DNA of 64,000 nt. It comes from Spirosoma sordidisoli (lineage in GTDB: Bacteria > Bacteroidota > Bacteroidia > Cytophagales > Spirosomataceae). The notes below the pieces were generated by a model. That model had not been told where the DNA came from and searched no databases. It saw only the letters and a program-made list of their open reading frames with translations. Position numbers and translations under genes: made by a program. The stretch lies in NCBI RefSeq assembly GCF_004138325.1, contig NZ_SBLB01000004.1, forward strand, positions 620,001-684,000, given 5' to 3'. Shown one piece after another: positions 1 to 64,000 of the stretch; positions within the stretch are counted from its first letter, which is position 1; the number at the start of each line of letters is the position of its first letter.

Positions 1-2
1 AC

Positions 3-1202
3 TCACACGACCTCAAGGATTTTCTGGCGGGCAACCTGTTCCCCTACCAGTGGCTCGATATCGAGAATAACCCCAAAGCGCAGGAACTGCTTACACTACA
101 CGGCCTGACGCCCTCCGACCTGCCCGCCGTTGTGTTCGAAGACGGAACGGTACTGACGCAGCCCAGCCTCAGCGACGTCGGCGAAAAGCTCGGCCTGGTT
201 CCCAAAGCATCGCAGGAGCTGTACGACCTGGCCATCATCGGCGCCGGACCGGCCGGGCTGGCAGCGGCTGTCTACGGCGGTTCCGAAGGGCTGCGGACCA
301 TCCTGATCGACAAGCGCGGACCGGGCGGGCAGGCGGGTACCAGCTCGCGCATCGAAAACTATCTCGGCTTCCCCAACGGCCTGAGTGGTAGCGACCTGAC
401 CCGGCGGGCCATTACCCAGGCGCAGCGATTCGGCGTGGAGTTTCTGGCCCCCCAGGAGGTTGTCTCCATTAATTCGCGGGGGCAGTATAAAGACATCAAC
501 ATGGCCGACGGCAGCAAGGTCGTAGCGCGGGCGATCCTGCTCAGCACGGGGGTGTCGTACCATAAACTGGAGAACCCCAGCCTCGACCGGTTTACGGGGG
601 CCGGCGTCTATTACGGAGCCGCCACCACCGAAGCCTATGCCTTCAAAGGTAAGTCGGTGTATGTGGTAGGGGGCGGTAACTCGGCCGGGCAGGGCGCCAT
701 GTACCTGTCTCGAACGGCCTCGGAGGTATTCATCTGCATCCGTCGCCCCGACCTGACCGAAACCATGTCGCAGTACCTGATTGAGCAGATCGACCGAACG
801 CCGAATATTACCGTGCTGGGCTGTACGGAAGTAATCGAAGCGCTGGGCAAAGACCAGATGGAATGCGTTGTGCTCGAGAACATGGATACCCACGAGCGCC
901 GGACCGTTCCGGCCGCGGGCCTGTTCATCTTCATCGGCACCAAGCCCTATACCGACTGGATCGAGATGGACATCATCAAAGACCCCAAAGGCTTCATCGC
1001 CACCGGCCGGGATCTGGCCAAATACGCCGACTTCAAAAAAGTATGGCGACAGGCCCGCGAACCGTTCTCCCTCGAAACCTGCAGCCCCGGCATCTTTGCC
1101 GCGGGCGACGTTCGGGCGGGGGCCATGAACCGCGTAGCCTCGGCCGTAGGGGAAGGCGCAATGGCCGTCAGCTTCGTCCATAAATACCTCGCTGAGAACT
1201 AA
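3..1202 (+). CDS. FAD-dependent thioredoxin-reductase-like protein, 5' end outside window
   Basis: The frame is open from base 3, so the N-terminus lies off the window. The first ~60 visible residues look like the end of a thioredoxin/glutaredoxin-like or receiver-linked module (PAVVFEDG). They are followed by a thioredoxin-reductase fold: FAD dinucleotide site GAGPAGLAAA, GPGGQA, the NADPH motif VGGGNSAGQ, and the C-terminal FAD motif GIFAAGDVR. Where bacterial TrxB has its redox-active CxxC (CATC), this protein reads GAATTEA, so both cysteines are absent. It cannot perform classical dithiol relay to thioredoxin. This matches the family annotated as fused response-regulator or cyclic-nucleotide-binding/thioredoxin reductase, whose substrate is not settled. 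It is followed by a promoter and purM, which look independently transcribed. Confidence 0.85.
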   Translation, partial: SHDLKDFLAGNLFPYQWLDIENNPKAQELLTLHGLTPSDLPAVVFEDGTVLTQPSLSDVGEKLGLVPKASQELYDLAIIGAGPAGLAAAVYGGSEGLRTILIDKRGPGGQAGTSSRIENYLGFPNGLSGSDLTRRAITQAQRFGVEFLAPQEVVSINSRGQYKDINMADGSKVVARAILLSTGVSYHKLENPSLDRFTGAGVYYGAATTEAYAFKGKSVYVVGGGNSAGQGAMYLSRTASEVFICIRRPDLTETMSQYLIEQIDRTPNITVLGCTEVIEALGKDQMECVVLENMDTHERRTVPAAGLFIFIGTKPYTDWIEMDIIKDPKGFIATGRDLAKYADFKKVWRQAREPFSLETCSPGIFAAGDVRAGAMNRVASAVGEGAMAVSFVHKYLAEN

Positions 1203-1227
1203 ACGGACCAGGTCAGCAACGTTTTGG

Positions 1228-1259
1228 TTGGCAATACCTACGGGCTCGTTGTACCTTTG
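1228..1259 (+). promoter_or_regulatory. purM promoter, Bacteroidetes type
   Basis: A TTG at 1228-1230, 21 bp, then TACCTTTG at 1252-1259, a perfect match to the Bacteroidetes -7 consensus TAnnTTTG. It sits in the gap after the flavoprotein gene and points at purM. It predicts a start near 1266 and a leader of about 50 nt. Confidence 0.55.
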
Positions 1260-1275
1260 GGTCGTTTTGTATCGA

Positions 1276-1297
1276 CAGCCACCTCCGGAGGTGGCTG
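1276..1297. promoter_or_regulatory. 22-bp perfect palindrome in purM leader
   Basis: A perfect inverted repeat with 11-bp arms (cagccacctcc and its complement), 17 bp before the purM ATG and downstream of the predicted transcription start. There is no T tract, so it is not an obvious intrinsic terminator. It could be a 5'-UTR hairpin or a protein operator. Confidence 0.5.
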
Positions 1298-1314
1298 TTC
1301 ACTGATGACTGATT

Positions 1315-2478
1315 ATGACTGATCGTTACGCCCAGCGGGGAGTTTCCGCCAGCAAAGAAGACGTACACGCGGCTATTGCCCAACTCGACAAAGGCTTATT
1401 TCCGAAAGCGTTCTGCAAGATCGTGCCCGACACCCTGGCCGGCGACCCGGATTTCTGCACCATCATGCATGCCGACGGCGCCGGTACCAAATCGTCGCTG
1501 GCGTATCTCTACTGGCGCGAAACCGGCGATCGGAGCGTATGGCGTGGCATTGCTCAGGATGCCGTGGTCATGAATACCGACGATCTGATCTGCGTAGGCG
1601 CTACTGGTCCGATGCTGCTGTCGAGTACCATCGGCCGCAACAAAAACCTGATTCCGGGCGAGGTCATTGCCGACATTATCAACGGTACCGAAGACGTGCT
1701 GGCCATGCTGCGCGAACACGGCATCGATGTGTACAGCACCGGGGGCGAAACCGCCGACGTCGGTGACCTGGTCAGGACCATTATTGTCGACAGCACCGTT
1801 ATTGCCCGGATGCGACGCGATCAGGTTATCAGCAACGACCGTATTCAACCCGGCGACGTGGTGGTTGGGCTGGCCTCGTTTGGGCAGGCCACCTACGAAG
1901 ACCAGTACAACGGCGGTATGGGCAGCAACGGCCTTACCTCGGCCCGCCACGATGTGCTGGCCCACGCGCTGGCCGACGCTTATCCGGAGAGCTTCGACCC
2001 GGCCGTTGACCGAAGTCTGGTTTACAGCGGTTCCAAACGCCTTACCGACCCTGTTGAAGGGACCGGGCTAACCGTTGGGCAGCTGATTTTGTCGCCCACG
2101 CGCACCTACGCGCCCGTTGCCCGCGTCCTGCTGGACGAACTGCGGCCCCAGATCCACGGCATGGTTCATTGCTCAGGTGGCGCGCAGACCAAAGTGCTTC
2201 ACTTTGTCGATAATCTGCATATCATCAAGGATAACCTCTTCCCTATTCCGCCCCTGTTCCGGCTTATTCAGCAGGAGAGCGGAACGGCCTGGCAGGAAAT
2301 GTACAAGGTATTCAACATGGGCCACCGGCTCGAAGTGTACCTGGCCGAAGAACACGCCCAGCGGGTGATCGAGGTATCGGAGTCGTTCGGTATTCCGGCG
2401 CAGATTGTCGGCCGGGTCGAGTCGTTTGCGGGTAAACAGGTGACGATCCGCAGCGAGGTCGGCACATTTACCTACTAA
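1315..2478 (+). CDS. purM: Phosphoribosylformylglycinamidine cyclo-ligase (AIR synthase)
   Basis: Converts FGAM to aminoimidazole ribotide with ATP in de novo purine synthesis, in the cytosol. The 387-residue protein is of the long Bacteroidetes type. It begins MTDRYAQRGVSASKEDVH, carries the conserved HADGAGTKSS segment near residue 50, and has GGETADVGDLV and the C-terminal FNMGHRLEVY segment of the PurM/SelD/ThiL ATP-binding superfamily. The ATG start follows a good promoter and leaves a leader with a strong palindrome. No other pur gene is adjacent, so it is probably monocistronic. Confidence 0.95.
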   Translation: MTDRYAQRGVSASKEDVHAAIAQLDKGLFPKAFCKIVPDTLAGDPDFCTIMHADGAGTKSSLAYLYWRETGDRSVWRGIAQDAVVMNTDDLICVGATGPMLLSSTIGRNKNLIPGEVIADIINGTEDVLAMLREHGIDVYSTGGETADVGDLVRTIIVDSTVIARMRRDQVISNDRIQPGDVVVGLASFGQATYEDQYNGGMGSNGLTSARHDVLAHALADAYPESFDPAVDRSLVYSGSKRLTDPVEGTGLTVGQLILSPTRTYAPVARVLLDELRPQIHGMVHCSGGAQTKVLHFVDNLHIIKDNLFPIPPLFRLIQQESGTAWQEMYKVFNMGHRLEVYLAEEHAQRVIEVSESFGIPAQIVGRVESFAGKQVTIRSEVGTFTY

Positions 2479-2480
2479 CA

Positions 2481-2510
2481 TTTGGGTTAGCTTATTTTTA
2501 TCTACATTCG
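2481..2510 (+). promoter_or_regulatory. Putative promoter of the T9SS protein gene
   Basis: TTTG at 2481-2484, then TACATTCG at 2503-2510 (one mismatch to TAnnTTTG). The -7 box overlaps the GTG at 2510, so transcription would start after it. This favours the ATG at 2531 as the translation start. Confidence 0.4.
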
Positions 2511-2530
2511 TGGCGATTTCGTTACTCGCC

Positions 2531-3628
2531 ATGCGTTACTTCTACACCTTTTGTCTGTTAACCCTGTCGGCTATAGTGCAGGCGCAGGTTAACTTTTCGG
2601 CCACCTGGCCTTTCAACGGCGCTACGACGGGCAGCGCCACCCATGCCAACGTAAGTACGGGCGGAGCCAGTTTTGTCGGCGTAGCTCCCAACAACGTAGC
2701 CGGTTACGTTCCCGGTCAGAACGGACAGGCCGTCAACGTAGCCAACTGGTCGCAGTCGGCAGCCTGCAACTTTTCTGAGTACGTTCAGATCAGCGTCAGC
2801 GCGCAGAACGGCCAGAGCATGACCCTTACCCAGCTGACTGTATTTGCCAACCGGTCAGGTAGTGGGCCTCAGGAGTTGCGGCTTCGCTCCAGTGTCGATA
2901 ATTACGCGTCGGATCTGATGGTGTTTGCCGTAGGTACCTCTTTCCAGCAGGCATCGGCCAGCCTGTCAGGAGCGGGGTTTACCAGTCAGACTGGTACAAT
3001 TACCTTCCGGCTCTACGGCTGTAATGGCACCGGAGGCACCCTCCGGCTCGATGACCTGACCATCAACGGCACCGTTACGGCCGCGCCCCTGCCCGTTTCG
3101 CTGCTTTCGTTCACCGCCAAACCCGAAGGTGACCGTGTGCAGATTGCCTGGTCAACCGCCTGGGAACGCGACGCCAGCCGCTTCGATATTGAACGCAGTG
3201 CCGATCTGAAGGAGTTTGAAACGGTAGGCAGTGTACCCGCCAGAGGCACCACCGACCAGCAGCAGCAGTACGGCCTTACCGACCTCAACCCCCGCCCCGG
3301 CACGAGCTACTACCGCCTGCGCCAGGTCGATTATAACGGCACGACCAACCTGTATACCCCCGTAGCGGTTCAGCTCAAAACCGGAGAATCGGTAGTGGCT
3401 GTTTATCCTAACCCAGCCGAGTCGACCCGGATTCATGTACGGCTCTGGAACGCCGATGGAGCTACCGTTCGGCTACTGACCATGTCTGGCCAGCCCGTTG
3501 CCGGCAGTCTGCACCGCAGCGCTGGCGAGGCTGACCTGATTCCGGCTCAGCCACTGACCGCCGGTCTCTACTGGCTCGAAACCACCCTGGGTGAGCAACG
3601 ACGAATCCAGCGGGTACTGGTTCGGTAA
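2531..3628 (+). CDS. Secreted protein with T9SS type A C-terminal sorting domain
   Basis: A 365-residue extracellular protein of unknown function. The ATG at 2531 gives a clean signal peptide (MRYFYTFCLLTLSAIVQAQ). An in-frame GTG 21 bp upstream would only add a non-signal prefix and overlaps the predicted promoter. Residues ~20-190 form a beta-rich region with no catalytic motif that I recognise. Then comes the LPVSLLSFTAK linker with a fibronectin-like segment (FDIERSADLKEF, SYYRLRQVDYNG), typical just before the sorting domain of Bacteroidetes proteins. The last ~80 residues (VYPNPA, GLYWLET) are a type IX secretion C-terminal domain, which predicts export across the outer membrane and surface attachment or release. 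Confidence 0.85.
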   Translation: MRYFYTFCLLTLSAIVQAQVNFSATWPFNGATTGSATHANVSTGGASFVGVAPNNVAGYVPGQNGQAVNVANWSQSAACNFSEYVQISVSAQNGQSMTLTQLTVFANRSGSGPQELRLRSSVDNYASDLMVFAVGTSFQQASASLSGAGFTSQTGTITFRLYGCNGTGGTLRLDDLTINGTVTAAPLPVSLLSFTAKPEGDRVQIAWSTAWERDASRFDIERSADLKEFETVGSVPARGTTDQQQQYGLTDLNPRPGTSYYRLRQVDYNGTTNLYTPVAVQLKTGESVVAVYPNPAESTRIHVRLWNADGATVRLLTMSGQPVAGSLHRSAGEADLIPAQPLTAGLYWLETTLGEQRRIQRVLVR

Positions 3629-3989
3629 TGCCCTCACCAGCTGCTGGTTAGCTCTGCCGATCGAGTAAAGCCACAGCAAGTAAAGTCGGGATTGTCACCC
3701 CGTCAAAACCAGTTGTACCGCAGCAGAAAAATGGCTACCTGTGTATGGCTATTCGCCCATTCCCGACGGCTTGAGTCTACGTTCACGTCGAGTGATTTAG
3801 TATTGGGGCGACACCTACCCATCCTGATTGGCAAAAAAAACTCCGAAGCTATACATCTTCGGAGAGCTATTGTACCCGCGCCGATGCAGGCACAGTATGT
3901 AGAGTTAATGGGTACTTCGGTGATTCTTCACTAGCTCAATACGGCTGCCATAGCCAGCAAGTACGTTTTGATACGGGATGAAAACAGGC
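3629..3989. other. Intergenic region, no gene supported
   Basis: The stretch holds the terminator of the minus-strand DUF4258/DUF2283 pair (3833-3864). A possible 80-codon plus-strand frame at 3692 has no family resemblance and runs across that terminator, so it was left out. Confidence 0.6.
3833..3864 (-). terminator. Intrinsic terminator of the DUF4258/DUF2283 operon
   Basis: Read on the minus strand: an 8-bp stem (ctccgaag/cttcggag) with an 8-nt loop, followed immediately by eight T. It lies downstream of the DUF2283 gene in its orientation. Confidence 0.8.
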
Positions 3990-4184
3990 CTAAGCCACTT
4001 CGAGTTCAACCATTGTCGGGCGGTCCATTCGTTTAGACGCGTTTAGAATCTCAATCCCTACCATCATACCACTAGCATCATAATCAATGATCATACCCGG
4101 CCGGTCTGCATCGCTCTCTTCTATCTGTGCATCCGTTAGCTGAATGTAAAGTATATCCACCTCCCGGTCATATTTCACCTTCAT
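3990..4184 (-). CDS. DUF2283 domain-containing small protein
   Basis: 64 residues covering the whole DUF2283 fold. It starts MKVKYDREVDILYI, has the family-typical D-x-L-Y-I and E-x-x-D segments, and the GIEILNASKR end. Its start overlaps the end of the DUF4258 gene by 17 bp, so the two are translationally linked. DUF2283 genes are often found next to DUF4258 genes, an arrangement resembling a toxin-antitoxin pair, with this as the likelier antitoxin-like partner. No biochemical function is established. The pair looks more AT-rich than its neighbours, which hints at horizontal acquisition. Confidence 0.8.
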   Translation of the reverse strand: MKVKYDREVDILYIQLTDAQIEESDADRPGMIIDYDASGMMVGIEILNASKRMDRPTMVELEVA

Positions 4185-4449
4185 AGTACTTCGGTAGTTT
4201 CGACGTCTTATAAACAGTTTTTACAACGCAAGGTTGCTTTTCCGTATTGACGAATACTCGTACTAAGTACGTACCTTTTTCCTTAAAATCAATTTTTGAC
4301 TGATAAACCTTCTGTCCATACCCACCCGATTCGTCATCGATAATCTGGTCTGGACGAATTAGTATAGATTGAACAGTTTGATCATCGATACCACGTTTTT
4401 CCATTTGTTCTCTGGCGTGGTTCGACACTTCGTATAGGATGTCAGTCAT
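4168..4449 (-). CDS. DUF4258 domain-containing protein, candidate toxin
   Basis: 93 residues. The core has the DUF4258 pattern: HAREQMEKRGI near residue 11 (H, then R-G-I), D-E-S-G-G-Y-G-Q-K-V-Y in the middle, and YLVRVFVNTE / VVKTVYKTSK at the end. DUF4258 is thought to be related to RelE/HigB-like toxins, but the activity of this one is unknown. It is the first gene of a two-gene operon with the overlapping DUF2283 gene, ending at a strong terminator. The 111-bp gap to the nrdB end contains the nrdB inverted repeat. Confidence 0.8.
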   Translation of the reverse strand: MTDILYEVSNHAREQMEKRGIDDQTVQSILIRPDQIIDDESGGYGQKVYQSKIDFKEKGTYLVRVFVNTEKQPCVVKTVYKTSKLPKYYEGEI

Positions 4450-4492
4450 CGATAGTCAGTTCATTATCAGCATCTGGCAAACAGACAATTAG

Positions 4493-4548
4493 CAGACAAG
4501 AGGCTCAACCTATGCCGTTTCACACGGATACGTTGAGCCTCTTGTCTG
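4493..4548. terminator. 17-bp inverted repeat between nrdB and DUF4258
   Basis: Perfect 17-bp arms at 4493-4509 and 4532-4548 (cagacaagaggctcaac and its complement) with a 22-nt loop, 12 bp after the nrdB stop in the minus direction. The following T tract is poor, so termination is inferred from position and stem strength. Confidence 0.6.
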
Positions 4549-4560
4549 GACAATTACTGA

Positions 4561-5607
4561 CTAGAAATCAGCGTCGAGCACAAATCCTTTGGGTTCTTCG
4601 GTTACCTTGGCGGTTTCGGCCTCGCTGCCGTCCGGGTTCTGTGAAGCCGCCTTCATGGCTTTGAACTTGGCCATTACTTCGCCCCGCTGGTATTCGCCCA
4701 CGCGCTTTTCGAAGAAGTTTGTTTTACCCTGCAGCGAGATCATATCCATGAAATCGAAGGGGTTCGTTACGTTGTAGATCTTACGCAGGCCGAGCGTCAC
4801 CAGCAGGTGATCCGCTACGAAAGCGATGTACTGCTTCATCAGATCGGCGTTCATCCCGATCAGCGACACGGGCAGCGCATCCGTCACAAACTCCTGCTCG
4901 ATCTCAACCGCATTCCGGATAATATCGTACAGCTGCGACTCGGGCAGTTTGTTTTTGATGTGGTCCGTATAGAGCATACAGGCAAAATCGCGGTGCAGGC
5001 CTTCGTCGCGCGAGATGAGCTCGTTCGAGAAGGTAAGGCCCGGCATCAGACCGCGTTTTTTCAGCCAGTAGATGGAGCAGAACGAACCCGAGAAGAAAAT
5101 ACCTTCTACGGCGGCAAACGCAATAAGCCGCTCGGCAAAGCTTCCGTTCTCGATCCAGCGCAGCGCCCACTCGGCTTTTTTCTGCACGCAGGGAATGGTA
5201 TCGATCGCGTTGAGCAGCCGGTCTTTCTCGGCCGAATCTTTAATGTAGGTATCGATCAGCAGCGAATAGGTCTCGGAGTGAATGTTCTCCATCATGACCT
5301 GAAACCCATAGAAGCATTTGGCTTCGGCATACTGCACTTCAGACAGGAAGTTGACGGCCAGGTTTTCGTTCACGATACCGTCCGAAGCGGCAAAGAACGC
5401 CAGCACGTGCGAGATGAAGTGCCGCTCACCATCGTTCAGACTATTCCAGTCTTTCATATCCTGACCGAGGTCAATCTCTTCGGCAGTCCAGAACGACGCT
5501 TCGTGGGTTTTGTAATACTCCCAAATGTCCCAGTGCTTGATGGGGAACAGCACAAAGCGGTTTTTGTCTTCTTCTAAGATCGGCTCGATCACATCGTGTT
5601 GTACCAT
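4561..5607 (-). CDS. nrdB: Class I ribonucleotide reductase small subunit (R2)
   Basis: Houses the diiron-tyrosyl radical that activates the R1 subunit to reduce ribonucleotides. At 348 residues it is the eukaryote-like R2 typical of Bacteroidetes. Metal ligands and the radical site are visible in [20 protein letters not shown]107, H110 and the candidate radical Tyr114. Further ligands lie at E80/E81 (NEN) and in the EGIFFSGSF and ISRDEGLH helices. The C-terminal tail ends VLDADF, the kind of acidic/aromatic peptide that docks on R1. The R1 gene (nrdA) is not in the window, so the subunits are unlinked here. Confidence 0.95.
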
Positions 5608-6087
5608 GTTGGGGTTGTTAATTTATGTGGTGAAAGCCAGGTTGCAGGGCTGGCCATATCGACTAAAAATGGGCAAGCTTCTTCTGACAAAATTAAGCGG
5701 TACGGCCACTTCTGCAAGCCATTTTAAATTGGGTTGTCGATCCAGTCAAATAAGACATATTGGTAACACAAACACTATCAGCCTGTTGAGACAAAGGCAG
5801 TTAGATAGATTCTTGGAATGTTCATACTAACTAACAATCTGCCAGATGCTGTTCATCAAAAGCGTCTTCCAAACCTTGTTCAGCTGATAGAAACGAACTT
5901 CATGCATGGCTTCTAGTTACCTTTTGTAATTAAAAAATCAGGCCACCCGGTAAGCGCCGGATGCTGGGCCGGATGGCCGGGCTGACCCGTAATTTGTCTG
6001 TAGTAAATCGGAACCCCGGCCGGTCTGTTTTACGTTGCTAGTAAGAATAAGCCATCGCTTCGGCAAACCGACTGCAATCAACGCAAC
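5608..6087. other. Gap between divergent nrdB and uvrA, no gene seen
   Basis: About 480 bp separate the two start codons. It should hold both promoters, but no good TTG/TAnnTTTG pair stands out for either gene. No ORF with family resemblance and no RNA gene was recognised. Confidence 0.5.
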
Positions 6088-8970
6088 GTGACGACAGAAG
6101 ACACCCCTACTGGCCAGCAAGCCGGCCTTACCGATATTGACCTGACAGGTTATGAGCAGATTGATGTGCTCGGCGCCCGTGAACATAATCTCAAGAATAT
6201 TGACGTCTCCATTCCGCGTAACAAGCTGGTGGTCGTGACGGGCATCAGCGGCAGTGGAAAGTCGTCGCTGGCGTTCGATACCATCTACGCCGAAGGCCAG
6301 CGCCGGTACATGGAAAGCTTTTCGGCCTACGCCCGCTCCTTTATCGGCGATATGGAACGGCCCGATGTCGACAAGATCAACGGCCTCAGCCCGGTCATCT
6401 CGATCGAGCAGAAAACTACCTCCAAGAACCCCCGTTCTACGGTGGGTACCACCACCGAGATCTACGACTTTTTGCGGCTGCTCTACGCCCGTTCCGGCGA
6501 AGCATACTCGTACCTGACGGGCCGAAAAATGGAACGCCAGTCGCAGGATCAGATCATCGATACCATCCTGAACCAGTACGGCGGGCAGAAGATAACCCTG
6601 CTGGCCCCCGTTATCCGCAGCCGGAAAGGACACTACCGTGAGCTGTTCGTGCAGATCGCCAAAACGGGCTATACCAAAGTACGCGTCGATGGCGTGGTAC
6701 AGGATATCGTACCGAAAATGCAGCTGGACCGGTACAAGATCCACGACGTCGAAATCGTCATCGACAGGCTGATTCCCAAACCCGACGACCGGTATCGGCT
6801 CAGCCAGTCGGTGCAGACGGCGCTGAAACAGGGCAAAGGTGCCATGCAGATGCTCGACGGCGACGGTACCCTCATTTACTTCTCGCAGAACCTGATGGAC
6901 CCCGAGTCGGGCATCAGTTACGACGAACCGTCGCCCAACTCGTTTTCGTTCAACTCGCCCTACGGAGCCTGTCCGGTTTGTAACGGCCTGGGCGTAGTCG
7001 AAGAAATTACCGAAGAGTCGGTGATACCCGACAAATCGCTGAGCATCAGCCGCGGAGCCATTGCCCCCCTGGGCGAGTTCCGGGAATTGTGGATCTTCAA
7101 GGAAATTGAAGCGATTCTGAAAAAATACAAGCTTAACCTGAGTACTCCTGTCAGCAAGTTTCCCGACGAGCTGCTGCATGCGCTCATGTACGGCACCGAC
7201 GAAGAAGCCGGCACGGCCACCCCGGCAGGGAAGCCATCGCCAGCAGAAGGTACGTATTCGTTTAAGTTTGAAGGGATCGTCAACTTCCTGAAACGGCAGC
7301 AGGAAAACGGCTCCGACAAGATCCTGGACTGGATCAAGGACTTCATGATCGTGAAAACCTGTCCCGAATGCGACGGGGCACGCCTGAAAAAAGAGTCGCT
7401 GTATTTCCGGATTGCGCAGAAAAACATTTCCGAGCTGGCCCGTATGGACATTTCGGAACTGGCGGCCTGGTTCAACGACGTCGAAAGCCGCCTGACCGAT
7501 CGGCAGAATATCATTGCCAAAGAGATTCTTAAGGAAATTCGGAAACGAATCGGTTTCCTGGTCGACATCGGGCTGGATTACCTCACCCTCGACCGGTCGC
7601 TCAAGACCCTCTCGGGTGGCGAAGCACAACGAATTCGGCTGGCCACGCAGATCGGTACCCAGCTGGTTGGGGTGCTCTACATCATGGACGAGCCCAGCAT
7701 CGGCCTGCACCAGCGCGACAACGTAAAACTGATCGACTCGCTCAAGAACCTGCGCGACCTCGGCAACACGGTTCTGGTCGTTGAACACGACAAAGACATG
7801 ATGCTGGAGTCGGACTTCATCCTCGACATCGGCCCCGGCGCCGGTCGGCACGGTGGTCAGGTCGTGGGGCAGGGAACGCCCGACGAGTTTTTGAAAAATG
7901 GCAGCACCACCGCCGATTACCTCAGCGGCCGCCGGGCCATTGCCGTACCTGCCGAGCGCCGGAAAGGCAACGGCAAGTTCCTGATCATTAAAAATGCCAC
8001 GGGCCACAACCTGAAAAACGTAAACCTGAAATTGCCGCTGGGCAAGATGGTCACGATTACGGGGGTGTCGGGCAGCGGCAAGTCGTCGTTGATTCACGAA
8101 ACGCTGTTCCCGATTCTGAACCGGCATTTTTATAAGTCGAAGCGCGAGCCGCTGGCGTTCAAATCCGTGGAGGGGCTGGAGCATCTCGACAAAGTTATCG
8201 AAGTTGACCAGTCGCCCATTGGCCGCACGCCCCGGTCTAATCCGGCTACGTATACCGGCATGTTCTCGGACATCCGGCTGCTGTTTGCCGAGCTGCCCGA
8301 GGCCAAGATTCGCGGCTACAAACCGGGGCGGTTCTCGTTCAACGTGAAAGGCGGGCGCTGCGAAGACTGCGAAGGAGCGGGCATGAAAAAGGTGGAGATG
8401 GAGTTTCTGCCCGACGTACACGTGCTCTGCGAGACCTGTAAGGGCAAACGTTTCAACCGCGAAACCCTGGAAGTCCGCTTCAAAGGCAAATCCATTGCCG
8501 ACGTGCTGGACATGACCGTAGAACAGGCCCTCGACTTCTTTGCCAGCCAGCCTAAAATCCTGCGCAAGGTAACGACCCTGAACGACGTAGGGCTGGGTTA
8601 TATCACCCTGGGTCAGCACGCCACTACGCTCAGCGGGGGCGAGGCCCAGCGGGTTAAACTCGCCGAAGAGCTATCGAAGAAAGACACCGGTAAAACGCTG
8701 TATATACTCGACGAACCGACAACGGGCCTACACTTCCAGGATATTGCGCACCTGCTCGACGTGCTCAACAAACTGGCCGACAAAGGCAACTCGGTCCTGA
8801 TTATCGAGCACAACCTCGACGTCATCAAAGTCTCCGACCACCTGATCGACCTCGGCCCGGAAGGCGGCAACAAAGGTGGCTTTATCATTGCGGAGGGTAC
8901 CCCCGAAAAGGTAGCCCAGGTTGCCGGCAGTCATACCGGTAAGTTCCTCAAACTGGAGTTAGCCAGCTAA
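6088..8970 (+). CDS. uvrA: Excinuclease ABC subunit A
   Basis: DNA-damage recognition ATPase of nucleotide excision repair, loading UvrB. It has 960 residues with two ABC modules: Walker [10 protein letters not shown] (~52-60) and GVSGSGKSS (~658), signature motifs [12 protein letters not shown] and [12 protein letters not shown], and Walker B segments [12 protein letters not shown] and [12 protein letters not shown]. The second zinc module is complete (CEDCEGAG...CETCKGK). In the first zinc region only the distal half is seen (CPVCNGLG, preceded by FSFNSPYGA); the proximal CxxC is missing, as in other Bacteroidetes UvrA as far as I recall. The start is GTG at 6088. A long terminator follows. 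Confidence 0.95.
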
Positions 8971-8993
8971 GCTACTCATGTTTTGCCGGCCAG

Positions 8994-9049
8994 AAACGAC
9001 TCGGTCCGGATGCACTCAAGTCGTTGAGCGCATCCGGACCGAGTCGTTT
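8994..9049. terminator. Bidirectional terminator between uvrA and the secreted-protein gene
   Basis: Perfect 20-bp arms at 8994-9013 and 9030-9049 with a 16-nt loop. The arms end in AAA/TTT, so a short T run follows the stem on both strands. It lies between convergent genes. Confidence 0.8.
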
Positions 9050-9066
9050 TACCTGATACGAGCCGA

Positions 9067-11436
9067 TTACTGCGTCCGGGCTATGCGGATCGGTACGCAG
9101 ACTTTGGGCGGACAGGTTTGGCAGTTGGCCGGCGCCACGACCGGCAGCAGAATCGAACAGTTCGTTTGCGCATCACGGATCACGACCGACAGGTTACCCG
9201 TATTGTTGTCGAACGTTCGGGCAACGCCGTATTCGTACGGACCAGCTTCGGGCGCATCGCCCACTTTCACGAAGTAGGTCGTGGTAGATCCCGTCGTTGT
9301 CGGGTTGATGGAGAAGCTATAGCCCGTATTGCCGGTCGGTCCGCACAGGGCCACGATCGGAGCCTGAACCGGCGGCTGGTTCACCACGATGGTAAAGGTG
9401 CTCACCCCCGAACAGCCACCCGCCGTGGTTGTTGCCGAAACGCTGTACACCGTAGTGGTGCGGGGCGTCACCTCGAGCGTTGGGCCGGTTGTTCCGTTGC
9501 TCCAGACGTAAGTAATGCCCGGGGCCGCGTTGGATACGGTCAGGGTAGCGCTGGTACCGGCGCAGATGGTCGACGAGCTGGCTATGATAACCGGCACTGG
9601 TGCGGGATCAACGATAATGATGACCGGACAGCAGTTGCCCGATACGCAGCCCGACATACCCGTTGCGGTAAAGCTGTAACTACCCGATAGCGAAGCCGAG
9701 AACGTAGGCGTTGTCGCTACCGACGTCGTCACGTTATCGATCGTGCGGAACCATTCGACACCCGTCGTGTAGCTGGCCGGCGCCGACAGCTGAAGACTGG
9801 CCCCTTCGCAAATCCGGACCGGCACACTAACGCATGAACTGGCGATGTCGTCTTCGGCAAAATTTCCGTTACCCGGCGATGAGTCCGGGTCCGACTCGAA
9901 ACTGCGGATCACTTCGGCTACGTTTGACGTAACCCCCACCGAATCGACCGTGACGGCGATGGCCAGGTTTACCGATGTAGCCGGGCCAGCCAGCGCACTA
10001 CCAATAGTCCAGCGTCCGGTTACGGGGTCGTAAACGGTACCGGGCGATGCCGTATGCGATACGTAGGTGAAGCCACGCGCGAGGGTATCCCGTATCACGA
10101 GGCCCGTGGCGTTGAACTGGGCCGTACGCGTAGCCGAAACGGTAAACGTAACGCTGCTGCCTACGGTAGCCGTTGCGCTGCTCACGGTTTTCGATACGGA
10201 AATATCCGCCACGTTCTGATCGCAGCCATCAGGAGTACCGTCGCCATCGGCGTCGAGGAGGTCGCTGCCGGTTGCGCACTTGTCCATACAGTCGGCAATG
10301 CCATCGCTGTCTGTGTCGGCTTTGACGTAGGCATGGAAAACGCGCAGATTGACGGCAACGCTGATTCCTGTCAGCGAAATACGGATGCTGTTGAAGGGTT
10401 GCGCAGCCTTAAAGCCCAGCTGCACCCGCGACGTAGCGCCCAGCACCGAGGCACCAACCAGCCCGGTACCGCTGAATGATTCACTAACCGTACCGTTGCG
10501 ATAGGTTGTAATCGTAACCCCACCCAGTAAGTTGAGACCGATGATGCCATCGCCATTGTCGACCAGGAAGCCCGCTTCGTACCCCGCCGGATAGGTCGTA
10601 TTTGACCGTACCTCGATGTAGCGCGTACAGGCCAGCCCAACGGTTGAGGTGATGGTAGCAAAGTTGGTGGTCGAATCGGCATCGATCAGGTTGGCTTCGC
10701 CCGACAGGCTGCCCAGCACGCAGCTGGCTCCCAGCGGCAGCGGACTGATCGAACCGGTGGTTACCGTGGCCGACTCTCCGGCGCTCAGAATAGCGTTTGC
10801 ACAATCTTTGGGGCAGTTGGCGGGCCCTTCGAAAGCGTAGAATACATCGACCAGCCGGCCCGCCGTAACGGCTCCGGTATAGGCCAGCTCAACCTCGTCG
10901 AAGTCCTGCGAGGTAACAAAACTCAGCACCTGCCGACCGTCTCCGCTGCCGCCCAGCACGGCAGCTTTCAGCACACCGGTACCGCTGCTGAAGCTGGCTG
11001 TCTCAACCGGATTGGGGTTACCCGTACGGTAGGTGCGAATGACGAACTGATTCAGCAGACTGGCGTCGAGCAGACCCAGGAGCCCGTTGGTACGGTTGCG
11101 CACCACAAACCCTACCTCATTTCCACCGGGATAATACTGCAGCGAGTCTTTGACCGAAATACGAAATCCGCCCGCGGCCGACACGCCCAGATCGATGGTG
11201 GCTACGTTGTTCAGATTTCCGTCTACAATGGCCGAAGCGCTGCTGCCTCCACAGCCTACGCAAAGCCCCGACGTACGGGCGGTATTGATAAAAGGCCCTC
11301 GGGCAGCCCCAACAATGGGGTCCATACAAACCTGATTGTTTTCCCGGGTCTGGGGGGTGGTTTGCGCCATACTGGTAAACACAGTACAGACTAGGGTAGC
11401 CAGCGCACCGGCTACGTGTAGTAAAATGCGATTCAT
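9067..11436 (-). CDS. Large secreted multidomain surface protein
   Basis: 789 residues with a signal peptide (MNRILLHVAGALATLVCTVFTSMAQ). Visible order: two related beta-rich units of ~150-170 residues (each with a S-x-x-[SN]-x-I/L-D-x-[DN] loop, YPGG/YPAG and E-[VA]-G-F-[VL] motifs), then a thrombospondin type-3-like calcium motif (DTDSDGIADC near 375), a DUF11-type conserved repeat (VSKTVSSATATVGSSVTFT), and Ig/PKD-like segments with paired cysteines. The C-terminus is CPPKVCVPIRIARTQ, not a normal T9SS sorting domain. It may be a different cell-surface or secretion tail. A role as adhesin or matrix protein is inference. Confidence 0.8.
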   Translation of the reverse strand: MNRILLHVAGALATLVCTVFTSMAQTTPQTRENNQVCMDPIVGAARGPFINTARTSGLCVGCGGSSASAIVDGNLNNVATIDLGVSAAGGFRISVKDSLQYYPGGNEVGFVVRNRTNGLLGLLDASLLNQFVIRTYRTGNPNPVETASFSSGTGVLKAAVLGGSGDGRQVLSFVTSQDFDEVELAYTGAVTAGRLVDVFYAFEGPANCPKDCANAILSAGESATVTTGSISPLPLGASCVLGSLSGEANLIDADSTTNFATITSTVGLACTRYIEVRSNTTYPAGYEAGFLVDNGDGIIGLNLLGGVTITTYRNGTVSESFSGTGLVGASVLGATSRVQLGFKAAQPFNSIRISLTGISVAVNLRVFHAYVKADTDSDGIADCMDKCATGSDLLDADGDGTPDGCDQNVADISVSKTVSSATATVGSSVTFTVSATRTAQFNATGLVIRDTLARGFTYVSHTASPGTVYDPVTGRWTIGSALAGPATSVNLAIAVTVDSVGVTSNVAEVIRSFESDPDSSPGNGNFAEDDIASSCVSVPVRICEGASLQLSAPASYTTGVEWFRTIDNVTTSVATTPTFSASLSGSYSFTATGMSGCVSGNCCPVIIIVDPAPVPVIIASSSTICAGTSATLTVSNAAPGITYVWSNGTTGPTLEVTPRTTTVYSVSATTTAGGCSGVSTFTIVVNQPPVQAPIVALCGPTGNTGYSFSINPTTTGSTTTYFVKVGDAPEAGPYEYGVARTFDNNTGNLSVVIRDAQTNCSILLPVVAPANCQTCPPKVCVPIRIARTQ

Positions 11437-12248
11437 GAAGAGTACTTGTGGATTGAATTGGAAAGCCTGCTTTGATCAGGTAGAGGTACAGCAGAAGCCC
11501 AAAGCTTCTGAACCAACAAGACATAGTGATCCTGATCAGGCCCTGACAGCCTGCATAAACCACTCACTATCTTGAGGTTAACGGTTGCCTAGCGGAGCGC
11601 AGGCAGCAAAGGAGCAGAAGGAATAGCTAACATTTTTTGTTCATAGAGATTATAGATAGGTGTAACGTTGACGATTACTTCGGTCGGCCTCGACTTCTGG
11701 TACCGGCATCAGGATTCGCCAATCTGGCAAATGTTTAATATCCTTTTTTGCAGAAGTGATTGCTAAAATTTTACTTACAATAGCTATACCATACAAACCT
11801 AAACTTGGCAAGACTTTTTATACCAATTTTTATTTTTCTGCAAACAAAAAGTACACTAAATATAAATTTGATAACATAACCAATTCATAACCAATCAGTA
11901 AGCACAAAATTTATCATTAATGAATAAACAAACATTTATAAATTCATTGCCTGGTAAACGCCTGTCCAGACTAAGTAAATTAATTTAAAATATAATTATT
12001 CTTCTAATTAGTTACATTTTAGGCGCTCTCAAAAACCATGCTACGCCAGATAGTTTTCCGATCTATTTTATGTACTATTCGCACGCCAGCCTTTTCGCAA
12101 CGCTGAAGTACCCTGTTCCTTTTTGCTGTTTGGGATCATCTCGGTTGGCCGAACCCGCCCCCGCTTGCAGCCGCCAGGATAAGATCGCTGGCAGGTCAAT
12201 GTAAATACGGCTATCTTCGCCCAGCCTGTACTACTAATAAATCCCTGT
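11437..12248. other. AT-rich gene-free region
   Basis: About 810 bp with no supported gene. 11740-12020 is strikingly AT-rich compared with the mid-50s GC around it. Small elements: an inverted repeat cagaagc/gcttctg at 11492-11510, a 10-bp palindrome cctgatcagg at 11531-11540, and TATCTTCG at 12212-12219, which could be the -7 box of the next gene. Confidence 0.5.
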
Positions 12249-12653
12249 ATGCGTAACCCCTTTTTTTATGTTCTTCTGCTGGTGCTGGTCGTATTGGACG
12301 GCTGGCTCCTGGCCCACCCTAACCTGATTGGCCGGGCTGGCGTGTTTTTCTTCGATTACACGTACCTCGAAACCTTCCCCGAAGCGCTGGGTACCGTTGC
12401 CGCCGTGGTGGCCGTAGCGCTCCTGCTGAGCTGGGCCGTGCAAAAGTTCGGTCGGTCGCTGGCGGTCATCGTGCTGACAGGTTTGCTCGCAGCCTCGGCT
12501 TTTTATCTGTTTCAGAGCTTCACCCAGTACAATCAGGGCATCTATAAACTGACCGGAGCCGGGTTTAGGGCCGGGGCTATCCTGCTGCCAGGTTTACTCG
12601 TGCTGGTGTTCGGCAAAGCACTCTGGGACGCTGTTTCCAGTCGAAAGCGCTGA
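12249..12653 (+). CDS. Small four-helix inner-membrane protein, function unknown
   Basis: 134 residues with four predicted membrane helices: ~5-22 (FFYVLLLVLVVLDGWLLA), ~43-65, ~70-91 and ~103-125. The end is basic (SSRKR). I recognise no family. The start is the first ATG, about 30 bp after a plausible -7 box (TATCTTCG, 12212-12219). An intrinsic terminator follows, so it is a single-gene unit. Codon use resembles its neighbours, so it is probably real. Confidence 0.7.
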   Translation: MRNPFFYVLLLVLVVLDGWLLAHPNLIGRAGVFFFDYTYLETFPEALGTVAAVVAVALLLSWAVQKFGRSLAVIVLTGLLAASAFYLFQSFTQYNQGIYKLTGAGFRAGAILLPGLLVLVFGKALWDAVSSRKR

Positions 12654-12684
12654 TCGATAAGCAAATACAGTATTATATGACCGT

Positions 12685-12709
12685 AATGCCCTGATAAAGG
12701 GCATTTTTT
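12685..12709 (+). terminator. Intrinsic terminator after the membrane protein
   Basis: An 8-bp stem aatgccct/agggcatt with a 5-nt loop, followed by TTTT. Confidence 0.8.
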
Positions 12710-12866
12710 ATGCGCTAATGGTCCCGTAATGATCCGGTAATAGCCACGTCAGTTGCGCCACAAGCGGCCTTCCGGGGGTTAAGCATCACATCATACCCGA
12801 ACGGCTGGCGTCGGATCATTTGCCGGTGCTGGCCGTTCGGGCCTACTGACCCACCCGGTACCCTAC

Positions 12867-12904
12867 AAAAAGGACCCACACGGCTCCTTTTTTGCGTATG
12901 TTTG
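12867..12904 (+). promoter_or_regulatory. Hairpin plus putative promoter before the amidohydrolase gene
   Basis: A hairpin with arms aaaaagga/tccttttt (12867-12892) ends in six T. It is followed directly by TATGTTTG at 12897-12904, a perfect TAnnTTTG box, 20 bp before the ATG. The T run may both end upstream transcripts and form part of the promoter spacer. No clear -33 TTG. Confidence 0.4.
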
Positions 12905-12923
12905 GGCGTATGCTCCCCCCCCT

Positions 12924-14171
12924 ATGAAACTCGTCTCCCTGCTACTACTGCTGCTCCCCTTTTCCCTTACGGCTCAGACGGCTTATCTGCTCCGCCCCGA
13001 CCGCGTTTTCGACGGCGAAACCGTTCATGAAGGCTGGGTCGTTCGCGTAAAAGGAGCCCGGATCGATGCCGTTGGCCCGGCCGCCAGCGTCTCTGCCGAG
13101 GGCACCACCCCCGTTGACCTCAAAGGACAGACGCTCCTGCCCGGCCTGATTGAAGGGCATTCGCATCTGCTGCTGCACCCCTACAACGAAACCAGCTGGG
13201 ACGATCAGGTGTTGAAAGAAGCCCGGTCGCTGCGGGTGGCCCGCGCTACGGTTCACGCCAAAAAAACTCTGCTGGCCGGCTTTACCACCGTTCGGGACCT
13301 CGGCACCGAAGGTGCTGACTATGACGATGTGGGCCTGAAACAGGCCATCGATCAGGGTATCATTCCGGGGCCCCGCATGATGGTCGTAACGCGGGCGCTC
13401 ATTGCCAGTGGCAGTTACGGCCCCAAAGGATTCAGCCCCGATATCAGCGTGCCGCAGGGGGCCGAAGAAGCCGACGGCCACGATGCGCTGATCCGCGCCG
13501 TTCGGACGCAGATCGGTAAAGGAGCCGACGCCATCAAGATTTACGCCGATTACCGCTGGGGCCTCATGGCCGAAGCCCGCCCTACCTTCACGATTGAAGA
13601 ACTGAAGCTGATCGTCGAAACGGCTCGTAGCAGCGGCCGGGGCGTTGTAGCCCACGCCAGCACCGCCGAAGGCATGCGCCGGGCCATTCTGGCCGGCTGC
13701 GAAACCGTAGAACATGGCGACGCCGGCACCCCCGAGATCTTTGCCCTCATGAAAAAGAACGGCACGGCGCTCTGTCCGACGCTGGCCGCAGGCGATGCCG
13801 TCAGCCAGTACCGAGGCTGGAAAAAAGGACAGGAGCCCGAGCCCGCCCGCATCCGCGAAAAGCGTAATACCTTCAAACAGGCCCTCGACGCGGGCGTAAC
13901 CATCTGTGCCGGGGGCGACGTAGGTGTCTTTAGCCATGGCGACAACGCCCGCGAACTGGAGATGATGGTCGACTACGGCATGAAACCGCTGGACGTACTT
14001 CGCTCCGCTACCGCCATCAATGCCGATGTGTTTCATCTGGCCGACCGGGGCCGCGTTCGGGCGGGTCTGCTGGCTGACCTCGTCGCGGTAGAAGGCGACC
14101 CTACGCGCGCCATACTGGCACTCAGGCAGGTACGAGCTGTCATGAAAGGCGGCCAATGGTATCACCAATAA
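12924..14171 (+). CDS. Exported amidohydrolase (imidazolonepropionase/prolidase-like)
   Basis: A 415-residue metal-dependent hydrolase with a signal peptide ([18 protein letters not shown]), so periplasmic or secreted. Metal ligands of the amidohydrolase superfamily are visible: HSH in [13 protein letters not shown] (~76-78), lysine in [11 protein letters not shown] (~200), histidines in VVAHAST (~241) and ETVEHGD (~261), and the aspartate region [10 protein letters not shown] (~333). This is the subtype often annotated as amidohydrolase or Xaa-Pro dipeptidase-like; substrates are usually small amides, cyclic ureides or dipeptides and cannot be read from sequence. It stands alone between membrane-protein and gltA genes. 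Confidence 0.85.
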
Positions 14172-14338
14172 ACCAAAACTTATTGGGCAATTGTCGGGTT
14201 ACTCAACCAGAACCGGCGGTTATCGGGATTTTTAGGCCCCTTTCTCCCGTCATTTGTGTTTTTGGCCTAACTTCGCCGGTCAATGCCAATTGGGATTTAT
14301 AATCCTTTCTATTTGAGTACACTACCCTAAAACTTTAT

Positions 14339-15619
14339 ATGGCGAACTCTGCTGAACTAACCGTCGATGGCAAATCGTTCTCGTTCCCGACTCTGGAAGG
14401 GAGCGAACACGAAAAAGCCTTCGATATCTCGTCCCTCCGTGATCAAACCGGCTATGTTACGTTAGACCGGGGTTATAAAAACACTGGTGCTACCCAAAGC
14501 GGCATTACGTTTCTTGACGGCGAAGAAGGCATTCTGCGTTACCGGGGTTATTCCATTGAAGACCTGGCGTCGAAAGCGACGTTCCTGGAAGTATCGTACC
14601 TGCTGATCTACGGCGAGCTGCCTACTGCCGAGCAGTATGAAACGTTCGTCAACTCGATTCGCCGACATACGCTCGTCAACGAAGACATGCGCAAAATCTT
14701 CGACGGCTTCCCGGTCAATGCCCACCCCATGTGCGTGCTGGCATCGCTGGTGAGTGCCATGAGCGCGTTCTATCCCGACTCGCACGAAGGCAATGGCAAT
14801 ACCGATCAGCACATTATCCGGCTGCTGGCCAAACTGCCAACCATTGCCACCTGGTCGTACAAACGGTCGCTGGGTCACCCGACCAACTACCCGAAAAACA
14901 ACCTCGACTACATTCCGAACTTCCTGAATATGATGTTCGCCCTGCCGGTCGAAGAGTACAAGGTCGATCCGGTAGTTGCCGAAGCGCTGAACGTGCTGCT
15001 GATCCTGCACGCCGATCACGAGCAAAACTGCTCGACCAGCACCGTACGGCTCGTAGGCTCTTCGCAGGCCAATATTTATTCGTCTATCTCGGCCGGTATT
15101 CAGGCGCTCTGGGGACCGCTCCACGGCGGTGCCAACCAGGAGGTGATCGAGATGCTCGAAGACATCAAAGCCGACGGGGGCGATGTAGGCAAGTATATCG
15201 ACATGGCTAAGAACGCGAAAACGACGGGCTTCCGGCTGTTCGGCTTCGGCCACCGCGTTTACAAGAATTTCGATCCCCGCGCTAAAATCATCAAGAAAGC
15301 CGCCGACGATGTGCTGAACAAACTGGGCGTCAACGATCCGGTGCTCGAGATTGCCAAAGGTCTCGAAGAAGCAGCCCTGAACGATCCGTATTTCGTACAG
15401 CGGAAACTGTATCCGAACGTTGATTTCTACTCGGGTATCATCTACCGCGCGCTGGGTATCCCGACCAATATGTTTACGGTGATGTTTGCGATTGGCCGTC
15501 TGCCGGGCTGGATTGCCCAGTGGAAAGAAATGCGTGAGCAGAAAGAGCCGATCGGCCGACCACGCCAGATCTACACCGGCGCTACCCTCCGCGAATTCGT
15601 GCCGCTGGAAAACCGGTAA
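14339..15619 (+). CDS. gltA: Citrate synthase
   Basis: Condenses oxaloacetate and acetyl-CoA at the entry of the TCA cycle. 426 residues, hexameric type II class. Catalytic histidines lie in GPLHGGANQ (~261) and FGFGHRVYK (~305), the catalytic aspartate in YPNVDFYSG (~361), and the oxaloacetate-binding arginine in the same region. The LHADHEQNCSTSTVR segment is diagnostic. The gene ends at a 24-bp-stem terminator shared with the convergent gene. sucA-odhB of the same cycle lie ~8 kb away but on the other strand. Confidence 0.96.
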   Translation: MANSAELTVDGKSFSFPTLEGSEHEKAFDISSLRDQTGYVTLDRGYKNTGATQSGITFLDGEEGILRYRGYSIEDLASKATFLEVSYLLIYGELPTAEQYETFVNSIRRHTLVNEDMRKIFDGFPVNAHPMCVLASLVSAMSAFYPDSHEGNGNTDQHIIRLLAKLPTIATWSYKRSLGHPTNYPKNNLDYIPNFLNMMFALPVEEYKVDPVVAEALNVLLILHADHEQNCSTSTVRLVGSSQANIYSSISAGIQALWGPLHGGANQEVIEMLEDIKADGGDVGKYIDMAKNAKTTGFRLFGFGHRVYKNFDPRAKIIKKAADDVLNKLGVNDPVLEIAKGLEEAALNDPYFVQRKLYPNVDFYSGIIYRALGIPTNMFTVMFAIGRLPGWIAQWKEMREQKEPIGRPRQIYTGATLREFVPLENR

Positions 15620-15631
15620 CGCAGGTATATC

Positions 15632-15686
15632 CTTACAACGACAGAAGCCCCGACTAACCAATAGTCGGGGCTTCTGTCGTTGTAAG
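15632..15686. terminator. Bidirectional terminator, 24-bp perfect stem
   Basis: Arms 15632-15655 and 15663-15686 are exact complements with a 7-nt loop. It lies between convergent gltA and the DUF2846-like gene. Confidence 0.85.
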
Positions 15687-15696
15687 AGCAGTTTAT

Positions 15697-16116
15697 TTAC
15701 ATAGTCACGCTCCTATCGGCGTTCTTCTCAAAGTAGTTCGAGTCACGTTTGGCGTCGTCAACACTCTTCACGACCAGTTTAGGGCGGGCTCCGAACAGAC
15801 CAAAGCGGGTTTTGTACTGCACAACGTACGTCTGACCGTCTTGTACGTCCAGCTGTACCATGCGTTTCGAGCCCTCTCTGGCCGAAATGGTATGCATGCC
15901 GGGTGCCAGACTCGTTGTGTACATCGATTTATTTTTCAGCCGGGTCAGCTCCTGGCCGTCGGCAATTACTTTGTATTTGGCCATGGAGCCATACAGGCAG
16001 CCATCCCGGAAGATTATGACCTTGGCCGCCTGGGGGGCGCCAGCGGGGCGGGGTGTTTCGGCAGTAGCCATAAGAGCAGCCATAGACAGGCTGAGTGCGA
16101 TCACGATCGTTTTCAT
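15697..16116 (-). CDS. Exported DUF2846-like protein
   Basis: 139 residues, signal peptide MKTIVIALSLSMAALMATA. The mature part (VIIFRDGCLYGSMAKYKVIADGQ, then a short beta-sandwich with GMHTISAREG) resembles DUF2846, small envelope proteins with a PEGA-like fold. One cysteine remains in the mature protein. No function is known. It is tail-to-tail with gltA and head-on with nothing obvious; the recA terminator lies 87 bp upstream. Confidence 0.7.
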   Translation of the reverse strand: MKTIVIALSLSMAALMATAETPRPAGAPQAAKVIIFRDGCLYGSMAKYKVIADGQELTRLKNKSMYTTSLAPGMHTISAREGSKRMVQLDVQDGQTYVVQYKTRFGLFGARPKLVVKSVDDAKRDSNYFEKNADRSVTM

Positions 16117-16202
16117 AACGTTTGGTAGTTAATGGCTCACCCGACTGCCGGATAAGCTGATTTAACCTACGACCGCCGGATATACTTAGATTGCGGGGGC
16201 AT

Positions 16203-16230
16203 AAAAAAACGGCTGGATTACGTCCAGCCG
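16203..16230 (-). terminator. recA terminator
   Basis: Read on the minus strand: stem cggctgga/tccagccg with a 5-nt loop, followed by seven T (16203-16209). Confidence 0.85.
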
Positions 16231-16270
16231 TCATGCAGTTCAGGTCAGTGCCTGTATGCGTTGTTTGCGC

Positions 16271-17365
16271 TTAATCGTCGATTTCGCCTTCGTCGTCCCC
16301 TTCGGTAGCCGCCAGAACAGGATCGGTCAGCGCGTCATCGTCTTCGGCGATCTTAGCCCGGATCTTGCCTTCGAGCTCAGCCATCAGTTCCGGATTATCG
16401 AGCAGCAATTCTTTCACGGCATCGCGACCCTGTGCCAGGCGGCTGGTACCGTACGAGAACCACGAGCCCGACTTCTTCACGATCTCCATTTCGACAGCCA
16501 GGTCAAGAACTTCGCCGACTTTCGAGATACCCTGTCCGTACATGATGTCAAACTCAACCACTTTAAACGGAGCGGCCAGTTTGTTTTTCACGACTTTCAC
16601 CTTGGTCCGGTTACCCACTACATTGTCGGCACCTTCTTTGATCTGACCAATACGGCGGATATCGATCCGAACCGACGCGTAGAATTTGAGAGCGTTACCA
16701 CCGGTGGTTGTTTCGGGGTTACCGAACATCACGCCGATTTTCTCGCGCAGCTGGTTGATGAATATGCAGCAGCAGCCGGTTTTGTTGATCGTACCCGTCA
16801 GTTTCCGCAGCGCCTGGCTCATCAGACGAGCCTGCAGACCCATTTTACTTTCGCCCATTTCGCCTTCGATCTCGGCTTTTGGCACGAGGGCGGCTACGGA
16901 GTCAATAACGATGATGTCGATAGCACCGGAGCTAATCAGGTGCTCGGCAATTTCGAGAGCCTGTTCGCCATTATCGGGCTGCGAGATCAGCAGGTTTTTG
17001 GTGTCGATACCGAGTTTTTCGGCGTATACGCGGTCAAAAGCGTGTTCGGCGTCGATGAAGGCCGCCAGACCGCCCGCTTTCTGCGCTTCGGCGATGCAGT
17101 GCATCGTGAGCGTGGTTTTACCCGACGATTCAGGGCCGTAGATTTCAACGACGCGACCGCGCGGCATACCGCCAATACCCAACGCCAGATCCAGTCCCAG
17201 CGAGCCCGTCGAGATCACCGGAACGTCAACGACTTTGCTTTCGCTCAGCCGCATTACGGTGCCTTTACCGAACGCTTTGTCTAGCTTTTCAATGGTGGTC
17301 TGAAGCGCTTTTAGTTTACTGTCATTAGCAGATGCTGTGGCTTGCGCCGTATCTGATTTTGCCAT
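16271..17365 (-). CDS. recA: Recombinase A
   Basis: Forms the ATP-dependent strand-exchange filament and triggers any SOS response. 364 residues with N-terminal helix domain, Walker [10 protein letters not shown] (~77-85), Walker [11 protein letters not shown], loop L2 around [20 protein letters not shown], and the acidic C-terminus ([10 protein letters not shown]). Transcribed alone, with its own terminator and a plausible promoter. No LexA-type palindrome was recognised upstream. Confidence 0.97.
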
Positions 17366-17387
17366 GTTGGATGGTTGTTTAAACAGA

Positions 17388-17418
17388 TAAAATTACCCAA
17401 AAACGCCCAGATTTCCAA
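17388..17418 (-). promoter_or_regulatory. Putative recA promoter
   Basis: On the minus strand: TTG (17416-17418), 20-bp spacer, TAATTTTA (17388-17395), one mismatch from TAnnTTTG, 22 bp upstream of the ATG. Confidence 0.35.
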
Positions 17419-17547
17419 GGCCTGTTTCGGAAATAATTAGAGCTTCTGACCCAACTTAAATACGCTTTCGGAAGACCCGAAACGGAGCCCGCAAAGGCTG
17501 TTTTCCAGACGGGTCTGTGTCAGCTACATAGCCCTTCAAAACGCACC

Positions 17548-17580
17548 AAACGCCTGGTCTCTTACCGGATCAGGCGTTTG
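17548..17580 (-). terminator. Hairpin after the small membrane-anchored protein gene
   Basis: 12-bp stem with one G-U pair (arms 17548-17559 and 17569-17580) immediately downstream of the stop codon in the minus direction. The T run is short. Confidence 0.5.
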
Positions 17581-17587
17581 GGTTTGC

Positions 17588-18088
17588 TTACAGCGTTGAG
17601 TCGGCCGGTACGGTTTGCTGATCAGGAGCCGCGGGCTGCTGGGTTTGGGGCTGGGTTTGCGGTTGCGGGTACCCCTGGGGCTGGCCACCCGGGTAGTTCG
17701 GGTTGGCGCCGTAGGGCTGCTGCGGTGGCCCAATCACTTCCACATTGGTGATGTAGTACTTGGTGTCGCCGTTCCAGGGCAGTTTCAGGATTTTTTCTTC
17801 GTAATGCAGCGTAACGCGCTGGCCGGTTTTTACCGCCTGCGTAATCTGGGCGGCAACGGCTTCATCTTTGACCGAAAAATCAAAATACTGGGGTGTCAGC
17901 GAGCCGGTTTCGCCCGAGAAGCCGCCCACGTTCAGCACGCCTTCGTAGGTTTTAAAGACAAAGCCACGGCGGCTGAATTTGGAAACCGTTCCGGCCCGCT
18001 CGCCGTCGCTGTAACTCCAGCCGGTAAGCACGTACAGAATGCCGAAAACGACTAATAGAAACAATAGGAAGTACAGAATGCCTCGCAT
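17588..18088 (-). CDS. Membrane-anchored conserved Bacteroidetes protein
   Basis: 166 residues: an N-terminal membrane anchor (ILYFLLFLLVVFGILYVLTG), then a globular part with SYSDGERAGTVSKFSRRGFVFKTYEG, a signature I associate with small Bacteroidetes proteins sometimes mislabelled 6-phosphogluconate dehydrogenase. No dehydrogenase motif is present. The last ~45 residues are a Pro/Gln-rich low-complexity tail (PQTQPQTQQPAAP). It likely faces the periplasm. Function unknown. Confidence 0.75.
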   Translation of the reverse strand: MRGILYFLLFLLVVFGILYVLTGWSYSDGERAGTVSKFSRRGFVFKTYEGVLNVGGFSGETGSLTPQYFDFSVKDEAVAAQITQAVKTGQRVTLHYEEKILKLPWNGDTKYYITNVEVIGPPQQPYGANPNYPGGQPQGYPQPQTQPQTQQPAAPDQQTVPADSTL

Positions 18089-18309
18089 CGACTTGTTGGT
18101 TTAGTAGCAATGTATGACCGCACAAATAGACAAAATTTTCCGGTAACTTTCAGTCCGTCCTGATCGTGAGCGCCAATAATTCGCCGGTGTTCCAAACCCT
18201 AGCCTGTCTTTTACGGGCCTGCCGCCTGAAGTTTTGCGCCACTTTGCGTTACTTTGCGCCCGGTATACCTACCAACCTAATGGCTTGGTAATCATACCTG
18301 AAAAAATAG

Positions 18310-19623
<1,314 letters not shown>

Positions 19624-19626
19624 TAA

Positions 19627-19766
19627 CGGTATTCAGACTATGGTTCATACCGTGGTCCGTGTCCTCACCGGGACGCGCAGTCGGACCACACAGGCGTCAG
19701 CAAAACCATCCGGATAAGTGGTTCGTGAGGACATGGACCACGGTGTGAATCAAACCCTGAATACCG
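19627..19766. repeat. 140-bp compound inverted repeat between eno and the ftsB-like gene
   Basis: The outer arms cggtattcag (19627-19636) and ctgaataccg (19757-19766) are perfect. The inner 25-bp arms (19644-19668 and 19725-19749) pair with two G-U positions. A third segment, cggaccac at 19682-19689, can also pair with gtggtccg in the left arm, so two exclusive foldings are possible. It could be a terminator, a mobile palindromic element or a switching leader for the downstream gene. Confidence 0.7.
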
Positions 19767-19788
19767 AATTCTAATACATTGTTTCGTT

Positions 19789-20097
19789 ATGCAGACCCTC
19801 CTTCGTCGTCTCCGCAATTTTTACGTCGCTACGGCGCTGGTGCTGCTGACCTGGATGACGTTTTTCGACGCCAACGATTTGCCGTCGCAAATACGGAACT
19901 GGTGGAAGCTTCGCGAGTTGGAGGGCGACGCTGCATTTTACGAAGGGCGCATCAAAGACATCCGTCGGGAACGGCGCGAGGTGCTGGGTAACGACCGGCT
20001 TCGGGAAAAGTACGCCCGCGAGAAGTACCTGATGAAGAAGCCCACCGAAGACATCTTCGTCATCGTAGACGAGAACAATGAACCGCTTGAAAAATAG
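19789..20097 (+). CDS. FtsB/DivIC-like septum formation initiator protein
   Basis: 102 residues: short cytoplasmic start (MQTLLRRLRN), one membrane helix (~12-27, FYVATALVLLTWMTFF), then a charged coiled-coil-like stretch (WWKLRELEGDAAFYEGRIKDIRRERREVL) and a conserved end (LREKYAREKYLMKKPTEDIFVI). This is the bitopic architecture of FtsB/DivIC, which bridges FtsQ and FtsL in the divisome. The start ATG follows the large inverted repeat by 22 bp. Confidence 0.85.
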   Translation: MQTLLRRLRNFYVATALVLLTWMTFFDANDLPSQIRNWWKLRELEGDAAFYEGRIKDIRRERREVLGNDRLREKYAREKYLMKKPTEDIFVIVDENNEPLEK

Positions 20098-20099
20098 GT

Positions 20100-20148
20100 A
20101 TGAGCGATGAGTTGTGAGCGATGCCAACCCTCATAACTCATCGCTCAT
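20100..20148. repeat. 19-bp-stem hairpin between the ftsB-like and phosphatase genes
   Basis: Arms 20100-20118 and 20130-20148 pair with one G-U. The right arm is followed by a second direct copy of ctcataactcatc. It begins two bases after the upstream stop codon. No T run, so it may be an mRNA-stabilising element or repeat rather than a terminator. Confidence 0.6.
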
Positions 20149-20166
20149 AACTCATCACCTCATTCT

Positions 20167-20688
20167 ATGATTGCTGTTCTCTTCGTCTGTTATGGCAACA
20201 TCTGCCGGTCGCCGGTAGCAGAGGGAGTATTTCGGGACCTGGTGGCCGCGGCCGGCCTGAGCGAACAGATCCGCTGCGATTCAGCCGGTACCTCGTCGTA
20301 TCACCTCGGGCAGCTACCCGACCGCCGAACCCGCGAGAATGCCCTCGAACACGGCCTGACGCTCACTCACCGCGCCCGGCGCCTGACGGGCGAAGACCTG
20401 GCCCAGTTCGACTACTTCGTGGCCATGGATGAGCAGAACCTCGAAGCCATCGAGAAACTGAATTACCGCGCCACCGGGCTCTACACGCAGGATACCATTT
20501 TTCTGCTGCGCGAATTTGACCCTGAGGTCAGCGACCAGCCCAACGTACCCGACCCGTATTACGAAGGCCCCGATGTATTTGAAGAGGTCTATCAGATAAC
20601 CCTCCGCTGCTGCCGGCAGCTACTAACCTATCTGGTCAACGAGCGAATGAGTGAATGGCAGGCTGGTCCGACCGAACAGAACGAATAA
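20167..20688 (+). CDS. Low-molecular-weight protein-tyrosine phosphatase
   Basis: 173 residues. The P-loop VCYGNICRSP gives the CX5R motif, with nucleophile Cys8 and Arg14 very close to the N-terminus as is usual for the family. The general-acid loop is NVPDPYYEGPDVFEEVY. Cytosolic; in bacteria such enzymes often counter BY-kinases, but no kinase gene is present here. The tail beyond ~160 residues is unconserved. It lies between the ftsB-like gene and gpmI and could be co-transcribed with both. Confidence 0.92.
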   Translation: MIAVLFVCYGNICRSPVAEGVFRDLVAAAGLSEQIRCDSAGTSSYHLGQLPDRRTRENALEHGLTLTHRARRLTGEDLAQFDYFVAMDEQNLEAIEKLNYRATGLYTQDTIFLLREFDPEVSDQPNVPDPYYEGPDVFEEVYQITLRCCRQLLTYLVNERMSEWQAGPTEQNE

Positions 20689-20742
20689 AAGACCAGCCAG
20701 ACACTCAGTCACTCAGGCCCAAAATCACTCATTAAACCTGTC

Positions 20743-22323
20743 ATGAACAAGAAAGTCATTCTCATCATTCTCGACGGCTGGGGTATTCCGCTCAAGCCGG
20801 AGGTGTCAGCGATCGAAGCAGCCAGCGTTCCGTTTGTGCGGTCGCTTTACCCCCGATACCCGAACAGTACCCTCGAGGCATCGGGGCTGGCCGTTGGTCT
20901 GCCAGCCGGCCAGATGGGTAACTCCGAAGTAGGTCACATGAACCTCGGCGCCGGTCGGGTCGTTTATCAGGACCTGGTGAAAATCAACAAAGCAGTCGAC
21001 GAACATACCCTCGACACCGAACCCGTTCTGGTCGACGCGCTGGCCTATGCCAAACGTACCGGCAAAAAAGTACACTTCATCGGGCTGGTGTCTGACGGGG
21101 GCGTTCATGCCCATATCGACCATCTGAAAGGGTTGCTGTCCATCGCCCACACGCATGCCCTGACCGATGTGTTCGTTCATGCGTTCACCGACGGCCGCGA
21201 CACCGACCCCAAAAGTGGCATTGGTTTCCTGACGGACCTGCAGCAGCACATGGCCGCTACGACCGGTCAGATCGCCAGCGTAACCGGCCGGTATTACGCC
21301 ATGGACCGCGACAACCGCTGGGAACGCGTTCGGGTAGCCTACGACGCGATGGTCCATGGACTGGGCGCCGTTACCTGCGCGCCTGAGGCCGTAACCCGCG
21401 TTCTTCAGGATTCGTACGACGCCGACGTAACCGATGAATTCGTGAAGCCGATCATTGTTACGAAAGCCGATGGGTCGCCAGCGGCTGTCATCGAAGAAGG
21501 GGATGTGGTGCTGTGTTTCAATTTCCGTACCGACCGGGGCCGCGAGATCACCCAGGCGCTGACGCAGAAAGACTACCCCGAGCAGGGCATGACGAAGCTG
21601 GCGCTCAACTACATCACCCTGACCAAATACGACGACGATTTCACCGGCGTAAAAATCATCTTCGAGAAAGACAACCTGCAGAATACGCTGGGCGAAGTCA
21701 TTGCCGGCGCGGGCCGAAAGCAGATTCGGATTGCCGAAACCGAAAAGTATCCGCACGTTACGTTCTTTTTCTCGGGCGGGCGCGAGGAGCCTTTTGCCGG
21801 CGAGAAGCGCATTCTGTGCCCTTCGCCCAAAGAAATGGTCGTTTACGATGCGCAGGGCGTGGCTACCACCATTCCGGTCAAGACCTACGATCAAAAGCCC
21901 GAAATGGCGGCCTACGACATCCGCGACGCTATTATTCCGGAGTTGCAGAACGAAGAAACGGATTTCATCTGCCTCAACTTCGCCAATACCGATATGGTGG
22001 GTCATACGGGCGTGTTCGAAGCCGTTAAGAAAGCGGCCGAAACCGCCGATACCTGCACCAAAGCGGTAGTTGAAGCTGCCCTGGAGCATGGTTATACGGC
22101 CATCATCATTGCCGACCACGGTAACGCCGAATATATGGTCAACGACGACGGGTCGCCCAACACGGCGCATACGACCAACCTCGTACCCTGTATCCTGGTC
22201 GACAAAGATTATCACCCAACGCTGAACAGCGGCAAACTGGCCGACATTGCGCCTACCATTCTGCACCTGATGGGCATCCAGCAACCCCGCGAAATGACCG
22301 GCGTCAGTCTGATTGGGCAGTAG
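20743..22323 (+). CDS. gpmI: 2,3-bisphosphoglycerate-independent phosphoglycerate mutase
   Basis: Interconverts 3- and 2-phosphoglycerate through a phosphoserine intermediate, using two Mn ions. 526 residues. The nucleophilic serine is in GQMGNSEVGH (Ser61), the first metal aspartate in IILDGWG, and later ligands in NFRTDRGRE, NFANTDMVGHTG and IIADHGNAEYM. The neighbouring eno encodes the next glycolytic step. The gene ends at a very strong bidirectional terminator. Confidence 0.96.
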   Translation: MNKKVILIILDGWGIPLKPEVSAIEAASVPFVRSLYPRYPNSTLEASGLAVGLPAGQMGNSEVGHMNLGAGRVVYQDLVKINKAVDEHTLDTEPVLVDALAYAKRTGKKVHFIGLVSDGGVHAHIDHLKGLLSIAHTHALTDVFVHAFTDGRDTDPKSGIGFLTDLQQHMAATTGQIASVTGRYYAMDRDNRWERVRVAYDAMVHGLGAVTCAPEAVTRVLQDSYDADVTDEFVKPIIVTKADGSPAAVIEEGDVVLCFNFRTDRGREITQALTQKDYPEQGMTKLALNYITLTKYDDDFTGVKIIFEKDNLQNTLGEVIAGAGRKQIRIAETEKYPHVTFFFSGGREEPFAGEKRILCPSPKEMVVYDAQGVATTIPVKTYDQKPEMAAYDIRDAIIPELQNEETDFICLNFANTDMVGHTGVFEAVKKAAETADTCTKAVVEAALEHGYTAIIIADHGNAEYMVNDDGSPNTAHTTNLVPCILVDKDYHPTLNSGKLADIAPTILHLMGIQQPREMTGVSLIGQ

Positions 22324-22334
22324 AAGGTCAACTT

Positions 22335-22392
22335 GTTCCTAGAGCCAACAAGCCCCGCCAGCGATCTGGCGGGGCTTGTTGGCTCTAGGAAC
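22335..22392. terminator. Bidirectional terminator, 27-bp perfect stem
   Basis: Arms 22335-22361 and 22366-22392 are exact complements with a 4-nt loop (cgat), between convergent gpmI and odhB. Confidence 0.85.
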
Positions 22393-22400
22393 CGAAGGGC

Positions 22401-24038
22401 TTACATATCCAGCAGGAGCCGGGAGGGGTCTTCCAGAATCTGTTTCACACGAACCAGGAAGCTTACCGACTCTTTGCCGTCAATGATGCGGTGGTCGTAG
22501 CTCAGCGCTACGTACATGATCGGGCGGATTACAATCTCACCATTCACTACAACCGCACGCTCTACAATATTATGCATTCCCAGAATAGCCGACTGCGGTG
22601 CGTTGATGATGGGCGTCGAGAGCATCGACCCAAACGTACCGCCGTTGGTGATCGTGAAGGTACCCCCTGTCATCTGCTCGATGGTCAGCTTGTTATCGCG
22701 GGCCAGGCCAGCCAGTCGGCCAATCTCTTTCTCGATCTGGGCAAAGCTCAGCTGCTCGGCGTTCCGGATAACCGGCACGACCAGCCCCCGATCGGTCGAT
22801 ACCGCAATCGATACATCGCAGAAGTCGTTGTAGACAATCTGGTCGCCATCGATCTGGGCGTTTACCGCCGGGAAGTCTTTCAGGGCCGCACAAACCGCTT
22901 TGGTGAAGAACGACATGAAGCCGAGGCCCACGCCGTGTTTCTCCTTGAATTTATCTTTGTACTTGTTCCGCAGGTCCATGATCGGCTTCATGTCCACCTC
23001 GTTGAAGGTAGTCAGCATGGCCGTTTCGTTCTTGACGGCCACTAACCGACGCGCAATAGTCCGGCGCAGCGAGGTCATTTTTTCACGACGCTGGTTGCGG
23101 CTGCCTGGGGCGGCTGCGGGTTGCGGGCTGGGCGCAGTTGCCTTGGCGGCTGGTGCGGGCGCCGACGGAGCGGGTTGCGCGGCTGGCTGCGCCGGGCTGG
23201 GCGCAGCTTTCATAGCATCTTCTTTGGTGATGCGGCCTTCTACGCCGGTACCAGCTACCTGTTTGGCATCGATCCCTTTTTCGGCCAGGATTTTAGCCGC
23301 TGCGGGCGAGGGGTGGTTAGCCGCGTAGCTTTCCTGTCCGTTGCTGCCGTTAGCCGAAGGGGCCGGCGCAGTGGCCGCTGCGGGCGCCGACGGAGCGGAG
23401 CTGGGTGCGGGCTGACCAGCTGCCGAACTTGTTTCGATTTTGGCAATCAGCCCCCCGATGGGCAGGGTCTCGCCAGCCTGGGCAACGATGCGCAGGATAC
23501 CAGCCGCTTCGGCGGGTAGTTCGAAGGTAGCTTTGTCTGACTCCAGTTCGCAGAGTACTTCGTCCAGCGCTACCTGATCGCCGTCTTTCTTACTCCAGGA
23601 AGCAATGGTAACTTCCGTAACCGACTCCCCAACGGCCGGCACTTTCATGTCAATAACGTTACCTCCCGTTGCAGGAGCCGCGGCTGGCGCGTCGGCCTTA
23701 GGGGCTTCGCTGGCCGGAGCGGGCTGCGGATCGGCTTTGGGCGCTTCGGCCGGAGCGGGTTCGGCCGCCGGAGCCGGAGTAGCACTACCGGTTGAGCCCG
23801 ATCCGTCGGTGTCGATCGAGCAGATGCTGGCGCCAATGGGCAGTACATCGCCTTCCTGAGCCAGGATGTGCAGTACGCCATCAGCTTCGGCCGTCAGTTC
23901 AAACGTCGCTTTATCGGAATCGAGTCCACACAGGACATCGTCCATCTTTACGTGGTCACCTTCTTTTTTGTACCAGGTGCCCACGGTCACTTCGGTGATG
24001 CTTTCCCCCACTGCGGGGATCTTCATGTCAACGGCCAT
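22401..24038 (-). CDS. odhB: 2-oxoglutarate dehydrogenase E2, dihydrolipoyl succinyltransferase
   Basis: 545 residues with two lipoyl domains, where many orthologues have one. Lipoylated lysines lie in the DSDKATFE (Lys43) and ESDKATFE (Lys169) turns. Ala/Pro-rich linkers separate the domains, followed by the peripheral-subunit binding domain ([22 protein letters not shown]) and the catalytic domain ending in [16 protein letters not shown] with the active-site His and Asp. It forms the core that transfers succinyl groups to CoA. It follows sucA by 91 bp on the same strand, an E1-E2 operon; E3 is elsewhere. Confidence 0.95.
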
Positions 24039-24067
24039 AATTATCGGTTTTCGGTTTTCAGGCTTCG

Positions 24068-24113
24068 CGGTATGTAGCTACCAGGTAAAGAAACTACCCG
24101 AAACTACATACCG
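24068..24113. repeat. Hairpin between sucA and odhB
   Basis: 10-bp arms cggtatgtag/ctacataccg (24068-24077, 24104-24113) in the 91-bp intercistronic gap. It may set the E1:E2 transcript ratio. It is next to cggttttcggttttc, a short element that recurs near other genes in the window. Confidence 0.5.
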
Positions 24114-24129
24114 TATACCCTACTCCTAT

Positions 24130-26919
24130 TTAGTCAAACGCTCTACGAACGATGTCAGCTTGTTCCTGGGTATGTACTTTGGCATAGCCGGTAGCGGGCG
24201 AAGCTGCGGCATGGCGCGAGATAATGGGCAGGGTCAGCCCGATCCGAAGCAGGTAGGTCCAGTAGCCCATGTTTTCGGGTTCTTCCTGTACCCAGAACTT
24301 CTCGGCTTTGCCATACTGCGCCAGCACGGCATCCAGCTGCGTTTTGGGCAGCGGAGCCAGCTGTTCGAGCCGGATGATAGCCACATCCTCGCGCTGGTCG
24401 GCCTGCTGTTTGTCGAGCAGGTCGTAATAAATTTTACCCGTGCAGAGCAGTACCCGTTTTACCTTTTTCGGCTTGGCGTAGGTATCGCCCAGCACCTCCT
24501 GGAACGAGCCTTTGGTAAGGTCTTCGAGGGGTGAGATGCACTTGGGATGCCGCAGCAGCGACTTGGGCGACATAACGACCAGCGGTTTCCGGAACGACCA
24601 CGCCAGCTGACGACGCAGCAGGTGGAAGAAGTTAGCCGGCGACGATACGTTAGCCACGATCATGTTGTGCTCCGCGTACAGCTGCAGATATCGCTCGGGC
24701 CGGGCGTTCGAGTGCTCTGGGCCCTGGCCTTCGTAGCCATGCGGCAGAAGCAGCGTTACGCCGTTCTGGATGCCCCATTTCGACTCGGCAGCCGCAATAA
24801 ACTGGTCGATGATCAGCTGGGCGCCGTTCGAGAAATCACCGAACTGCGCTTCCCAAATCACGAGCGCGTGGGGGTTGGCCATGGCGTAGCCATATTCGAA
24901 ACCGAGAACGCCGTACTCCGACAACAGCGAGTTGTAGGCCTGAAACTTCGGCTGGCCTTCTTTGATGAAGTCGAGCGATGAATAGGTTGCGTTCGTCTCT
25001 ACGTCGTGCAGGACGGCATGGCGGTGCGAGAACGTGCCCCGCTGTACGTCCTGGCCGCTCAGCCGAACGGGGCGACCGTCCAGCAGCAGCGACCCGTAGG
25101 CCAGCAGCTCGGCCGTTCCCCAGTTTACCGTTTTGGTTTCGGTGAGCATGGTCTGCCGATCTTTCAGCAGCTTTTCGATCTGCTTCAGTGGCTTGAAGCC
25201 CTCGGGTATTTTTACCAGCGCCTGACCAATCTGATCGAGCGTTTCGGCGGGCACCCCCGTCTCGGGCGACTTCTCGAAATCCTGCGGCTCGGCAAAGCGG
25301 AGCTCAGCCCAGTCGAGGTCAAGCCGGAGGGGTTTGTAAGGAATCTCGGCTTTCTGCTTAACCCGATCGAGCCGATCCTGCAGTTGCTTCTTGAACTCGG
25401 TATCCATCCGCTGCGCCAGCTCCGCGTCTACATCGCCCCGCTCGATGAGCAGGTTTTTGTACAGCTCGCGCAGGTTGGCCCGCTTGTCGATGATGCTGTA
25501 CATGGTCGGCTGGGTAAACTTCGGTTCATCCGACTCGTTGTGTCCGTAGCGCCGGTAACATACCATGTCGATAAACACGTCGCGGTTGAATTTCTCACGG
25601 AATTCAACCGCCAGCTTGGCGCAGAAAGTTACCGCTTCCGGATCGTCGCCGTTGACGTGGAAAATGGGAGCGTCGATGATCTTGGCAATATCCGAGCAGT
25701 AGATCGACGAGCGCGCATCGTCAAAATCGGTGGTAAAGCCGACCTGGTTGTTGATCACGAAATGTACCGTACCGCCGGTCTGATAGCCAGCCAGCTTGGC
25801 CATCTGGGTTACTTCGTACACGATACCCTGTCCCGCCACGGCCGCGTCGCCATGGATCAGAATCGGCATGATCTTGGTGAAATCGCCGTTATATTCTTCA
25901 TCGGCCTGCGCCCGCACGAATCCTTCCACGACCGGATTGACGGCTTCGAGGTGTGAGGGGTTAGGGGCCAGCTTCACGCTGATCTGTTTACCGTTGGGCG
26001 TTTCGGTTAGGCTCGAGTAGCCGAGGTGGTATTTTACGTCGCCGTCGCCATGCACCTGCTGGGGTACATTGCCTTCGAAACCGTCGAAGATCGATTCGTA
26101 CGATTTACCCAGAATGTTGGCCAGCACGTTGAGACGACCCCGGTGGGCCATCCCGATCATCACCTCTTCAACACCCATATCGGCGGCTGTGCTGATGATG
26201 GTGTCGAGGGCGGGAATGGTGGCTTCACCGCCTTCGAGCGAAAAGCGCTTCTGACCGAGGTATTTGGTAGCCAAGAAGTTTTCGAATACCGACGCTTCGT
26301 TCAGCTTTTCGAGAATACGCTTCTTCTCCGACACCGAAGGGCTGAAGACCAGCGCTTCTTTCTCGATTTTGTTGCGGAGCCAGTTTTTAACGTCCAGCTC
26401 CCGGATGTACATATACTCAAAGCCGATGTTCCCCGCGTAGATCTTCTGGAGCGACTCCATGATCTTGCGCAGGGTAGCCGGTCCGATACCCAGCAGCTTA
26501 CCCGATTCGAAGGTCGTATCGAGGTCGGCGTCAGACAGGGCGTAGTCAGGCAGGTCAACGCGGGGCTGACGATCTTTCCGGGCTTTGAGCGGGTTGGTTT
26601 TGGCCAGCAGGTGCCCCCGCGAGCGGTAGGCTTTGATCAGGCTGGCTACTGATACTTCTTTTTCGCGGTCCGACGGGTCGGCATGGCTGGCATCCACGGG
26701 TTTCGTAGCAGCCGCCTGGCCGTTTGTGGCTGCGCCGTTGGTTTTGGCCGCGCCGTTGGTTGTTGATCCGGCAGTTTCGCCGTAGGTTAAGGAGAACTCA
26801 AATCCTTTAAAAAATTGCTGCCAGCTTTGGTCAACTGATTGAGGGTCTTGCTTATAAGACTGGTACAGTTGATCTACGTAAGCCGCGTCAGAGTTGGCAA
26901 TGTATGAATACTGGTCCAT
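24130..26919 (-). CDS. sucA: 2-oxoglutarate dehydrogenase E1 component
   Basis: 929-residue thiamine-diphosphate enzyme that decarboxylates 2-oxoglutarate and succinylates the E2 lipoyl group. The N-terminus (YVDQLYQSYKQDPQSVDQSWQQFFKGF) is the E2-docking peptide of SucA. ThDP-site and catalytic regions include GMAHRGRLNVL, HGDAAVAGQG and CYRRYGHNE, with WEAQFGDFSNGAQ and LLPHGYEGQGPEHS in the pyrimidine-binding half. A Thr/Ala/Asn-rich linker of ~40 residues follows the docking peptide. First gene of the sucA-odhB operon. Confidence 0.96.
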   Translation of the reverse strand: MDQYSYIANSDAAYVDQLYQSYKQDPQSVDQSWQQFFKGFEFSLTYGETAGSTTNGAAKTNGAATNGQAAATKPVDASHADPSDREKEVSVASLIKAYRSRGHLLAKTNPLKARKDRQPRVDLPDYALSDADLDTTFESGKLLGIGPATLRKIMESLQKIYAGNIGFEYMYIRELDVKNWLRNKIEKEALVFSPSVSEKKRILEKLNEASVFENFLATKYLGQKRFSLEGGEATIPALDTIISTAADMGVEEVMIGMAHRGRLNVLANILGKSYESIFDGFEGNVPQQVHGDGDVKYHLGYSSLTETPNGKQISVKLAPNPSHLEAVNPVVEGFVRAQADEEYNGDFTKIMPILIHGDAAVAGQGIVYEVTQMAKLAGYQTGGTVHFVINNQVGFTTDFDDARSSIYCSDIAKIIDAPIFHVNGDDPEAVTFCAKLAVEFREKFNRDVFIDMVCYRRYGHNESDEPKFTQPTMYSIIDKRANLRELYKNLLIERGDVDAELAQRMDTEFKKQLQDRLDRVKQKAEIPYKPLRLDLDWAELRFAEPQDFEKSPETGVPAETLDQIGQALVKIPEGFKPLKQIEKLLKDRQTMLTETKTVNWGTAELLAYGSLLLDGRPVRLSGQDVQRGTFSHRHAVLHDVETNATYSSLDFIKEGQPKFQAYNSLLSEYGVLGFEYGYAMANPHALVIWEAQFGDFSNGAQLIIDQFIAAAESKWGIQNGVTLLLPHGYEGQGPEHSNARPERYLQLYAEHNMIVANVSSPANFFHLLRRQLAWSFRKPLVVMSPKSLLRHPKCISPLEDLTKGSFQEVLGDTYAKPKKVKRVLLCTGKIYYDLLDKQQADQREDVAIIRLEQLAPLPKTQLDAVLAQYGKAEKFWVQEEPENMGYWTYLLRIGLTLPIISRHAAASPATGYAKVHTQEQADIVRRAFD

Positions 26920-26947
26920 GACGAAGGCGCGTCGTTGTTTTGACCCG

Positions 26948-26982
26948 CAAAGGTAGCGTATCAGTCAGACAGTTGACCGCAA
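26948..26982 (-). promoter_or_regulatory. Putative sucA promoter
   Basis: On the minus strand TACCTTTG (26948-26955) is a perfect TAnnTTTG, 28 bp before the ATG. The nearest upstream TTG (26980-26982) has a 24-bp spacer, longer than usual. Confidence 0.4.
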
Positions 26983-27333
26983 AAATTATCGTTTTTATTG
27001 ATTCCGTTCAGGTAACGACGCCCGTACCAATACAACAGTATTTATGTCCGTTTGGTTGGCATCCCCGCTTCTGCCCTACGTTCTCTCGTCCTGCCCCGGT
27101 TGCCGAACCCTCCCGAATACACGCTGTACCGATCGAGCAGGTGATTCAGCGACCTTTCCCGACGTGTATCGCCAGCCCGGCAGCAGCCATACCGATTAGT
27201 AGACCCTATACGCACGTATATGCCTTCGGTAGATAGGCGCAGACCAGCTATCCGGTTAGCCTGCCCGATGGCGGGCGGATAGAGCTGCCGAAACTAAACC
27301 CGCGCCCTAAAAGCGGTTTAGACGGTCAGTGCT
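26983..27333. other. Intergenic region, no gene supported
   Basis: Between the divergent sucA and transporter-like genes. A 98-codon plus-strand frame at 26940 begins inside the sucA promoter and has no recognisable family, so nothing is called here. Confidence 0.5.
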
Positions 27334-27341
27334 TATCTTTG
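27334..27341 (+). promoter_or_regulatory. Putative -7 box of the transporter-like/CNB gene
   Basis: TATCTTTG, a perfect TAnnTTTG, 26 bp before the chosen ATG. It excludes the ATG at 27329, which overlaps the box. No clear -33 TTG. Confidence 0.45.
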
Positions 27342-27367
27342 AGGGTAAATCGCGTTTCCATTTCACC

Positions 27368-30300
27368 ATGAACGTCGGAACCGACACCTCTTCTGCATCA
27401 CCATCACCCCTGGCTCAACGCTGGCAGCGGGCAGTGGGTATTCGACCCGAAGAAGCCCGTACGGTTGGGCTTTTTTTTGTCCATAACTTCCTGCTGGGCA
27501 TCGGTACCATCCTGATTTACGTAGCCGCCAATGCCATACTGCTCGAGAACCATCCCGAAACCAGCCTGCCAATTGCGTACGTAGCCTCTGCGCTGGGGAT
27601 GATCGTGGTGGGACGGCTCTACGCGTATTACGAACATCATCTGCTGTTGAGCAACCTGGCCATGCGGGTGCTGCTTTCGGTCGTTGTGATGACGGTGGTG
27701 GTGGGCGTGCTGGTTGAGGTAGGTCATTCGGTGGCGGCTGCGGTGGCCATCATGGTTGGGTACCGAATCATCTATCTGCTGACCAATCTGGAGTTCTGGG
27801 GCGTTTCGGCGGTGGTGTTCGATACCCGCCAGAGCAAGCGGCTGTTCAGCGTCATCAGTTCGGGCGATATGCCCGCCAAAGCCATCGGTGCCGTTCTGGC
27901 CGCGCTGGTGCATGCCCACGAAGAAGTACTTCGGCTCCTGGTCGTCGCGCTGGCCGCGTTTGTTGCCTCGCTCTATATTCTGCGGCTTACGGTCCGATCG
28001 CACGAGGTTCACGCCCCCCACCGCCCCAGCCGGGCTTCCCGCCGGGAAGAGTCGCAGCTGATCGAGAAACGATTCGGGGGCAGTAAGCTGATCTTCTTCA
28101 TGTGCCTGAGTCTGGCTACGCTGGCGGCCGTGGCTACCCAGATCGAGTACAGTTTCTTTGTCAACGTAAAGCACCGTTTTCATGACCAGACCGACGTCAT
28201 CTACTACGTCAGCCTGGTGCTGGCGCTTACCTACGGGGTAGCCATGGTCGTTAAGCTCCTGCTGTCGCGGCAGGCCCTCGACCGGTTTGGGGTACAGCGT
28301 TCGCTGCTCGTGCTGCCCTGGGTAGCGCTGGCCGGGCTGGCCGGACTGGTCGTTCTGAACATGATCACGACCGACGAGACAACCCGGCTGGTATACTTCT
28401 GCGGCCTCTACCTGCTCTTCGAAGTAGTACGCCGATCGCTGTTCGACCCCGTCTTTCTGGTGTTGTTCCAGCCCCTGTCGGCTCCGCAGCGGCTCAAGGG
28501 CCATACGGTAGCCAAAGGGTTTTACGAGCCGATCGGTTTGGGAATAGCGGGTTTCCTGATATTTGCGCTGCACGCCCGCCCCGCCATCGAAGCGCTGATG
28601 CCTCTGGTCTGGATCGTGCTGCTGGGCGTACTGGTGTGGCTGCTCGACCAAACCTACAATCATTACCTGCACGAACTCAACGACGCCATTGGCCGACGGT
28701 TTCTCGAACGCGACCAGCTGGCCATGCCCGCTACGGCGTCGTCGGCAGTAACAGCCCGGCTGCGCAGCAGCAACCCCGACGATGTGACGGCAGCTATCGG
28801 CTGGCTCGATCAGCACAACCCCGACGAACTGGGCCGGCAGTTACCAACCTTACTGACCCACGCCAGCCCGTCGGTGCGGCAACGTACCCTGACCGTAGCC
28901 GCCCGGACTAACCAGCCCCTGCCGGTTGCGCCCGTTCGTCATATTGCCCTGACCGATTCCGACCCTGCCCTGCGCGAGCAGGCCGCTTACCTGCTGGGCC
29001 GACGCATCAGCGCCGACCCGGCTGAGCTGGCCCCGCTCCTGAACCATACCGACGTCACCATTCGCCAGGGTGCCATCCGGGGAGTGCTGGAGCTGAACCC
29101 ACGCGATCCGGTGGGTGTACGTAGCCTGACCGAGCTGACCAACGCGTCGGACCCGGGGCGGCAGCGAATGGCACTGGGCCTGATTGGCCGACTGCGCCTG
29201 ACCGACTTTGCCCCTACCGTAACCCGTTACCTGACCCAGAGCCAGAACGGGCTGCTGAACGACGCCATGCTGGCCGCTGGTCAACTCACCGATCTGGGGC
29301 TGGCCCGGCACCTGGTAGACCGCCTAACCAGCAAAACGGCCGGACGTGTTGCGGCCAACGCCCTGAAAGGCAGCCAGGCCGACGTGCTGCCGCTTTTGCA
29401 GGAAGCCTGGCGGAGTACGACCGACCCCGTACTGATTCAGCGTATAGCCATTATCTGCGGCACCATCCGCACCCCCCGGAGCCGTCAGTTTCTGAACGAA
29501 CTGGCCCGGCAGTCCGATTTACGGGTGCGGGGCGCTGCGCTGCGGGCCCTCCGCCGTTTTCCCAACGAACCCGCCGACGATCAGGCCTTCCGGTCCCTGC
29601 TCCACGACGAACTGGCGCTGGCCCACCGAATTCTGCATGGCACCCTCACCGAAACGGACGACAGCCTGGTTCAGTCGCTGGACTATGAGCTGACCGTACT
29701 GCGGCAACGCCTGTTCGACGTGCTGACCCAGCTTTACGACTCCGAAACCATTGCCGGTGCCCGACTGGGGGTAGGCCACCCCGCCCGCGAGCGCCGGGCC
29801 AACGCCCTAGAACTTCTCGACAACCTGATTCCGCGCAACGTTTACCAGACTCTGCAGGTACTGGTCGACGACCTAAACCGGGCCGAAAAAGTGCGTATTC
29901 TCGATGCCGAACTCGGTCCGTTCAAGGACCCTGAATCCATCCGTTCGTATATACTCCGAACCGGCGAAACTGTATTTTCGGCCTGGACGGTTGGTCTCGT
30001 GTTGCGCGCCATACCCGCCAGCCAGGCCGACGAAGCTCGTCAGCTGCTGAGCCGTACGTCTGTTCTGTCGCCTTTACTTATGAATCACTCGTCTACTTCT
30101 ACCAGCCAGATTCCCGACTATGACCGGGTGTTGCTGCTGGCCAACACCAGCCTGTTTGCCCAAACGCCCGAAAACGTACTGGCCAGTATTACCCCGATCA
30201 TGAAGGAAGAATCGTACCAGCCTGGCGATGTCATCTTCCGGAAAGGCGACCTCGGCACGGCACTGTACGTCATCGATACCGGCCAGGTAAGTATTCTGGA

Positions 30301-30553
30301 CGGCGACACCGAGCTGGCTCGTTTTGGCCGGGGCGATTTTTTCGGGGAGCTGGCGCTGCTCGATACCGAATCCCGATCAGCTACCGCCGAAGCGGTGGAA
30401 GAAGTCAGGCTGCTGCGGCTCGACCAGGACGACTTCTTTGACCTGATGGAAGAGCGGGGCGAGGTGCTGCGTAGCATCGTCAGAAGTTTGTCGGGGCGAA
30501 TTCGGCGGCAGAATGAGCTTCTGGCGGGTCGGCCCACGTCGGTATCTACCTAA
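27368..30553 (+). CDS. Transporter-like membrane protein fused to HEAT repeats and a cyclic-nucleotide-binding domain
   Basis: 1061 residues from the ATG at 27368. Residues ~25-430 form about twelve membrane helices resembling MFS or ATP:ADP-antiporter-type proteins (first helix VGLFFVHNFLLGIGTILIYVAAN). Residues ~460-900 are soluble and repetitive with HEAT-like pairs (PSVRQRTLTVAART, PALREQAAYLLGR, VTIRQGAIRGVLEL, LRVRGAALRALRRF). The last ~130 residues are a cyclic-nucleotide-binding domain: GDVIFRKGDLGTALYVI, then the phosphate-binding cassette FFGELALLDTESRSATAEA with the ribose-contacting Glu and phosphate-contacting Arg both present, so cAMP binding is plausible. A receiver-adenylate cyclase lies 4 kb downstream on the same strand. 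Whether it transports anything is unknown. Confidence 0.85.
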   Translation: MNVGTDTSSASPSPLAQRWQRAVGIRPEEARTVGLFFVHNFLLGIGTILIYVAANAILLENHPETSLPIAYVASALGMIVVGRLYAYYEHHLLLSNLAMRVLLSVVVMTVVVGVLVEVGHSVAAAVAIMVGYRIIYLLTNLEFWGVSAVVFDTRQSKRLFSVISSGDMPAKAIGAVLAALVHAHEEVLRLLVVALAAFVASLYILRLTVRSHEVHAPHRPSRASRREESQLIEKRFGGSKLIFFMCLSLATLAAVATQIEYSFFVNVKHRFHDQTDVIYYVSLVLALTYGVAMVVKLLLSRQALDRFGVQRSLLVLPWVALAGLAGLVVLNMITTDETTRLVYFCGLYLLFEVVRRSLFDPVFLVLFQPLSAPQRLKGHTVAKGFYEPIGLGIAGFLIFALHARPAIEALMPLVWIVLLGVLVWLLDQTYNHYLHELNDAIGRRFLERDQLAMPATASSAVTARLRSSNPDDVTAAIGWLDQHNPDELGRQLPTLLTHASPSVRQRTLTVAARTNQPLPVAPVRHIALTDSDPALREQAAYLLGRRISADPAELAPLLNHTDVTIRQGAIRGVLELNPRDPVGVRSLTELTNASDPGRQRMALGLIGRLRLTDFAPTVTRYLTQSQNGLLNDAMLAAGQLTDLGLARHLVDRLTSKTAGRVAANALKGSQADVLPLLQEAWRSTTDPVLIQRIAIICGTIRTPRSRQFLNELARQSDLRVRGAALRALRRFPNEPADDQAFRSLLHDELALAHRILHGTLTETDDSLVQSLDYELTVLRQRLFDVLTQLYDSETIAGARLGVGHPARERRANALELLDNLIPRNVYQTLQVLVDDLNRAEKVRILDAELGPFKDPESIRSYILRTGETVFSAWTVGLVLRAIPASQADEARQLLSRTSVLSPLLMNHSSTSTSQIPDYDRVLLLANTSLFAQTPENVLASITPIMKEESYQPGDVIFRKGDLGTALYVIDTGQVSILDGDTELARFGRGDFFGELALLDTESRSATAEAVEEVRLLRLDQDDFFDLMEERGEVLRSIVRSLSGRIRRQNELLAGRPTSVST

Positions 30554-30665
30554 TCAACCGACTAACATACGTAAGCTCCGCTGGCGTGTATCAGCCGTTG
30601 TTCGGTTGGCGTTTGGTATCTATCTTGCCCACACTAAACCACCCACACGCCAAACCTACCTGACC

Positions 30666-32036
30666 ATGGATGAGGATGAAATCTCGTCGTCACTCTTTAC
30701 GCTGCTGATCATCTGGCAGACAAGGCGATTTCTTGATACAAAAAATCGGGTTCCTCAATGGGACTGGTGGCTCAAGAACTACTGGTTTATCAACGTTGCC
30801 CTGATCGGTCTCAGCACCGTTACCGACGAGGACTTTCCGCTCCGCCTGATCTGGCTGATTGCCCTGGGCATGGTCGGCTATACGGTCCACCTGCTTAGCC
30901 CCAACCAGGCCGCCCGTACGGCCTTCCTGGCGGTAGCGCCGTTCATGGTCCTGATGTCTGTTTTCAAAGTCATCGAGGACCTGTTTCCGAAGTTTGCCAA
31001 AACATACGACAACTTCATTGACTCGGCCGTCAGCTTTTCGCTGATCTGGCTTGTTGCCTTCCTGATTGTGGCCAGCCGCCAGAAAAAAGCGCTGATCAAG
31101 CTGGAACAGGAACGTGAGATCGAAGCGGCCGAACGACGAAAAATTGAGGCCCGCAAGCAGGAACTCGAGTACCTGGTGGCCCAGCGTACGGCCGAAATTA
31201 CCAGTCAGAAAGAAGAGCTGGAACAGGCGCTGACCGAGCTGAAAGCGACCCAGAACCAGCTCATCCACAGCGAGAAAATGGCGTCGCTGGGTGAGCTGAC
31301 GGCCGGCATCGCCCACGAGATCCAGAACCCCCTCAACTTCGTCAACAACTTCGCCGAGGTATCCGTCGAGCTCATCGACGAAATCGCCGACGAGCACCAC
31401 AAACCAAACCCCGACCCCCAGCTCACCGACGAGCTGCTGACCGACCTGCGCCAGAACCTGCAGAAGATCAGCCAGCACGGCAGCCGGGCTTCCAGCATTG
31501 TCAGGGGCATGCTCCAGCACAGCCGGGCCTCCAGCGGCCAGCGCGAGCCGACCGATCTGAACGCGCTCTGCGAGGAGTACTTGCGGCTGGCCTACCACGG
31601 CCTGCGAGCTAAAGACAAAACATTCAACGCCAGTTTCAGCGCTGAACTCGACGCCAGCCTCGGCCTCGTGACGGTTGTTCCCCAGGACCTGGGCCGGGTG
31701 CTGCTCAACCTCTACACCAACGCCTTCTACGCCGTTCAGAGCCGGCAGAAAGCTGAACAGGGGCAGACCAGTTCGTACCAGCCTACCGTAACGGTTACGA
31801 CCGAATGCGTTGGTAACGAAGTCCGGATTCGGGTTCGGGACAACGGCGTTGGTATGCCCGAGTCGATCCTGACCAAGATTTTTCAGCCATTTTTCACCAC
31901 CAAACCCACCGGCGAAGGAACCGGACTGGGCCTGTCTCTGTCCTACGACATCATTACTAAGGGACACGGTGGTACAATAGAAGTCAAAAGCCGCGAAGGC
32001 GAAGGCACCGAGTTTATTATCGAACTACCCGCCTAG
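30666..32036 (+). CDS. Membrane-bound sensor histidine kinase
   Basis: 456 residues from the ATG at 30666; a frame open further upstream overlaps the previous gene and lacks homology. Residues ~10-140 contain four or so hydrophobic helices without a clear periplasmic sensor. Then come a long coiled coil (~140-205, with LIKLEQEREIEAAERRKIEARKQ split by turns) and the kinase core: [12 protein letters not shown] with phospho-acceptor His217, N box [10 protein letters not shown]1 DNGVGMP, F box [16 protein letters not shown]. The core is nearly identical in DNA sequence to that of the next gene. Likely partners are the two receiver proteins just downstream. Confidence 0.9.
   Translation: MDEDEISSSLFTLLIIWQTRRFLDTKNRVPQWDWWLKNYWFINVALIGLSTVTDEDFPLRLIWLIALGMVGYTVHLLSPNQAARTAFLAVAPFMVLMSVFKVIEDLFPKFAKTYDNFIDSAVSFSLIWLVAFLIVASRQKKALIKLEQEREIEAAERRKIEARKQELEYLVAQRTAEITSQKEELEQALTELKATQNQLIHSEKMASLGELTAGIAHEIQNPLNFVNNFAEVSVELIDEIADEHHKPNPDPQLTDELLTDLRQNLQKISQHGSRASSIVRGMLQHSRASSGQREPTDLNALCEEYLRLAYHGLRAKDKTFNASFSAELDASLGLVTVVPQDLGRVLLNLYTNAFYAVQSRQKAEQGQTSSYQPTVTVTTECVGNEVRIRVRDNGVGMPESILTKIFQPFFTTKPTGEGTGLGLSLSYDIITKGHGGTIEVKSREGEGTEFIIELPA
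31282..31640 (+). repeat. Kinase-core segment duplicated at 33391-33749
   Basis: About 355 bp covering the dimerisation/phospho-acceptor region differs from the copy in the next gene at only about eight positions, mostly third-codon changes. Identity falls sharply on either side. Further shared blocks occur at ~31690-31752/33796-33860 and ~31877-31960/33979-34062. Confidence 0.85.
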
Positions 32037-32048
32037 GTATATGCTCCT

Positions 32049-34139
32049 ATGAGAAGACAATGGCTGCTTGGTGTTACCTGCTTGCTGCTCCTGACCCTGG
32101 GCTATCGGGTACGGGCGCAGGACTCGCTGATCAGGGCGCTCACCCGGCAGCTGGCGATTACCAAAACCGATACTGGTCGGGTTAACCGGCTGATCGATCT
32201 GGCCAATGCCTCAACCGATACCAATCGAGTGTCGGCCCTTCAATATAGCAACGAGGCTCTGGCGCTCGCGCGCGCTATCAACTACAAGCCAGGCATCGCC
32301 ATGGCGCAGTTCACGCTGGGTCGGGCTTACAGCAACCTCAACAACTACGACCGGGCGGTATCGTATCTGAACGCAGCCGGCGATGGCTTCAGCCAGTTGC
32401 AGGATAGCCTGGGGGTGGCCCGGGTCCAGAGCCGACTCGCCTGGGTAAGCATTCAGCGGGGCGACTATGCCACCGCCTTTGAACTGGGCCAGCAGAGCCT
32501 GCGCGTTGCTGAACAACGGAACGACCTGCTGCTGATTCGACAGACGCATTCTCACCTGGGTTCCCTCCATATTCTGCTTGGCGATTATACCCTGGCCCTC
32601 GAGTTCCTGACAACCGCCATGGATGAACACGAGCGGGCTAACGACCTCAGAAGCGTATGCCGAACCCTGAACGCCCTTGGCGAACTGTACCGGCTGAAAG
32701 GCGACCCGGAAAAAGCGCAGAACTACTACGACAAATCGATCCGGCTGGCCGAATCGCTCCAGAACCCACTGCTACGGGCAGAGGCCGAGAGTAATCTGGC
32801 GGCCGTAGAAACGGAGCAGGGTCAGCCCCTGGCGGCTATCCGAACCGCCCACCGGTCGCTTCGGGTGCTGCTGGCCGAAGGAGCCTACGAGGTAATTGCC
32901 TGGGCGCAGACGGTGATGGCCCGGGCGCAGCTGGCCACCAACCGGGCCGACAGCGCCGTCTATTACGGGCAGAAGAGCTGGAACCTCAGCCGGCAAATTG
33001 GCTATAAGGAAGTTATCCGGGATGCCAGCCAGATACTGGCGCAGTCTTACGCCCGGCAAAATGACTACCAGCGCGCTTACCAGTATCAGCAGACATTCAT
33101 AGCCTACAACGACACCCTGCTGGGCGCCCAGACCCGGCAGCAGCTAACCATTCTTCAGCAGAACGCCAAGGCAGCCGAACAGCAGGCCGCGGCCATTTTG
33201 CAGGCCGAAGAAGACCAACGACAACAGCAACGGCTGATCGGGGCGCTGATCGGGCTGGGATTACTGGGCGTTGTGGCCCTCGTTTTATGGCGTAGCAACC
33301 GCCAGCAGACCCGTACCAATGCCCAGCTCCGGCAGCAGCAGGCCGAACTGAAGGCCGCCCAGAACCAGCTCATTCAGCAGGAAAAGCTGGCCTCGCTGGG
33401 TGAGCTGACGGCCGGCATCGCCCACGAGATCCAGAACCCCCTCAACTTCGTCAACAACTTCGCCGAGGTCTCCGTCGAACTCATCGACGAAATCGCCGAC
33501 GAGCACCACAAACCAAACCCCGACCCCCAGCTCACCGACGAGCTGCTGACCGACCTGCGCCAGAACCTACAGAAGATCAGCCAGCACGGCGGCCGGGCTT
33601 CCAGCATTGTCAGGGGCATGCTCCAGCACAGCCGGGCCTCCAGCGGCCAGCGCGAGCCGACCGATCTGAACGCGCTTTGCGAGGAGTACTTGCGGCTGGC
33701 CTACCACGGCCTGCGGGCTAAAGACAAAACCTTTAACGCCAGTTTTCAGGTTGATCCGGACCCGGCGCTGGGTCCGGTACAGGTGATGCCTCAGGATCTG
33801 GGCCGGGTGCTGCTCAACCTCTACACCAACGCCTTCTACGCCGTTCAGAGCCGGCAGAAAACCACGCCGACGGCTGGCTACCAACCCGAAGTAACGGCCC
33901 AGGTTCGACTGGAAAATGACCAGGCCGTTATCCGGATTCGGGATAACGGTACCGGGATTCCGGCCGCGCTGCTCTCCAAGATTTTTCAGCCGTTTTTCAC
34001 CACCAAACCCACCGGCGAAGGAACCGGGCTGGGCCTGTCGCTGGCCTACGATATCATTACCAAAGGGCACGGCGGTACCCTGGACGTTGACAGCCACGAA
34101 GGACAGGGTACAACATTTACCCTTAAACTACCGACCTGA
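32049..34139 (+). CDS. TPR-containing sensor histidine kinase
   Basis: 696 residues. Signal peptide or anchor [24 protein letters not shown], a periplasmic array of TPR units (~40-340; for example ALAIAINY-like A/A/G patterning in [23 protein letters not shown]), a long helix, a membrane segment (~395-415, [19 protein letters not shown]), a coiled coil, then HisKA/HATPase: GIAHEIQNP with His459, [32 protein letters not shown]. The architecture is common in Bacteroidetes. Only 12 bp follow the previous kinase gene, so they are co-transcribed. Its core is almost a copy of that kinase. Confidence 0.93.
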
Positions 34140-34165
34140 CGGCACCACGCTGCCCACAAACCGCT

Positions 34166-34173
34166 TATCTTTG
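34166..34173 (+). promoter_or_regulatory. Putative -7 box of the receiver operon
   Basis: TATCTTTG, perfect TAnnTTTG, 16 bp before the ATG of the receiver gene, in the 50-bp gap after the TPR kinase. It would give the receiver/cyclase pair its own short-leader transcript. No clear -33 TTG. Confidence 0.45.
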
Positions 34174-34189
34174 ACTAACTCGATCTGCC

Positions 34190-34567
34190 ATGAAAATATT
34201 AGTTGTTGACGACGAACCAGACGTAAAAGATTTGTTTGAGCAGCGGTTTCGACGCGAAGTTCGGAATGGTGAGTTTGAACTGGCCTTTGCCAACTCGGGC
34301 GAAGAAGCCATAACCTATTTGTCGAGTAGGCCCTCAGAAGTAGTGCTGATTCTGTCGGACATCAACATGCCCGGCATGAGCGGTTTCGAGCTGTTACGGC
34401 ATATCCGGGCCGACTTCAACGCTCCGCCCCCGCCCGTTGTCATGATGATTACGGCCTATGGCGATCCCGAATCGCAGCAGCAGGCGGCTACACTCGGGGC
34501 CAACGATTTCCTGACCAAGCCGCTCGACTTCACTGTACTTAAAGAAAAACTTCGCACCATTGCATGA
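34190..34567 (+). CDS. Stand-alone response regulator receiver
   Basis: 125 residues, one CheY-like receiver and nothing else. Acidic pocket VVDDEP, phospho-acceptor Asp57 in [13 protein letters not shown], conserved Thr/Ala region MMITAYGD, and Lys in DFLTKPLDF. With no output domain it must act by protein contact or as a phosphate relay or sink. Its stop codon overlaps the start of the receiver-cyclase gene (ATGA), so translation is coupled. The two kinases immediately upstream are the obvious phosphodonors. Confidence 0.93.
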
Positions 34568-35610
34568 AAGCGAAAATATTGGTGGTTGACGACGAAACCG
34601 ATCTTGAACTCCTCATCAAGCAGAAGTTTCGGCGTCAGATTCGTGAAAAACAGTACGAGTTTGTATTTGCCCACGATGGCAACGAAGCGCTTACGCTGAT
34701 CGACCAGCAGCCCGATATCGATATGGTACTGACCGATATCAACATGCCCGGTATGGATGGGCTGACGCTGCTGATCCGGCTCCATGAGACAAATCCAATG
34801 CTCAAAGCCGTTATCGTGTCGGCCTATGGCGACATGGATAACATTCGTACCGCCATGAACCGGGGGGCTTTTGATTTCGTAACCAAGCCGGTCAACTTCG
34901 AAGACCTTGAGGTGACGATGGAGAAAACAATGGCCTACATCGGCCAGCTCCGCCAGACCTTGCAGGCGATTAAGGAAAACAATATTCTGCGGATGTACGT
35001 CGACGAGTCGGTGCTGACGTTCATGAGCCGCGCGGAATTTGAAACCTCCCTTCTGGCCAGCGAAACCGTAACGGCCACCGTCATGTTCATCGACATCTGC
35101 GGTTTTACGGCTATTGCCGAACGCGAAACGGCCGATACCGTAGTCAGGCTGGTAAACCGGTATTTCGACGTGATGGTCAAGGAGATCATTGCGCAGAGCG
35201 GCCACGTCGATAAGTTCATGGGCGATGCCGTGATGGCCGTATTCCGGGGCGACTACCACCTCGACCGGGCCATCGAAGCCGCGCTGGGCGTTCGCGCGCA
35301 GATCGCTTCGCTGGAAGACAACCTGCCTCATCATACCAGCTACCACCCGCAGGTGGCCATCGGCATCAACACGGGCGAGATGGTTTCGGGGAACATCGGC
35401 TCAACGGCGCTCCGGCGGCTCGACTACACCGTCATCGGCGACACCGTCAATACGGCCCAGCGCCTGCAGTCGGTGGCCCGGGCGGGGCAGATTGTCATCA
35501 CCGAAGCGGCTCAGCAACAGGTAGCCGAGTCGTTCACCTGCGAGCCTCTCGGTGAAGCCACCCTCAAGAATAAAGCAGCCCCGGTTATGATTTACAATGT
35601 AATGGGCTAA
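34564..35610 (+). CDS. Receiver-linked class III adenylate cyclase
   Basis: 348 residues. The receiver (~1-120) has VVDDET, phospho-acceptor Asp58 in [12 protein letters not shown], and Lys in [10 protein letters not shown] helical linker leads to a class III cyclase domain (~165-345). Metal aspartates are Asp177 (MFIDICGFT) and Asp221 ([12 protein letters not shown]). Adenine-specifying Lys217 and Asp288 (RLDYTVIGD) and transition-state Asn296 and Arg300 (VNTAQR) are all present, so it should make cAMP rather than cGMP. Phosphorylation by a neighbouring kinase probably controls activity. A terminator follows. Confidence 0.93.
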
Positions 35611-35624
35611 ACCGAGCCCGGCCA

Positions 35625-35668
35625 GAAGCGGGAAGAAGCGGGAACAGTCCGGCCTCTTCCCGCTTTTT
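35625..35668 (+). terminator. Terminator of the receiver-cyclase operon
   Basis: 10-bp stem agcgggaaga/tcttcccgct (35627-35636, 35655-35664) followed by TTTT. The left arm sequence occurs twice in tandem. Confidence 0.7.
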
Positions 35669-35670
35669 GT

Positions 35671-36909
35671 TTACTCTTCGGCCAGCGTCCGGGAGATGTT
35701 CATGCGGTAAACGCCCAGGGCAGGCAGGGCCGCAGCCAGGAGTCCGATCAGCAACGCTACGCCCAGCAGGGTCCACTCTTCGGGCAGGATGCCAAAAGCC
35801 GCCAGGTTGTAATGATATTCGGAGGACACACTCGTCGAGAAAAGCCATAAACCAACCCGGCTCAGCAGTATACCCAGCCCAAAGCCAATCAGCGCCAGCA
35901 CCAGCCCCTCGAGCAGGAGCATCATGAACAGCTGAACGCGGGTAGCGCCCATCGACAGCATCAGGGCCATTTCGTAGCGCCTTTCTTTCAGTGAGTTATA
36001 CAGAGACACGAACACGCTGACCCCGGAAATCAGCATGATGACAATGGCCAGGCCCCGCAGCGTTTCGACGCCTACGCCGAGCAGGGAAAACAGCCGGTTC
36101 ACCTCAATATTGGGCAGGGCCGCCTGTAGTTTGGAGTTCTGGTTGATACCCCGCGCCAGCATCATACCCAGCGGGTTCCGAAACTTGATAAGCATACTCG
36201 TAATCTCACGCGGTTCCTCTTCGTGCGCTTCGCCGTCTTCGTGGGCTTCGCCTTCGTGATGATCTTCGTCGTGGTGCTCCTCACCGGCTTCGTGGTGTCC
36301 ATGGATAGCCCAGACGCTCGAAACGGGAGTCAGGATGAGCTGATCCGTAACGGTATTGGTTCCGTTCAGGATGCCTACTACCTTGTATTTCGAGTCGGCA
36401 TGTTCTTCGCCCTCATCGTCCAGCCCATGCGAGCTGGCAAACGTATCGCCGAGTTTCAGCCCGGCCACTTCGGCAACCCTCGGCCCGATCACCACCTCCA
36501 GATCCTGTTTGAACAGCTGCCCCTGCGCCACGGTAGCGCCAAAATGATCGAGGTATTTTTTGTTCGTACCCACAATCCGGAACGAGCGGTAATTATCGCC
36601 CATGGCCAGCGGGATGGCCGTCTTGATCATCGGGTTGCGCGTCAGCCGTTCGGCCTCCTCGAGCGGGATATTCCCCACTGGCGCATCGACCTGGTAAATG
36701 CTCGACAGGATCAGTTGCAGCGGGCTACCCTTGGCGCCAATCACCATATCGATGCCACGGATGTTCCGCCGGAACTGATCGTCGAGCTGTTTATTCAGCA
36801 ACAGCAACAGCGAAATAATCGTGATCCCGAAGGTCATCAGCAGCCCGCTCAGAAAGCTGCTCAGGGGTTTGTCGGTAAGGTTACTCCAGCTGATTCGGAA
36901 AAGGTTCAT
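35671..36909 (-). CDS. FtsX-like ABC transporter permease with histidine-rich loop
   Basis: 412 residues with MacB/LolC topology: one N-terminal helix (~17-38), a large periplasmic domain (~40-275), and three C-terminal helices (~283-310, ~330-355, ~375-400) of the FtsX fold. The periplasmic domain carries a His/Glu/Asp-rich insertion at about 203-235 (HGHHEAGEEHH and HHEGEAHEDGEAHEEE), a likely divalent-metal-binding loop. The motif RYEMALMLSMGATRVQLF is the cytoplasmic coupling segment. No ATPase gene is adjacent in the window. It follows hemC by 63 bp on the same strand. Substrate unknown; metal-linked export is inference. Confidence 0.88.
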   Translation of the reverse strand: MNLFRISWSNLTDKPLSSFLSGLLMTFGITIISLLLLLNKQLDDQFRRNIRGIDMVIGAKGSPLQLILSSIYQVDAPVGNIPLEEAERLTRNPMIKTAIPLAMGDNYRSFRIVGTNKKYLDHFGATVAQGQLFKQDLEVVIGPRVAEVAGLKLGDTFASSHGLDDEGEEHADSKYKVVGILNGTNTVTDQLILTPVSSVWAIHGHHEAGEEHHDEDHHEGEAHEDGEAHEEEPREITSMLIKFRNPLGMMLARGINQNSKLQAALPNIEVNRLFSLLGVGVETLRGLAIVIMLISGVSVFVSLYNSLKERRYEMALMLSMGATRVQLFMMLLLEGLVLALIGFGLGILLSRVGLWLFSTSVSSEYHYNLAAFGILPEEWTLLGVALLIGLLAAALPALGVYRMNISRTLAEE

Positions 36910-36972
36910 GATTCGTCTGGTCAGGTTGTAGCGCTGGCTATGTATGGGCCCGCCAACCGGCTGGCCCGGCTT

Positions 36973-37902
36973 TTATTCACTCAGTTGATGCCGGATTGCC
37001 TGTAAAATAACGTCGCCCCCCTGTGCCAGAATGTGTTCAGCCAGAGCATGTCCGAGCCGTTCGGCGTCATGGGCCGGGCCGCTGTACGTTTCGCGCAGCA
37101 TGTCCTGCCCGTCGAGGCTGATTAGCCCACCTGTCAGGCTCAGCGTCTCCTCAGCGTAGGTAGCCAGGGCAAATACCGGAATGCTGCACCCGCCTTCGAG
37201 ACGGCGCAGGTAAGCCCGCTCGGCTTTCAGGGCAGCCTCGGTTGGTTCGTGGTTGGTCAGTCGGCGGATGGCTTCCTGTTTCCCGATAGCCAGTGTGCTG
37301 GCCGCTTCGATGGCTACGCTCCCCTGACCAACGGCGGGCGTAAACTCAGCAACCGGTAGCTGTTCGGCAATCAGATCATCGTACTGCATGCGGTGTACGC
37401 CCGCATAGGCCAGCAGCAGCGCATCGCACTGGCCTTCGTCGAGTTTGCGCAGCCGGGTCTGGAGGTTACCCCGCATGTCGACCACCCGGATGTGCGGACA
37501 AAAATGGCGCAGCATAGCCACCCGCCGGGTCGACGAGGTCCCGATCACAAACGGCTGTCCGCTGGTCAGCGACAGGGATGGATCACGGCTTACGAGGACA
37601 TCGTTCACCTGTTCACGCTCCGTAAAAGCGATAATACCCAGGTCAGCCGGCAGCGATGATTGCAGGTCTTTGGCGCTGTGCACGGCAATGTCGATCGTAC
37701 CGGCCCGGAGCTGATCTTCCAGCTCCTGCGTAAAAACGCCTTTGCTGCCGATTTTGGCCAGCGACCGATCCAGAATCTGATCCCCTTTTGTCTCGATCAG
37801 GACCAGCTCGGACGTAAGTCCGCCGGCTTGCAGTAAGGTCTGTATATAGTCCGCCTGCCACACGGCCAGGCGGCTGCTGCGGGTTCCAATTCGGATATGC
37901 AT
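36973..37902 (-). CDS. hemC: Hydroxymethylbilane synthase (porphobilinogen deaminase)
   Basis: Polymerises four porphobilinogens in haem and corrin synthesis. 309 residues. Signature segments: IRIGTRSSRLAVWQ at the start, LETKGD-like LIETKGDQ, the catalytic aspartate in HSAKDLQSSLP, arginine-rich GTSSTRRVAMLR, and the dipyrromethane-cofactor cysteine ~239 in RLEGGCSIPVFA. The start lies only a few bases from a perfect -7 box, so the transcript is almost leaderless. Possibly co-transcribed with the downstream permease. Confidence 0.95.
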   Translation of the reverse strand: MHIRIGTRSSRLAVWQADYIQTLLQAGGLTSELVLIETKGDQILDRSLAKIGSKGVFTQELEDQLRAGTIDIAVHSAKDLQSSLPADLGIIAFTEREQVNDVLVSRDPSLSLTSGQPFVIGTSSTRRVAMLRHFCPHIRVVDMRGNLQTRLRKLDEGQCDALLLAYAGVHRMQYDDLIAEQLPVAEFTPAVGQGSVAIEAASTLAIGKQEAIRRLTNHEPTEAALKAERAYLRRLEGGCSIPVFALATYAEETLSLTGGLISLDGQDMLRETYSGPAHDAERLGHALAEHILAQGGDVILQAIRHQLSE

Positions 37903-37925
37903 AATGCCGACAAAGATACGGCATT
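37903..37925 (-). promoter_or_regulatory. hemC promoter with flanking inverted repeat
   Basis: On the minus strand TATCTTTG (37911-37918), a perfect TAnnTTTG box. It is flanked symmetrically by aatgccg (37903-37909) and cggcatt (37919-37925). The dyad centred on the box looks like an operator. No convincing -33 TTG. Confidence 0.5.
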
Positions 37926-38204
37926 ACAAGCCGAAAAACAGGCTTCCTGCTGCGGCTTCCGTGCTGACGCTGTGTGGAATGTGAACCACAGAATCCCCAC
38001 AAACCGCGACAATCCTTATACACTCATGAGCGCTAATCGGTAACTGCCTTATTTAGGAAAATAGGGCAGGATCGCGTCAAAAAGGCATATAATGAGCCAA
38101 AAGGCGGCCAAATTCCTGACAGCCTGTCGGCTTTGGCGGGCCGAGGCCGCTTAGGCACGGGGTTTGTTTATCAAATAGTATCTGAACAGTAAACAGCAAC
38201 ACCT

Positions 38205-38612
38205 ATGAAAGCGATAGAAAATGTATTTCAGGGTACGGGCGGACAGATTGATTTGCTTAATACCTTATATGGCGGTTCGAGTCAGACAACGATGCAGGTT
38301 GAGCGAGAAGACGAACGGCTGGTAATTACGTTATCAGCTCCCGGTGTGCGTGCCAACGCGTTCAACGTGCTGGTCGAAGGCAGTAAACTCGTACTGTATA
38401 CCCTGCTGGTCAATACCTCGGTTACTCAGGATGAAGAAGGCGGCTCGCAGCGGCTGGCGGTACCCATGTTTCTGCGGGTGCTGGACATCCCGTCTTTTGT
38501 TGACGCCGACCAGATCGAAGCCATTCACGAACACGGTCAGGTAATGATTATGCTACCCTTCAAAGACGAAGAGCATCTGCATCGCCGGATCGACATCAAA
38601 GATCTTTTCTAG
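38205..38612 (+). CDS. Hsp20/alpha-crystallin-like protein
   Basis: 135 residues. The central ~90 residues fit a divergent small-heat-shock fold: MQVEREDERLVITLSAPGVRANAFNV followed by short beta strands and a closing EHGQVMIMLPFK. Small heat-shock proteins bind unfolding proteins without ATP. The usual A-x-x-x-N-G-V-L motif is not intact, so it may be a specialised member. The preceding ~300 bp (37903-38204) hold the hemC promoter and no gene. A strong terminator follows. Confidence 0.7.
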   Translation: MKAIENVFQGTGGQIDLLNTLYGGSSQTTMQVEREDERLVITLSAPGVRANAFNVLVEGSKLVLYTLLVNTSVTQDEEGGSQRLAVPMFLRVLDIPSFVDADQIEAIHEHGQVMIMLPFKDEEHLHRRIDIKDLF

Positions 38613-38667
38613 TGAATCAATCCATCCGGGACCTCTTTGCGTCCTGTAGCCTATAGATGAATACCCT

Positions 38668-38696
38668 GGTCGCTTTTACGAAAGCGACCTTTTTTT
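38668..38696 (+). terminator. Terminator of the Hsp20-like gene
   Basis: 9-bp stem ggtcgcttt/aaagcgacc (38668-38676, 38681-38689) with a 4-nt loop and a seven-T tract. Confidence 0.88.
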
Positions 38697-38772
38697 GTGC
38701 CCTGCATTTTGATACTGCCTCTTTGATAGGTGTTTAAGAAGGCAAACCCACGCAGACGCCGAATTTTTCACC

Positions 38773-39008
38773 CCCCAGCCCCCTAAAGGGGGAGCCGTCC
38801 GCGCCGAATGGGCTCCCCCTTTAGGGGGCTGGGGGACGAAAAGGCAGCCCATCTAGCCGACTAACGTCCGCAAGTATGTTCCCCAAACAAGCTCTAAAGG
38901 AGGAGCCGTCCGCGCCGACTGCCCCCCCTTTAGGGGGCTGGGGGGTACAAAGGGCAGCCTTTCGAGCCGACTAACGTCAGCAAATATCTTCCCCAAATGC
39001 CCCCTGAG
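38773..39008. repeat. Two tandem copies of a ~110-bp intergenic repeat
   Basis: Copy one at 38773-38880, copy two at 38881-38990, and a short third stub at 38991-39008. Each copy contains gccgtccgcgccga, ccctttagggggctgggg and gccgactaacgtc. Copy one is a strong palindrome (ccccagccccctaaagg against its complement); copy two has lost part of the left arm. The agccccctaaaggggg core resembles a palindrome seen between genes in many Bacteroidetes. No protein is encoded. Confidence 0.85.
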
Positions 39009-39069
39009 CTAGTCGGCCTGCCTGTTCATCTGGCCCAGATGCTATTCTACAGGAAAAGTCATTTAAGCA

Positions 39070-41241
39070 TCAAGGCATGGGTTTCAGCCCTTCCCACTTC
39101 ACCATCCAGCGTCCGTTTTTAGGGAATCCCGGCGTAGGGGTGGTGTTGCCATCGTAGCCAGCACACATCAGCGCTACGGCCGCCAGCAAACCACCGTTGC
39201 CAGGCAGGTAGAGCGTAAGTCGCTTGTCCTGGTAGTTATGGCCGTTAACCAGGTACGTGTTTTTCGCCACCTCTTTGAACAACGCATCCAGCGCGCGGTC
39301 GGGCTGCCCCAGCCGGGTAGCCGTCATGGCCACCATCGGAAAATCCCAGCCCCAGGTATGATCCCAGTGCCAGACCCGGTCAACGGTATCGTAGGTACGC
39401 TGCATCACCGCCCGGTCGACCACGCCGTTGGCGGGCAGGGTACTCAGCGCGGCCAGCACAGCCGGGTGATCGATGGTATAGCGGCTGTCGGGCGAGTATG
39501 AATCCGTCACGTTCTCGGCCGCCCGGTATACGCCGTCCTGCTGTGGCAAAGGAGCCAGCCCGTCAATGACCCGCTGCCAGTCTGGATTGGGCGGCAGGTT
39601 GAGCCGGGTACGCCAGCGCTGGGCTGCCTGCAGGCCCCATGTCCAGTAGGCCAGTTCGTAAGGTGGGTTCAGGGTCTGGGCCGGGTCGAAGCATTCCTGC
39701 GCCGGAATAATACCCTTCCCCAGATCATAACGGCCCGTTTTGGGGTTCAGGCTGGCGAACGAAGCCATGAAGTCGGCGGTTTCAAAAATCACGGTCCGGT
39801 ATTGTTCCAGAACGGCTTTTGATGGCTGGTTCCGGTAAATTAGTTCGGCCAGGTAGATCGGATGCGGCTGTTGCCAGATCAGGAAAGACCCTACCGATGA
39901 GGCTGTTTCGCCCCCGTTCGGATCGGTCATCTTTTGCCAGCGAACGCCCCGGTACCCCTGTCGGCGGGCTATCTCCCGGGCCCCCGCCAGTGCCCGCTGG
40001 TACCAGCCCATACTTTTTGACAACAGATCGGTACGGCCCCAGAGGGCGTAATGGGCCGAATGCCACCAGTACATTTCCATATGGGGCCTACCATACCAGC
40101 TGTTATAGGTCAGTCCCGTTTCCTGCGGGGGCGAGTCGCCGGCGCATTGTACGCGGGTCAGGTACTGCGACAGCACAACGCGCCGTTCGAGTTCGGCGGC
40201 TCGCGGGTCGGTGCTGCCCGCCAGATCAATGGCCCCACCCGACTGCCAGAACCGCTCCCAGCCCAACCGGCTGCTGGTCTGTACCTCGGTAAAAGTGGGC
40301 AACCGACTGGGTAACGACTCCGCCGAAAACTGCACTACAGCTTCGAAAGCCGACGCTCCTGACGGCTCTATCCTGAAATCATGGCCAGCAGCCGCCCGCA
40401 CCGGCGCAGGCTGGCTCAACCGGGCCGTCACGGAATAGCGGTCCTGATCAAGCTGGCGATGGAACCGTACCGACGTGGGCCCCGGGCGCTCCAGCCGGGT
40501 CTGATGCGCCGATGCGCTGGCGTAGTAAGTCCCTACGTCGGTGAATGCATTAGTCGGGTATGGAAACCGGAGCCGGAGCGAGATTCGTTGCTGCCGAAGT
40601 AGGTCCGACACAACCCGTACGGCTACGATATCCTGCTGAACATGGGCGCAGGTGGTCACGCTGACGGGAGCGCCTTCAACGGTAAACGTACTGCTGATGG
40701 TACCTGTCCACAGATCCAGTTGCTGCCGAACGTTCTTCAGATCACCCAGTTGTGCCGCCTGCCCATCTTTTTTGAGGATAATGAAGCCCAGATTACCCAG
40801 CTGAAGCCGGTGCGGATTTTGCCGAAAGTAGTCGGCGGCCTGCTGATGGCGCCCCGCCTGCCGCCATTGCACAGCATACGGACGTGGCGTGCCGTTGACC
40901 TCGACCGATTGCAGCGTCTCGGTAAACTGATACCTGGCGGGATTAGGAAAGCGGTGCCAGCCCCATTCGGACTGAGTGCCCAGCGGAATACCGCGGGCAT
41001 ACTGCTCGGGAAACGATTGCAGACCGGTAGCATCTACCGTAAACCCAAACCGACCGTTGCCCACCGTTAGCGACCCGAGCGTATCGGGCTGGGTGATCGT
41101 TACCCGATGCCGATCTACCACTGCCCGTCGGTCTATCGGCTGAGCCTGGCCCGCACCGATGTTCCACAGCACGAGCAGCATCTTTAATCCACTCCGCAGA
41201 GGCAACAAAGCCTGTCCATATGGTTTTGATATTAATAGCAT
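39070..41241 (-). CDS. Exported glycoside-hydrolase-like protein, (alpha/alpha)6 type
   Basis: 723 residues from the ATG at 41241. The longer frame back to 41364 runs into the tRNA-derived repeat and should not be coding. The N-terminus has a basic region then LLVLWNIGAGQAQ, a plausible signal peptide. Residues ~40-320 are beta-sandwich-like and the rest an alpha-helical barrel with aromatic, glycan-binding segments (SWYGRPHMEMYWWHSAHYALWGR, HWDHTWGWDFPM). This layout is that of GH65/GH95-type six-hairpin enzymes. I cannot assign substrate or catalytic acid with certainty. A lone gene, no SusCD pair nearby. Confidence 0.75.
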   Translation of the reverse strand: MLLISKPYGQALLPLRSGLKMLLVLWNIGAGQAQPIDRRAVVDRHRVTITQPDTLGSLTVGNGRFGFTVDATGLQSFPEQYARGIPLGTQSEWGWHRFPNPARYQFTETLQSVEVNGTPRPYAVQWRQAGRHQQAADYFRQNPHRLQLGNLGFIILKKDGQAAQLGDLKNVRQQLDLWTGTISSTFTVEGAPVSVTTCAHVQQDIVAVRVVSDLLRQQRISLRLRFPYPTNAFTDVGTYYASASAHQTRLERPGPTSVRFHRQLDQDRYSVTARLSQPAPVRAAAGHDFRIEPSGASAFEAVVQFSAESLPSRLPTFTEVQTSSRLGWERFWQSGGAIDLAGSTDPRAAELERRVVLSQYLTRVQCAGDSPPQETGLTYNSWYGRPHMEMYWWHSAHYALWGRTDLLSKSMGWYQRALAGAREIARRQGYRGVRWQKMTDPNGGETASSVGSFLIWQQPHPIYLAELIYRNQPSKAVLEQYRTVIFETADFMASFASLNPKTGRYDLGKGIIPAQECFDPAQTLNPPYELAYWTWGLQAAQRWRTRLNLPPNPDWQRVIDGLAPLPQQDGVYRAAENVTDSYSPDSRYTIDHPAVLAALSTLPANGVVDRAVMQRTYDTVDRVWHWDHTWGWDFPMVAMTATRLGQPDRALDALFKEVAKNTYLVNGHNYQDKRLTLYLPGNGGLLAAVALMCAGYDGNTTPTPGFPKNGRWMVKWEGLKPMP

Positions 41242-41355
41242 GCGATCCAGTTTCCCCGAATTTTCTCGATAGAGATGAATCCCTGTATCGATTGGGGGAT
41301 AGCCATAGATAAAGAAGCGTTCCGGCGCATCTACTTGCGTCCCGGCAAGGCCGGG

Positions 41356-41425
41356 CATAAACACAAAAGCCGCTGATGTCAGCGGCTCTGTTTGTTTCTT
41401 ACCCTTTAGAGGTACCAGGAGCGGG
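41356..41425 (-). repeat. Distal direct repeat, putative attachment site with tRNA-Leu 3' fragment
   Basis: The first 45 bases are identical to 42775-42819, and the last 17 (gaggtaccaggagcggg) are identical to the T-arm/acceptor end of tRNA-Leu at 42830-42846. The middle differs by a few substitutions and a 2-nt gap. A GC palindrome (cccggcaaggccggg, 41341-41355) abuts the repeat. Confidence 0.75.
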
Positions 41426-41495
41426 TACGTTGATTCTTTTCAAATTGAATTTTTATGTTGCGATAATTCTCCAGAGTATTTTGTAATAGCTTTGC

Positions 41496-42392
41496 TTACT
41501 GCCAAAGCGGTTCATTGTCCCAACCGGCTTCAAAACCCATTGCATTTTTATCCACTTCTGGGTAGTTATGAAATAGAGCAGACAGTTTCTGCAAAAAACG
41601 ATGATTGGGATTCACCGTTGACAACAAGAAAAGAATCATAGATAGGGCGAAATATGTCCGGTTATTGCTCACTAACGGGTTTATCAACCAAGGTTTGCGG
41701 GGGTTTTTGGGAATACGAGGTTGAATACTCATTACTCGATTCCACAACCGGCTATGATGAGCACATACGTTACGTAGGTAGACGATACAATGAAGCCATG
41801 AAGCAAACGTACCATCATCAAGCCCAAAATAGCTCGCGATTTGTCTCTTCTCTATAGTTGTATTCAAATTCTTGTATAACATAGATAGCGAACCGAATGA
41901 AGCAACTTCCAACATCATCCAGCTCGGCGGCAACGGATCGTTATATTTCTGCCGGAACGCTCTTATAAATTCTTCATCGCTACGACTATATTCGGCCATT
42001 AGGCTACTAATAGTTCTTGTGTGGCTGGCCGTATCGGTAAACAAAGTTGTATCTGTGAACCAGAAAGGGCCAAACCTATGTGAGAGCACATAAATCATGT
42101 GTGCTCGTATAGCCACCTCTATTTTTTCCAACTCGGCCAACACTAGTTTTCGTAGCTCCCGGTCAAAGCAATACAGCCGAAAACCTGTTTCAAACGTGGC
42201 TCCCGGCTTAAAGCGATGAGTTTGCTTATTATCTAAAAGAGGATACCAATAGCCGCTCAGTCGGTAATAGCTAACCTGAGCCAACAAATGAAGGGCTTTA
42301 ACGTCGTCATGAACGATTAAACCTCTTCCTTTAAGTCGATTAAGTTGATCCTGATAAGTGAGAGCAGGCTTGCGATAAGGGACTTTACTCAT
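41496..42392 (-). CDS. Abi_2 (AbiD/AbiF-type) HEPN protein, candidate abortive-infection RNase
   Basis: 298 residues matching the Abi_2 family along its length: YQDQLNRLKGRGLIVHD near the start, LAQVSYYRLSGYWYPLL (~35-51), FDRELRKLVLAELEKIEVAIRAHM (~75-98), and PPSWMMLEVASFGSLSMLY. The HEPN RNase motif R-x4-H is intact in LRNVCAHHSRLWNR (~207-220). AbiF-type proteins act in phage defence or as RNA-cleaving toxins and have been reported with adjacent structured RNAs and as relatives of Cas13. Context fits: the only protein in a tRNA-anchored islet, with its own TTG-19-TAACTTTG promoter and a hairpin-plus-T-run directly before the ATG. Target and partner are unknown. Confidence 0.88.
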   Translation of the reverse strand: MSKVPYRKPALTYQDQLNRLKGRGLIVHDDVKALHLLAQVSYYRLSGYWYPLLDNKQTHRFKPGATFETGFRLYCFDRELRKLVLAELEKIEVAIRAHMIYVLSHRFGPFWFTDTTLFTDTASHTRTISSLMAEYSRSDEEFIRAFRQKYNDPLPPSWMMLEVASFGSLSMLYKNLNTTIEKRQIASYFGLDDGTFASWLHCIVYLRNVCAHHSRLWNRVMSIQPRIPKNPRKPWLINPLVSNNRTYFALSMILFLLSTVNPNHRFLQKLSALFHNYPEVDKNAMGFEAGWDNEPLWQ

Positions 42393-42397
42393 GCCCT

Positions 42398-42450
42398 AAA
42401 AATAGAAAGCTCACCCTAAGCGCGCTGTTCTAACGGGAAGCGGGGTGAGC
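42398..42450 (-). terminator. Terminator/attenuator hairpin directly upstream of abi
   Basis: On the minus strand: stem gctcaccc/gggtgagc (42443-42450, 42409-42416) followed by tttctattttt, ending 6 bp before the abi ATG. It would end the upstream non-coding transcript and limit readthrough into abi, or regulate abi if the hairpin is opened. Confidence 0.65.
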
Positions 42451-42735
42451 ATGTTGATGCAAAGTTAATATATACATTACCATTAGCAAAAGATCCCATC
42501 TCTTTTGTTCAATGACCTCAGTGGATAGTACTACCGGGCCTTGAACGAAATGTTATTGCCTTCAAACTTCGGTTAGGCGTTGGCAAAGCTCACACAGTCT
42601 TTTGTCAGTTCATTCCAATCGGTGTTTTCTCTACCTTGAGAAAGATGAACGCTTTTTTGTCCAACTGCTAATCTTCCTGCATAAGTGCGTGCGTATAGTT
42701 AGTCGCAATAGCTCAAAATAACCTAAATACCAAGG
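42403..42735 (-). ncRNA. Candidate structured non-coding RNA upstream of abi
   Basis: About 330 nt without an ORF, between a perfect -7 box (42742-42749) and an intrinsic terminator (42398-42450). Local hairpins: tttctc/gagaaa (42626-42643), and tttgttcaa/ttgaacgaa around 42503-42549 enclosing a near-palindrome (ggatagtactacc). Proposed by analogy with AbiF loci that carry an RNA partner; no covariance evidence. Confidence 0.35.
42460..42489 (-). promoter_or_regulatory. abi promoter
   Basis: On the minus strand TTG (42487-42489), 19-bp spacer, TAACTTTG (42460-42467): a textbook Bacteroidetes promoter. The predicted start near 42453 coincides with the 5' base of the hairpin at 42409-42450. 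Confidence 0.6.
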
Positions 42736-42741
42736 AAGATA

Positions 42742-42749
42742 CAAAGGTA
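42742..42749 (-). promoter_or_regulatory. Putative -7 box of the non-coding transcript
   Basis: TACCTTTG on the minus strand, perfect TAnnTTTG, 26 bp inside the tRNA-proximal repeat. No clear -33 TTG. Confidence 0.4.
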
Positions 42750-42774
42750 AGCGGCCCCTGTGTTGGTGTACCTA

Positions 42775-42846
42775 CATAAACACAAAAGCCGCTGATGTCA
42801 GCGGCTCTGTTTGTTTCTTCCCCTTTCGGGAGGTACCAGGAGCGGG
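42775..42846 (-). repeat. tRNA-proximal direct repeat, putative attachment site
   Basis: Contains the tRNA-Leu 3' end (42834-42846) and the terminator behind it. Paired with 41356-41425. Confidence 0.75.
42784..42808 (-). terminator. tRNA-Leu terminator
   Basis: On the minus strand: stem gccgctga/tcagcggc (42798-42805, 42788-42795) with a 2-nt core loop, then TTTTGTGTTT. The same hairpin is present in the distal repeat. Confidence 0.75.
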
Positions 42847-42918
42847 AGTCGAACCCGCACGGGCTTGTGGCCCACAGGATTTTAAGTCCGGCGTGTCTAC
42901 CGATTCCACCATCCCGGC
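42834..42918 (-). tRNA. tRNA-Leu(UAA)
   Basis: 85 nt, long variable arm as expected for Leu. The acceptor gccggga pairs with tcctggt (G-U at 1:72 and 4:69). The D arm has ggtagaca, the anticodon loop is cttaaaa giving UAA, and the T arm is gcgggttcgactcccgc. The discriminator is A. CCA is not fully encoded (acct follows). Confidence 0.93.
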
Positions 42919-42924
42919 ATTTAC

Positions 42925-42954
42925 GAAAAAAGCACCGTTGGTCGGTGCCTTTTT
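42925..42954 (-). terminator. Terminator between tRNA-Gly and tRNA-Leu
   Basis: Stem gcaccg/cggtgc (42932-42937, 42943-42948) with T runs on both strands. It should separate the two tRNA transcripts, implying an own promoter for tRNA-Leu. Confidence 0.65.
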
Positions 42955-42956
42955 CG

Positions 42957-43032
42957 TGGAGCGAAAGACGGGGTTCGAACCCGCGACCTCGACCTTGGCA
43001 AGGTCGCGCTCTACCAGCTGAGCTACTTTCGC
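42957..43032 (-). tRNA. tRNA-Gly(GCC)
   Basis: 76 nt including an encoded CCA (42957-42959). Acceptor gcgaaag/ctttcgc, D arm gctcagctggtagagc, anticodon loop ttgccaa giving GCC, T arm cgggttcgaaccccg, discriminator U. Confidence 0.95.
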
Positions 43033-43163
43033 GTATTATAATTTTGCAATTCCCAGTATGTCGGCGAATTGTGGATGCAAAATTAGCGCTATTTCGACGC
43101 TTGTCAAGTCTTAGACCCAAAAAAATTTACATCTACCTCACGTCGATCGGGTCGAAAAACTGA

Positions 43164-44027
43164 TTACGAATGGGTTAGGGCGATCAGCAGAATGAAAAAA
43201 CTGTTCAGACACACGCCCGATATCCACATCATGCGCATCGTATGGCGGTAATCGGCCAGGCCCGGGTTATGCCACACCCGCCAGAACCAGCGCAGGAAGT
43301 ACAGGACCGCCGGCAACAGAAATACCAAATAGAGCCAGAAGTAATAACCGTCCTGAAAGTAGACGTAAAAGGCCAGCAACGACAGACCATACATCAACAC
43401 GGCACAGATAAATGTGCCCCGAACACCGAGCAGCAGGCTGAGCGTCCGGTCGCCCCGGCGCGCATCTTCGTGGTGCTGGTAGACCTGCGTAACCGGATAC
43501 AGCGCCATCAGATTCAGCACGCCCAGCAATCCGCCCAGCAACAGCCGGGGTTCCAGTACCGCCGACAGCGGCAGGTTATTGATCGACACATAGGTCATGA
43601 CATAGGTGATCCCGCCCTGCAACCCGCTGATGAGTAGCCAGCTGAAGATCGGGTACTTTTTGAGCCGGATGCGGTCGTGGCTATACGCTTTGGTGATAAA
43701 GCCGTAGACAAGCAGATAGACGACAAAGGCCCAGTTGACAAAAGCACCCAGAAGCAACGCAACGACATCGAGCACCCACGAGAGCCAGTACAGGCTGCTG
43801 GTAACGGGCGGGGGCGATTCAAGTCCGCCAATGGGCCCTTCGTCTTTATCGAAATAGCTGTTATAGGCGTTGCTGGCCGGGTACAGCAGCAGATGAATGA
43901 TCAGTCCTACGGCAACGATACGACCCAGGTGGAAGGTGGGCGACTGACTGACGGCGAACCAGAAGATGGGCAGCAGAAAAAACGAGAAAGGTACCCGCAG
44001 GTGCAGCCACAGGGTTCGGGCGTTCAT
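43164..44027 (-). CDS. UbiA-family prenyltransferase
   Basis: 287-residue integral membrane protein with about eight to nine helices. The first Mg/prenyl-diphosphate motif is NAYNSYFDKDEG (Asn53-Asp60, the N-x-x-x-D type) and the second YQHHEDARRGDRTLS (~190-205). UbiA enzymes transfer isoprenoid chains to aromatic acceptors at the membrane. The type III polyketide synthase gene starts 114 bp away on the other strand, so a shared promoter region and a prenylated polyketide product are plausible. It lacks neighbours of menaquinone synthesis, so a MenA role is less likely. Confidence 0.9.
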   Translation of the reverse strand: MNARTLWLHLRVPFSFFLLPIFWFAVSQSPTFHLGRIVAVGLIIHLLLYPASNAYNSYFDKDEGPIGGLESPPPVTSSLYWLSWVLDVVALLLGAFVNWAFVVYLLVYGFITKAYSHDRIRLKKYPIFSWLLISGLQGGITYVMTYVSINNLPLSAVLEPRLLLGGLLGVLNLMALYPVTQVYQHHEDARRGDRTLSLLLGVRGTFICAVLMYGLSLLAFYVYFQDGYYFWLYLVFLLPAVLYFLRWFWRVWHNPGLADYRHTMRMMWISGVCLNSFFILLIALTHS

Positions 44028-44141
44028 GGCTTTTTGGTTAAAGTGCGCTCAATTTAAAGAACTTTCAGCTCAACGCGCAGTTATACGAGAACCCAGTTTT
44101 GTTCATACGTTTAGCCTCCGTACTGGCGGAGCACCCACTCT

Positions 44142-45359
44142 ATGAGACAGCATCGCAGCGGCTATATCAATAGCATCGGCACCGCCGTACCCGCCTATTC
44201 ATCGACCCAACAGAAAGCGGCTGAGTTTATGGCCGATGTGCTGCAACTCGACGAGCGTGACAGCCGACGGCTTATGGCTCTTTATCGCCATACGCGTATC
44301 GACCAGCGCCATACCGTACTGGCCGATTACGTTCGGCCCAAAGACGAGTTTACCTTTTATGCCAACACGCCCGGTATGGAGCCGTTTCCGACGGTGAGTC
44401 AGCGGATGGGCGTATATCGGCAGGAGGCTGTTCCCCTGGCCCTGAAAGCCATTCAGGATTGCTTTGCCAACTATGCCGACTTCGATCCGCAGACCATTAC
44501 GCACCTGATCACGGTCAGCTGTACGGGCCTGTATGCACCAGGTCCCGACATCGAGATTATCGAAGCACTGGGCCTGCCGAATACCACCCAGAGGCTCGCC
44601 ATCAATTTTATGGGCTGTTACGGAGCCTTTAACGGGCTGAAAGCAGCCGATGCCATTGTGCGGTCCGATGCCGACGCGCGGGTACTGGTGGTGTGCGTAG
44701 AGCTGTGTACGATTCACTTCCAGAAAAAAACCGAAACCGACCACCTGCTTTCCAACGCGCTCTTTGCCGACGGCTCGGCCGCGGTGCTGGTAGAGAGCCG
44801 ACCTCGGCCCGAGCAGTCGTTCCGGCTGCGGTCGTTCTACTGCGACCTGCTCCCCGAAGGGAAACACGCTATGGCCTGGCACGTGAGCGACTTCGGCTTT
44901 GAGATGACACTCACCGCCGAAGTACCGACGTTTATCCAGCAGGGGATTGGTCAGCTGATGGAGCGCCTGCTCGACCAGTGCGGCCTGACCCTCGATGATA
45001 TTGGCCACTACGCCCTCCATCCTGGCGGCCGGCGGATTCTGGAAGTTATCGAAGGGCAGCTGGGCATAACCCCCTTCGACAACCGCCACGCCTACGAGGT
45101 GCTGCGCCAGAACGGGAATATGTCGTCGGCCACGGTTCTGTTCGTGCTGAAAGAGGTATGGAACAAGCTGCAGCGCCGGCAACTGACCGAACCGGCGTCG
45201 GCCGACGAGACGGAACCTACGCTGTCTCAACCCGATAACATACTGAGCTGTGCGTTTGGCCCCGGCCTGACCCTCGAAGCGATGGTACTGGAAGTAGTTA
45301 CGGACGCACCGGTCTACGCTACGACAGCACCTTCCAGCGCATCAGCCCGAGTTTTGTGA
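44142..45359 (+). CDS. Type III polyketide synthase (chalcone/stilbene synthase-like)
   Basis: 405 residues. The catalytic triad is complete: Cys159 in FMGCYGAFNGL, His293 in HYALHPGGRRILE and Asn326 in NGNMSSATV. A thiolase-like N-terminal half (VSCTGLYAPGPDIEI) precedes it. The enzyme extends an acyl-CoA with malonyl-CoA and cyclises it, typically giving alkyl-resorcinols, pyrones or related phenols in bacteria. It is divergent from a UbiA prenyltransferase. Its 3' end overlaps the convergent glycosyltransferase gene by 41 bp. The last ~20 residues (TDAPVYATTAPSSASARVL) lie in the overlap and are poorly conserved. Confidence 0.93.
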   Translation: MRQHRSGYINSIGTAVPAYSSTQQKAAEFMADVLQLDERDSRRLMALYRHTRIDQRHTVLADYVRPKDEFTFYANTPGMEPFPTVSQRMGVYRQEAVPLALKAIQDCFANYADFDPQTITHLITVSCTGLYAPGPDIEIIEALGLPNTTQRLAINFMGCYGAFNGLKAADAIVRSDADARVLVVCVELCTIHFQKKTETDHLLSNALFADGSAAVLVESRPRPEQSFRLRSFYCDLLPEGKHAMAWHVSDFGFEMTLTAEVPTFIQQGIGQLMERLLDQCGLTLDDIGHYALHPGGRRILEVIEGQLGITPFDNRHAYEVLRQNGNMSSATVLFVLKEVWNKLQRRQLTEPASADETEPTLSQPDNILSCAFGPGLTLEAMVLEVVTDAPVYATTAPSSASARVL

Positions 45360-46059
45360 GCATGTAGAAGAGCGAGGTGCGCAGTACACCCAGGCCATAG
45401 ATCGAGGAGCGCCGGAAATTGATGGACGATGCTTCTTCGAAATACTTGGTGGGGCAGGTCACCTCGCCAATATCGAAGCCTTTGTAGAAAATCTGCGCAA
45501 TCATCTCGTTGTCGAAGATGAAGTCGTCGGAATTGTGAGTGAAGTCGAGGCTGCGCAACACCTCGCCCGAGAACGCCCGGTAGCCGGTGTGATACTCCGA
45601 CAGTTTCTGGTTCATGAGCAGGTTCTGCGTGAACGTCAGAAAGCGGTTGGCAATGTATTTATACATAGGCATTCCCCCTTTGAGAGCGCCTTTCCCCAAA
45701 ATTCGGGAGCCAAACACAACCGGGTAAAGCCCATTGCCAATGATGGTAATCATAGCAGGCAGTAAGAGGGGCGTATACTGGTAATCAGGGTGCAGCATAA
45801 TAACGATGTCGGCTCCCAGCTCCAGTGCCTGTGCATAGCATGTCTTCTGGTTACCACCATAGCCTTTATTCCGATCATGCCGGATAACATGCCGGATCCC
45901 CAGCTTACGGGCAACCTCAACGGTATTATCCGGACTGGCGTCATCAACCAGAATGACGTCATCAACCAGATCGAATGGAATTTCACGGTAGGTACGCTCC
46001 AGCGTGAGGGCAGCCCGGTAGGCGGGCATCACTACAACGACTTTTTTACTATTAAACAT
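45319..46059 (-). CDS. Family 2 glycosyltransferase, dolichyl-phosphate-mannose-synthase-like
   Basis: 246 residues, GT-A fold: VVVVMPAYRAALTLERTY at the start, nucleotide-binding ILVDDASPDNT, and the acidic D-x-D-like segment VIMLHPDYQY (~95). The end (ILGKGALKGGMPMYKYIANR, then SSINFRRSSIYGLGVL) resembles cytosolic DPM1-like enzymes that move sugars to polyprenyl phosphate. No C-terminal membrane anchor beyond a weak hydrophobic stretch. Tail-to-tail overlap with the polyketide synthase suggests compaction rather than shared function. Confidence 0.9.
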   Translation of the reverse strand: MFNSKKVVVVMPAYRAALTLERTYREIPFDLVDDVILVDDASPDNTVEVARKLGIRHVIRHDRNKGYGGNQKTCYAQALELGADIVIMLHPDYQYTPLLLPAMITIIGNGLYPVVFGSRILGKGALKGGMPMYKYIANRFLTFTQNLLMNQKLSEYHTGYRAFSGEVLRSLDFTHNSDDFIFDNEMIAQIFYKGFDIGEVTCPTKYFEEASSINFRRSSIYGLGVLRTSLFYMLTKLGLMRWKVLS

Positions 46060-46203
46060 GGGTCAAAACTAAGGCCTAAGACTCACTAAGCCAATATTAT
46101 GCCGAACCAAGCGAAACCATTCGGCGTATTGATTATAGTTTTACCGAATTAAACTAACTTTTCCGGCAGGACAGGGTTAGACTGATGTTCTTGCCGATAT
46201 GCT

Positions 46204-47286
46204 ATGCTAACCAGCGAAACTACGTTCTTTCTGGCTTTTGCCGCTTTTGTGCTGATCGTGATGGCACTCGACCTCGGGGTTTTTTCCCGGCAGAAAAGCC
46301 ACGTTGTCCATTTTAAAGAAGCCGCCACCTGGAGTGCCATCTGGGTCGCCTTGTCGGTCGGGTTTTATTTTCTGCTCAAAAACTACGGGTATCTCGTTCA
46401 CGGCATCACCGATATGGCGAGGTTGCAGGAAGTACAGAACCTGTATGCCGACCACGTTGATCTGGTCCCCGGCGATTTTGCAACCAGCCTGGCCCGGTTT
46501 CAGAATAACATGGCCCTCGAGTACATAACGGGCTATCTGGTCGAATACTCGCTCTCGGCCGACAACATCTTTGTCTTCATTCTGATATTCAACTCCTTCG
46601 GCGTTCGGGAACGGTACTATAAGAAGATTCTGGTTTGGGGGATTCTGGGCGCTATTGTCCTACGCTTCGTCTTCATCTTCGTGGGGGCGGCCCTGTTGCA
46701 GCGTTTCGAGTGGATCATCTACATCTTCGGCGCATTTCTGGTCTATACCGGTCTTCAGCTTTTCTTCCAGAAAGACGAGGACGAAAAAATCGAGCCCAGT
46801 AAACACCCGGTTGTTCGGTTTGCGAGCAAATACCTCAACGTGTACAAGCGCAACGTAACCGATAATTTCTTTGTCCGCCGGAAGTCGGATCAGAAACTGT
46901 TCGTTACGCCCCTCTTCATTATCGTTATTGTGGTGGCGTTTACGGACCTGATCTTCGCCGTCGACTCGATCCCGGCTATTTTCTCGATCACCAAAGATCC
47001 GTACATCGTTTTCTTCTCGAACGTGTTTGCCATCATGGGGCTGCGGTCCATGTTCTTCTTCCTGTCGAGTATCATGAGTCAGTTCCGCTTCCTGAAAGTC
47101 GGCCTGGCGGTGCTGCTGACGTTCATAGGCGTGAAAATGCTGACCGAACACTGGCTCGAAGAGCTTGGTTTTCAGCCCGTTTACTCGCTCTACATCATCA
47201 TCGCCATCCTGACCATCAGTGTGCTGGCTTCCTGGCTCATTCCAGAGAAGAAAGAGGAGGTTGAACGCGTAAAGGAAGATGCCTGA
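46204..47286 (+). CDS. TerC/Alx-family integral membrane protein
   Basis: 360 residues with about nine membrane helices. Conserved acidic positions of the family are visible in VIMALDLGVF (~22), EYITGYLVEYSLSADNIFVF (~105-120) and FTDLIFAVDSIPAIF (~245-260). TerC/Alx proteins are linked to manganese export, with tellurite resistance in some plasmids. A charged linker (KDEDEKIEPSKHP) lies mid-protein. Transcribed alone. The hairpin at 47320-47361 may be its terminator. Confidence 0.93.
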   Translation: MLTSETTFFLAFAAFVLIVMALDLGVFSRQKSHVVHFKEAATWSAIWVALSVGFYFLLKNYGYLVHGITDMARLQEVQNLYADHVDLVPGDFATSLARFQNNMALEYITGYLVEYSLSADNIFVFILIFNSFGVRERYYKKILVWGILGAIVLRFVFIFVGAALLQRFEWIIYIFGAFLVYTGLQLFFQKDEDEKIEPSKHPVVRFASKYLNVYKRNVTDNFFVRRKSDQKLFVTPLFIIVIVVAFTDLIFAVDSIPAIFSITKDPYIVFFSNVFAIMGLRSMFFFLSSIMSQFRFLKVGLAVLLTFIGVKMLTEHWLEELGFQPVYSLYIIIAILTISVLASWLIPEKKEEVERVKEDA

Positions 47287-47319
47287 CCGGGCCGGTTTTC
47301 TATTCTAGCGTTCCTATAC

Positions 47320-47361
47320 ATCGCAGGACTTATCATAGCGCGCTATGGCAAGTCCTGCGAT
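47320..47361 (+). repeat. 21-bp-arm inverted repeat between terC-like and helicase genes
   Basis: Arms 47320-47340 and 47341-47361 pair with two mismatches; the centre catagcgcgctatg is a perfect palindrome. It contains an in-frame ATG (47345) of the helicase frame. As an end-of-gene hairpin this makes the ATG at 47384 the likelier helicase start. Confidence 0.65.
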
Positions 47362-47383
47362 TGTGTTTAATCTTGTAAGGAAT

Positions 47384-50300
47384 ATGGGGCCAACCTTTCG
47401 TTCCGACATCCTGCGCGCCTACCGCCGACGCCTGACCAACCTCAGCAGCCGTAACCGATCGCTGCTGCTGACCAGTTTGCCAGCCGGTCAGTTTCTGGAC
47501 CTGCACGAAGCTAACTTTGTGCTCAACAAGCCTTCGTTCACGATCGTGGCTGAGCTGATGGCCCGAAAAGCTGCGGTGCCGGTCTGCGACGTACTCGATG
47601 CCCGGCAGGAACGGAGCAACGAAGTAAGCCGGAAACTTCGGCGTATAGATCGTACTGCCCGGTTTATCGAAGAAGAACGCGGCACCGAAGACCTGTATGT
47701 AGGCTGGCCGTTTGTACAGGGTAAGTTTGGCGATGGCACGGTTGTTCATGGCCCGCTCCTCTTCTTTCCGGTACGGATCGAACAGCGGGGTAAAGTCTGG
47801 ACGCTCGTTCGCCGGGGCGACGAAGTAGCGTTTCTGAATCCGACTTTCGCTCTGGCGTATGGTCAGTTTAACCAGATCAGGCTACCCGATGAGGTCATCG
47901 AGAAAACAGCCGACGATTTCGACCGCGACCCGCTGGTGTTTCGTACGCAGTTGTACGAATGGCTTAAAGACAGCCCGTTCGACATCCATTTCAACCAGGA
48001 CTTATTCACCGATCAGCTCCGGTTTTTCAACAAACAAACCGCCAAAACACTCGACCAGCTCGAACGCACCGGCGAGCTAAAGCTATACCCCGAAGCCGTA
48101 CTGGGCATTTTTCCGCAGGCCGGTTCGTATCTAGTTCCCGATTATGATCAGCTGATTCTGGAACAGGAGAACGGGCCACAGGATGCGGACATACCCTCGC
48201 CGTCGGCCTCTTCGCTGCTTTCCGAAAAACAGATCCATACGCCACTACCGCTCGACGCATCGCAGGAAGCGGCCCTGCGGGCCGTGAAAGCCGGGCAATC
48301 GCTGGTAGTGCAGGGGCCGCCAGGTACGGGAAAGTCGCAGTTGATTGCGAATCTGATGGCCGATGCGGCCGCGGGTGGCAAACGCGTACTGCTGGTTTGT
48401 CAGAAACGGGCCGCGCTCGATGTGGTCCAGGCGCGGTTGCAGGACGTCGGTATTGGTGCCTTTTTGGCCCTGATTCATGATTTTCAGGACGACCGCCGGG
48501 GCTTGTACGCTCAGATAGCCGGGCAGATCGAGCAGCTGGATACCTATCGACAGCAGAACAACAGCCTGAACGCCGTGCTGCTGGAACGCGACTTTGAGGT
48601 AGAGAGCCGCCGAATCGACGAAGCGGTTGCCGAACTCGGCGCGTTCAAAGAAGCCCTGTTCGACACGAGCTTGTTCGGCCTGTCGGCCAAAGAATTATAC
48701 CTGATCAGCGACACATCCGGCCCAACCACTCAGGTCGACGATGTTTATCAACAATTCCACAAAGCCAATGTGGATAACTTTGTCGAGCGACTACGTGACT
48801 TTTCAGCCTATCAGCAACGGCTGGGCACTGATCACCCCTGGGCCGATCGCCAGTCAATGGCAGACTATACCACCGCCGACCAGCCCCGAATCGATCAGAC
48901 CATCAGTCGTTGGGTACAAACCCGGACTGACGCCCACAAACTGACTACCGCCCAGCTGGGCAAACCACTAACGCTGGCCGAACTCGCCGACTGGCACGCC
49001 CACGACTGGTCACTTACGGCGCTGCTGGCACTACTCGATACGCCCGACGCTGACAGCCAGTGGCACCTGCTGCAGGCCCTACGGGTAAACCCAGCCCATC
49101 CGGCCCTGGCGATACCCGAAACGCGACTTACCGACCTCGCCGACACCTGGGCCGACGCCGACAATCCTGAAACCTCGCTGCCCGTTGCCGAGCTGCGGTC
49201 CTTTCGTGCCCTCCTTACCGATGCGCTGGCCGCCCGCCCCTCCTGGATTCGGTGGAATTGGTGGCAGCTAACCCATCCCGGCAATCGCCAGCTCGTGGCC
49301 GTAGCTGCTGCTAACCGGCTGACCCTAAGCGAAGCCGATCTGATGAAGCTGGCCACCCAGGTCGATACCCGCATCAGACTCGAAGCCGTTCGATACGAAG
49401 CCGGACCTCTATTGGCGGGTCTGCCGCTGTCTGACGGGCCCGATAGTCTGCGGCTCCTGCGCCGGGTTCGGTCTGTACTCGACCGGCTGGCCGACTTGCC
49501 GGTTCTGCGTTCGCTCCCCGAAGCCCATTGGCAAACGCATGCGCAGTTCATCAACAGCGTTACCCGTTTGCTGGCCCTGGCCCGGCAGGTCGACGCTCAA
49601 CAGATCAGCAGCCAGTCGTACCTGACCAGCACCCAGCTCGACCACATCTGGTCCGATCCAGCTCAGGCCGACAGGCTGCGGCAGTCGCTCCAGCGCGACT
49701 TTGACTACCTGCTGGAGGCCGACCGGCTACAAGCCGGTTTTTTAGAAGCCGAGCGAATTCTAGTCGACCGCCTGATGCATACCGAACCAACAGCCTGGAC
49801 CGCTACCGTTCAGAACGCGCTTTACCTGGCCTGGATCGATGCTCTTGAGCAGCAATATCCCGTGTTACGCATGGTTTCTTCGCTGCGGATGACCCAGCTG
49901 GAGCAGGCCCTGCAAACGAGCGTCCATCGCAAACAGGTACTCAGCCAGGACAATTTGCTGGTCAAGCTTCGGGAGCAGACGTATAAAAACCTGACCTTCA
50001 ACCGGCTCAACAACGTAGTTACCTACCGCGACCTGCTGCACCAGACTACCAAGAAACGGAACATATGGCCCGTCCGTAAACTAATGGAACGCTTTGCCGA
50101 CGAGGTATTCAGGCTCGTTCCGTGCTGGCTGGCCTCCCCCGAAACGGTATCGGCTGTGTTTCCGTTACGGGCAGACCTGTTCGATCTGGTGATCTTCGAC
50201 GAAGCCTCGCAGTGCTTTGCCGAACAGGGTATTCCTGCCATGGCCCGGGGCAAACAGATCGTCGTAACCGGCGACAACCAGCAGCTGCGCCCCAGCGATC

Positions 50301-51322
50301 TCTATCGGACTCGCCTGACCGACGAAGTCGACGAAGAAACCCCGGCCGAACTGGAGGTTGAATCCCTGCTCGAGCTGGCCTCTCAACAGTTGCCGCAGCT
50401 ATCGCTGACTGAACACTACCGGAGTCGTTCGCTCGATCTGATCACGTTCTCGAACACGTATTTCTACCAGGACAAACTTCAGCTTTTGCCCCATTTCGCC
50501 GACGTTAACCGCCATACGCCCGCCATACAGTATAGGAACGTAGCGGGACTATGGCAGCAAAATACCAACCTGGCCGAAGCTGAAGCGGTGCTGTCCCTTC
50601 TCGATCAGATTGCGGTTGAGCTACCCGGCCGATCGGTCGGTATCGTGACGTTCAACTACCAGCAACAGCAGCTGATCCAGGATCGGCTCGACGAACGCAT
50701 TACGGGACTTCCGCTTGCCGCGCCCCCTCCCGGTTTGTTCGTTAAGAATATAGAGAACGTTCAGGGCGATGAGCGCGATGTCATCGTTTTCTCGGTGGGA
50801 TACGCGCCTGACGAACGCGGTCGTCTGACCATGCAGTTCGGAAGCCTCAACGCGCGCGGGGGCGAAAACCGGCTCAACGTGGCCGTAACGCGGGCGCGGG
50901 AACGGGTCTATGTGGTAACGAGTCTGTGGCCGGATCAGCTCGCGGTCGAGAACGTCACCAACGAAGGTCCCCGGCTGCTGAAAGCGTACCTACATTATGC
51001 GCTTAGCGTATCGGAGGGTCGCTTCAAACCAAAGCCGCAACCTGTAACGCCAGTACCGACCAGTTTTTTACTGAAAGATAAACTGGCCGCCCAACGACCC
51101 AATTGGCAACCCGAACTGCCCTTTGCCGATCTGACAGTTAAAGTAGATCAGATCTATCGATCGCTTATATTGACTGACGATGATACGTATTACCAGCAAT
51201 CGCCCAAGCAAGCGCACGCCTATTTGCCGGTTGCTTTACAAAGCCGACACTGGCCGTTCCAACGAATCTGGAGTCGCGAGTTCTGGCGGCAGTCAATTGA
51301 CGGCAATACCCAGATCCGCTAA
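47384..51322 (+). CDS. DUF4011-type superfamily 1 helicase/ATPase
   Basis: 1312 residues from the ATG at 47384 (an ATG at 47345 lies in a hairpin). The N-terminus RAYRRRLTNLSSRNRSLLL is the DUF4011 start. SF1 (Upf1-like) motifs: Q region LDASQEAALRAV, Walker A GPPGTGKSQ (~310-318), Ia VLLVCQKRAALD, II FDEASQCF (~938), III VVTGDNQQLRP, IV EHYRSRSLDLI, V NVQGDERDVIVFSVG, VI LNVAVTRARERVYV. A ~550-residue helical insertion separates motifs Ia and II. Such proteins are large nucleic-acid translocases of unclear role; some relatives occur in defence loci, but nothing around it supports that here. Confidence 0.9.
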   Translation: MGPTFRSDILRAYRRRLTNLSSRNRSLLLTSLPAGQFLDLHEANFVLNKPSFTIVAELMARKAAVPVCDVLDARQERSNEVSRKLRRIDRTARFIEEERGTEDLYVGWPFVQGKFGDGTVVHGPLLFFPVRIEQRGKVWTLVRRGDEVAFLNPTFALAYGQFNQIRLPDEVIEKTADDFDRDPLVFRTQLYEWLKDSPFDIHFNQDLFTDQLRFFNKQTAKTLDQLERTGELKLYPEAVLGIFPQAGSYLVPDYDQLILEQENGPQDADIPSPSASSLLSEKQIHTPLPLDASQEAALRAVKAGQSLVVQGPPGTGKSQLIANLMADAAAGGKRVLLVCQKRAALDVVQARLQDVGIGAFLALIHDFQDDRRGLYAQIAGQIEQLDTYRQQNNSLNAVLLERDFEVESRRIDEAVAELGAFKEALFDTSLFGLSAKELYLISDTSGPTTQVDDVYQQFHKANVDNFVERLRDFSAYQQRLGTDHPWADRQSMADYTTADQPRIDQTISRWVQTRTDAHKLTTAQLGKPLTLAELADWHAHDWSLTALLALLDTPDADSQWHLLQALRVNPAHPALAIPETRLTDLADTWADADNPETSLPVAELRSFRALLTDALAARPSWIRWNWWQLTHPGNRQLVAVAAANRLTLSEADLMKLATQVDTRIRLEAVRYEAGPLLAGLPLSDGPDSLRLLRRVRSVLDRLADLPVLRSLPEAHWQTHAQFINSVTRLLALARQVDAQQISSQSYLTSTQLDHIWSDPAQADRLRQSLQRDFDYLLEADRLQAGFLEAERILVDRLMHTEPTAWTATVQNALYLAWIDALEQQYPVLRMVSSLRMTQLEQALQTSVHRKQVLSQDNLLVKLREQTYKNLTFNRLNNVVTYRDLLHQTTKKRNIWPVRKLMERFADEVFRLVPCWLASPETVSAVFPLRADLFDLVIFDEASQCFAEQGIPAMARGKQIVVTGDNQQLRPSDLYRTRLTDEVDEETPAELEVESLLELASQQLPQLSLTEHYRSRSLDLITFSNTYFYQDKLQLLPHFADVNRHTPAIQYRNVAGLWQQNTNLAEAEAVLSLLDQIAVELPGRSVGIVTFNYQQQQLIQDRLDERITGLPLAAPPPGLFVKNIENVQGDERDVIVFSVGYAPDERGRLTMQFGSLNARGGENRLNVAVTRARERVYVVTSLWPDQLAVENVTNEGPRLLKAYLHYALSVSEGRFKPKPQPVTPVPTSFLLKDKLAAQRPNWQPELPFADLTVKVDQIYRSLILTDDDTYYQQSPKQAHAYLPVALQSRHWPFQRIWSREFWRQSIDGNTQIR

Positions 51323-51464
51323 CGGCAGACCGTCTTTTTTGTCGTATAGCACTGGCCGTCAGCCGTATTAATTATACTGATGCCGGCTAACTATTTGGTG
51401 GGTTTCGCGTTACATAGTACTGAGTATTCCCCTGATTCGTGTTTGTTCTGTCAATACGACCTCG

Positions 51465-52118
51465 ATGCTATCAATCGAAACTCCTTCTGCCGACTCGTCT
51501 GGAACCCTCCATGCTCTATGGGAAGGGGTTCGCCGTCGCGATTACCAGAGCCTGACCAATCTATACCGGCACCTGTATTCAGATCTGCTTCGCTTCGGTC
51601 AGCGGTTTGGTCACAACGCCGACACGACTAAAGACGCGATCAACCAGATTTTTCTGGAAATCTGGGAGCGCGCTGATACCCTGATGCCGGTCGATAACGT
51701 TCGTTCGTATCTGATTACTTATTTGCGTCGCAAACTGCTGCGTGTGTTTGAACAAACGAGCCGGTTTACACCCATCGACAATCAGGAAGAGTCTTCTGAA
51801 CAGTCGTATGAAGACATTCTTATTCATGCCCAGCAGGAAGAGCAGATCCGCAGCCGACTCCGGACTGCCCTGGCTCAGCTTACGCCCCGCCAGAAAGAGC
51901 TGATCGAGATGCGCTTTTTCAGGGGAATGTCAAACGAACAGATTTGTCAAGAAACCGGTATGCACATCAATACGGTTTATAACACCCTCTCATCGGCCCT
52001 GAAAACACTTCGGCAAACGCTGAGTCAGGCCGAGTATCATAACCTTCTGAGCGCCTGGCCACTTTGGTTACCGGTCTTGCTACAGGCCTCGGATAGACTG
52101 GCTGTACAAATAAATTAG
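51465..52118 (+). CDS. ECF-family RNA polymerase sigma factor
   Basis: 217 residues. Region 2 is DYQSLTNLYRHLYSDLLRFGQRFG...TKDAINQIFLEIWER; region 4 is LAQLTPRQKELIEMRFFRGMSNEQICQETGMHINTVYNTLSSALKTLR, a helix-turn-helix. A ~30-residue hydrophobic tail (LLSAWPLWLPVLLQASDRL) extends past region 4. With the downstream FecR and STN-TonB receptor it forms a cell-surface signalling set. It probably directs transcription of the receptor operon when the receptor is occupied. Confidence 0.92.
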   Translation: MLSIETPSADSSGTLHALWEGVRRRDYQSLTNLYRHLYSDLLRFGQRFGHNADTTKDAINQIFLEIWERADTLMPVDNVRSYLITYLRRKLLRVFEQTSRFTPIDNQEESSEQSYEDILIHAQQEEQIRSRLRTALAQLTPRQKELIEMRFFRGMSNEQICQETGMHINTVYNTLSSALKTLRQTLSQAEYHNLLSAWPLWLPVLLQASDRLAVQIN

Positions 52119-52222
52119 CAATCGTCTGTGAGATTGGCCGACCAGGCTGCACTATACAAAAACACGTCATCAACAAACCAGCAATCAGATAGCACCACCT
52201 ATACGTGCTGTACCAATACCCC

Positions 52223-53233
52223 ATGAAGTATGATACCTACACCGCCGACGACTTCCTGCTCGATGATCAGTTTCTGGCCTACTGTCGCGGAAACGATCAG
52301 GAAGCGGTCTTGTTCTGGGAGCAATGGCAACAGGCCAACCCGCCGAACCTGGCTGCTTTCCGGGAAGCCGAGCGGATGTATGGTATCCTGAGTGGCCAAC
52401 AACCCCGACTGGACAACTCATTACAGGAACTGGAAGCACTGATCCAGCAACAACCGACGCCAACCGCAGCGCCAGCGCCGGTTCTACCAATGCACAAACC
52501 GGTATTGAGGACGGGGTGGTGGACGGTAGCGGCATCGGTAGCCGCCCTGGTGCTGGCCGGCTGGGCGGGGTACTGGTTCTGGCAGCAACAGTACGTAACG
52601 GAAGTGACCGCTTATAACGAACGCCGGACCATAACCCTGCCCGACGGTTCAACCGTAGCGCTCAACAGCCACTCAAGCGTTCGTTACCAGCGCAGCAGCT
52701 TCACCGAATCGGCTCGAACCATTGAACTGACGGGAGAAGGCTTTTTCGACGTTACCCATACCGCCACGCATACACCGTTTACCGTTCGCACCAATGGGCC
52801 TTTTGATGTGCAGGTGCTGGGTACAACCTTTTCCGTACAGAATCGTCCCCATCAGCAACGGGTTGTGCTGAATACGGGGCAGGTGCGGGTCAGTTTTCAC
52901 GATGCACAGCCAGCCGTAACGCTCCAGCCGGGCCAACTGGTAGAAACCAGCGCATCTGACCCCCAACCGCGCCAGCGAACCGTGCGTCCTACCCTTTACA
53001 ACGCCTGGATTCGCAATCAACTGGTATTTGAAAATGCCAGCCTGATTGAGGTGGTATGGACACTTAAGGAGCAGTTTGGGATTCCGGTCAGGCTGGCGAA
53101 TACGGTATCGGGCAATCAGACCGTAACCGGTGTCTTACCCATCAGCGACCCGGAAACGGTTCTGCGGGCCATAGCGGAACTGAGTCAATTAAGCCTTACA
53201 AAAACAGACCATGGTTTCGTTCTGAGTCCTTAA
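52223..53233 (+). CDS. FecR-type anti-sigma factor
   Basis: 336 residues from the ATG at 52223; an upstream GTG in frame adds six residues without support. The cytoplasmic N-terminus (ADDFLLDDQFLAYCRGND, the sigma-binding part), one membrane helix (~99-120, VAASVAALVLAGWAGYWFW) and a periplasmic FecR domain (TLPDGSTVALNSHSSVRY, GEGFFDVTHTATHTPFTVRT, VLGTTFSV) are followed by a DUF4974 STN-like end (LVFENASLIEVVWTLKEQFG). It transmits the receptor signal to the upstream sigma factor. 14 bp separate it from the receptor gene. Confidence 0.93.
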   Translation: MKYDTYTADDFLLDDQFLAYCRGNDQEAVLFWEQWQQANPPNLAAFREAERMYGILSGQQPRLDNSLQELEALIQQQPTPTAAPAPVLPMHKPVLRTGWWTVAASVAALVLAGWAGYWFWQQQYVTEVTAYNERRTITLPDGSTVALNSHSSVRYQRSSFTESARTIELTGEGFFDVTHTATHTPFTVRTNGPFDVQVLGTTFSVQNRPHQQRVVLNTGQVRVSFHDAQPAVTLQPGQLVETSASDPQPRQRTVRPTLYNAWIRNQLVFENASLIEVVWTLKEQFGIPVRLANTVSGNQTVTGVLPISDPETVLRAIAELSQLSLTKTDHGFVLSP

Positions 53234-53247
53234 CCCACCAGAGGCTT

Positions 53248-55923
53248 ATGCGGTACAGACCATTACATGCCGGTAGTTGTCTCATCTATACCCATCGTTT
53301 GTTGGCCGGTCTGCTTTTTATGGTCAGCACGGCGCTTGGGCAATCTCGCCTGTCGCTCCAGGAAGGTTTGCAGAAGCTTAACCAGAAGCGAGGGCTTTAT
53401 TTCCTGTACGATCCGGCGGTTATCAACGGCCGCTCAGCTAGCGTACCCACCGATTGGTCGTTGCCCACCGAGCCGTTACTTACCCAACTGCTACGCGGCA
53501 CTCAGCTGTCGTTTCGTAAGGTCGGCGATTGCTACCTGATCGAAGCTGCAACGGCACCAGCCCCCCCTCCTCCTCCCGTCAGTCGGGCCAGTCAACCAAC
53601 CCGGCGGTATACCATCAGTGGCTACGTAAAAGAGCAGAACAGCGGTGAACAGCTGGCCGGGGCCATGGTTTATGTAGTCGGTAAAGTGGCTACCACGACC
53701 AATGCCTACGGGTATTTTGCGCTGTCGCTTCCAGCGAGCGACGATGTGGAGCTGCTTGTTTCCCTGGTTGGGTACCAGCGGGTCTATGAGCGTATTCGGC
53801 TCGACCGCAACCAGTCAATCAACATATTACTGCCTAATAACGATCAGCTCGACGAGGTAGTGCTGGTGGCCGATGCGTCTGAACGGGCCGGAGCCAGTCC
53901 ACAAACCAGCCAGCATAGCATGCCCGTAGCTACGCTGAACGAGTTGCCGGCCGTGCTCGGCGAAAAGGATGTACTCAAAACGCTGCAACTACTACCGGGC
54001 GTACAGAAAGGTCTCGACGGGCAGGCAGGCTTGCACGTGCGCGGGGGCGGGGGCGACCAGAACCTGCTGATTCTGGACGATGCTCCGGTGTATAATGCCA
54101 ATCATCTGTTCGGCTTTTTCTCGGTCTTTAACGTCGATGCCCTGAAGAACACCACCATGCAGAAAGGAGGCTTTTCGGCCCGCTACGGCGGCCGACTATC
54201 CTCTGTTGTGGATATGACCATGCGCGATGGTAATCGACAAACCCACCATGGCGAAATAGGTACGGGGCTGGTAACCTCCCGGTTGCTGCTCGAAGGGCCG
54301 CTGATCAAAAACAAAGCGTCTTTTTTGCTGACCGCGCGCCGAACTAACTTCCCCTCCGCCCTGGGCAACTTTGTAGTCGGTCTGCTCGATAACTTCACCG
54401 GAACCGACTGGAAAGCCAACTTTTACGACCTCAACATGAAAGTAAACGCCGATCTGGATCGCCGGAATCAACTGTACCTGAGCAGCTATTTCGGTCGCGA
54501 CTTCTTCGGCGGGGGCGACAGCCTCGATCAGAACCGGCGTTGGGAAAATGGTATTCGCTGGGGAAACGCCACGGGTACCCTCCGCTGGAACCACCTGTTC
54601 AGCGAGCGTTTGTTCTCGAACCTATCGCTCATCTATAGCAACTACTATTTTTCGAGCCATACCCGGTTCATACCGACCAGCCCCGATGGCGTAGCTCAAA
54701 CCTGGCGCTCGTTCGATGGGCTAACCGACTACTCGGCTAAATATGACCTGGATTATTTTCCCCGGCTACATCATCAGATTCGGGCAGGAGTAATACTGAC
54801 CAGGCGCACCTTCCGGCTCAATGGATACGAATTGCTTAACGCCATTACCCCTGGCCAACAGACATCGGTAGAACATAACCAATCCCAGGAAACCTCTGTT
54901 TATGCCGAAGACGAATGGACCACAAACAACAGGCTCACCTTAAAAGCGGGCGGGCGGGTTACGCGTTACCGCGTACAGGGTCAGTCGTTTTTCCGGGCAG
55001 AACCCCGCCTGTCAATCACAGTCCGGCTGACCGATAAGACCGCTCTGCGGAGTTCATACGCGGAGATGAATCAGTTTGTTCATCAGCTAACCAACACCGG
55101 GCAGGGCCTGCCTACCGATTTGTGGGTTCCTGCCACGGATCGGGTTCGTCCGCAACAGGCTCGGCAGTTTGTTCTGGCAGCGGTACACGATCTGACCCCG
55201 AAATGGCAGCTCAGCCTGGAGGTATATCAGAAGCAGATGCAGCACATCATTGGCTACCACCCGAATGCCGACTTTATTGGCATCACCAACACCCAGGATG
55301 CAGCCAATATACAGTGGGAGCGCAACGTAACTACAGGCAATGGGAGTGCATCGGGCGTGGAGCTGATGCTCCAGCGCAAAGTAGGCCGCCTGTCGGGCTG
55401 GCTGGCCTATACCTGGGCTATAACCCGCTGGCGGTTCGACGAGTTGAATAACGGACAGCCGTTTTATCCGAATCATGACCGGCGACACACCCTTTCCTGG
55501 GTAGGCACGTATGCCATCAGATCAACGCTGAAACTGTCGGCCAACTGGATGTTCAGCTCGGGTAATCCGCAATCACTTCCGGTTTCGGGCATTCCGAGTT
55601 TCGGGCATCTGGGGCTGGGTAAACCCAACGACCTGAATACACCTTCGGAGCAGCTATTCGGTACCGAAGGGCCGCTGGTACAGGTTCGCCGATCGTTCAA
55701 TACCTTCAGGGCAGAACCGTTTCATCGGCTCGATCTTACGCTGCAAAAATCATACGTAGCCCGGCGGCTCACCCATCTGGTCGAACTTGGTATCGTCAAT
55801 GCGTACGGACGCAGAAACCCCCTCTACTATGACCTGCATCTGGAAGAGAACAACCAGCTGACGCTGAAGCGCATATCTTTGTTTACCTTTATTCCATCGG
55901 TAAACTATACACTGCGTTTCTGA
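53248..55923 (+). CDS. STN-domain TonB-dependent outer-membrane receptor
   Basis: 891 residues. Signal peptide, then a secretin/TonB N-terminal (STN) domain (~32-105, LSLQEGLQKLNQKRGLYFLYDP), a Pro-rich hinge (PAPPPPPVSR), a carboxypeptidase-like beta-sandwich (~125-210, ISGYVKEQNSGEQLAGAMVYV), a plug (LPAVLGEKDVLKTLQLLPGVQKG, GLHVRGGGGDQNLLILDDAPVYN) and a 22-strand barrel ending ...SVNYTLRF. The STN domain marks it as a signalling receptor for the FecR/sigma pair upstream. No SusD follows; a DUF4249 lipoprotein does. Ligand unknown. Confidence 0.93.
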   Translation: MRYRPLHAGSCLIYTHRLLAGLLFMVSTALGQSRLSLQEGLQKLNQKRGLYFLYDPAVINGRSASVPTDWSLPTEPLLTQLLRGTQLSFRKVGDCYLIEAATAPAPPPPPVSRASQPTRRYTISGYVKEQNSGEQLAGAMVYVVGKVATTTNAYGYFALSLPASDDVELLVSLVGYQRVYERIRLDRNQSINILLPNNDQLDEVVLVADASERAGASPQTSQHSMPVATLNELPAVLGEKDVLKTLQLLPGVQKGLDGQAGLHVRGGGGDQNLLILDDAPVYNANHLFGFFSVFNVDALKNTTMQKGGFSARYGGRLSSVVDMTMRDGNRQTHHGEIGTGLVTSRLLLEGPLIKNKASFLLTARRTNFPSALGNFVVGLLDNFTGTDWKANFYDLNMKVNADLDRRNQLYLSSYFGRDFFGGGDSLDQNRRWENGIRWGNATGTLRWNHLFSERLFSNLSLIYSNYYFSSHTRFIPTSPDGVAQTWRSFDGLTDYSAKYDLDYFPRLHHQIRAGVILTRRTFRLNGYELLNAITPGQQTSVEHNQSQETSVYAEDEWTTNNRLTLKAGGRVTRYRVQGQSFFRAEPRLSITVRLTDKTALRSSYAEMNQFVHQLTNTGQGLPTDLWVPATDRVRPQQARQFVLAAVHDLTPKWQLSLEVYQKQMQHIIGYHPNADFIGITNTQDAANIQWERNVTTGNGSASGVELMLQRKVGRLSGWLAYTWAITRWRFDELNNGQPFYPNHDRRHTLSWVGTYAIRSTLKLSANWMFSSGNPQSLPVSGIPSFGHLGLGKPNDLNTPSEQLFGTEGPLVQVRRSFNTFRAEPFHRLDLTLQKSYVARRLTHLVELGIVNAYGRRNPLYYDLHLEENNQLTLKRISLFTFIPSVNYTLRF

Positions 55924-56793
55924 ATGGTACGCGCTGGTCTGGTATTTTTTTTCTCATGGCTGCTGGTCGGCTGCCTGAAAACAACCGACTCCATCGACCC
56001 GAATCGATTAGCCGCCGATCGGCAGTCGAAGCTATACGTCCTGTGCTTTATTTCACCCCAGGACACATTACTGACGGCTAAAGTGGCCATGTCTGAGCCA
56101 CAGATTATTGCCACACTTGAGCCTACTTTACTGGTAAAAACCGCTACGGTTACCCTCAGCGATGGTCAGGCATCTATCCCCCTGCTGTACAGCGATAGCC
56201 TGGGCTATTACGTGACTCGGCCATTGGGGCGTTTTCGGATACGGGCGGGGCAAACGTATCAGTTAACCGTATCGATGGGCGACGACCGACGTGTGCAGGC
56301 TACGGCAACGGTTCCGCCCGCTATTCCGATTGGGCAGGTTCGGATTGACTCCAGTATACTGGCTCAGACCGGCAACCGTACCAGTATTCGCTACACAACA
56401 ACCATAGACTGGGCTTCGCCCGGTGGCCTCAACTATTATCGGGGCTGGGGTGAGCTGACTCAGACTATACAAACCCAGCAGGGTCGATTACCCGAGACAC
56501 GTATCAGCCGCCCCGACTTCTTTGTTCTCCGTGAGAATAATACCGGTCCAGGGCCTTATTCGACTACCGGTTCGTTTACGCTGACTGTAACACCAGGAAG
56601 CCTCGTGCGCACGGCTCGAACGCGCTTTGGTCTGTTCAATACCGATCAGAATTACTACCAGTACCACGCCACACTCCGTGAGCAGCTCAATACGCCTAAC
56701 AGCCTCTTTGCCGGCACACCCGTTTTGTTCTCCAACATGGAAGGCGGCTACGGAGTCTTTGCGGCCTATAATGCAACCTACATAAGCCGATAA
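55924..56793 (+). CDS. DUF4249 outer-membrane lipoprotein
   Basis: 289 residues. Lipoprotein signal with lipobox LLVGC (Cys17). The body is beta-rich with the DUF4249 pattern: KLYVLCFISPQDTLLTAKVAMSEP, ATVTLSDGQASIPLLY, and RIRAGQTYQLTVSMGDDRRVQATATVP. The ATG follows the receptor stop codon with no gap, so translation is coupled. DUF4249 proteins regularly accompany such receptors in Bacteroidetes and may act as the surface lid in place of SusD. Substrate unknown. Confidence 0.9.
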   Translation: MVRAGLVFFFSWLLVGCLKTTDSIDPNRLAADRQSKLYVLCFISPQDTLLTAKVAMSEPQIIATLEPTLLVKTATVTLSDGQASIPLLYSDSLGYYVTRPLGRFRIRAGQTYQLTVSMGDDRRVQATATVPPAIPIGQVRIDSSILAQTGNRTSIRYTTTIDWASPGGLNYYRGWGELTQTIQTQQGRLPETRISRPDFFVLRENNTGPGPYSTTGSFTLTVTPGSLVRTARTRFGLFNTDQNYYQYHATLREQLNTPNSLFAGTPVLFSNMEGGYGVFAAYNATYISR

Positions 56794-56796
56794 ATA

Positions 56797-56826
56797 CGCA
56801 GGCACTACCGTTGGGCAGTGCCTGCG
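56797..56826. terminator. Terminator between DUF4249 and fasciclin genes
   Basis: 10-bp stem cgcaggcact/agtgcctgcg with a 10-nt loop, extended by tata pairs outside, between convergent genes. Confidence 0.65.
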
Positions 56827-56853
56827 ATATACCATGTAGCCGGTCAGAGTGGC

Positions 56854-58671
56854 TTATGGCAGTAGTACCTGATCGATGACGTGTACAATACCATTGAGCC
56901 CCAGCACATCGGCAGTAACTACAGTAGACGGACTCGCGTTAGCGTTTCCTTTCACCGACACCCCTGCCGACGAGGCCGTAATAAAGACCTGACCACCCTG
57001 AATGGTTGTAACGGCATTGGTACGCAGCCCAGCCGCAAACGCCCGCTCGTTCAGCACATGGTACGTCAGGATGCGTGTCAACACGGCCGGATCAGCCGAC
57101 TGGATGGACGCTATCGTAGGGAAGCCGGCCGCCTGGAAAGCCGCGTTGGTTGGCGCGAAGACTGTGAATGGACCACCCGTTGCAATAGTCTGTACCAGCC
57201 CGGCCCGTTGCAGAGCGGCCACCAGATACGTCAGATTCGGATTAGCAACGGCTATCTCGGCCAGATTACCGGCCGGTGGCAGTAGCACACGATCAATAAC
57301 GTGGACGACACCGTTTGTGGCCCGCACGTTAGCCTGCGTTACCGTAATCCCGTTAACCAGAATACCCCGTTGCTCCCGAACGGCGTACACCTGCTCGCCC
57401 TGTAATGTGCGAAACCCGGTCAGACGCGCGGGTAAGCGGTCGGCAAAGTAACGCTCGGTTCCGATCACGTGGTAGAGCAGAATCTGCCGCAGTGTGTTCA
57501 GATCTGCATTGTTGATAGCGGTCTCATCGGCAAAGCCGGCGGCCTGGAAGGCAGCATTGGTCGGCGCAAAAACAGTTAGGTTACCCGAGGCCAGGGCCGA
57601 GGCCAGCCCCGCCCGAACAACGGCCATCCGCAGCAATGAGAAATTAGGGTTGGCAACGACCAGATCGGTAACGGTACGGGCCTGAGCCCCGCCATCTGGC
57701 AACAGCACCTGATCAATAACATGCACCACCCCGCGTAATGTAATCAGATTTTGCAGCTGAATCCGAATAGGAGCGGCATTGCCAACACCCTGCACGGTTG
57801 CTCCGGTGACCGTTTGGGTCGTTGTCAGCCGTTCACCATTAATCGTTTCCAGATCACCAACCGAAAACTGGGGCGTAAAGAACCGCTGTCGAACCAAATG
57901 ATAGGTCAGAATACGCCGTAAGACAACCGGATCAGCCGACTGGATGGACGCAATCGTAGGGAAGCCAGCTGCCTGAAAAGCCGCGTTGGTCGGCGCAAAA
58001 ACCGTGACCGTTTCCTGCACCAGTAGCTGGAACAGATCCGAACCGGCTTGTGAAGCCCGCTGTAATGCCGCTACCAGATACGTTAAATTAGGGTTACCAG
58101 CTGCTACCTCAACCGTATTGCCGGCCGGCGGCAAAAGAACCTGACCAATGACATGAATAACGCCGTTGTTGGTTTCCAGATCCGGCTGCGAGACCAGAAC
58201 CCCGTTCACGGCAACGGCCCCTTGCTGATCACGAATCACCTGCACATCTTCGCCCTGCAAGGTTTTAATAGAGGACAATGCATCAGGTATTCGGTCTGAG
58301 AAATAACGCTCGGTTCCGATCACGTGGTAGAGCAGGATCTGCCGCAGTGTGTTCAGATCCGCATTGTTGATAGCGGTCTCATCGGCAAAGCCGGCGGCCT
58401 GGAAGGCGGCATTGGTAGGCGCAAAAACAGTCAGGTTACCCGAGGCCAGGGCCGAGGCCAGACCGGCCCGAACAACGGCTGCCCGCAGCAACGAGAAATT
58501 ATCATTGCCGACAACGACCTCTGTAATGGTCTGATTGACACGAACGCGCGCCCCATTGGCGGGAGACGTGGACCGGGGTTCTATTCCCCGCTCACAGCTG
58601 GCTAAACAGGTTACGAACAGAACTGTCAGCAACAGTAGCCACTGTTGCGATAAGGCGGCTAATCGTTTCAT
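56854..58671 (-). CDS. Lipoprotein with four fasciclin (FAS1) domains
   Basis: 605 residues from the ATG at 58671; the longer frame adds 14 Asn/Phe-rich residues ahead of the signal. Lipobox LASC (Cys26). Four consecutive ~135-residue FAS1 domains each have TVFAPTNAAFQAAGF, a L-x-x-I-L-x-Y-H box and a GxxHVID/GQVLLP end. Domains 1 and 3 share near-identical segments, as do 2 and 4, so a two-domain unit was duplicated. FAS1 domains mediate adhesion and matrix contact. It faces the receptor operon tail-to-tail and has no evident link to it. Confidence 0.92.
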   Translation of the reverse strand: MKRLAALSQQWLLLLTVLFVTCLASCERGIEPRSTSPANGARVRVNQTITEVVVGNDNFSLLRAAVVRAGLASALASGNLTVFAPTNAAFQAAGFADETAINNADLNTLRQILLYHVIGTERYFSDRIPDALSSIKTLQGEDVQVIRDQQGAVAVNGVLVSQPDLETNNGVIHVIGQVLLPPAGNTVEVAAGNPNLTYLVAALQRASQAGSDLFQLLVQETVTVFAPTNAAFQAAGFPTIASIQSADPVVLRRILTYHLVRQRFFTPQFSVGDLETINGERLTTTQTVTGATVQGVGNAAPIRIQLQNLITLRGVVHVIDQVLLPDGGAQARTVTDLVVANPNFSLLRMAVVRAGLASALASGNLTVFAPTNAAFQAAGFADETAINNADLNTLRQILLYHVIGTERYFADRLPARLTGFRTLQGEQVYAVREQRGILVNGITVTQANVRATNGVVHVIDRVLLPPAGNLAEIAVANPNLTYLVAALQRAGLVQTIATGGPFTVFAPTNAAFQAAGFPTIASIQSADPAVLTRILTYHVLNERAFAAGLRTNAVTTIQGGQVFITASSAGVSVKGNANASPSTVVTADVLGLNGIVHVIDQVLLP

Positions 58672-58853
58672 GAATTGATTTGCGTTAAACATGTTGAAGA
58701 AGTTTTGATTCATCGACTCGCTGACAGAGCAGACTTAAAGACTGACCTGGTGCGTTTCGATTAGTAGTGCAACCGACAAGGCTGTTCTCACAAAACTTTT
58801 CAACTTTTTTCGCAAACCGACAAACGGGGACTAGCGCTCATTCGGCATAAACT

Positions 58854-58883
58854 AAAAAGTCCGGAGCGTTAACTCCGGACTTT
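58854..58883 (-). terminator. carA terminator
   Basis: On the minus strand: 10-11-bp stem aagtccggag/ctccggactt with a short loop, then TTTTAGTTT. Confidence 0.75.
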
Positions 58884-58886
58884 CGT

Positions 58887-59990
58887 TTATTCATTCATCA
58901 TTTGCACGAACTGATCGAACAGGTAGCGCGAGTCGTGCGGCCCCGGCGACGATTCGGGGTGGTACTGCACCGAGAAGGCGGGCTTATCCTTGCGCCGGAT
59001 TCCTTCAATGGTGTTGTCGTTCAGGTTGACGTGCGTCAGTTCAACGTTACTATGATCCAGCACCTCTTCGGCCCGAACCGCAAAACCGTGGTTCTGCGAC
59101 GTTACTTCGCAGCGGCCCGTGATCAGGTTCTTGACCGGGTGGTTGAGGCCCCGGTGGCCGTTGTGCATTTTATAGGTCGAGATACCGCTGGCCAGCGACA
59201 GGATCTGGTGACCCAGGCAGATGCCGAACACGGGTTTCTCTTCGTCCAGCACCTGCTTCACCGTTTCAACGGCATACGGCATAGCTGCGGGATCGCCCGG
59301 ACCGTTTGCGATGAAGTAGCCATTGGGTTTCCAGGCCGCCAGTTCAGCGTATGGCGTCCGGGCAGGGAATACCTTCGTGAATACGCCCCGCTCGTTGAAG
59401 TTGCTCAGGATGCTCCGTTTTACGCCCAGGTCGAGCACGGCCACCCGCAGGCGGGATTCCGGATCACCCTGCTCGTACGATTCTCGTGTACTGACTTCCG
59501 ACGATAACTCAAGTCCCTCCATGTCGGGTACTTTGTGCAGTTCTGCCAGCAGGGCTGCCGGGTCCAGGATCTCCGACGAAATAATGCAGTTCATTACCCC
59601 TTTGGAGCGGATGTAGCGTACCAGCTGCCTCGTATCGACACCGTGAATACCTACGATATTGGCCCGCTCGAAATAATCCTGCAACGATCCATCGGCGGTG
59701 TAGCGCGAGTGAATGTTCGAGAAGAAGTTGCAGACCATGCCCCGGATTTTCACGCTACCCGACTCCTGTTCAGCATCGTGTAACACGCCATAGTTACCAA
59801 TGTGCGACGTGGTATTGATAATAACCTGCCCATAATAGGAGGGGTCGGTATAGATTTCCTGATAACCGGTCATGCCGGTGTTGAAGCAAATCTCGCCCCC
59901 GGCGGTTCCTTTCTTACCGAGTGCCAGGCCTCGATATACCGTGCCGTCCTGTAAAACCAGCAGGGCTTCGGGTTGCTGCGTATGTTTCAT
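58887..59990 (-). CDS. carA: Carbamoyl-phosphate synthase small (glutaminase) subunit
   Basis: Hydrolyses glutamine and channels ammonia to CarB for arginine and pyrimidine synthesis. 367 residues. The N-terminal CarA domain (GEICFNTGMTGYQEIYTDPSYYGQ) is followed by a class I glutamine amidotransferase: nucleophile Cys in FGICLGHQILSLA (~259), and His/Glu in SVQYHPESSPGPHDS (~341-343). carB is not in the window. It lies downstream of rplQ in the same direction, ~90 bp after it, a linkage seen in other Bacteroidetes. Confidence 0.96.
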   Translation of the reverse strand: MKHTQQPEALLVLQDGTVYRGLALGKKGTAGGEICFNTGMTGYQEIYTDPSYYGQVIINTTSHIGNYGVLHDAEQESGSVKIRGMVCNFFSNIHSRYTADGSLQDYFERANIVGIHGVDTRQLVRYIRSKGVMNCIISSEILDPAALLAELHKVPDMEGLELSSEVSTRESYEQGDPESRLRVAVLDLGVKRSILSNFNERGVFTKVFPARTPYAELAAWKPNGYFIANGPGDPAAMPYAVETVKQVLDEEKPVFGICLGHQILSLASGISTYKMHNGHRGLNHPVKNLITGRCEVTSQNHGFAVRAEEVLDHSNVELTHVNLNDNTIEGIRRKDKPAFSVQYHPESSPGPHDSRYLFDQFVQMMNE

Positions 59991-60080
59991 GAATGCGTTT
60001 TGGAATACAAAGGACTAAAAAAAAGGGTTAACCGATACCGGCTAACCCAATCTTATATTTCAGGCAGTGCGCCATCGGCT

Positions 60081-60713
60081 TTATTTTTTCTCGTCGTCGG
60101 TTGAAGCTTCAGGAGCAGCAGCATCCGTTGCAGGCGTCTCATCAGCAGGTGCTTCTGTCGACGTTTCAGCTACGGGCGCGGTCTCAACCTCGGCAGCCGG
60201 AGCCGCTTCAGCTGTAGGTGTTTCCGCAACTACCTCGGCAGCAACGGGTGCGGCTTCGGCAGCGCCAGCAGCCTGGCGAGCTCCACTACCCCGACGGCTC
60301 CGACGCGTTTTGGTCGTAGCAGCTGCTTTCTCGGCAGCAGCAGCCAGCAGCGTTTCGTTGAAGTCGACGAGTTCGATCAGGCAGGTTTCGGCATTGTCAC
60401 CAGCCCGGTTGCCCAGCTTGATGATCCGCGTGTAACCACCCGGACGGTCAGCGATCTTATCGGCTACCGTACCGAACAGTTCTTTAACCGTTTCTTTGTT
60501 CGTCAACGACTGAAACACCACCCGGCGGTTCTGGTTGTTGTCTTCTTTAGCCCGCGTCAGGATGGGCTCCACGAATTTGCGGAGTTCTTTTGCCTTGGCA
60601 AGCGTCGTTTCGATCCGCTTGTGCAGGATCAGCGACGAAGCCATGTTCTGCAACATCGCTTCGCGGTGCGAGTGCGTCCGGCTGAGGTGATTATCTTTCT
60701 TACCGTGTCTCAT
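60081..60713 (-). CDS. rplQ: 50S ribosomal protein L17 with long C-terminal extension
   Basis: Residues 1-~120 are L17 ([61 protein letters not shown]). The remaining ~80 residues are an Ala/Glu/Thr/Val-rich, acidic, low-complexity tail ([16 protein letters not shown]), which makes the protein 210 residues against ~120-160 in most bacteria. It sits at the end of the ribosomal operon, after rpoA. Confidence 0.95.
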
Positions 60714-60790
60714 TGTTATCTTGGCTTAGGGCTTGGGGCAAAGAGCATGGGGCAATTTCTCCCGATGTCCAAAGCCCTAGGCCCGAAATC

Positions 60791-61780
60791 TTAATCTTCG
60801 TCTAGTCTGTACTTAGCGACGTCCATACCGAACGTCAGGTTTTTCTCAGCAACCAGTTGCTCAAGCTCCGTCAATGATTTCTTACCGAAGTTGCGGAATT
60901 TCATCATGTCTGAAATCTCAAGCCGAACCAGGTCACCCAACGTCCGAACGTCAGCTGACTTAAGGCAGTTGTAAGCCCGCACCGACAGGTCAAGATCAGC
61001 CAGCGAGGTTTTCAACAGCTTGCGCATGTGCAGTACTTCTTCGTCAACGACGTTTTCTTCTTCCGGCTTAGCCGTTTCAAAAGTCATCGTCTGATCCGAG
61101 AACAGCATGAAGTGCTGAATCAGGATGTAAGCAGCTCCTTTGAGCGCTTCTTCGGGGTGAATGGATCCATCGGTTTCGATGTCCAGCAGCAGCCGTTCAT
61201 AGTCGGTCTTCTGCTCAACCCGCGTGTTCTCAACGCTGTACTTTACATTCTTGATCGGCGTGTAGATGGCATCGATCGGGATGTGACCAAACGGCAGCTC
61301 ATTGGCGCGTGGCTCATCGGCAGGAACGTAGCCCCGGCCTTTCTCAACGAAGATTTCCATCTCCAGATCCCGGGTATCATCGATATGGCAAATCTCCAGT
61401 TCGGGATTCAGCACTTCGAACGACGGCGAGAACTTCGATATATCACCAGCCTTCAGAACAGACTGCTTTTTGATATTAACCGTAATTTTGTTGTCGACCA
61501 TGTCGTTGATCTTCTTGAAACGAACCATTTTCAGGTTCAGAATGATCTCCGTCACATCTTCAACGACGCCCTCAATGGACGAGAATTCGTGCAGCACACC
61601 GGGGAATTTTACGCTCGTAATAGCATACCCTTCCAGCGACGACAGCAGAATCCGCCGAAGCGCGTTACCGATTGTTACACCGTATCCTTTCTCAAGGGGT
61701 TTAAATTCAAATACCCCGTGAAAGTCGTCGGCTTTCTCCACGACGACTTTGTCGGGCATTTGGAACGCTAAAATGGACAT
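60791..61780 (-). CDS. rpoA: DNA-directed RNA polymerase subunit alpha
   Basis: 329 residues. The N-terminal assembly domain ([48 protein letters not shown]) nucleates beta and beta' binding. The C-terminal domain (~250-310, [40 protein letters not shown]) contacts upstream DNA and activators. It lies between rpsD and rplQ in the conserved order. A 180-bp gap to rpsD contains an inverted repeat. Confidence 0.97.
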
Positions 61781-61839
61781 ACGTTTCGTATTGTTTACAG
61801 CAGTTCTCTGCCTTGGCGTGAAGACTCAAAAAGAGTTTT

Positions 61840-61903
61840 CAGTTTTTCGGTTGGATGGTTCCGGTCAAACGACCGCCTTTACGAGGTTCACAACCGAAAA
61901 CTG
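61840..61903. repeat. Inverted repeat between rpsD and rpoA
   Basis: Arms cagtttttcggttg (61840-61853) and caaccgaaaactg (61891-61903) pair with one bulged base. Related to the element at 63655-63726. Confidence 0.5.
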
Positions 61904-61960
61904 CAAAACCGTAAACTATATATGAAGGCAGCAGAACCCCTTGGAGTTCTGCCAGCCCGA

Positions 61961-62566
61961 TTACTTCGAATACAATTCGACGATGGCCTGCTCGTTGAAG
62001 TTCTCCGGAATCTGGTCGCGCTCAGGGTAGCTGATGAACTTACCCGTCATTTGCGTACCGTCCCACTCTACCCAGTTGTACCGCTTGGTGTTGCGGGCCG
62101 ACAGGCTCGAGGTAACGGCTTCCAGCGACTTCGACTTTTCCCGAACGCCGATCAGCTGACCTGGCTTGAGGGAATACGATGGGATGTTGACTACTTCACC
62201 ATCAACAATGATGTGCTTGTGCGACACCAGCTGACGAGCCGCCCGGCGTGACGAAGCGATACCCATGCGGTAAACGGTGTTGTCGAGACGAGCTTCGCAC
62301 AGTTTGAGCAGGTTTTCACCCGTAATGCCCTCCCGAACCTGAGCCCGGTGGAACAAGGCACGGAACTGGCGTTCCAGAATGCCATAGGTGTATTTCACTT
62401 TTTGCTTTTCCAGCAATTGGAGTGCGTATTCAGACTGCTTCCGCTTACGACCCCGACCGTGCATACCCGGTCCGTAATTCTTTTTCTGAAGCGCTTTGCT
62501 CGGTCCGAGAATCGGCTCACCGAACTTGCGCGAAATTTTGGCTTTTGGCCCTGTGTAACGTGCCAT
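61961..62566 (-). CDS. rpsD: 30S ribosomal protein S4
   Basis: 201 residues. Starts [19 protein letters not shown]; no zinc-binding cysteine cluster in the N-terminal region. The S4 RNA-binding domain is [32 protein letters not shown] (~95-125). It nucleates 30S assembly and in many bacteria represses its own operon. Confidence 0.97.
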
Positions 62567-62644
62567 TCTTTAATGAATGAATAATTGTGAAACATTGGAC
62601 AGACACAACCAAATGTCGCCTGCCCCTATTCATGTCATCCGTTA

Positions 62645-63040
62645 TTATACGCGACGACGTTTTGGCGGCCGGCATCCATTGTGCGGCAGCGGGGTAATAT
62701 CACGGATTGTAGTTACTTCGATACCCGAGTTCTGAATGGTACGGATAGCCGACTCACGGCCTGATCCCGGACCTTTCACGAATACTTCGGCTTTCCGCAT
62801 ACCCAGGTCGTGAGCAACGGCAGCACAGTTCTGAGCAGCCGTCTGGGCGGCATAGGGCGTGTTCTTCTTCGAACCACGGAATCCCATTTTACCAGCCGAC
62901 GCCCAGGAGATAACCTGGCCGTTCATGTTGGTGATCGAAATAATAATGTTGTTGAACGTAGCCCGGATGTGTACCTGACCAACGGGTTCAACAATTACTA
63001 CCCGCTTTTTCGCTTTGTCTTTGCGTTTTGCTTGAGCCAT
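62645..63040 (-). CDS. rpsK: 30S ribosomal protein S11
   Basis: 131 residues. Core [42 protein letters not shown], and the conserved end [19 protein letters not shown] platform protein of the 30S subunit, in the usual position between rpsM and rpsD. Confidence 0.97.
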
Positions 63041-63148
63041 TGTTTTGAGGTAATCGTCAGTGTGTCACGGGATGTCATTACTTACCACCGGCTGATGAAC
63101 AACCCAATGATGTCAAATGATCCAGCATGACCATGAGCGACCAGTTTA

Positions 63149-63526
63149 TTACTTGGTTACTTTCTTCTTGTTAGCAACTGTCTTACGCTTGCCTTTGCGG
63201 GTACGCGAGTTGTTCTTGGTGTGCTGACCCCGAACCGGCAGGCCCTTGCGGTGACGCAGACCCCGGTAGCAACCGATGTCCATCAGACGCTTGATGCTCA
63301 ACTGAACTTCGGAGCGCAGTTGACCTTCAACTTTGTATTCGCTCGAGATGGCGTTACGCACTGCGCTCGCTTCATCGTCAGACCACTCACTGGCCTTCTT
63401 GTCAACACTGATACCAGCGTCGGTCAAGATCTTCTTCGCCCGGCTACGACCAATGCCGTAGATATAAGTCAGCGCAATCTCACCGCGCTTCTTGTCCGGG
63501 ATATCAACACCTGCAATACGTGCCAT
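63149..63526 (-). CDS. rpsM: 30S ribosomal protein S13
   Basis: 125 residues. Starts [26 protein letters not shown] with the helix-two-turn-helix, then [24 protein letters not shown] and a lysine-rich tail. Contacts the 50S subunit and P-site tRNA. Begins 2 bp after the rpmJ stop codon. Confidence 0.97.
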
Positions 63527-63528
63527 GC

Positions 63529-63645
63529 TTAGCCTTGTCTTTGTTTGTAACGGGGATTCTTTTTGTTGATCACGTACAGCTTGCCTTTCCGACGGATCAC
63601 GATGCAGTCTTCACTGCGCTTCTTAATCGACGCTTTAACTTTCAT
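63529..63645 (-). CDS. rpmJ: 50S ribosomal protein L36
   Basis: 38 residues, complete: starts [19 protein letters not shown], then [19 protein letters not shown]. Only one of the four zinc-ligand positions is cysteine (Cys14; the second pair reads NKKNP.. and the first V/I), so this is the zinc-free C-minus form. It lies between infA and rpsM as in most Bacteroidetes. Confidence 0.93.
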
Positions 63646-63654
63646 GGTTTAAAA

Positions 63655-63726
63655 AGTTTTCGGTCTTTGGTTTCCGGTTTTCAACACTTCGATTGATAGC
63701 CAACCGAAACCTGTAAACCGAAAACT
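63655..63726. repeat. Inverted repeat between infA and rpmJ
   Basis: Perfect outer arms agttttcggt/accgaaaact (63655-63664, 63717-63726) with further partial pairing inside (ggtttccggtt/aaccgaaacc). It contains the same accgaaaactg motif as the rpsD-rpoA gap. Confidence 0.5.
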
Positions 63727-63732
63727 GTAAAC

Positions 63733-63951
63733 TCATTTATACCGGTACACAATCCGCGCCTTACTTAAATCATAAGGCGACATTTCTAACTTTACGCGGT
63801 CTCCTGGCAAAATCTTGATGTAGTTCATCCGCATTTTGCCGGAGATGTGAGCGATTACCTCGTGCTTGTTGGCCAACTCGACCCGAAACATAGCATTCGA
63901 TAATGCCTCCAAAATCACACCGTCCTGTTCTATAGAATTCTGCTTTGCCAT
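63733..63951 (-). CDS. infA: Translation initiation factor IF-1
   Basis: 72 residues, full length: [20 protein letters not shown], then [46 protein letters not shown]. An OB-fold protein that occupies the ribosomal A site during initiation. First complete gene of the operon in the window. Confidence 0.97.
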
Positions 63952-63958
63952 GTCTGCT

Positions 63959-64000
63959 TTAAGCCGCTACTAAATCCTGTGTTTCAACCATCAGGCTCGT
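63959..64000 (-). CDS. C-terminal end of the gene upstream of infA (partial)
   Basis: An open minus-strand frame enters from the window edge and encodes [13 protein letters not shown] before a stop at 63959-63961, 7 bp before the infA start. In Bacteroidetes this position is normally map (methionine aminopeptidase) or secY. Thirteen residues are too few to say which. Confidence 0.35.

Follow-up and report, generated by a model that had tools for sequence, protein, structure and literature searches.

A small Abi_2 islet between terminator-containing repeats at tRNA-Leu(UAA) of Spirosoma sordidisoli is probably an integrase-less remnant with a putative AbiF-like RNA-toxin module

Introduction

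How does a single abortive-infection gene come to lie between two copies of a tRNA 3' end, with no integrase beside it? The question is raised by a 64-kb stretch of the S. sordidisoli genome (contig NZ_SBLB01000004.1, positions 620,001 to 684,000), hereafter the window. An earlier note on this DNA had described a small islet at a tRNA-Leu gene and left two options for it, mobilisation in trans or a stable remnant. Here we describe the repeats, the protein and the RNA of this islet, compare the same tRNA locus across the genus and weigh the possible origins.

Results

Two copies of a tRNA-Leu end and terminator enclose GC-poor DNA

The insertion target is an intact tRNA-Leu(UAA) gene on the minus strand (42832-42918; ARAGORN; Rfam RF00005, 52.9 bits). 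The proximal repeat (42775-42846, minus strand) comprises the terminal 14-15 nt of this tRNA and a terminator with its hairpin at 42787-42806, and the distal repeat (41356-41425, minus strand) is a copy of the tRNA-Leu 3' end and terminator with the hairpin at 41368-41387; both hairpins, on the same strand, were located by sequence and inverted repeat. Alignment of the two copies (70 and 72 nt) showed 68 of 70 aligned bases in agreement over the whole unit, with a long block of 52 nt containing one mismatch (41356-41407 and 42775-42826) and an identical short block of 17 nt (41409-41425 and 42830-42846). The local alignment score of 123, compared with a maximum of 27 in 60 shuffles, bears out the ~70-bp direct repeats carrying a tRNA-Leu 3' end and terminator that the earlier note had reported. 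The repeated unit extends from about 14 nt inside the tRNA-Leu 3' end to 57 nt past it.

Among 41 tRNA genes of the genome that were tested up to 8 kb downstream, only tRNA-Leu(UAA) has a comparable repeat, and five others gave weak or partial matches. A 17-nt copy of a tRNA-Asp 3' end (94%) was seen 4.8 kb downstream of that gene on contig C1 of the same genome (locus L169) and possibly marks a second small element. Three other tRNA genes (C12:140948, C1:184083 and C1:1856056) have integrase domains no more than about 0.8 kb downstream, that of the last lying in a short frame of 179 codons.

Since the distal repeat holds a tRNA 3' end and a terminator, it might be the leftover of a tandem tRNA-Leu gene, an objection anticipated in the earlier note. 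Inspection of the sequence revealed no tRNA homology in the distal repeat beyond its 14-17 nt of tRNA end, ARAGORN, applied to the sequence read around 34 loci of the genus, detected a second tRNA-Leu(UAA) in none of them, and the DNA between the copies is of foreign composition. We regard a decayed tandem gene as scarcely credible.

The enclosed DNA (41426-42774, 1349 nt) has a GC content of 0.422 versus 0.557 for the 64-kb window, and among 1254 windows of islet length only the one on the islet is as low; a GC comparison with the surroundings, as had been proposed for this segment, thus placed the GC minimum of the window on it. Read on the minus strand from the tRNA, the islet contains an AlbA_2 gene remnant (about 42576-42688), a 60-nt RNA (42396-42455) and the abi gene (41496-42392). 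The single Abi_2 gene recognised earlier was recovered, and the RNA and the AlbA_2 remnant are further parts absent from that description. Apart from abi, no ORF of more than 75 codons lies wholly between the repeats, no integrase or integrase remnant was found there, and the closest integrase match on the contig is about 577 kb away, in line with the absence of an integrase noted before. A glycoside-hydrolase frame running into the distal repeat had been taken as a sign of insertion beside an older gene. This reading found no support: the extension is just an open frame, and the glycoside-hydrolase ORF found in the sister species begins at a methionine corresponding to position 41241.

The abi gene encodes a conserved Abi_2 protein

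The 298-aa protein encoded at 41496-42392 (minus strand) belongs to the Abi_2/AbiD-AbiF family (Pfam E 8.9e-60; PADLOC AbiD 4e-79) and is the sole Abi_2 match in the genome at a threshold of E 0.001. The signature motif of HEPN proteins is R-x4-6-H. It is intact here as R207-x4-H212, within RNVCAHH at residues 207-213, which align with PDB 8vz6, and the alignment with this structure covers the whole length of the protein (E 8.7e-75). Sections of a review identify 8VZ6 as the PbAbiF-ncRNA complex of PbAbiF-AbiFr and describe AbiF proteins as ancestral to Cas13 (PMC12737573). For Clostridioides difficile, the sections of the report on RCd22-AbiF that deal with the module describe AbiF as a toxin that RCd22, an RNA encoded upstream, neutralises; RCd22 is made as a short transcript, and transcription continues into the abiF gene less often (PMC12373285). 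By analogy, we interpret the module in the window as a probable AbiF-like RNA antitoxin with a HEPN RNase toxin, and Abi_2 would be an RNase with a role in phage defence.

Comparison with the sister species S. lacussanchae CPCC 100624 (G009, locus L115) showed 91% identity for Abi_2 and a dN/dS of 0.11; the protein is thus maintained by purifying selection. The dS of abi (0.42) is above the 0.09-0.27 of 11 flanking ORFs, the lowest of which comes from a partial alignment, and could reflect a weaker codon bias (GC3 0.43) or, alternatively, the exchange of an allele. Searches for relatives on mobile DNA revealed none in IMG/VR. Plasmid relatives amounted to 343 records, all below 60% identity and with 42% at most in the best 8 of 343, and phage relatives to 10 records, with 30-32% identity in the best 8 of 10.

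A covarying RNA directly precedes abi

The putative AbiF-like RNA (42396-42455, minus strand) was recognised by covariation across 34 loci. Its 60 nt form an 8-bp outer stem, a 4-bp inner stem, a 12-nt loop and a U-run, its end is separated from the abi start codon by 3 nt, and it shows zero differences between the window and the sister species. Just upstream of the RNA, TAACTTTG (42460-42467, minus strand) fits the Bacteroidetes -7 element TAnnTTTG, and we take it to be part of the promoter. The RNA and the abi gene are probably co-transcribed.

A hairpin of the same shape was found directly before an abi gene at 34 loci, in 31 distinct sequences, and the limit of the 60-nt stretch on the gene side varies from 1 nt inside the start codon to 15 nt ahead of it, the start being inferred from protein alignment. 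The 34 rows comprise 11 of 23 family loci and 23 of 25 loci from species genomes. Two of the latter were not used, L115 (the same as L077, the sister-species locus already counted) and L139 (no match to R1, the model described below); L087-L095 and L097, ten distant loci without a pattern match, and L096 and L098, with partial genes, were also omitted. Across the 12 pairs, all 372 of 372 cells form standard pairs, and six pairs changed on both sides, in 42 cells in all. None of 500 shuffles reached the observed value in four of five measures and 385 of 500 did so in the fifth (further pair types), a count that is not a probability, since the sequences are related; the rows, moreover, were selected by a pattern fitting the motif. 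Shifting the partner by 1 to 3 columns abolished the pairing.

The Rfam abiF RNA (RF03085) has the same architecture, with an outer stem, a short inner stem and a 6-nt bulge on the 3' side. Searched up to E 10, its model left the window, L076, L078, L079, L083, L116 and L117 unmatched; on 12 other loci, L092 scored barely over the cut-off (37.3 vs 37 bits) and L088 under it (29.9). A model built from the 34 RNA loci, R1, scores the RNA in the window, which is one of its training sequences, with 87.3 bits. Run on 222 family genomes, R1 produced 14 matches of at least 64 bits, 11 of which are abi loci used in training. The other three, in G090, G121 and G124, are without an abi gene in the ~3 kb behind them; these copies (L190, L191 and L192) are well formed (79.1, 77.7 and 64.6 bits, respectively) and are possibly solitary antitoxin RNAs. 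Two matches near 40 bits precede Abi_2 genes of G001 and G032, and the other 15 of the 31 rows listed are weaker. The covarying RNA is present at Abi_2 genes in Flavobacteriaceae, Bacteroidales, Cytophagaceae and other records. As in the characterised AbiF systems, it may serve as an RNA antitoxin to Abi_2.

An AlbA_2 pseudogene points to a change of cargo

DNA and tblastn matches to a congener (G019) revealed, at 42576-42688 on the minus strand, a decayed 5'-terminal piece of a Schlafen AlbA_2 gene that is broken by stops and a frameshift. It is 77% identical to the G019 DNA over 110 nt and 57% identical to the protein over 30 residues (tblastn E 3.8e-8). At the same tRNA-Leu, G019 carries an intact AlbA_2 gene of 574 codons, whose product matches SLFN_AlbA_2 (2.3e-13) and HATPase_c_4 (4.2e-19) in Pfam. 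Because the start of an AlbA_2 gene persists as a pseudogene beside the abi module, the cargo of the islet has changed at least once.

The same tRNA-Leu carries different elements across the genus

The tRNA pair was located in 34 of 36 genus genomes, the window included, and a distal copy was searched for within 8 kb at 33 loci (three with less sequence; G021 was too short). Among the 33 other loci, only that of S. lacussanchae holds this abi islet, at the same position and with the tRNA part of the distal copy lost, so that a fixed presence of abi in all relatives, which would have spoken against insertion, does not apply. The islet probably settled before the two sister species separated. 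The two repeat copies in the window (68/70) are closer to each other than the two species are at the proximal (66/71) or the distal copy (60/70), a sign of gene conversion or of some more recent event.

A search of the relatives for other cargo between the same repeats, as had been suggested, was successful in G012 and G019. The G012 islet (1.3 kb, copies 84% alike) contains another gene, 257 to 284 codons long, for which no significant match was found in Pfam, PADLOC, NCBIfam or PDB; its product may be PIN-like, to judge from the motif DTN ... E ... ND..D ... YWT.D.K, seen across four aligned homologues. The G019 islet (2.4 kb) has the AlbA_2 gene as cargo and a weak distal repeat (score 35 vs 27 in shuffles). 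G019 also has an Abi_2 gene elsewhere in its genome, away from tRNA-Leu, with 73% identity to the one in the window; the module therefore moves independently of this site as well. A third islet, in G011 (3.0 kb), has a distal copy of 13/14 nt that fails the shuffle test (23 vs 28). A distal match in G034 (score 32 vs 27) was discarded as a hairpin without a tRNA end. The repeats of the window, G012 and G019 all start at the same tRNA-internal boundary, CCCGCTC. At the right end of the G012 islet, the stretch of about 65-70 nt that adjoins the distal copy on its inner side is related to its counterparts in G011 (E 2.8e-11) and G019 (E 1.8e-7), both values including 7-14 nt of repeat; with the repeat excluded, each comparison gave 0 of 500 shuffles. 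The right end of the window islet resembles none of nine other islets tested.

Longer elements use the same tRNA. A second exact tRNA 3' end was found 46.8 kb away in G008, 12.2 kb in G010, 24.6 kb in G017 and 15.6 kb in G027, in each case with an integrase gene adjoining the distal tRNA copy (Pfam-checked in G027 and G010), and the G027 element holds an Abi_2 gene 44% identical to that of the window, 1 kb from the tRNA. Integrase pieces lie 0.35 to 2.3 kb past the tRNA in G002 (Pfam Phage_integrase 5.1e-11), G011, G022 and G032. At 22 of the 34 loci, neither a passing tRNA-end repeat nor an integrase fragment was found; one of these is G016, where a stretch resembling an integrase lies about 11 kb downstream. 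Behind the tRNA of G020 come a ribonucleotide-reductase-like ORF (by eye) and an HSP20 gene, without islet or glycoside hydrolase, and this locus is the nearest thing to an empty site. The integrase elements of 12-47 kb and the alternative single-gene cargo together support the proposal of site-specific insertion at the tRNA-Leu 3' end.

The tRNA-Leu(UAA) gene itself is interrupted at the anticodon by ~230 or 740 nt in 7 of 34 genus loci (L057:3151-3893 in G009, L058 in G023, L063 in G031, L069 in G030, L070 in G022, L071 in G012 and L072 in G018), and a Rfam group I intron scored over its cut-off in five of the seven. The 740-nt inserts of G023 and G031 contain an ORF of 171-172 codons with an HNH-like stretch (by eye), which is split in G009. 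The tRNA-Leu of the window is without intron. Our search for literature joining tRNA-Leu, group I introns and Bacteroidetes found none.

The origin of the islet

An origin with no site-specific (integrase) recombination at CCCGCTCCTGGTAC would have the terminator duplicated by unequal or illegitimate recombination and the foreign DNA brought in by homologous recombination. Identity that reaches 57 nt past the tRNA, across the terminator, and so takes in more than the tRNA end is consistent with this, as are Abi_2 genes between direct repeats in L126 (143 nt, 97%) and L103 (281 nt, 88%), in neither of which a tRNA gene was found. However, the CCCGCTC boundary is common to the window, G012 and G019, integrases and integrase fragments occur at the same tRNA, and nothing similar was seen at the 40 other tRNA genes tested in the genome; together these observations make such a duplication very improbable.

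A minimal cassette that is still mobile, with islet and one repeat copy moved in trans by integrases using the same tRNA, would explain why different single genes follow the same start in the window, G012 and G019, and why the G012 right end, directly against the repeat, has relatives in G011 and G019 although the cargo differs. Integrases that could act in this way are present at this tRNA in G008, G010, G017 and G027, and both the closeness of the two copies in the window and the high abi dS fit such movement. A parallel is the integrase-free 3.3-kb element with two Abi genes at tRNA-Arg of the uncultured Flavobacteriaceae 2-919 (L135:4147-7520). On the other hand, the integrase fragments in four relatives indicate decay of whole elements, the window islet lacks the right end common to G012, G011 and G019, an AlbA_2 pseudogene would have been carried along, and the islet occupies the same place in both sister species, with the distal copy decayed in one. 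We give continued mobility an outside chance. The broader proposition that one-gene defence cassettes, each a cargo with one copy of a tRNA 3' end and terminator, are exchanged at tRNA genes by trans-acting integrases appears to us unlikely.

The L135 element is bounded by 14 nt of the tRNA-Arg end, has 21-nt near-identical repeats near both ends and carries Abi_2 and a putAbiC-like gene (23.3 bits, cut-off 22), with no integrase-sized ORF. In Bacteroidales UBA4788 (L131:4218-5530), Abi_2 and the RNA lie directly behind a tRNA-Val and are followed by a 13/15 copy of its 3' end (E 0.42, which may be chance).

The islet is, in our view, probably an integrase-less remnant, similar to a cis-mobilizable element (CIME), at a tRNA hotspot with cargo turnover, and it keeps an RNA-toxin module. 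We favour this origin because of the integrase fragments in four relatives, the AlbA_2 pseudogene inside the islet and the presence of the islet in both sister species. Accordingly, of the two options left by the earlier note the stable remnant is preferred, and movement in trans is a lesser possibility. A tyrosine-recombinase element would have entered the tRNA-Leu(UAA) 3' end in a Spirosoma ancestor, with the repeats as its attL and attR. Loss of the genes for integrase and transfer would then have ended the mobility of the islet, and the cargo would have been replaced at least once, leaving the AlbA_2 start as a pseudogene, while selection may have retained the two-part AbiF-like module. 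In this module, the short structured RNA would be transcribed first and the HEPN RNase reached by read-through of the terminator-like end of the RNA, which would keep the RNase inactive until infection disturbs the balance. On this reading, integrase elements have inserted at this tRNA time and again across the genus; some decayed, and a single useful gene was left behind between the repeats.

Several observations sit less easily with a remnant. No integrase remnant was found in the window islet, and its right end is unlike the nine others tested. The genomes compared include no very close relative with an unoccupied tRNA-Leu site, and 22 of 34 loci show neither islet repeat nor integrase fragment. 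Both copies have the same kind of terminator, whereas elements of the G027 type differ on the tRNA side. The abi dS, high against the flanking genes, may reflect an exchanged allele instead of plain descent. Finally, the Abi_2 gene of G019 is off tRNA-Leu, and the repeat is weak in G019, failing in G011 and decayed in G009.

Discussion

Similar to CIMEs, as defined in the relevant section of PMC5704250, the islet has attL- and attR-like repeats at a tRNA 3' end, has kept its cargo and is without integration or transfer genes. In contrast to them, it measures 1.35 kb, holds one intact gene and has repeats that include a terminator. CIMEs derive from an ICE or IME by deletion; pieces of an integrase were found at this tRNA in four relatives and none in the window islet, for which such an origin may be considered. 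CIMEs are also mobilised by accretion with an incoming element, a route that is at most hypothetical for the islet. It also differs from autonomous tRNA-targeting tyrosine-recombinase elements in having no integrase gene of its own. The genus elements of G008, G010, G017 and G027 share the target tRNA and the 3'-end copy at the far border, but they are 12-47 kb long, carry their own integrase, have another terminator on the tRNA side and show a longer tRNA copy (24 nt in G027, 51 in G010 and 57 in G008). Tycheposons and tRNA-bounded flexible islands, in the account given in parts of PMC10872708, are likewise tRNA-anchored with variable cargo, and one island type there has tRNA 3'-end repeats like those of the islet; tycheposons are, however, 4-200 kb long with a tyrosine recombinase, which the islet lacks.

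With AbiF/AbiFr systems, represented by C. difficile RCd22-AbiF and PbAbiF-AbiFr (8VZ6) in the relevant sections of PMC12373285 and PMC12737573, the module shares an Abi_2 protein alignable over its full length and, immediately before the gene, a structured RNA in which an outer stem and a short inner stem are combined with a U-run. Unlike those systems, its RNA is unmatched by RF03085 up to E 10. The same sections of PMC12373285 give RCd22 two abiF motifs, as against one hairpin in the window, and place RCd22-AbiF on a prophage, as against a chromosomal islet here.

The islet thus fits CIMEs as a class and the module fits AbiF systems, both memberships being partial. As far as our searches go, three features are new: the islet is very small, its slot takes different single genes between repeats that contain a terminator, and the RNA has a form missed by the Rfam abiF model in the seven places tested. 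In the portions of the literature on Spirosoma genomic islands at tRNA genes that we covered, we found no description of such an islet.

The covarying RNA would enlarge the known set of AbiF RNAs. If one-gene cassettes were exchanged in trans, toxin modules would circulate without a recombinase of their own. The different genes found in one slot across species make cargo exchange without a resident integrase directly testable. In Spirosoma, one tRNA gene shows the stages by which integrative elements may shrink to a single selected defence gene.
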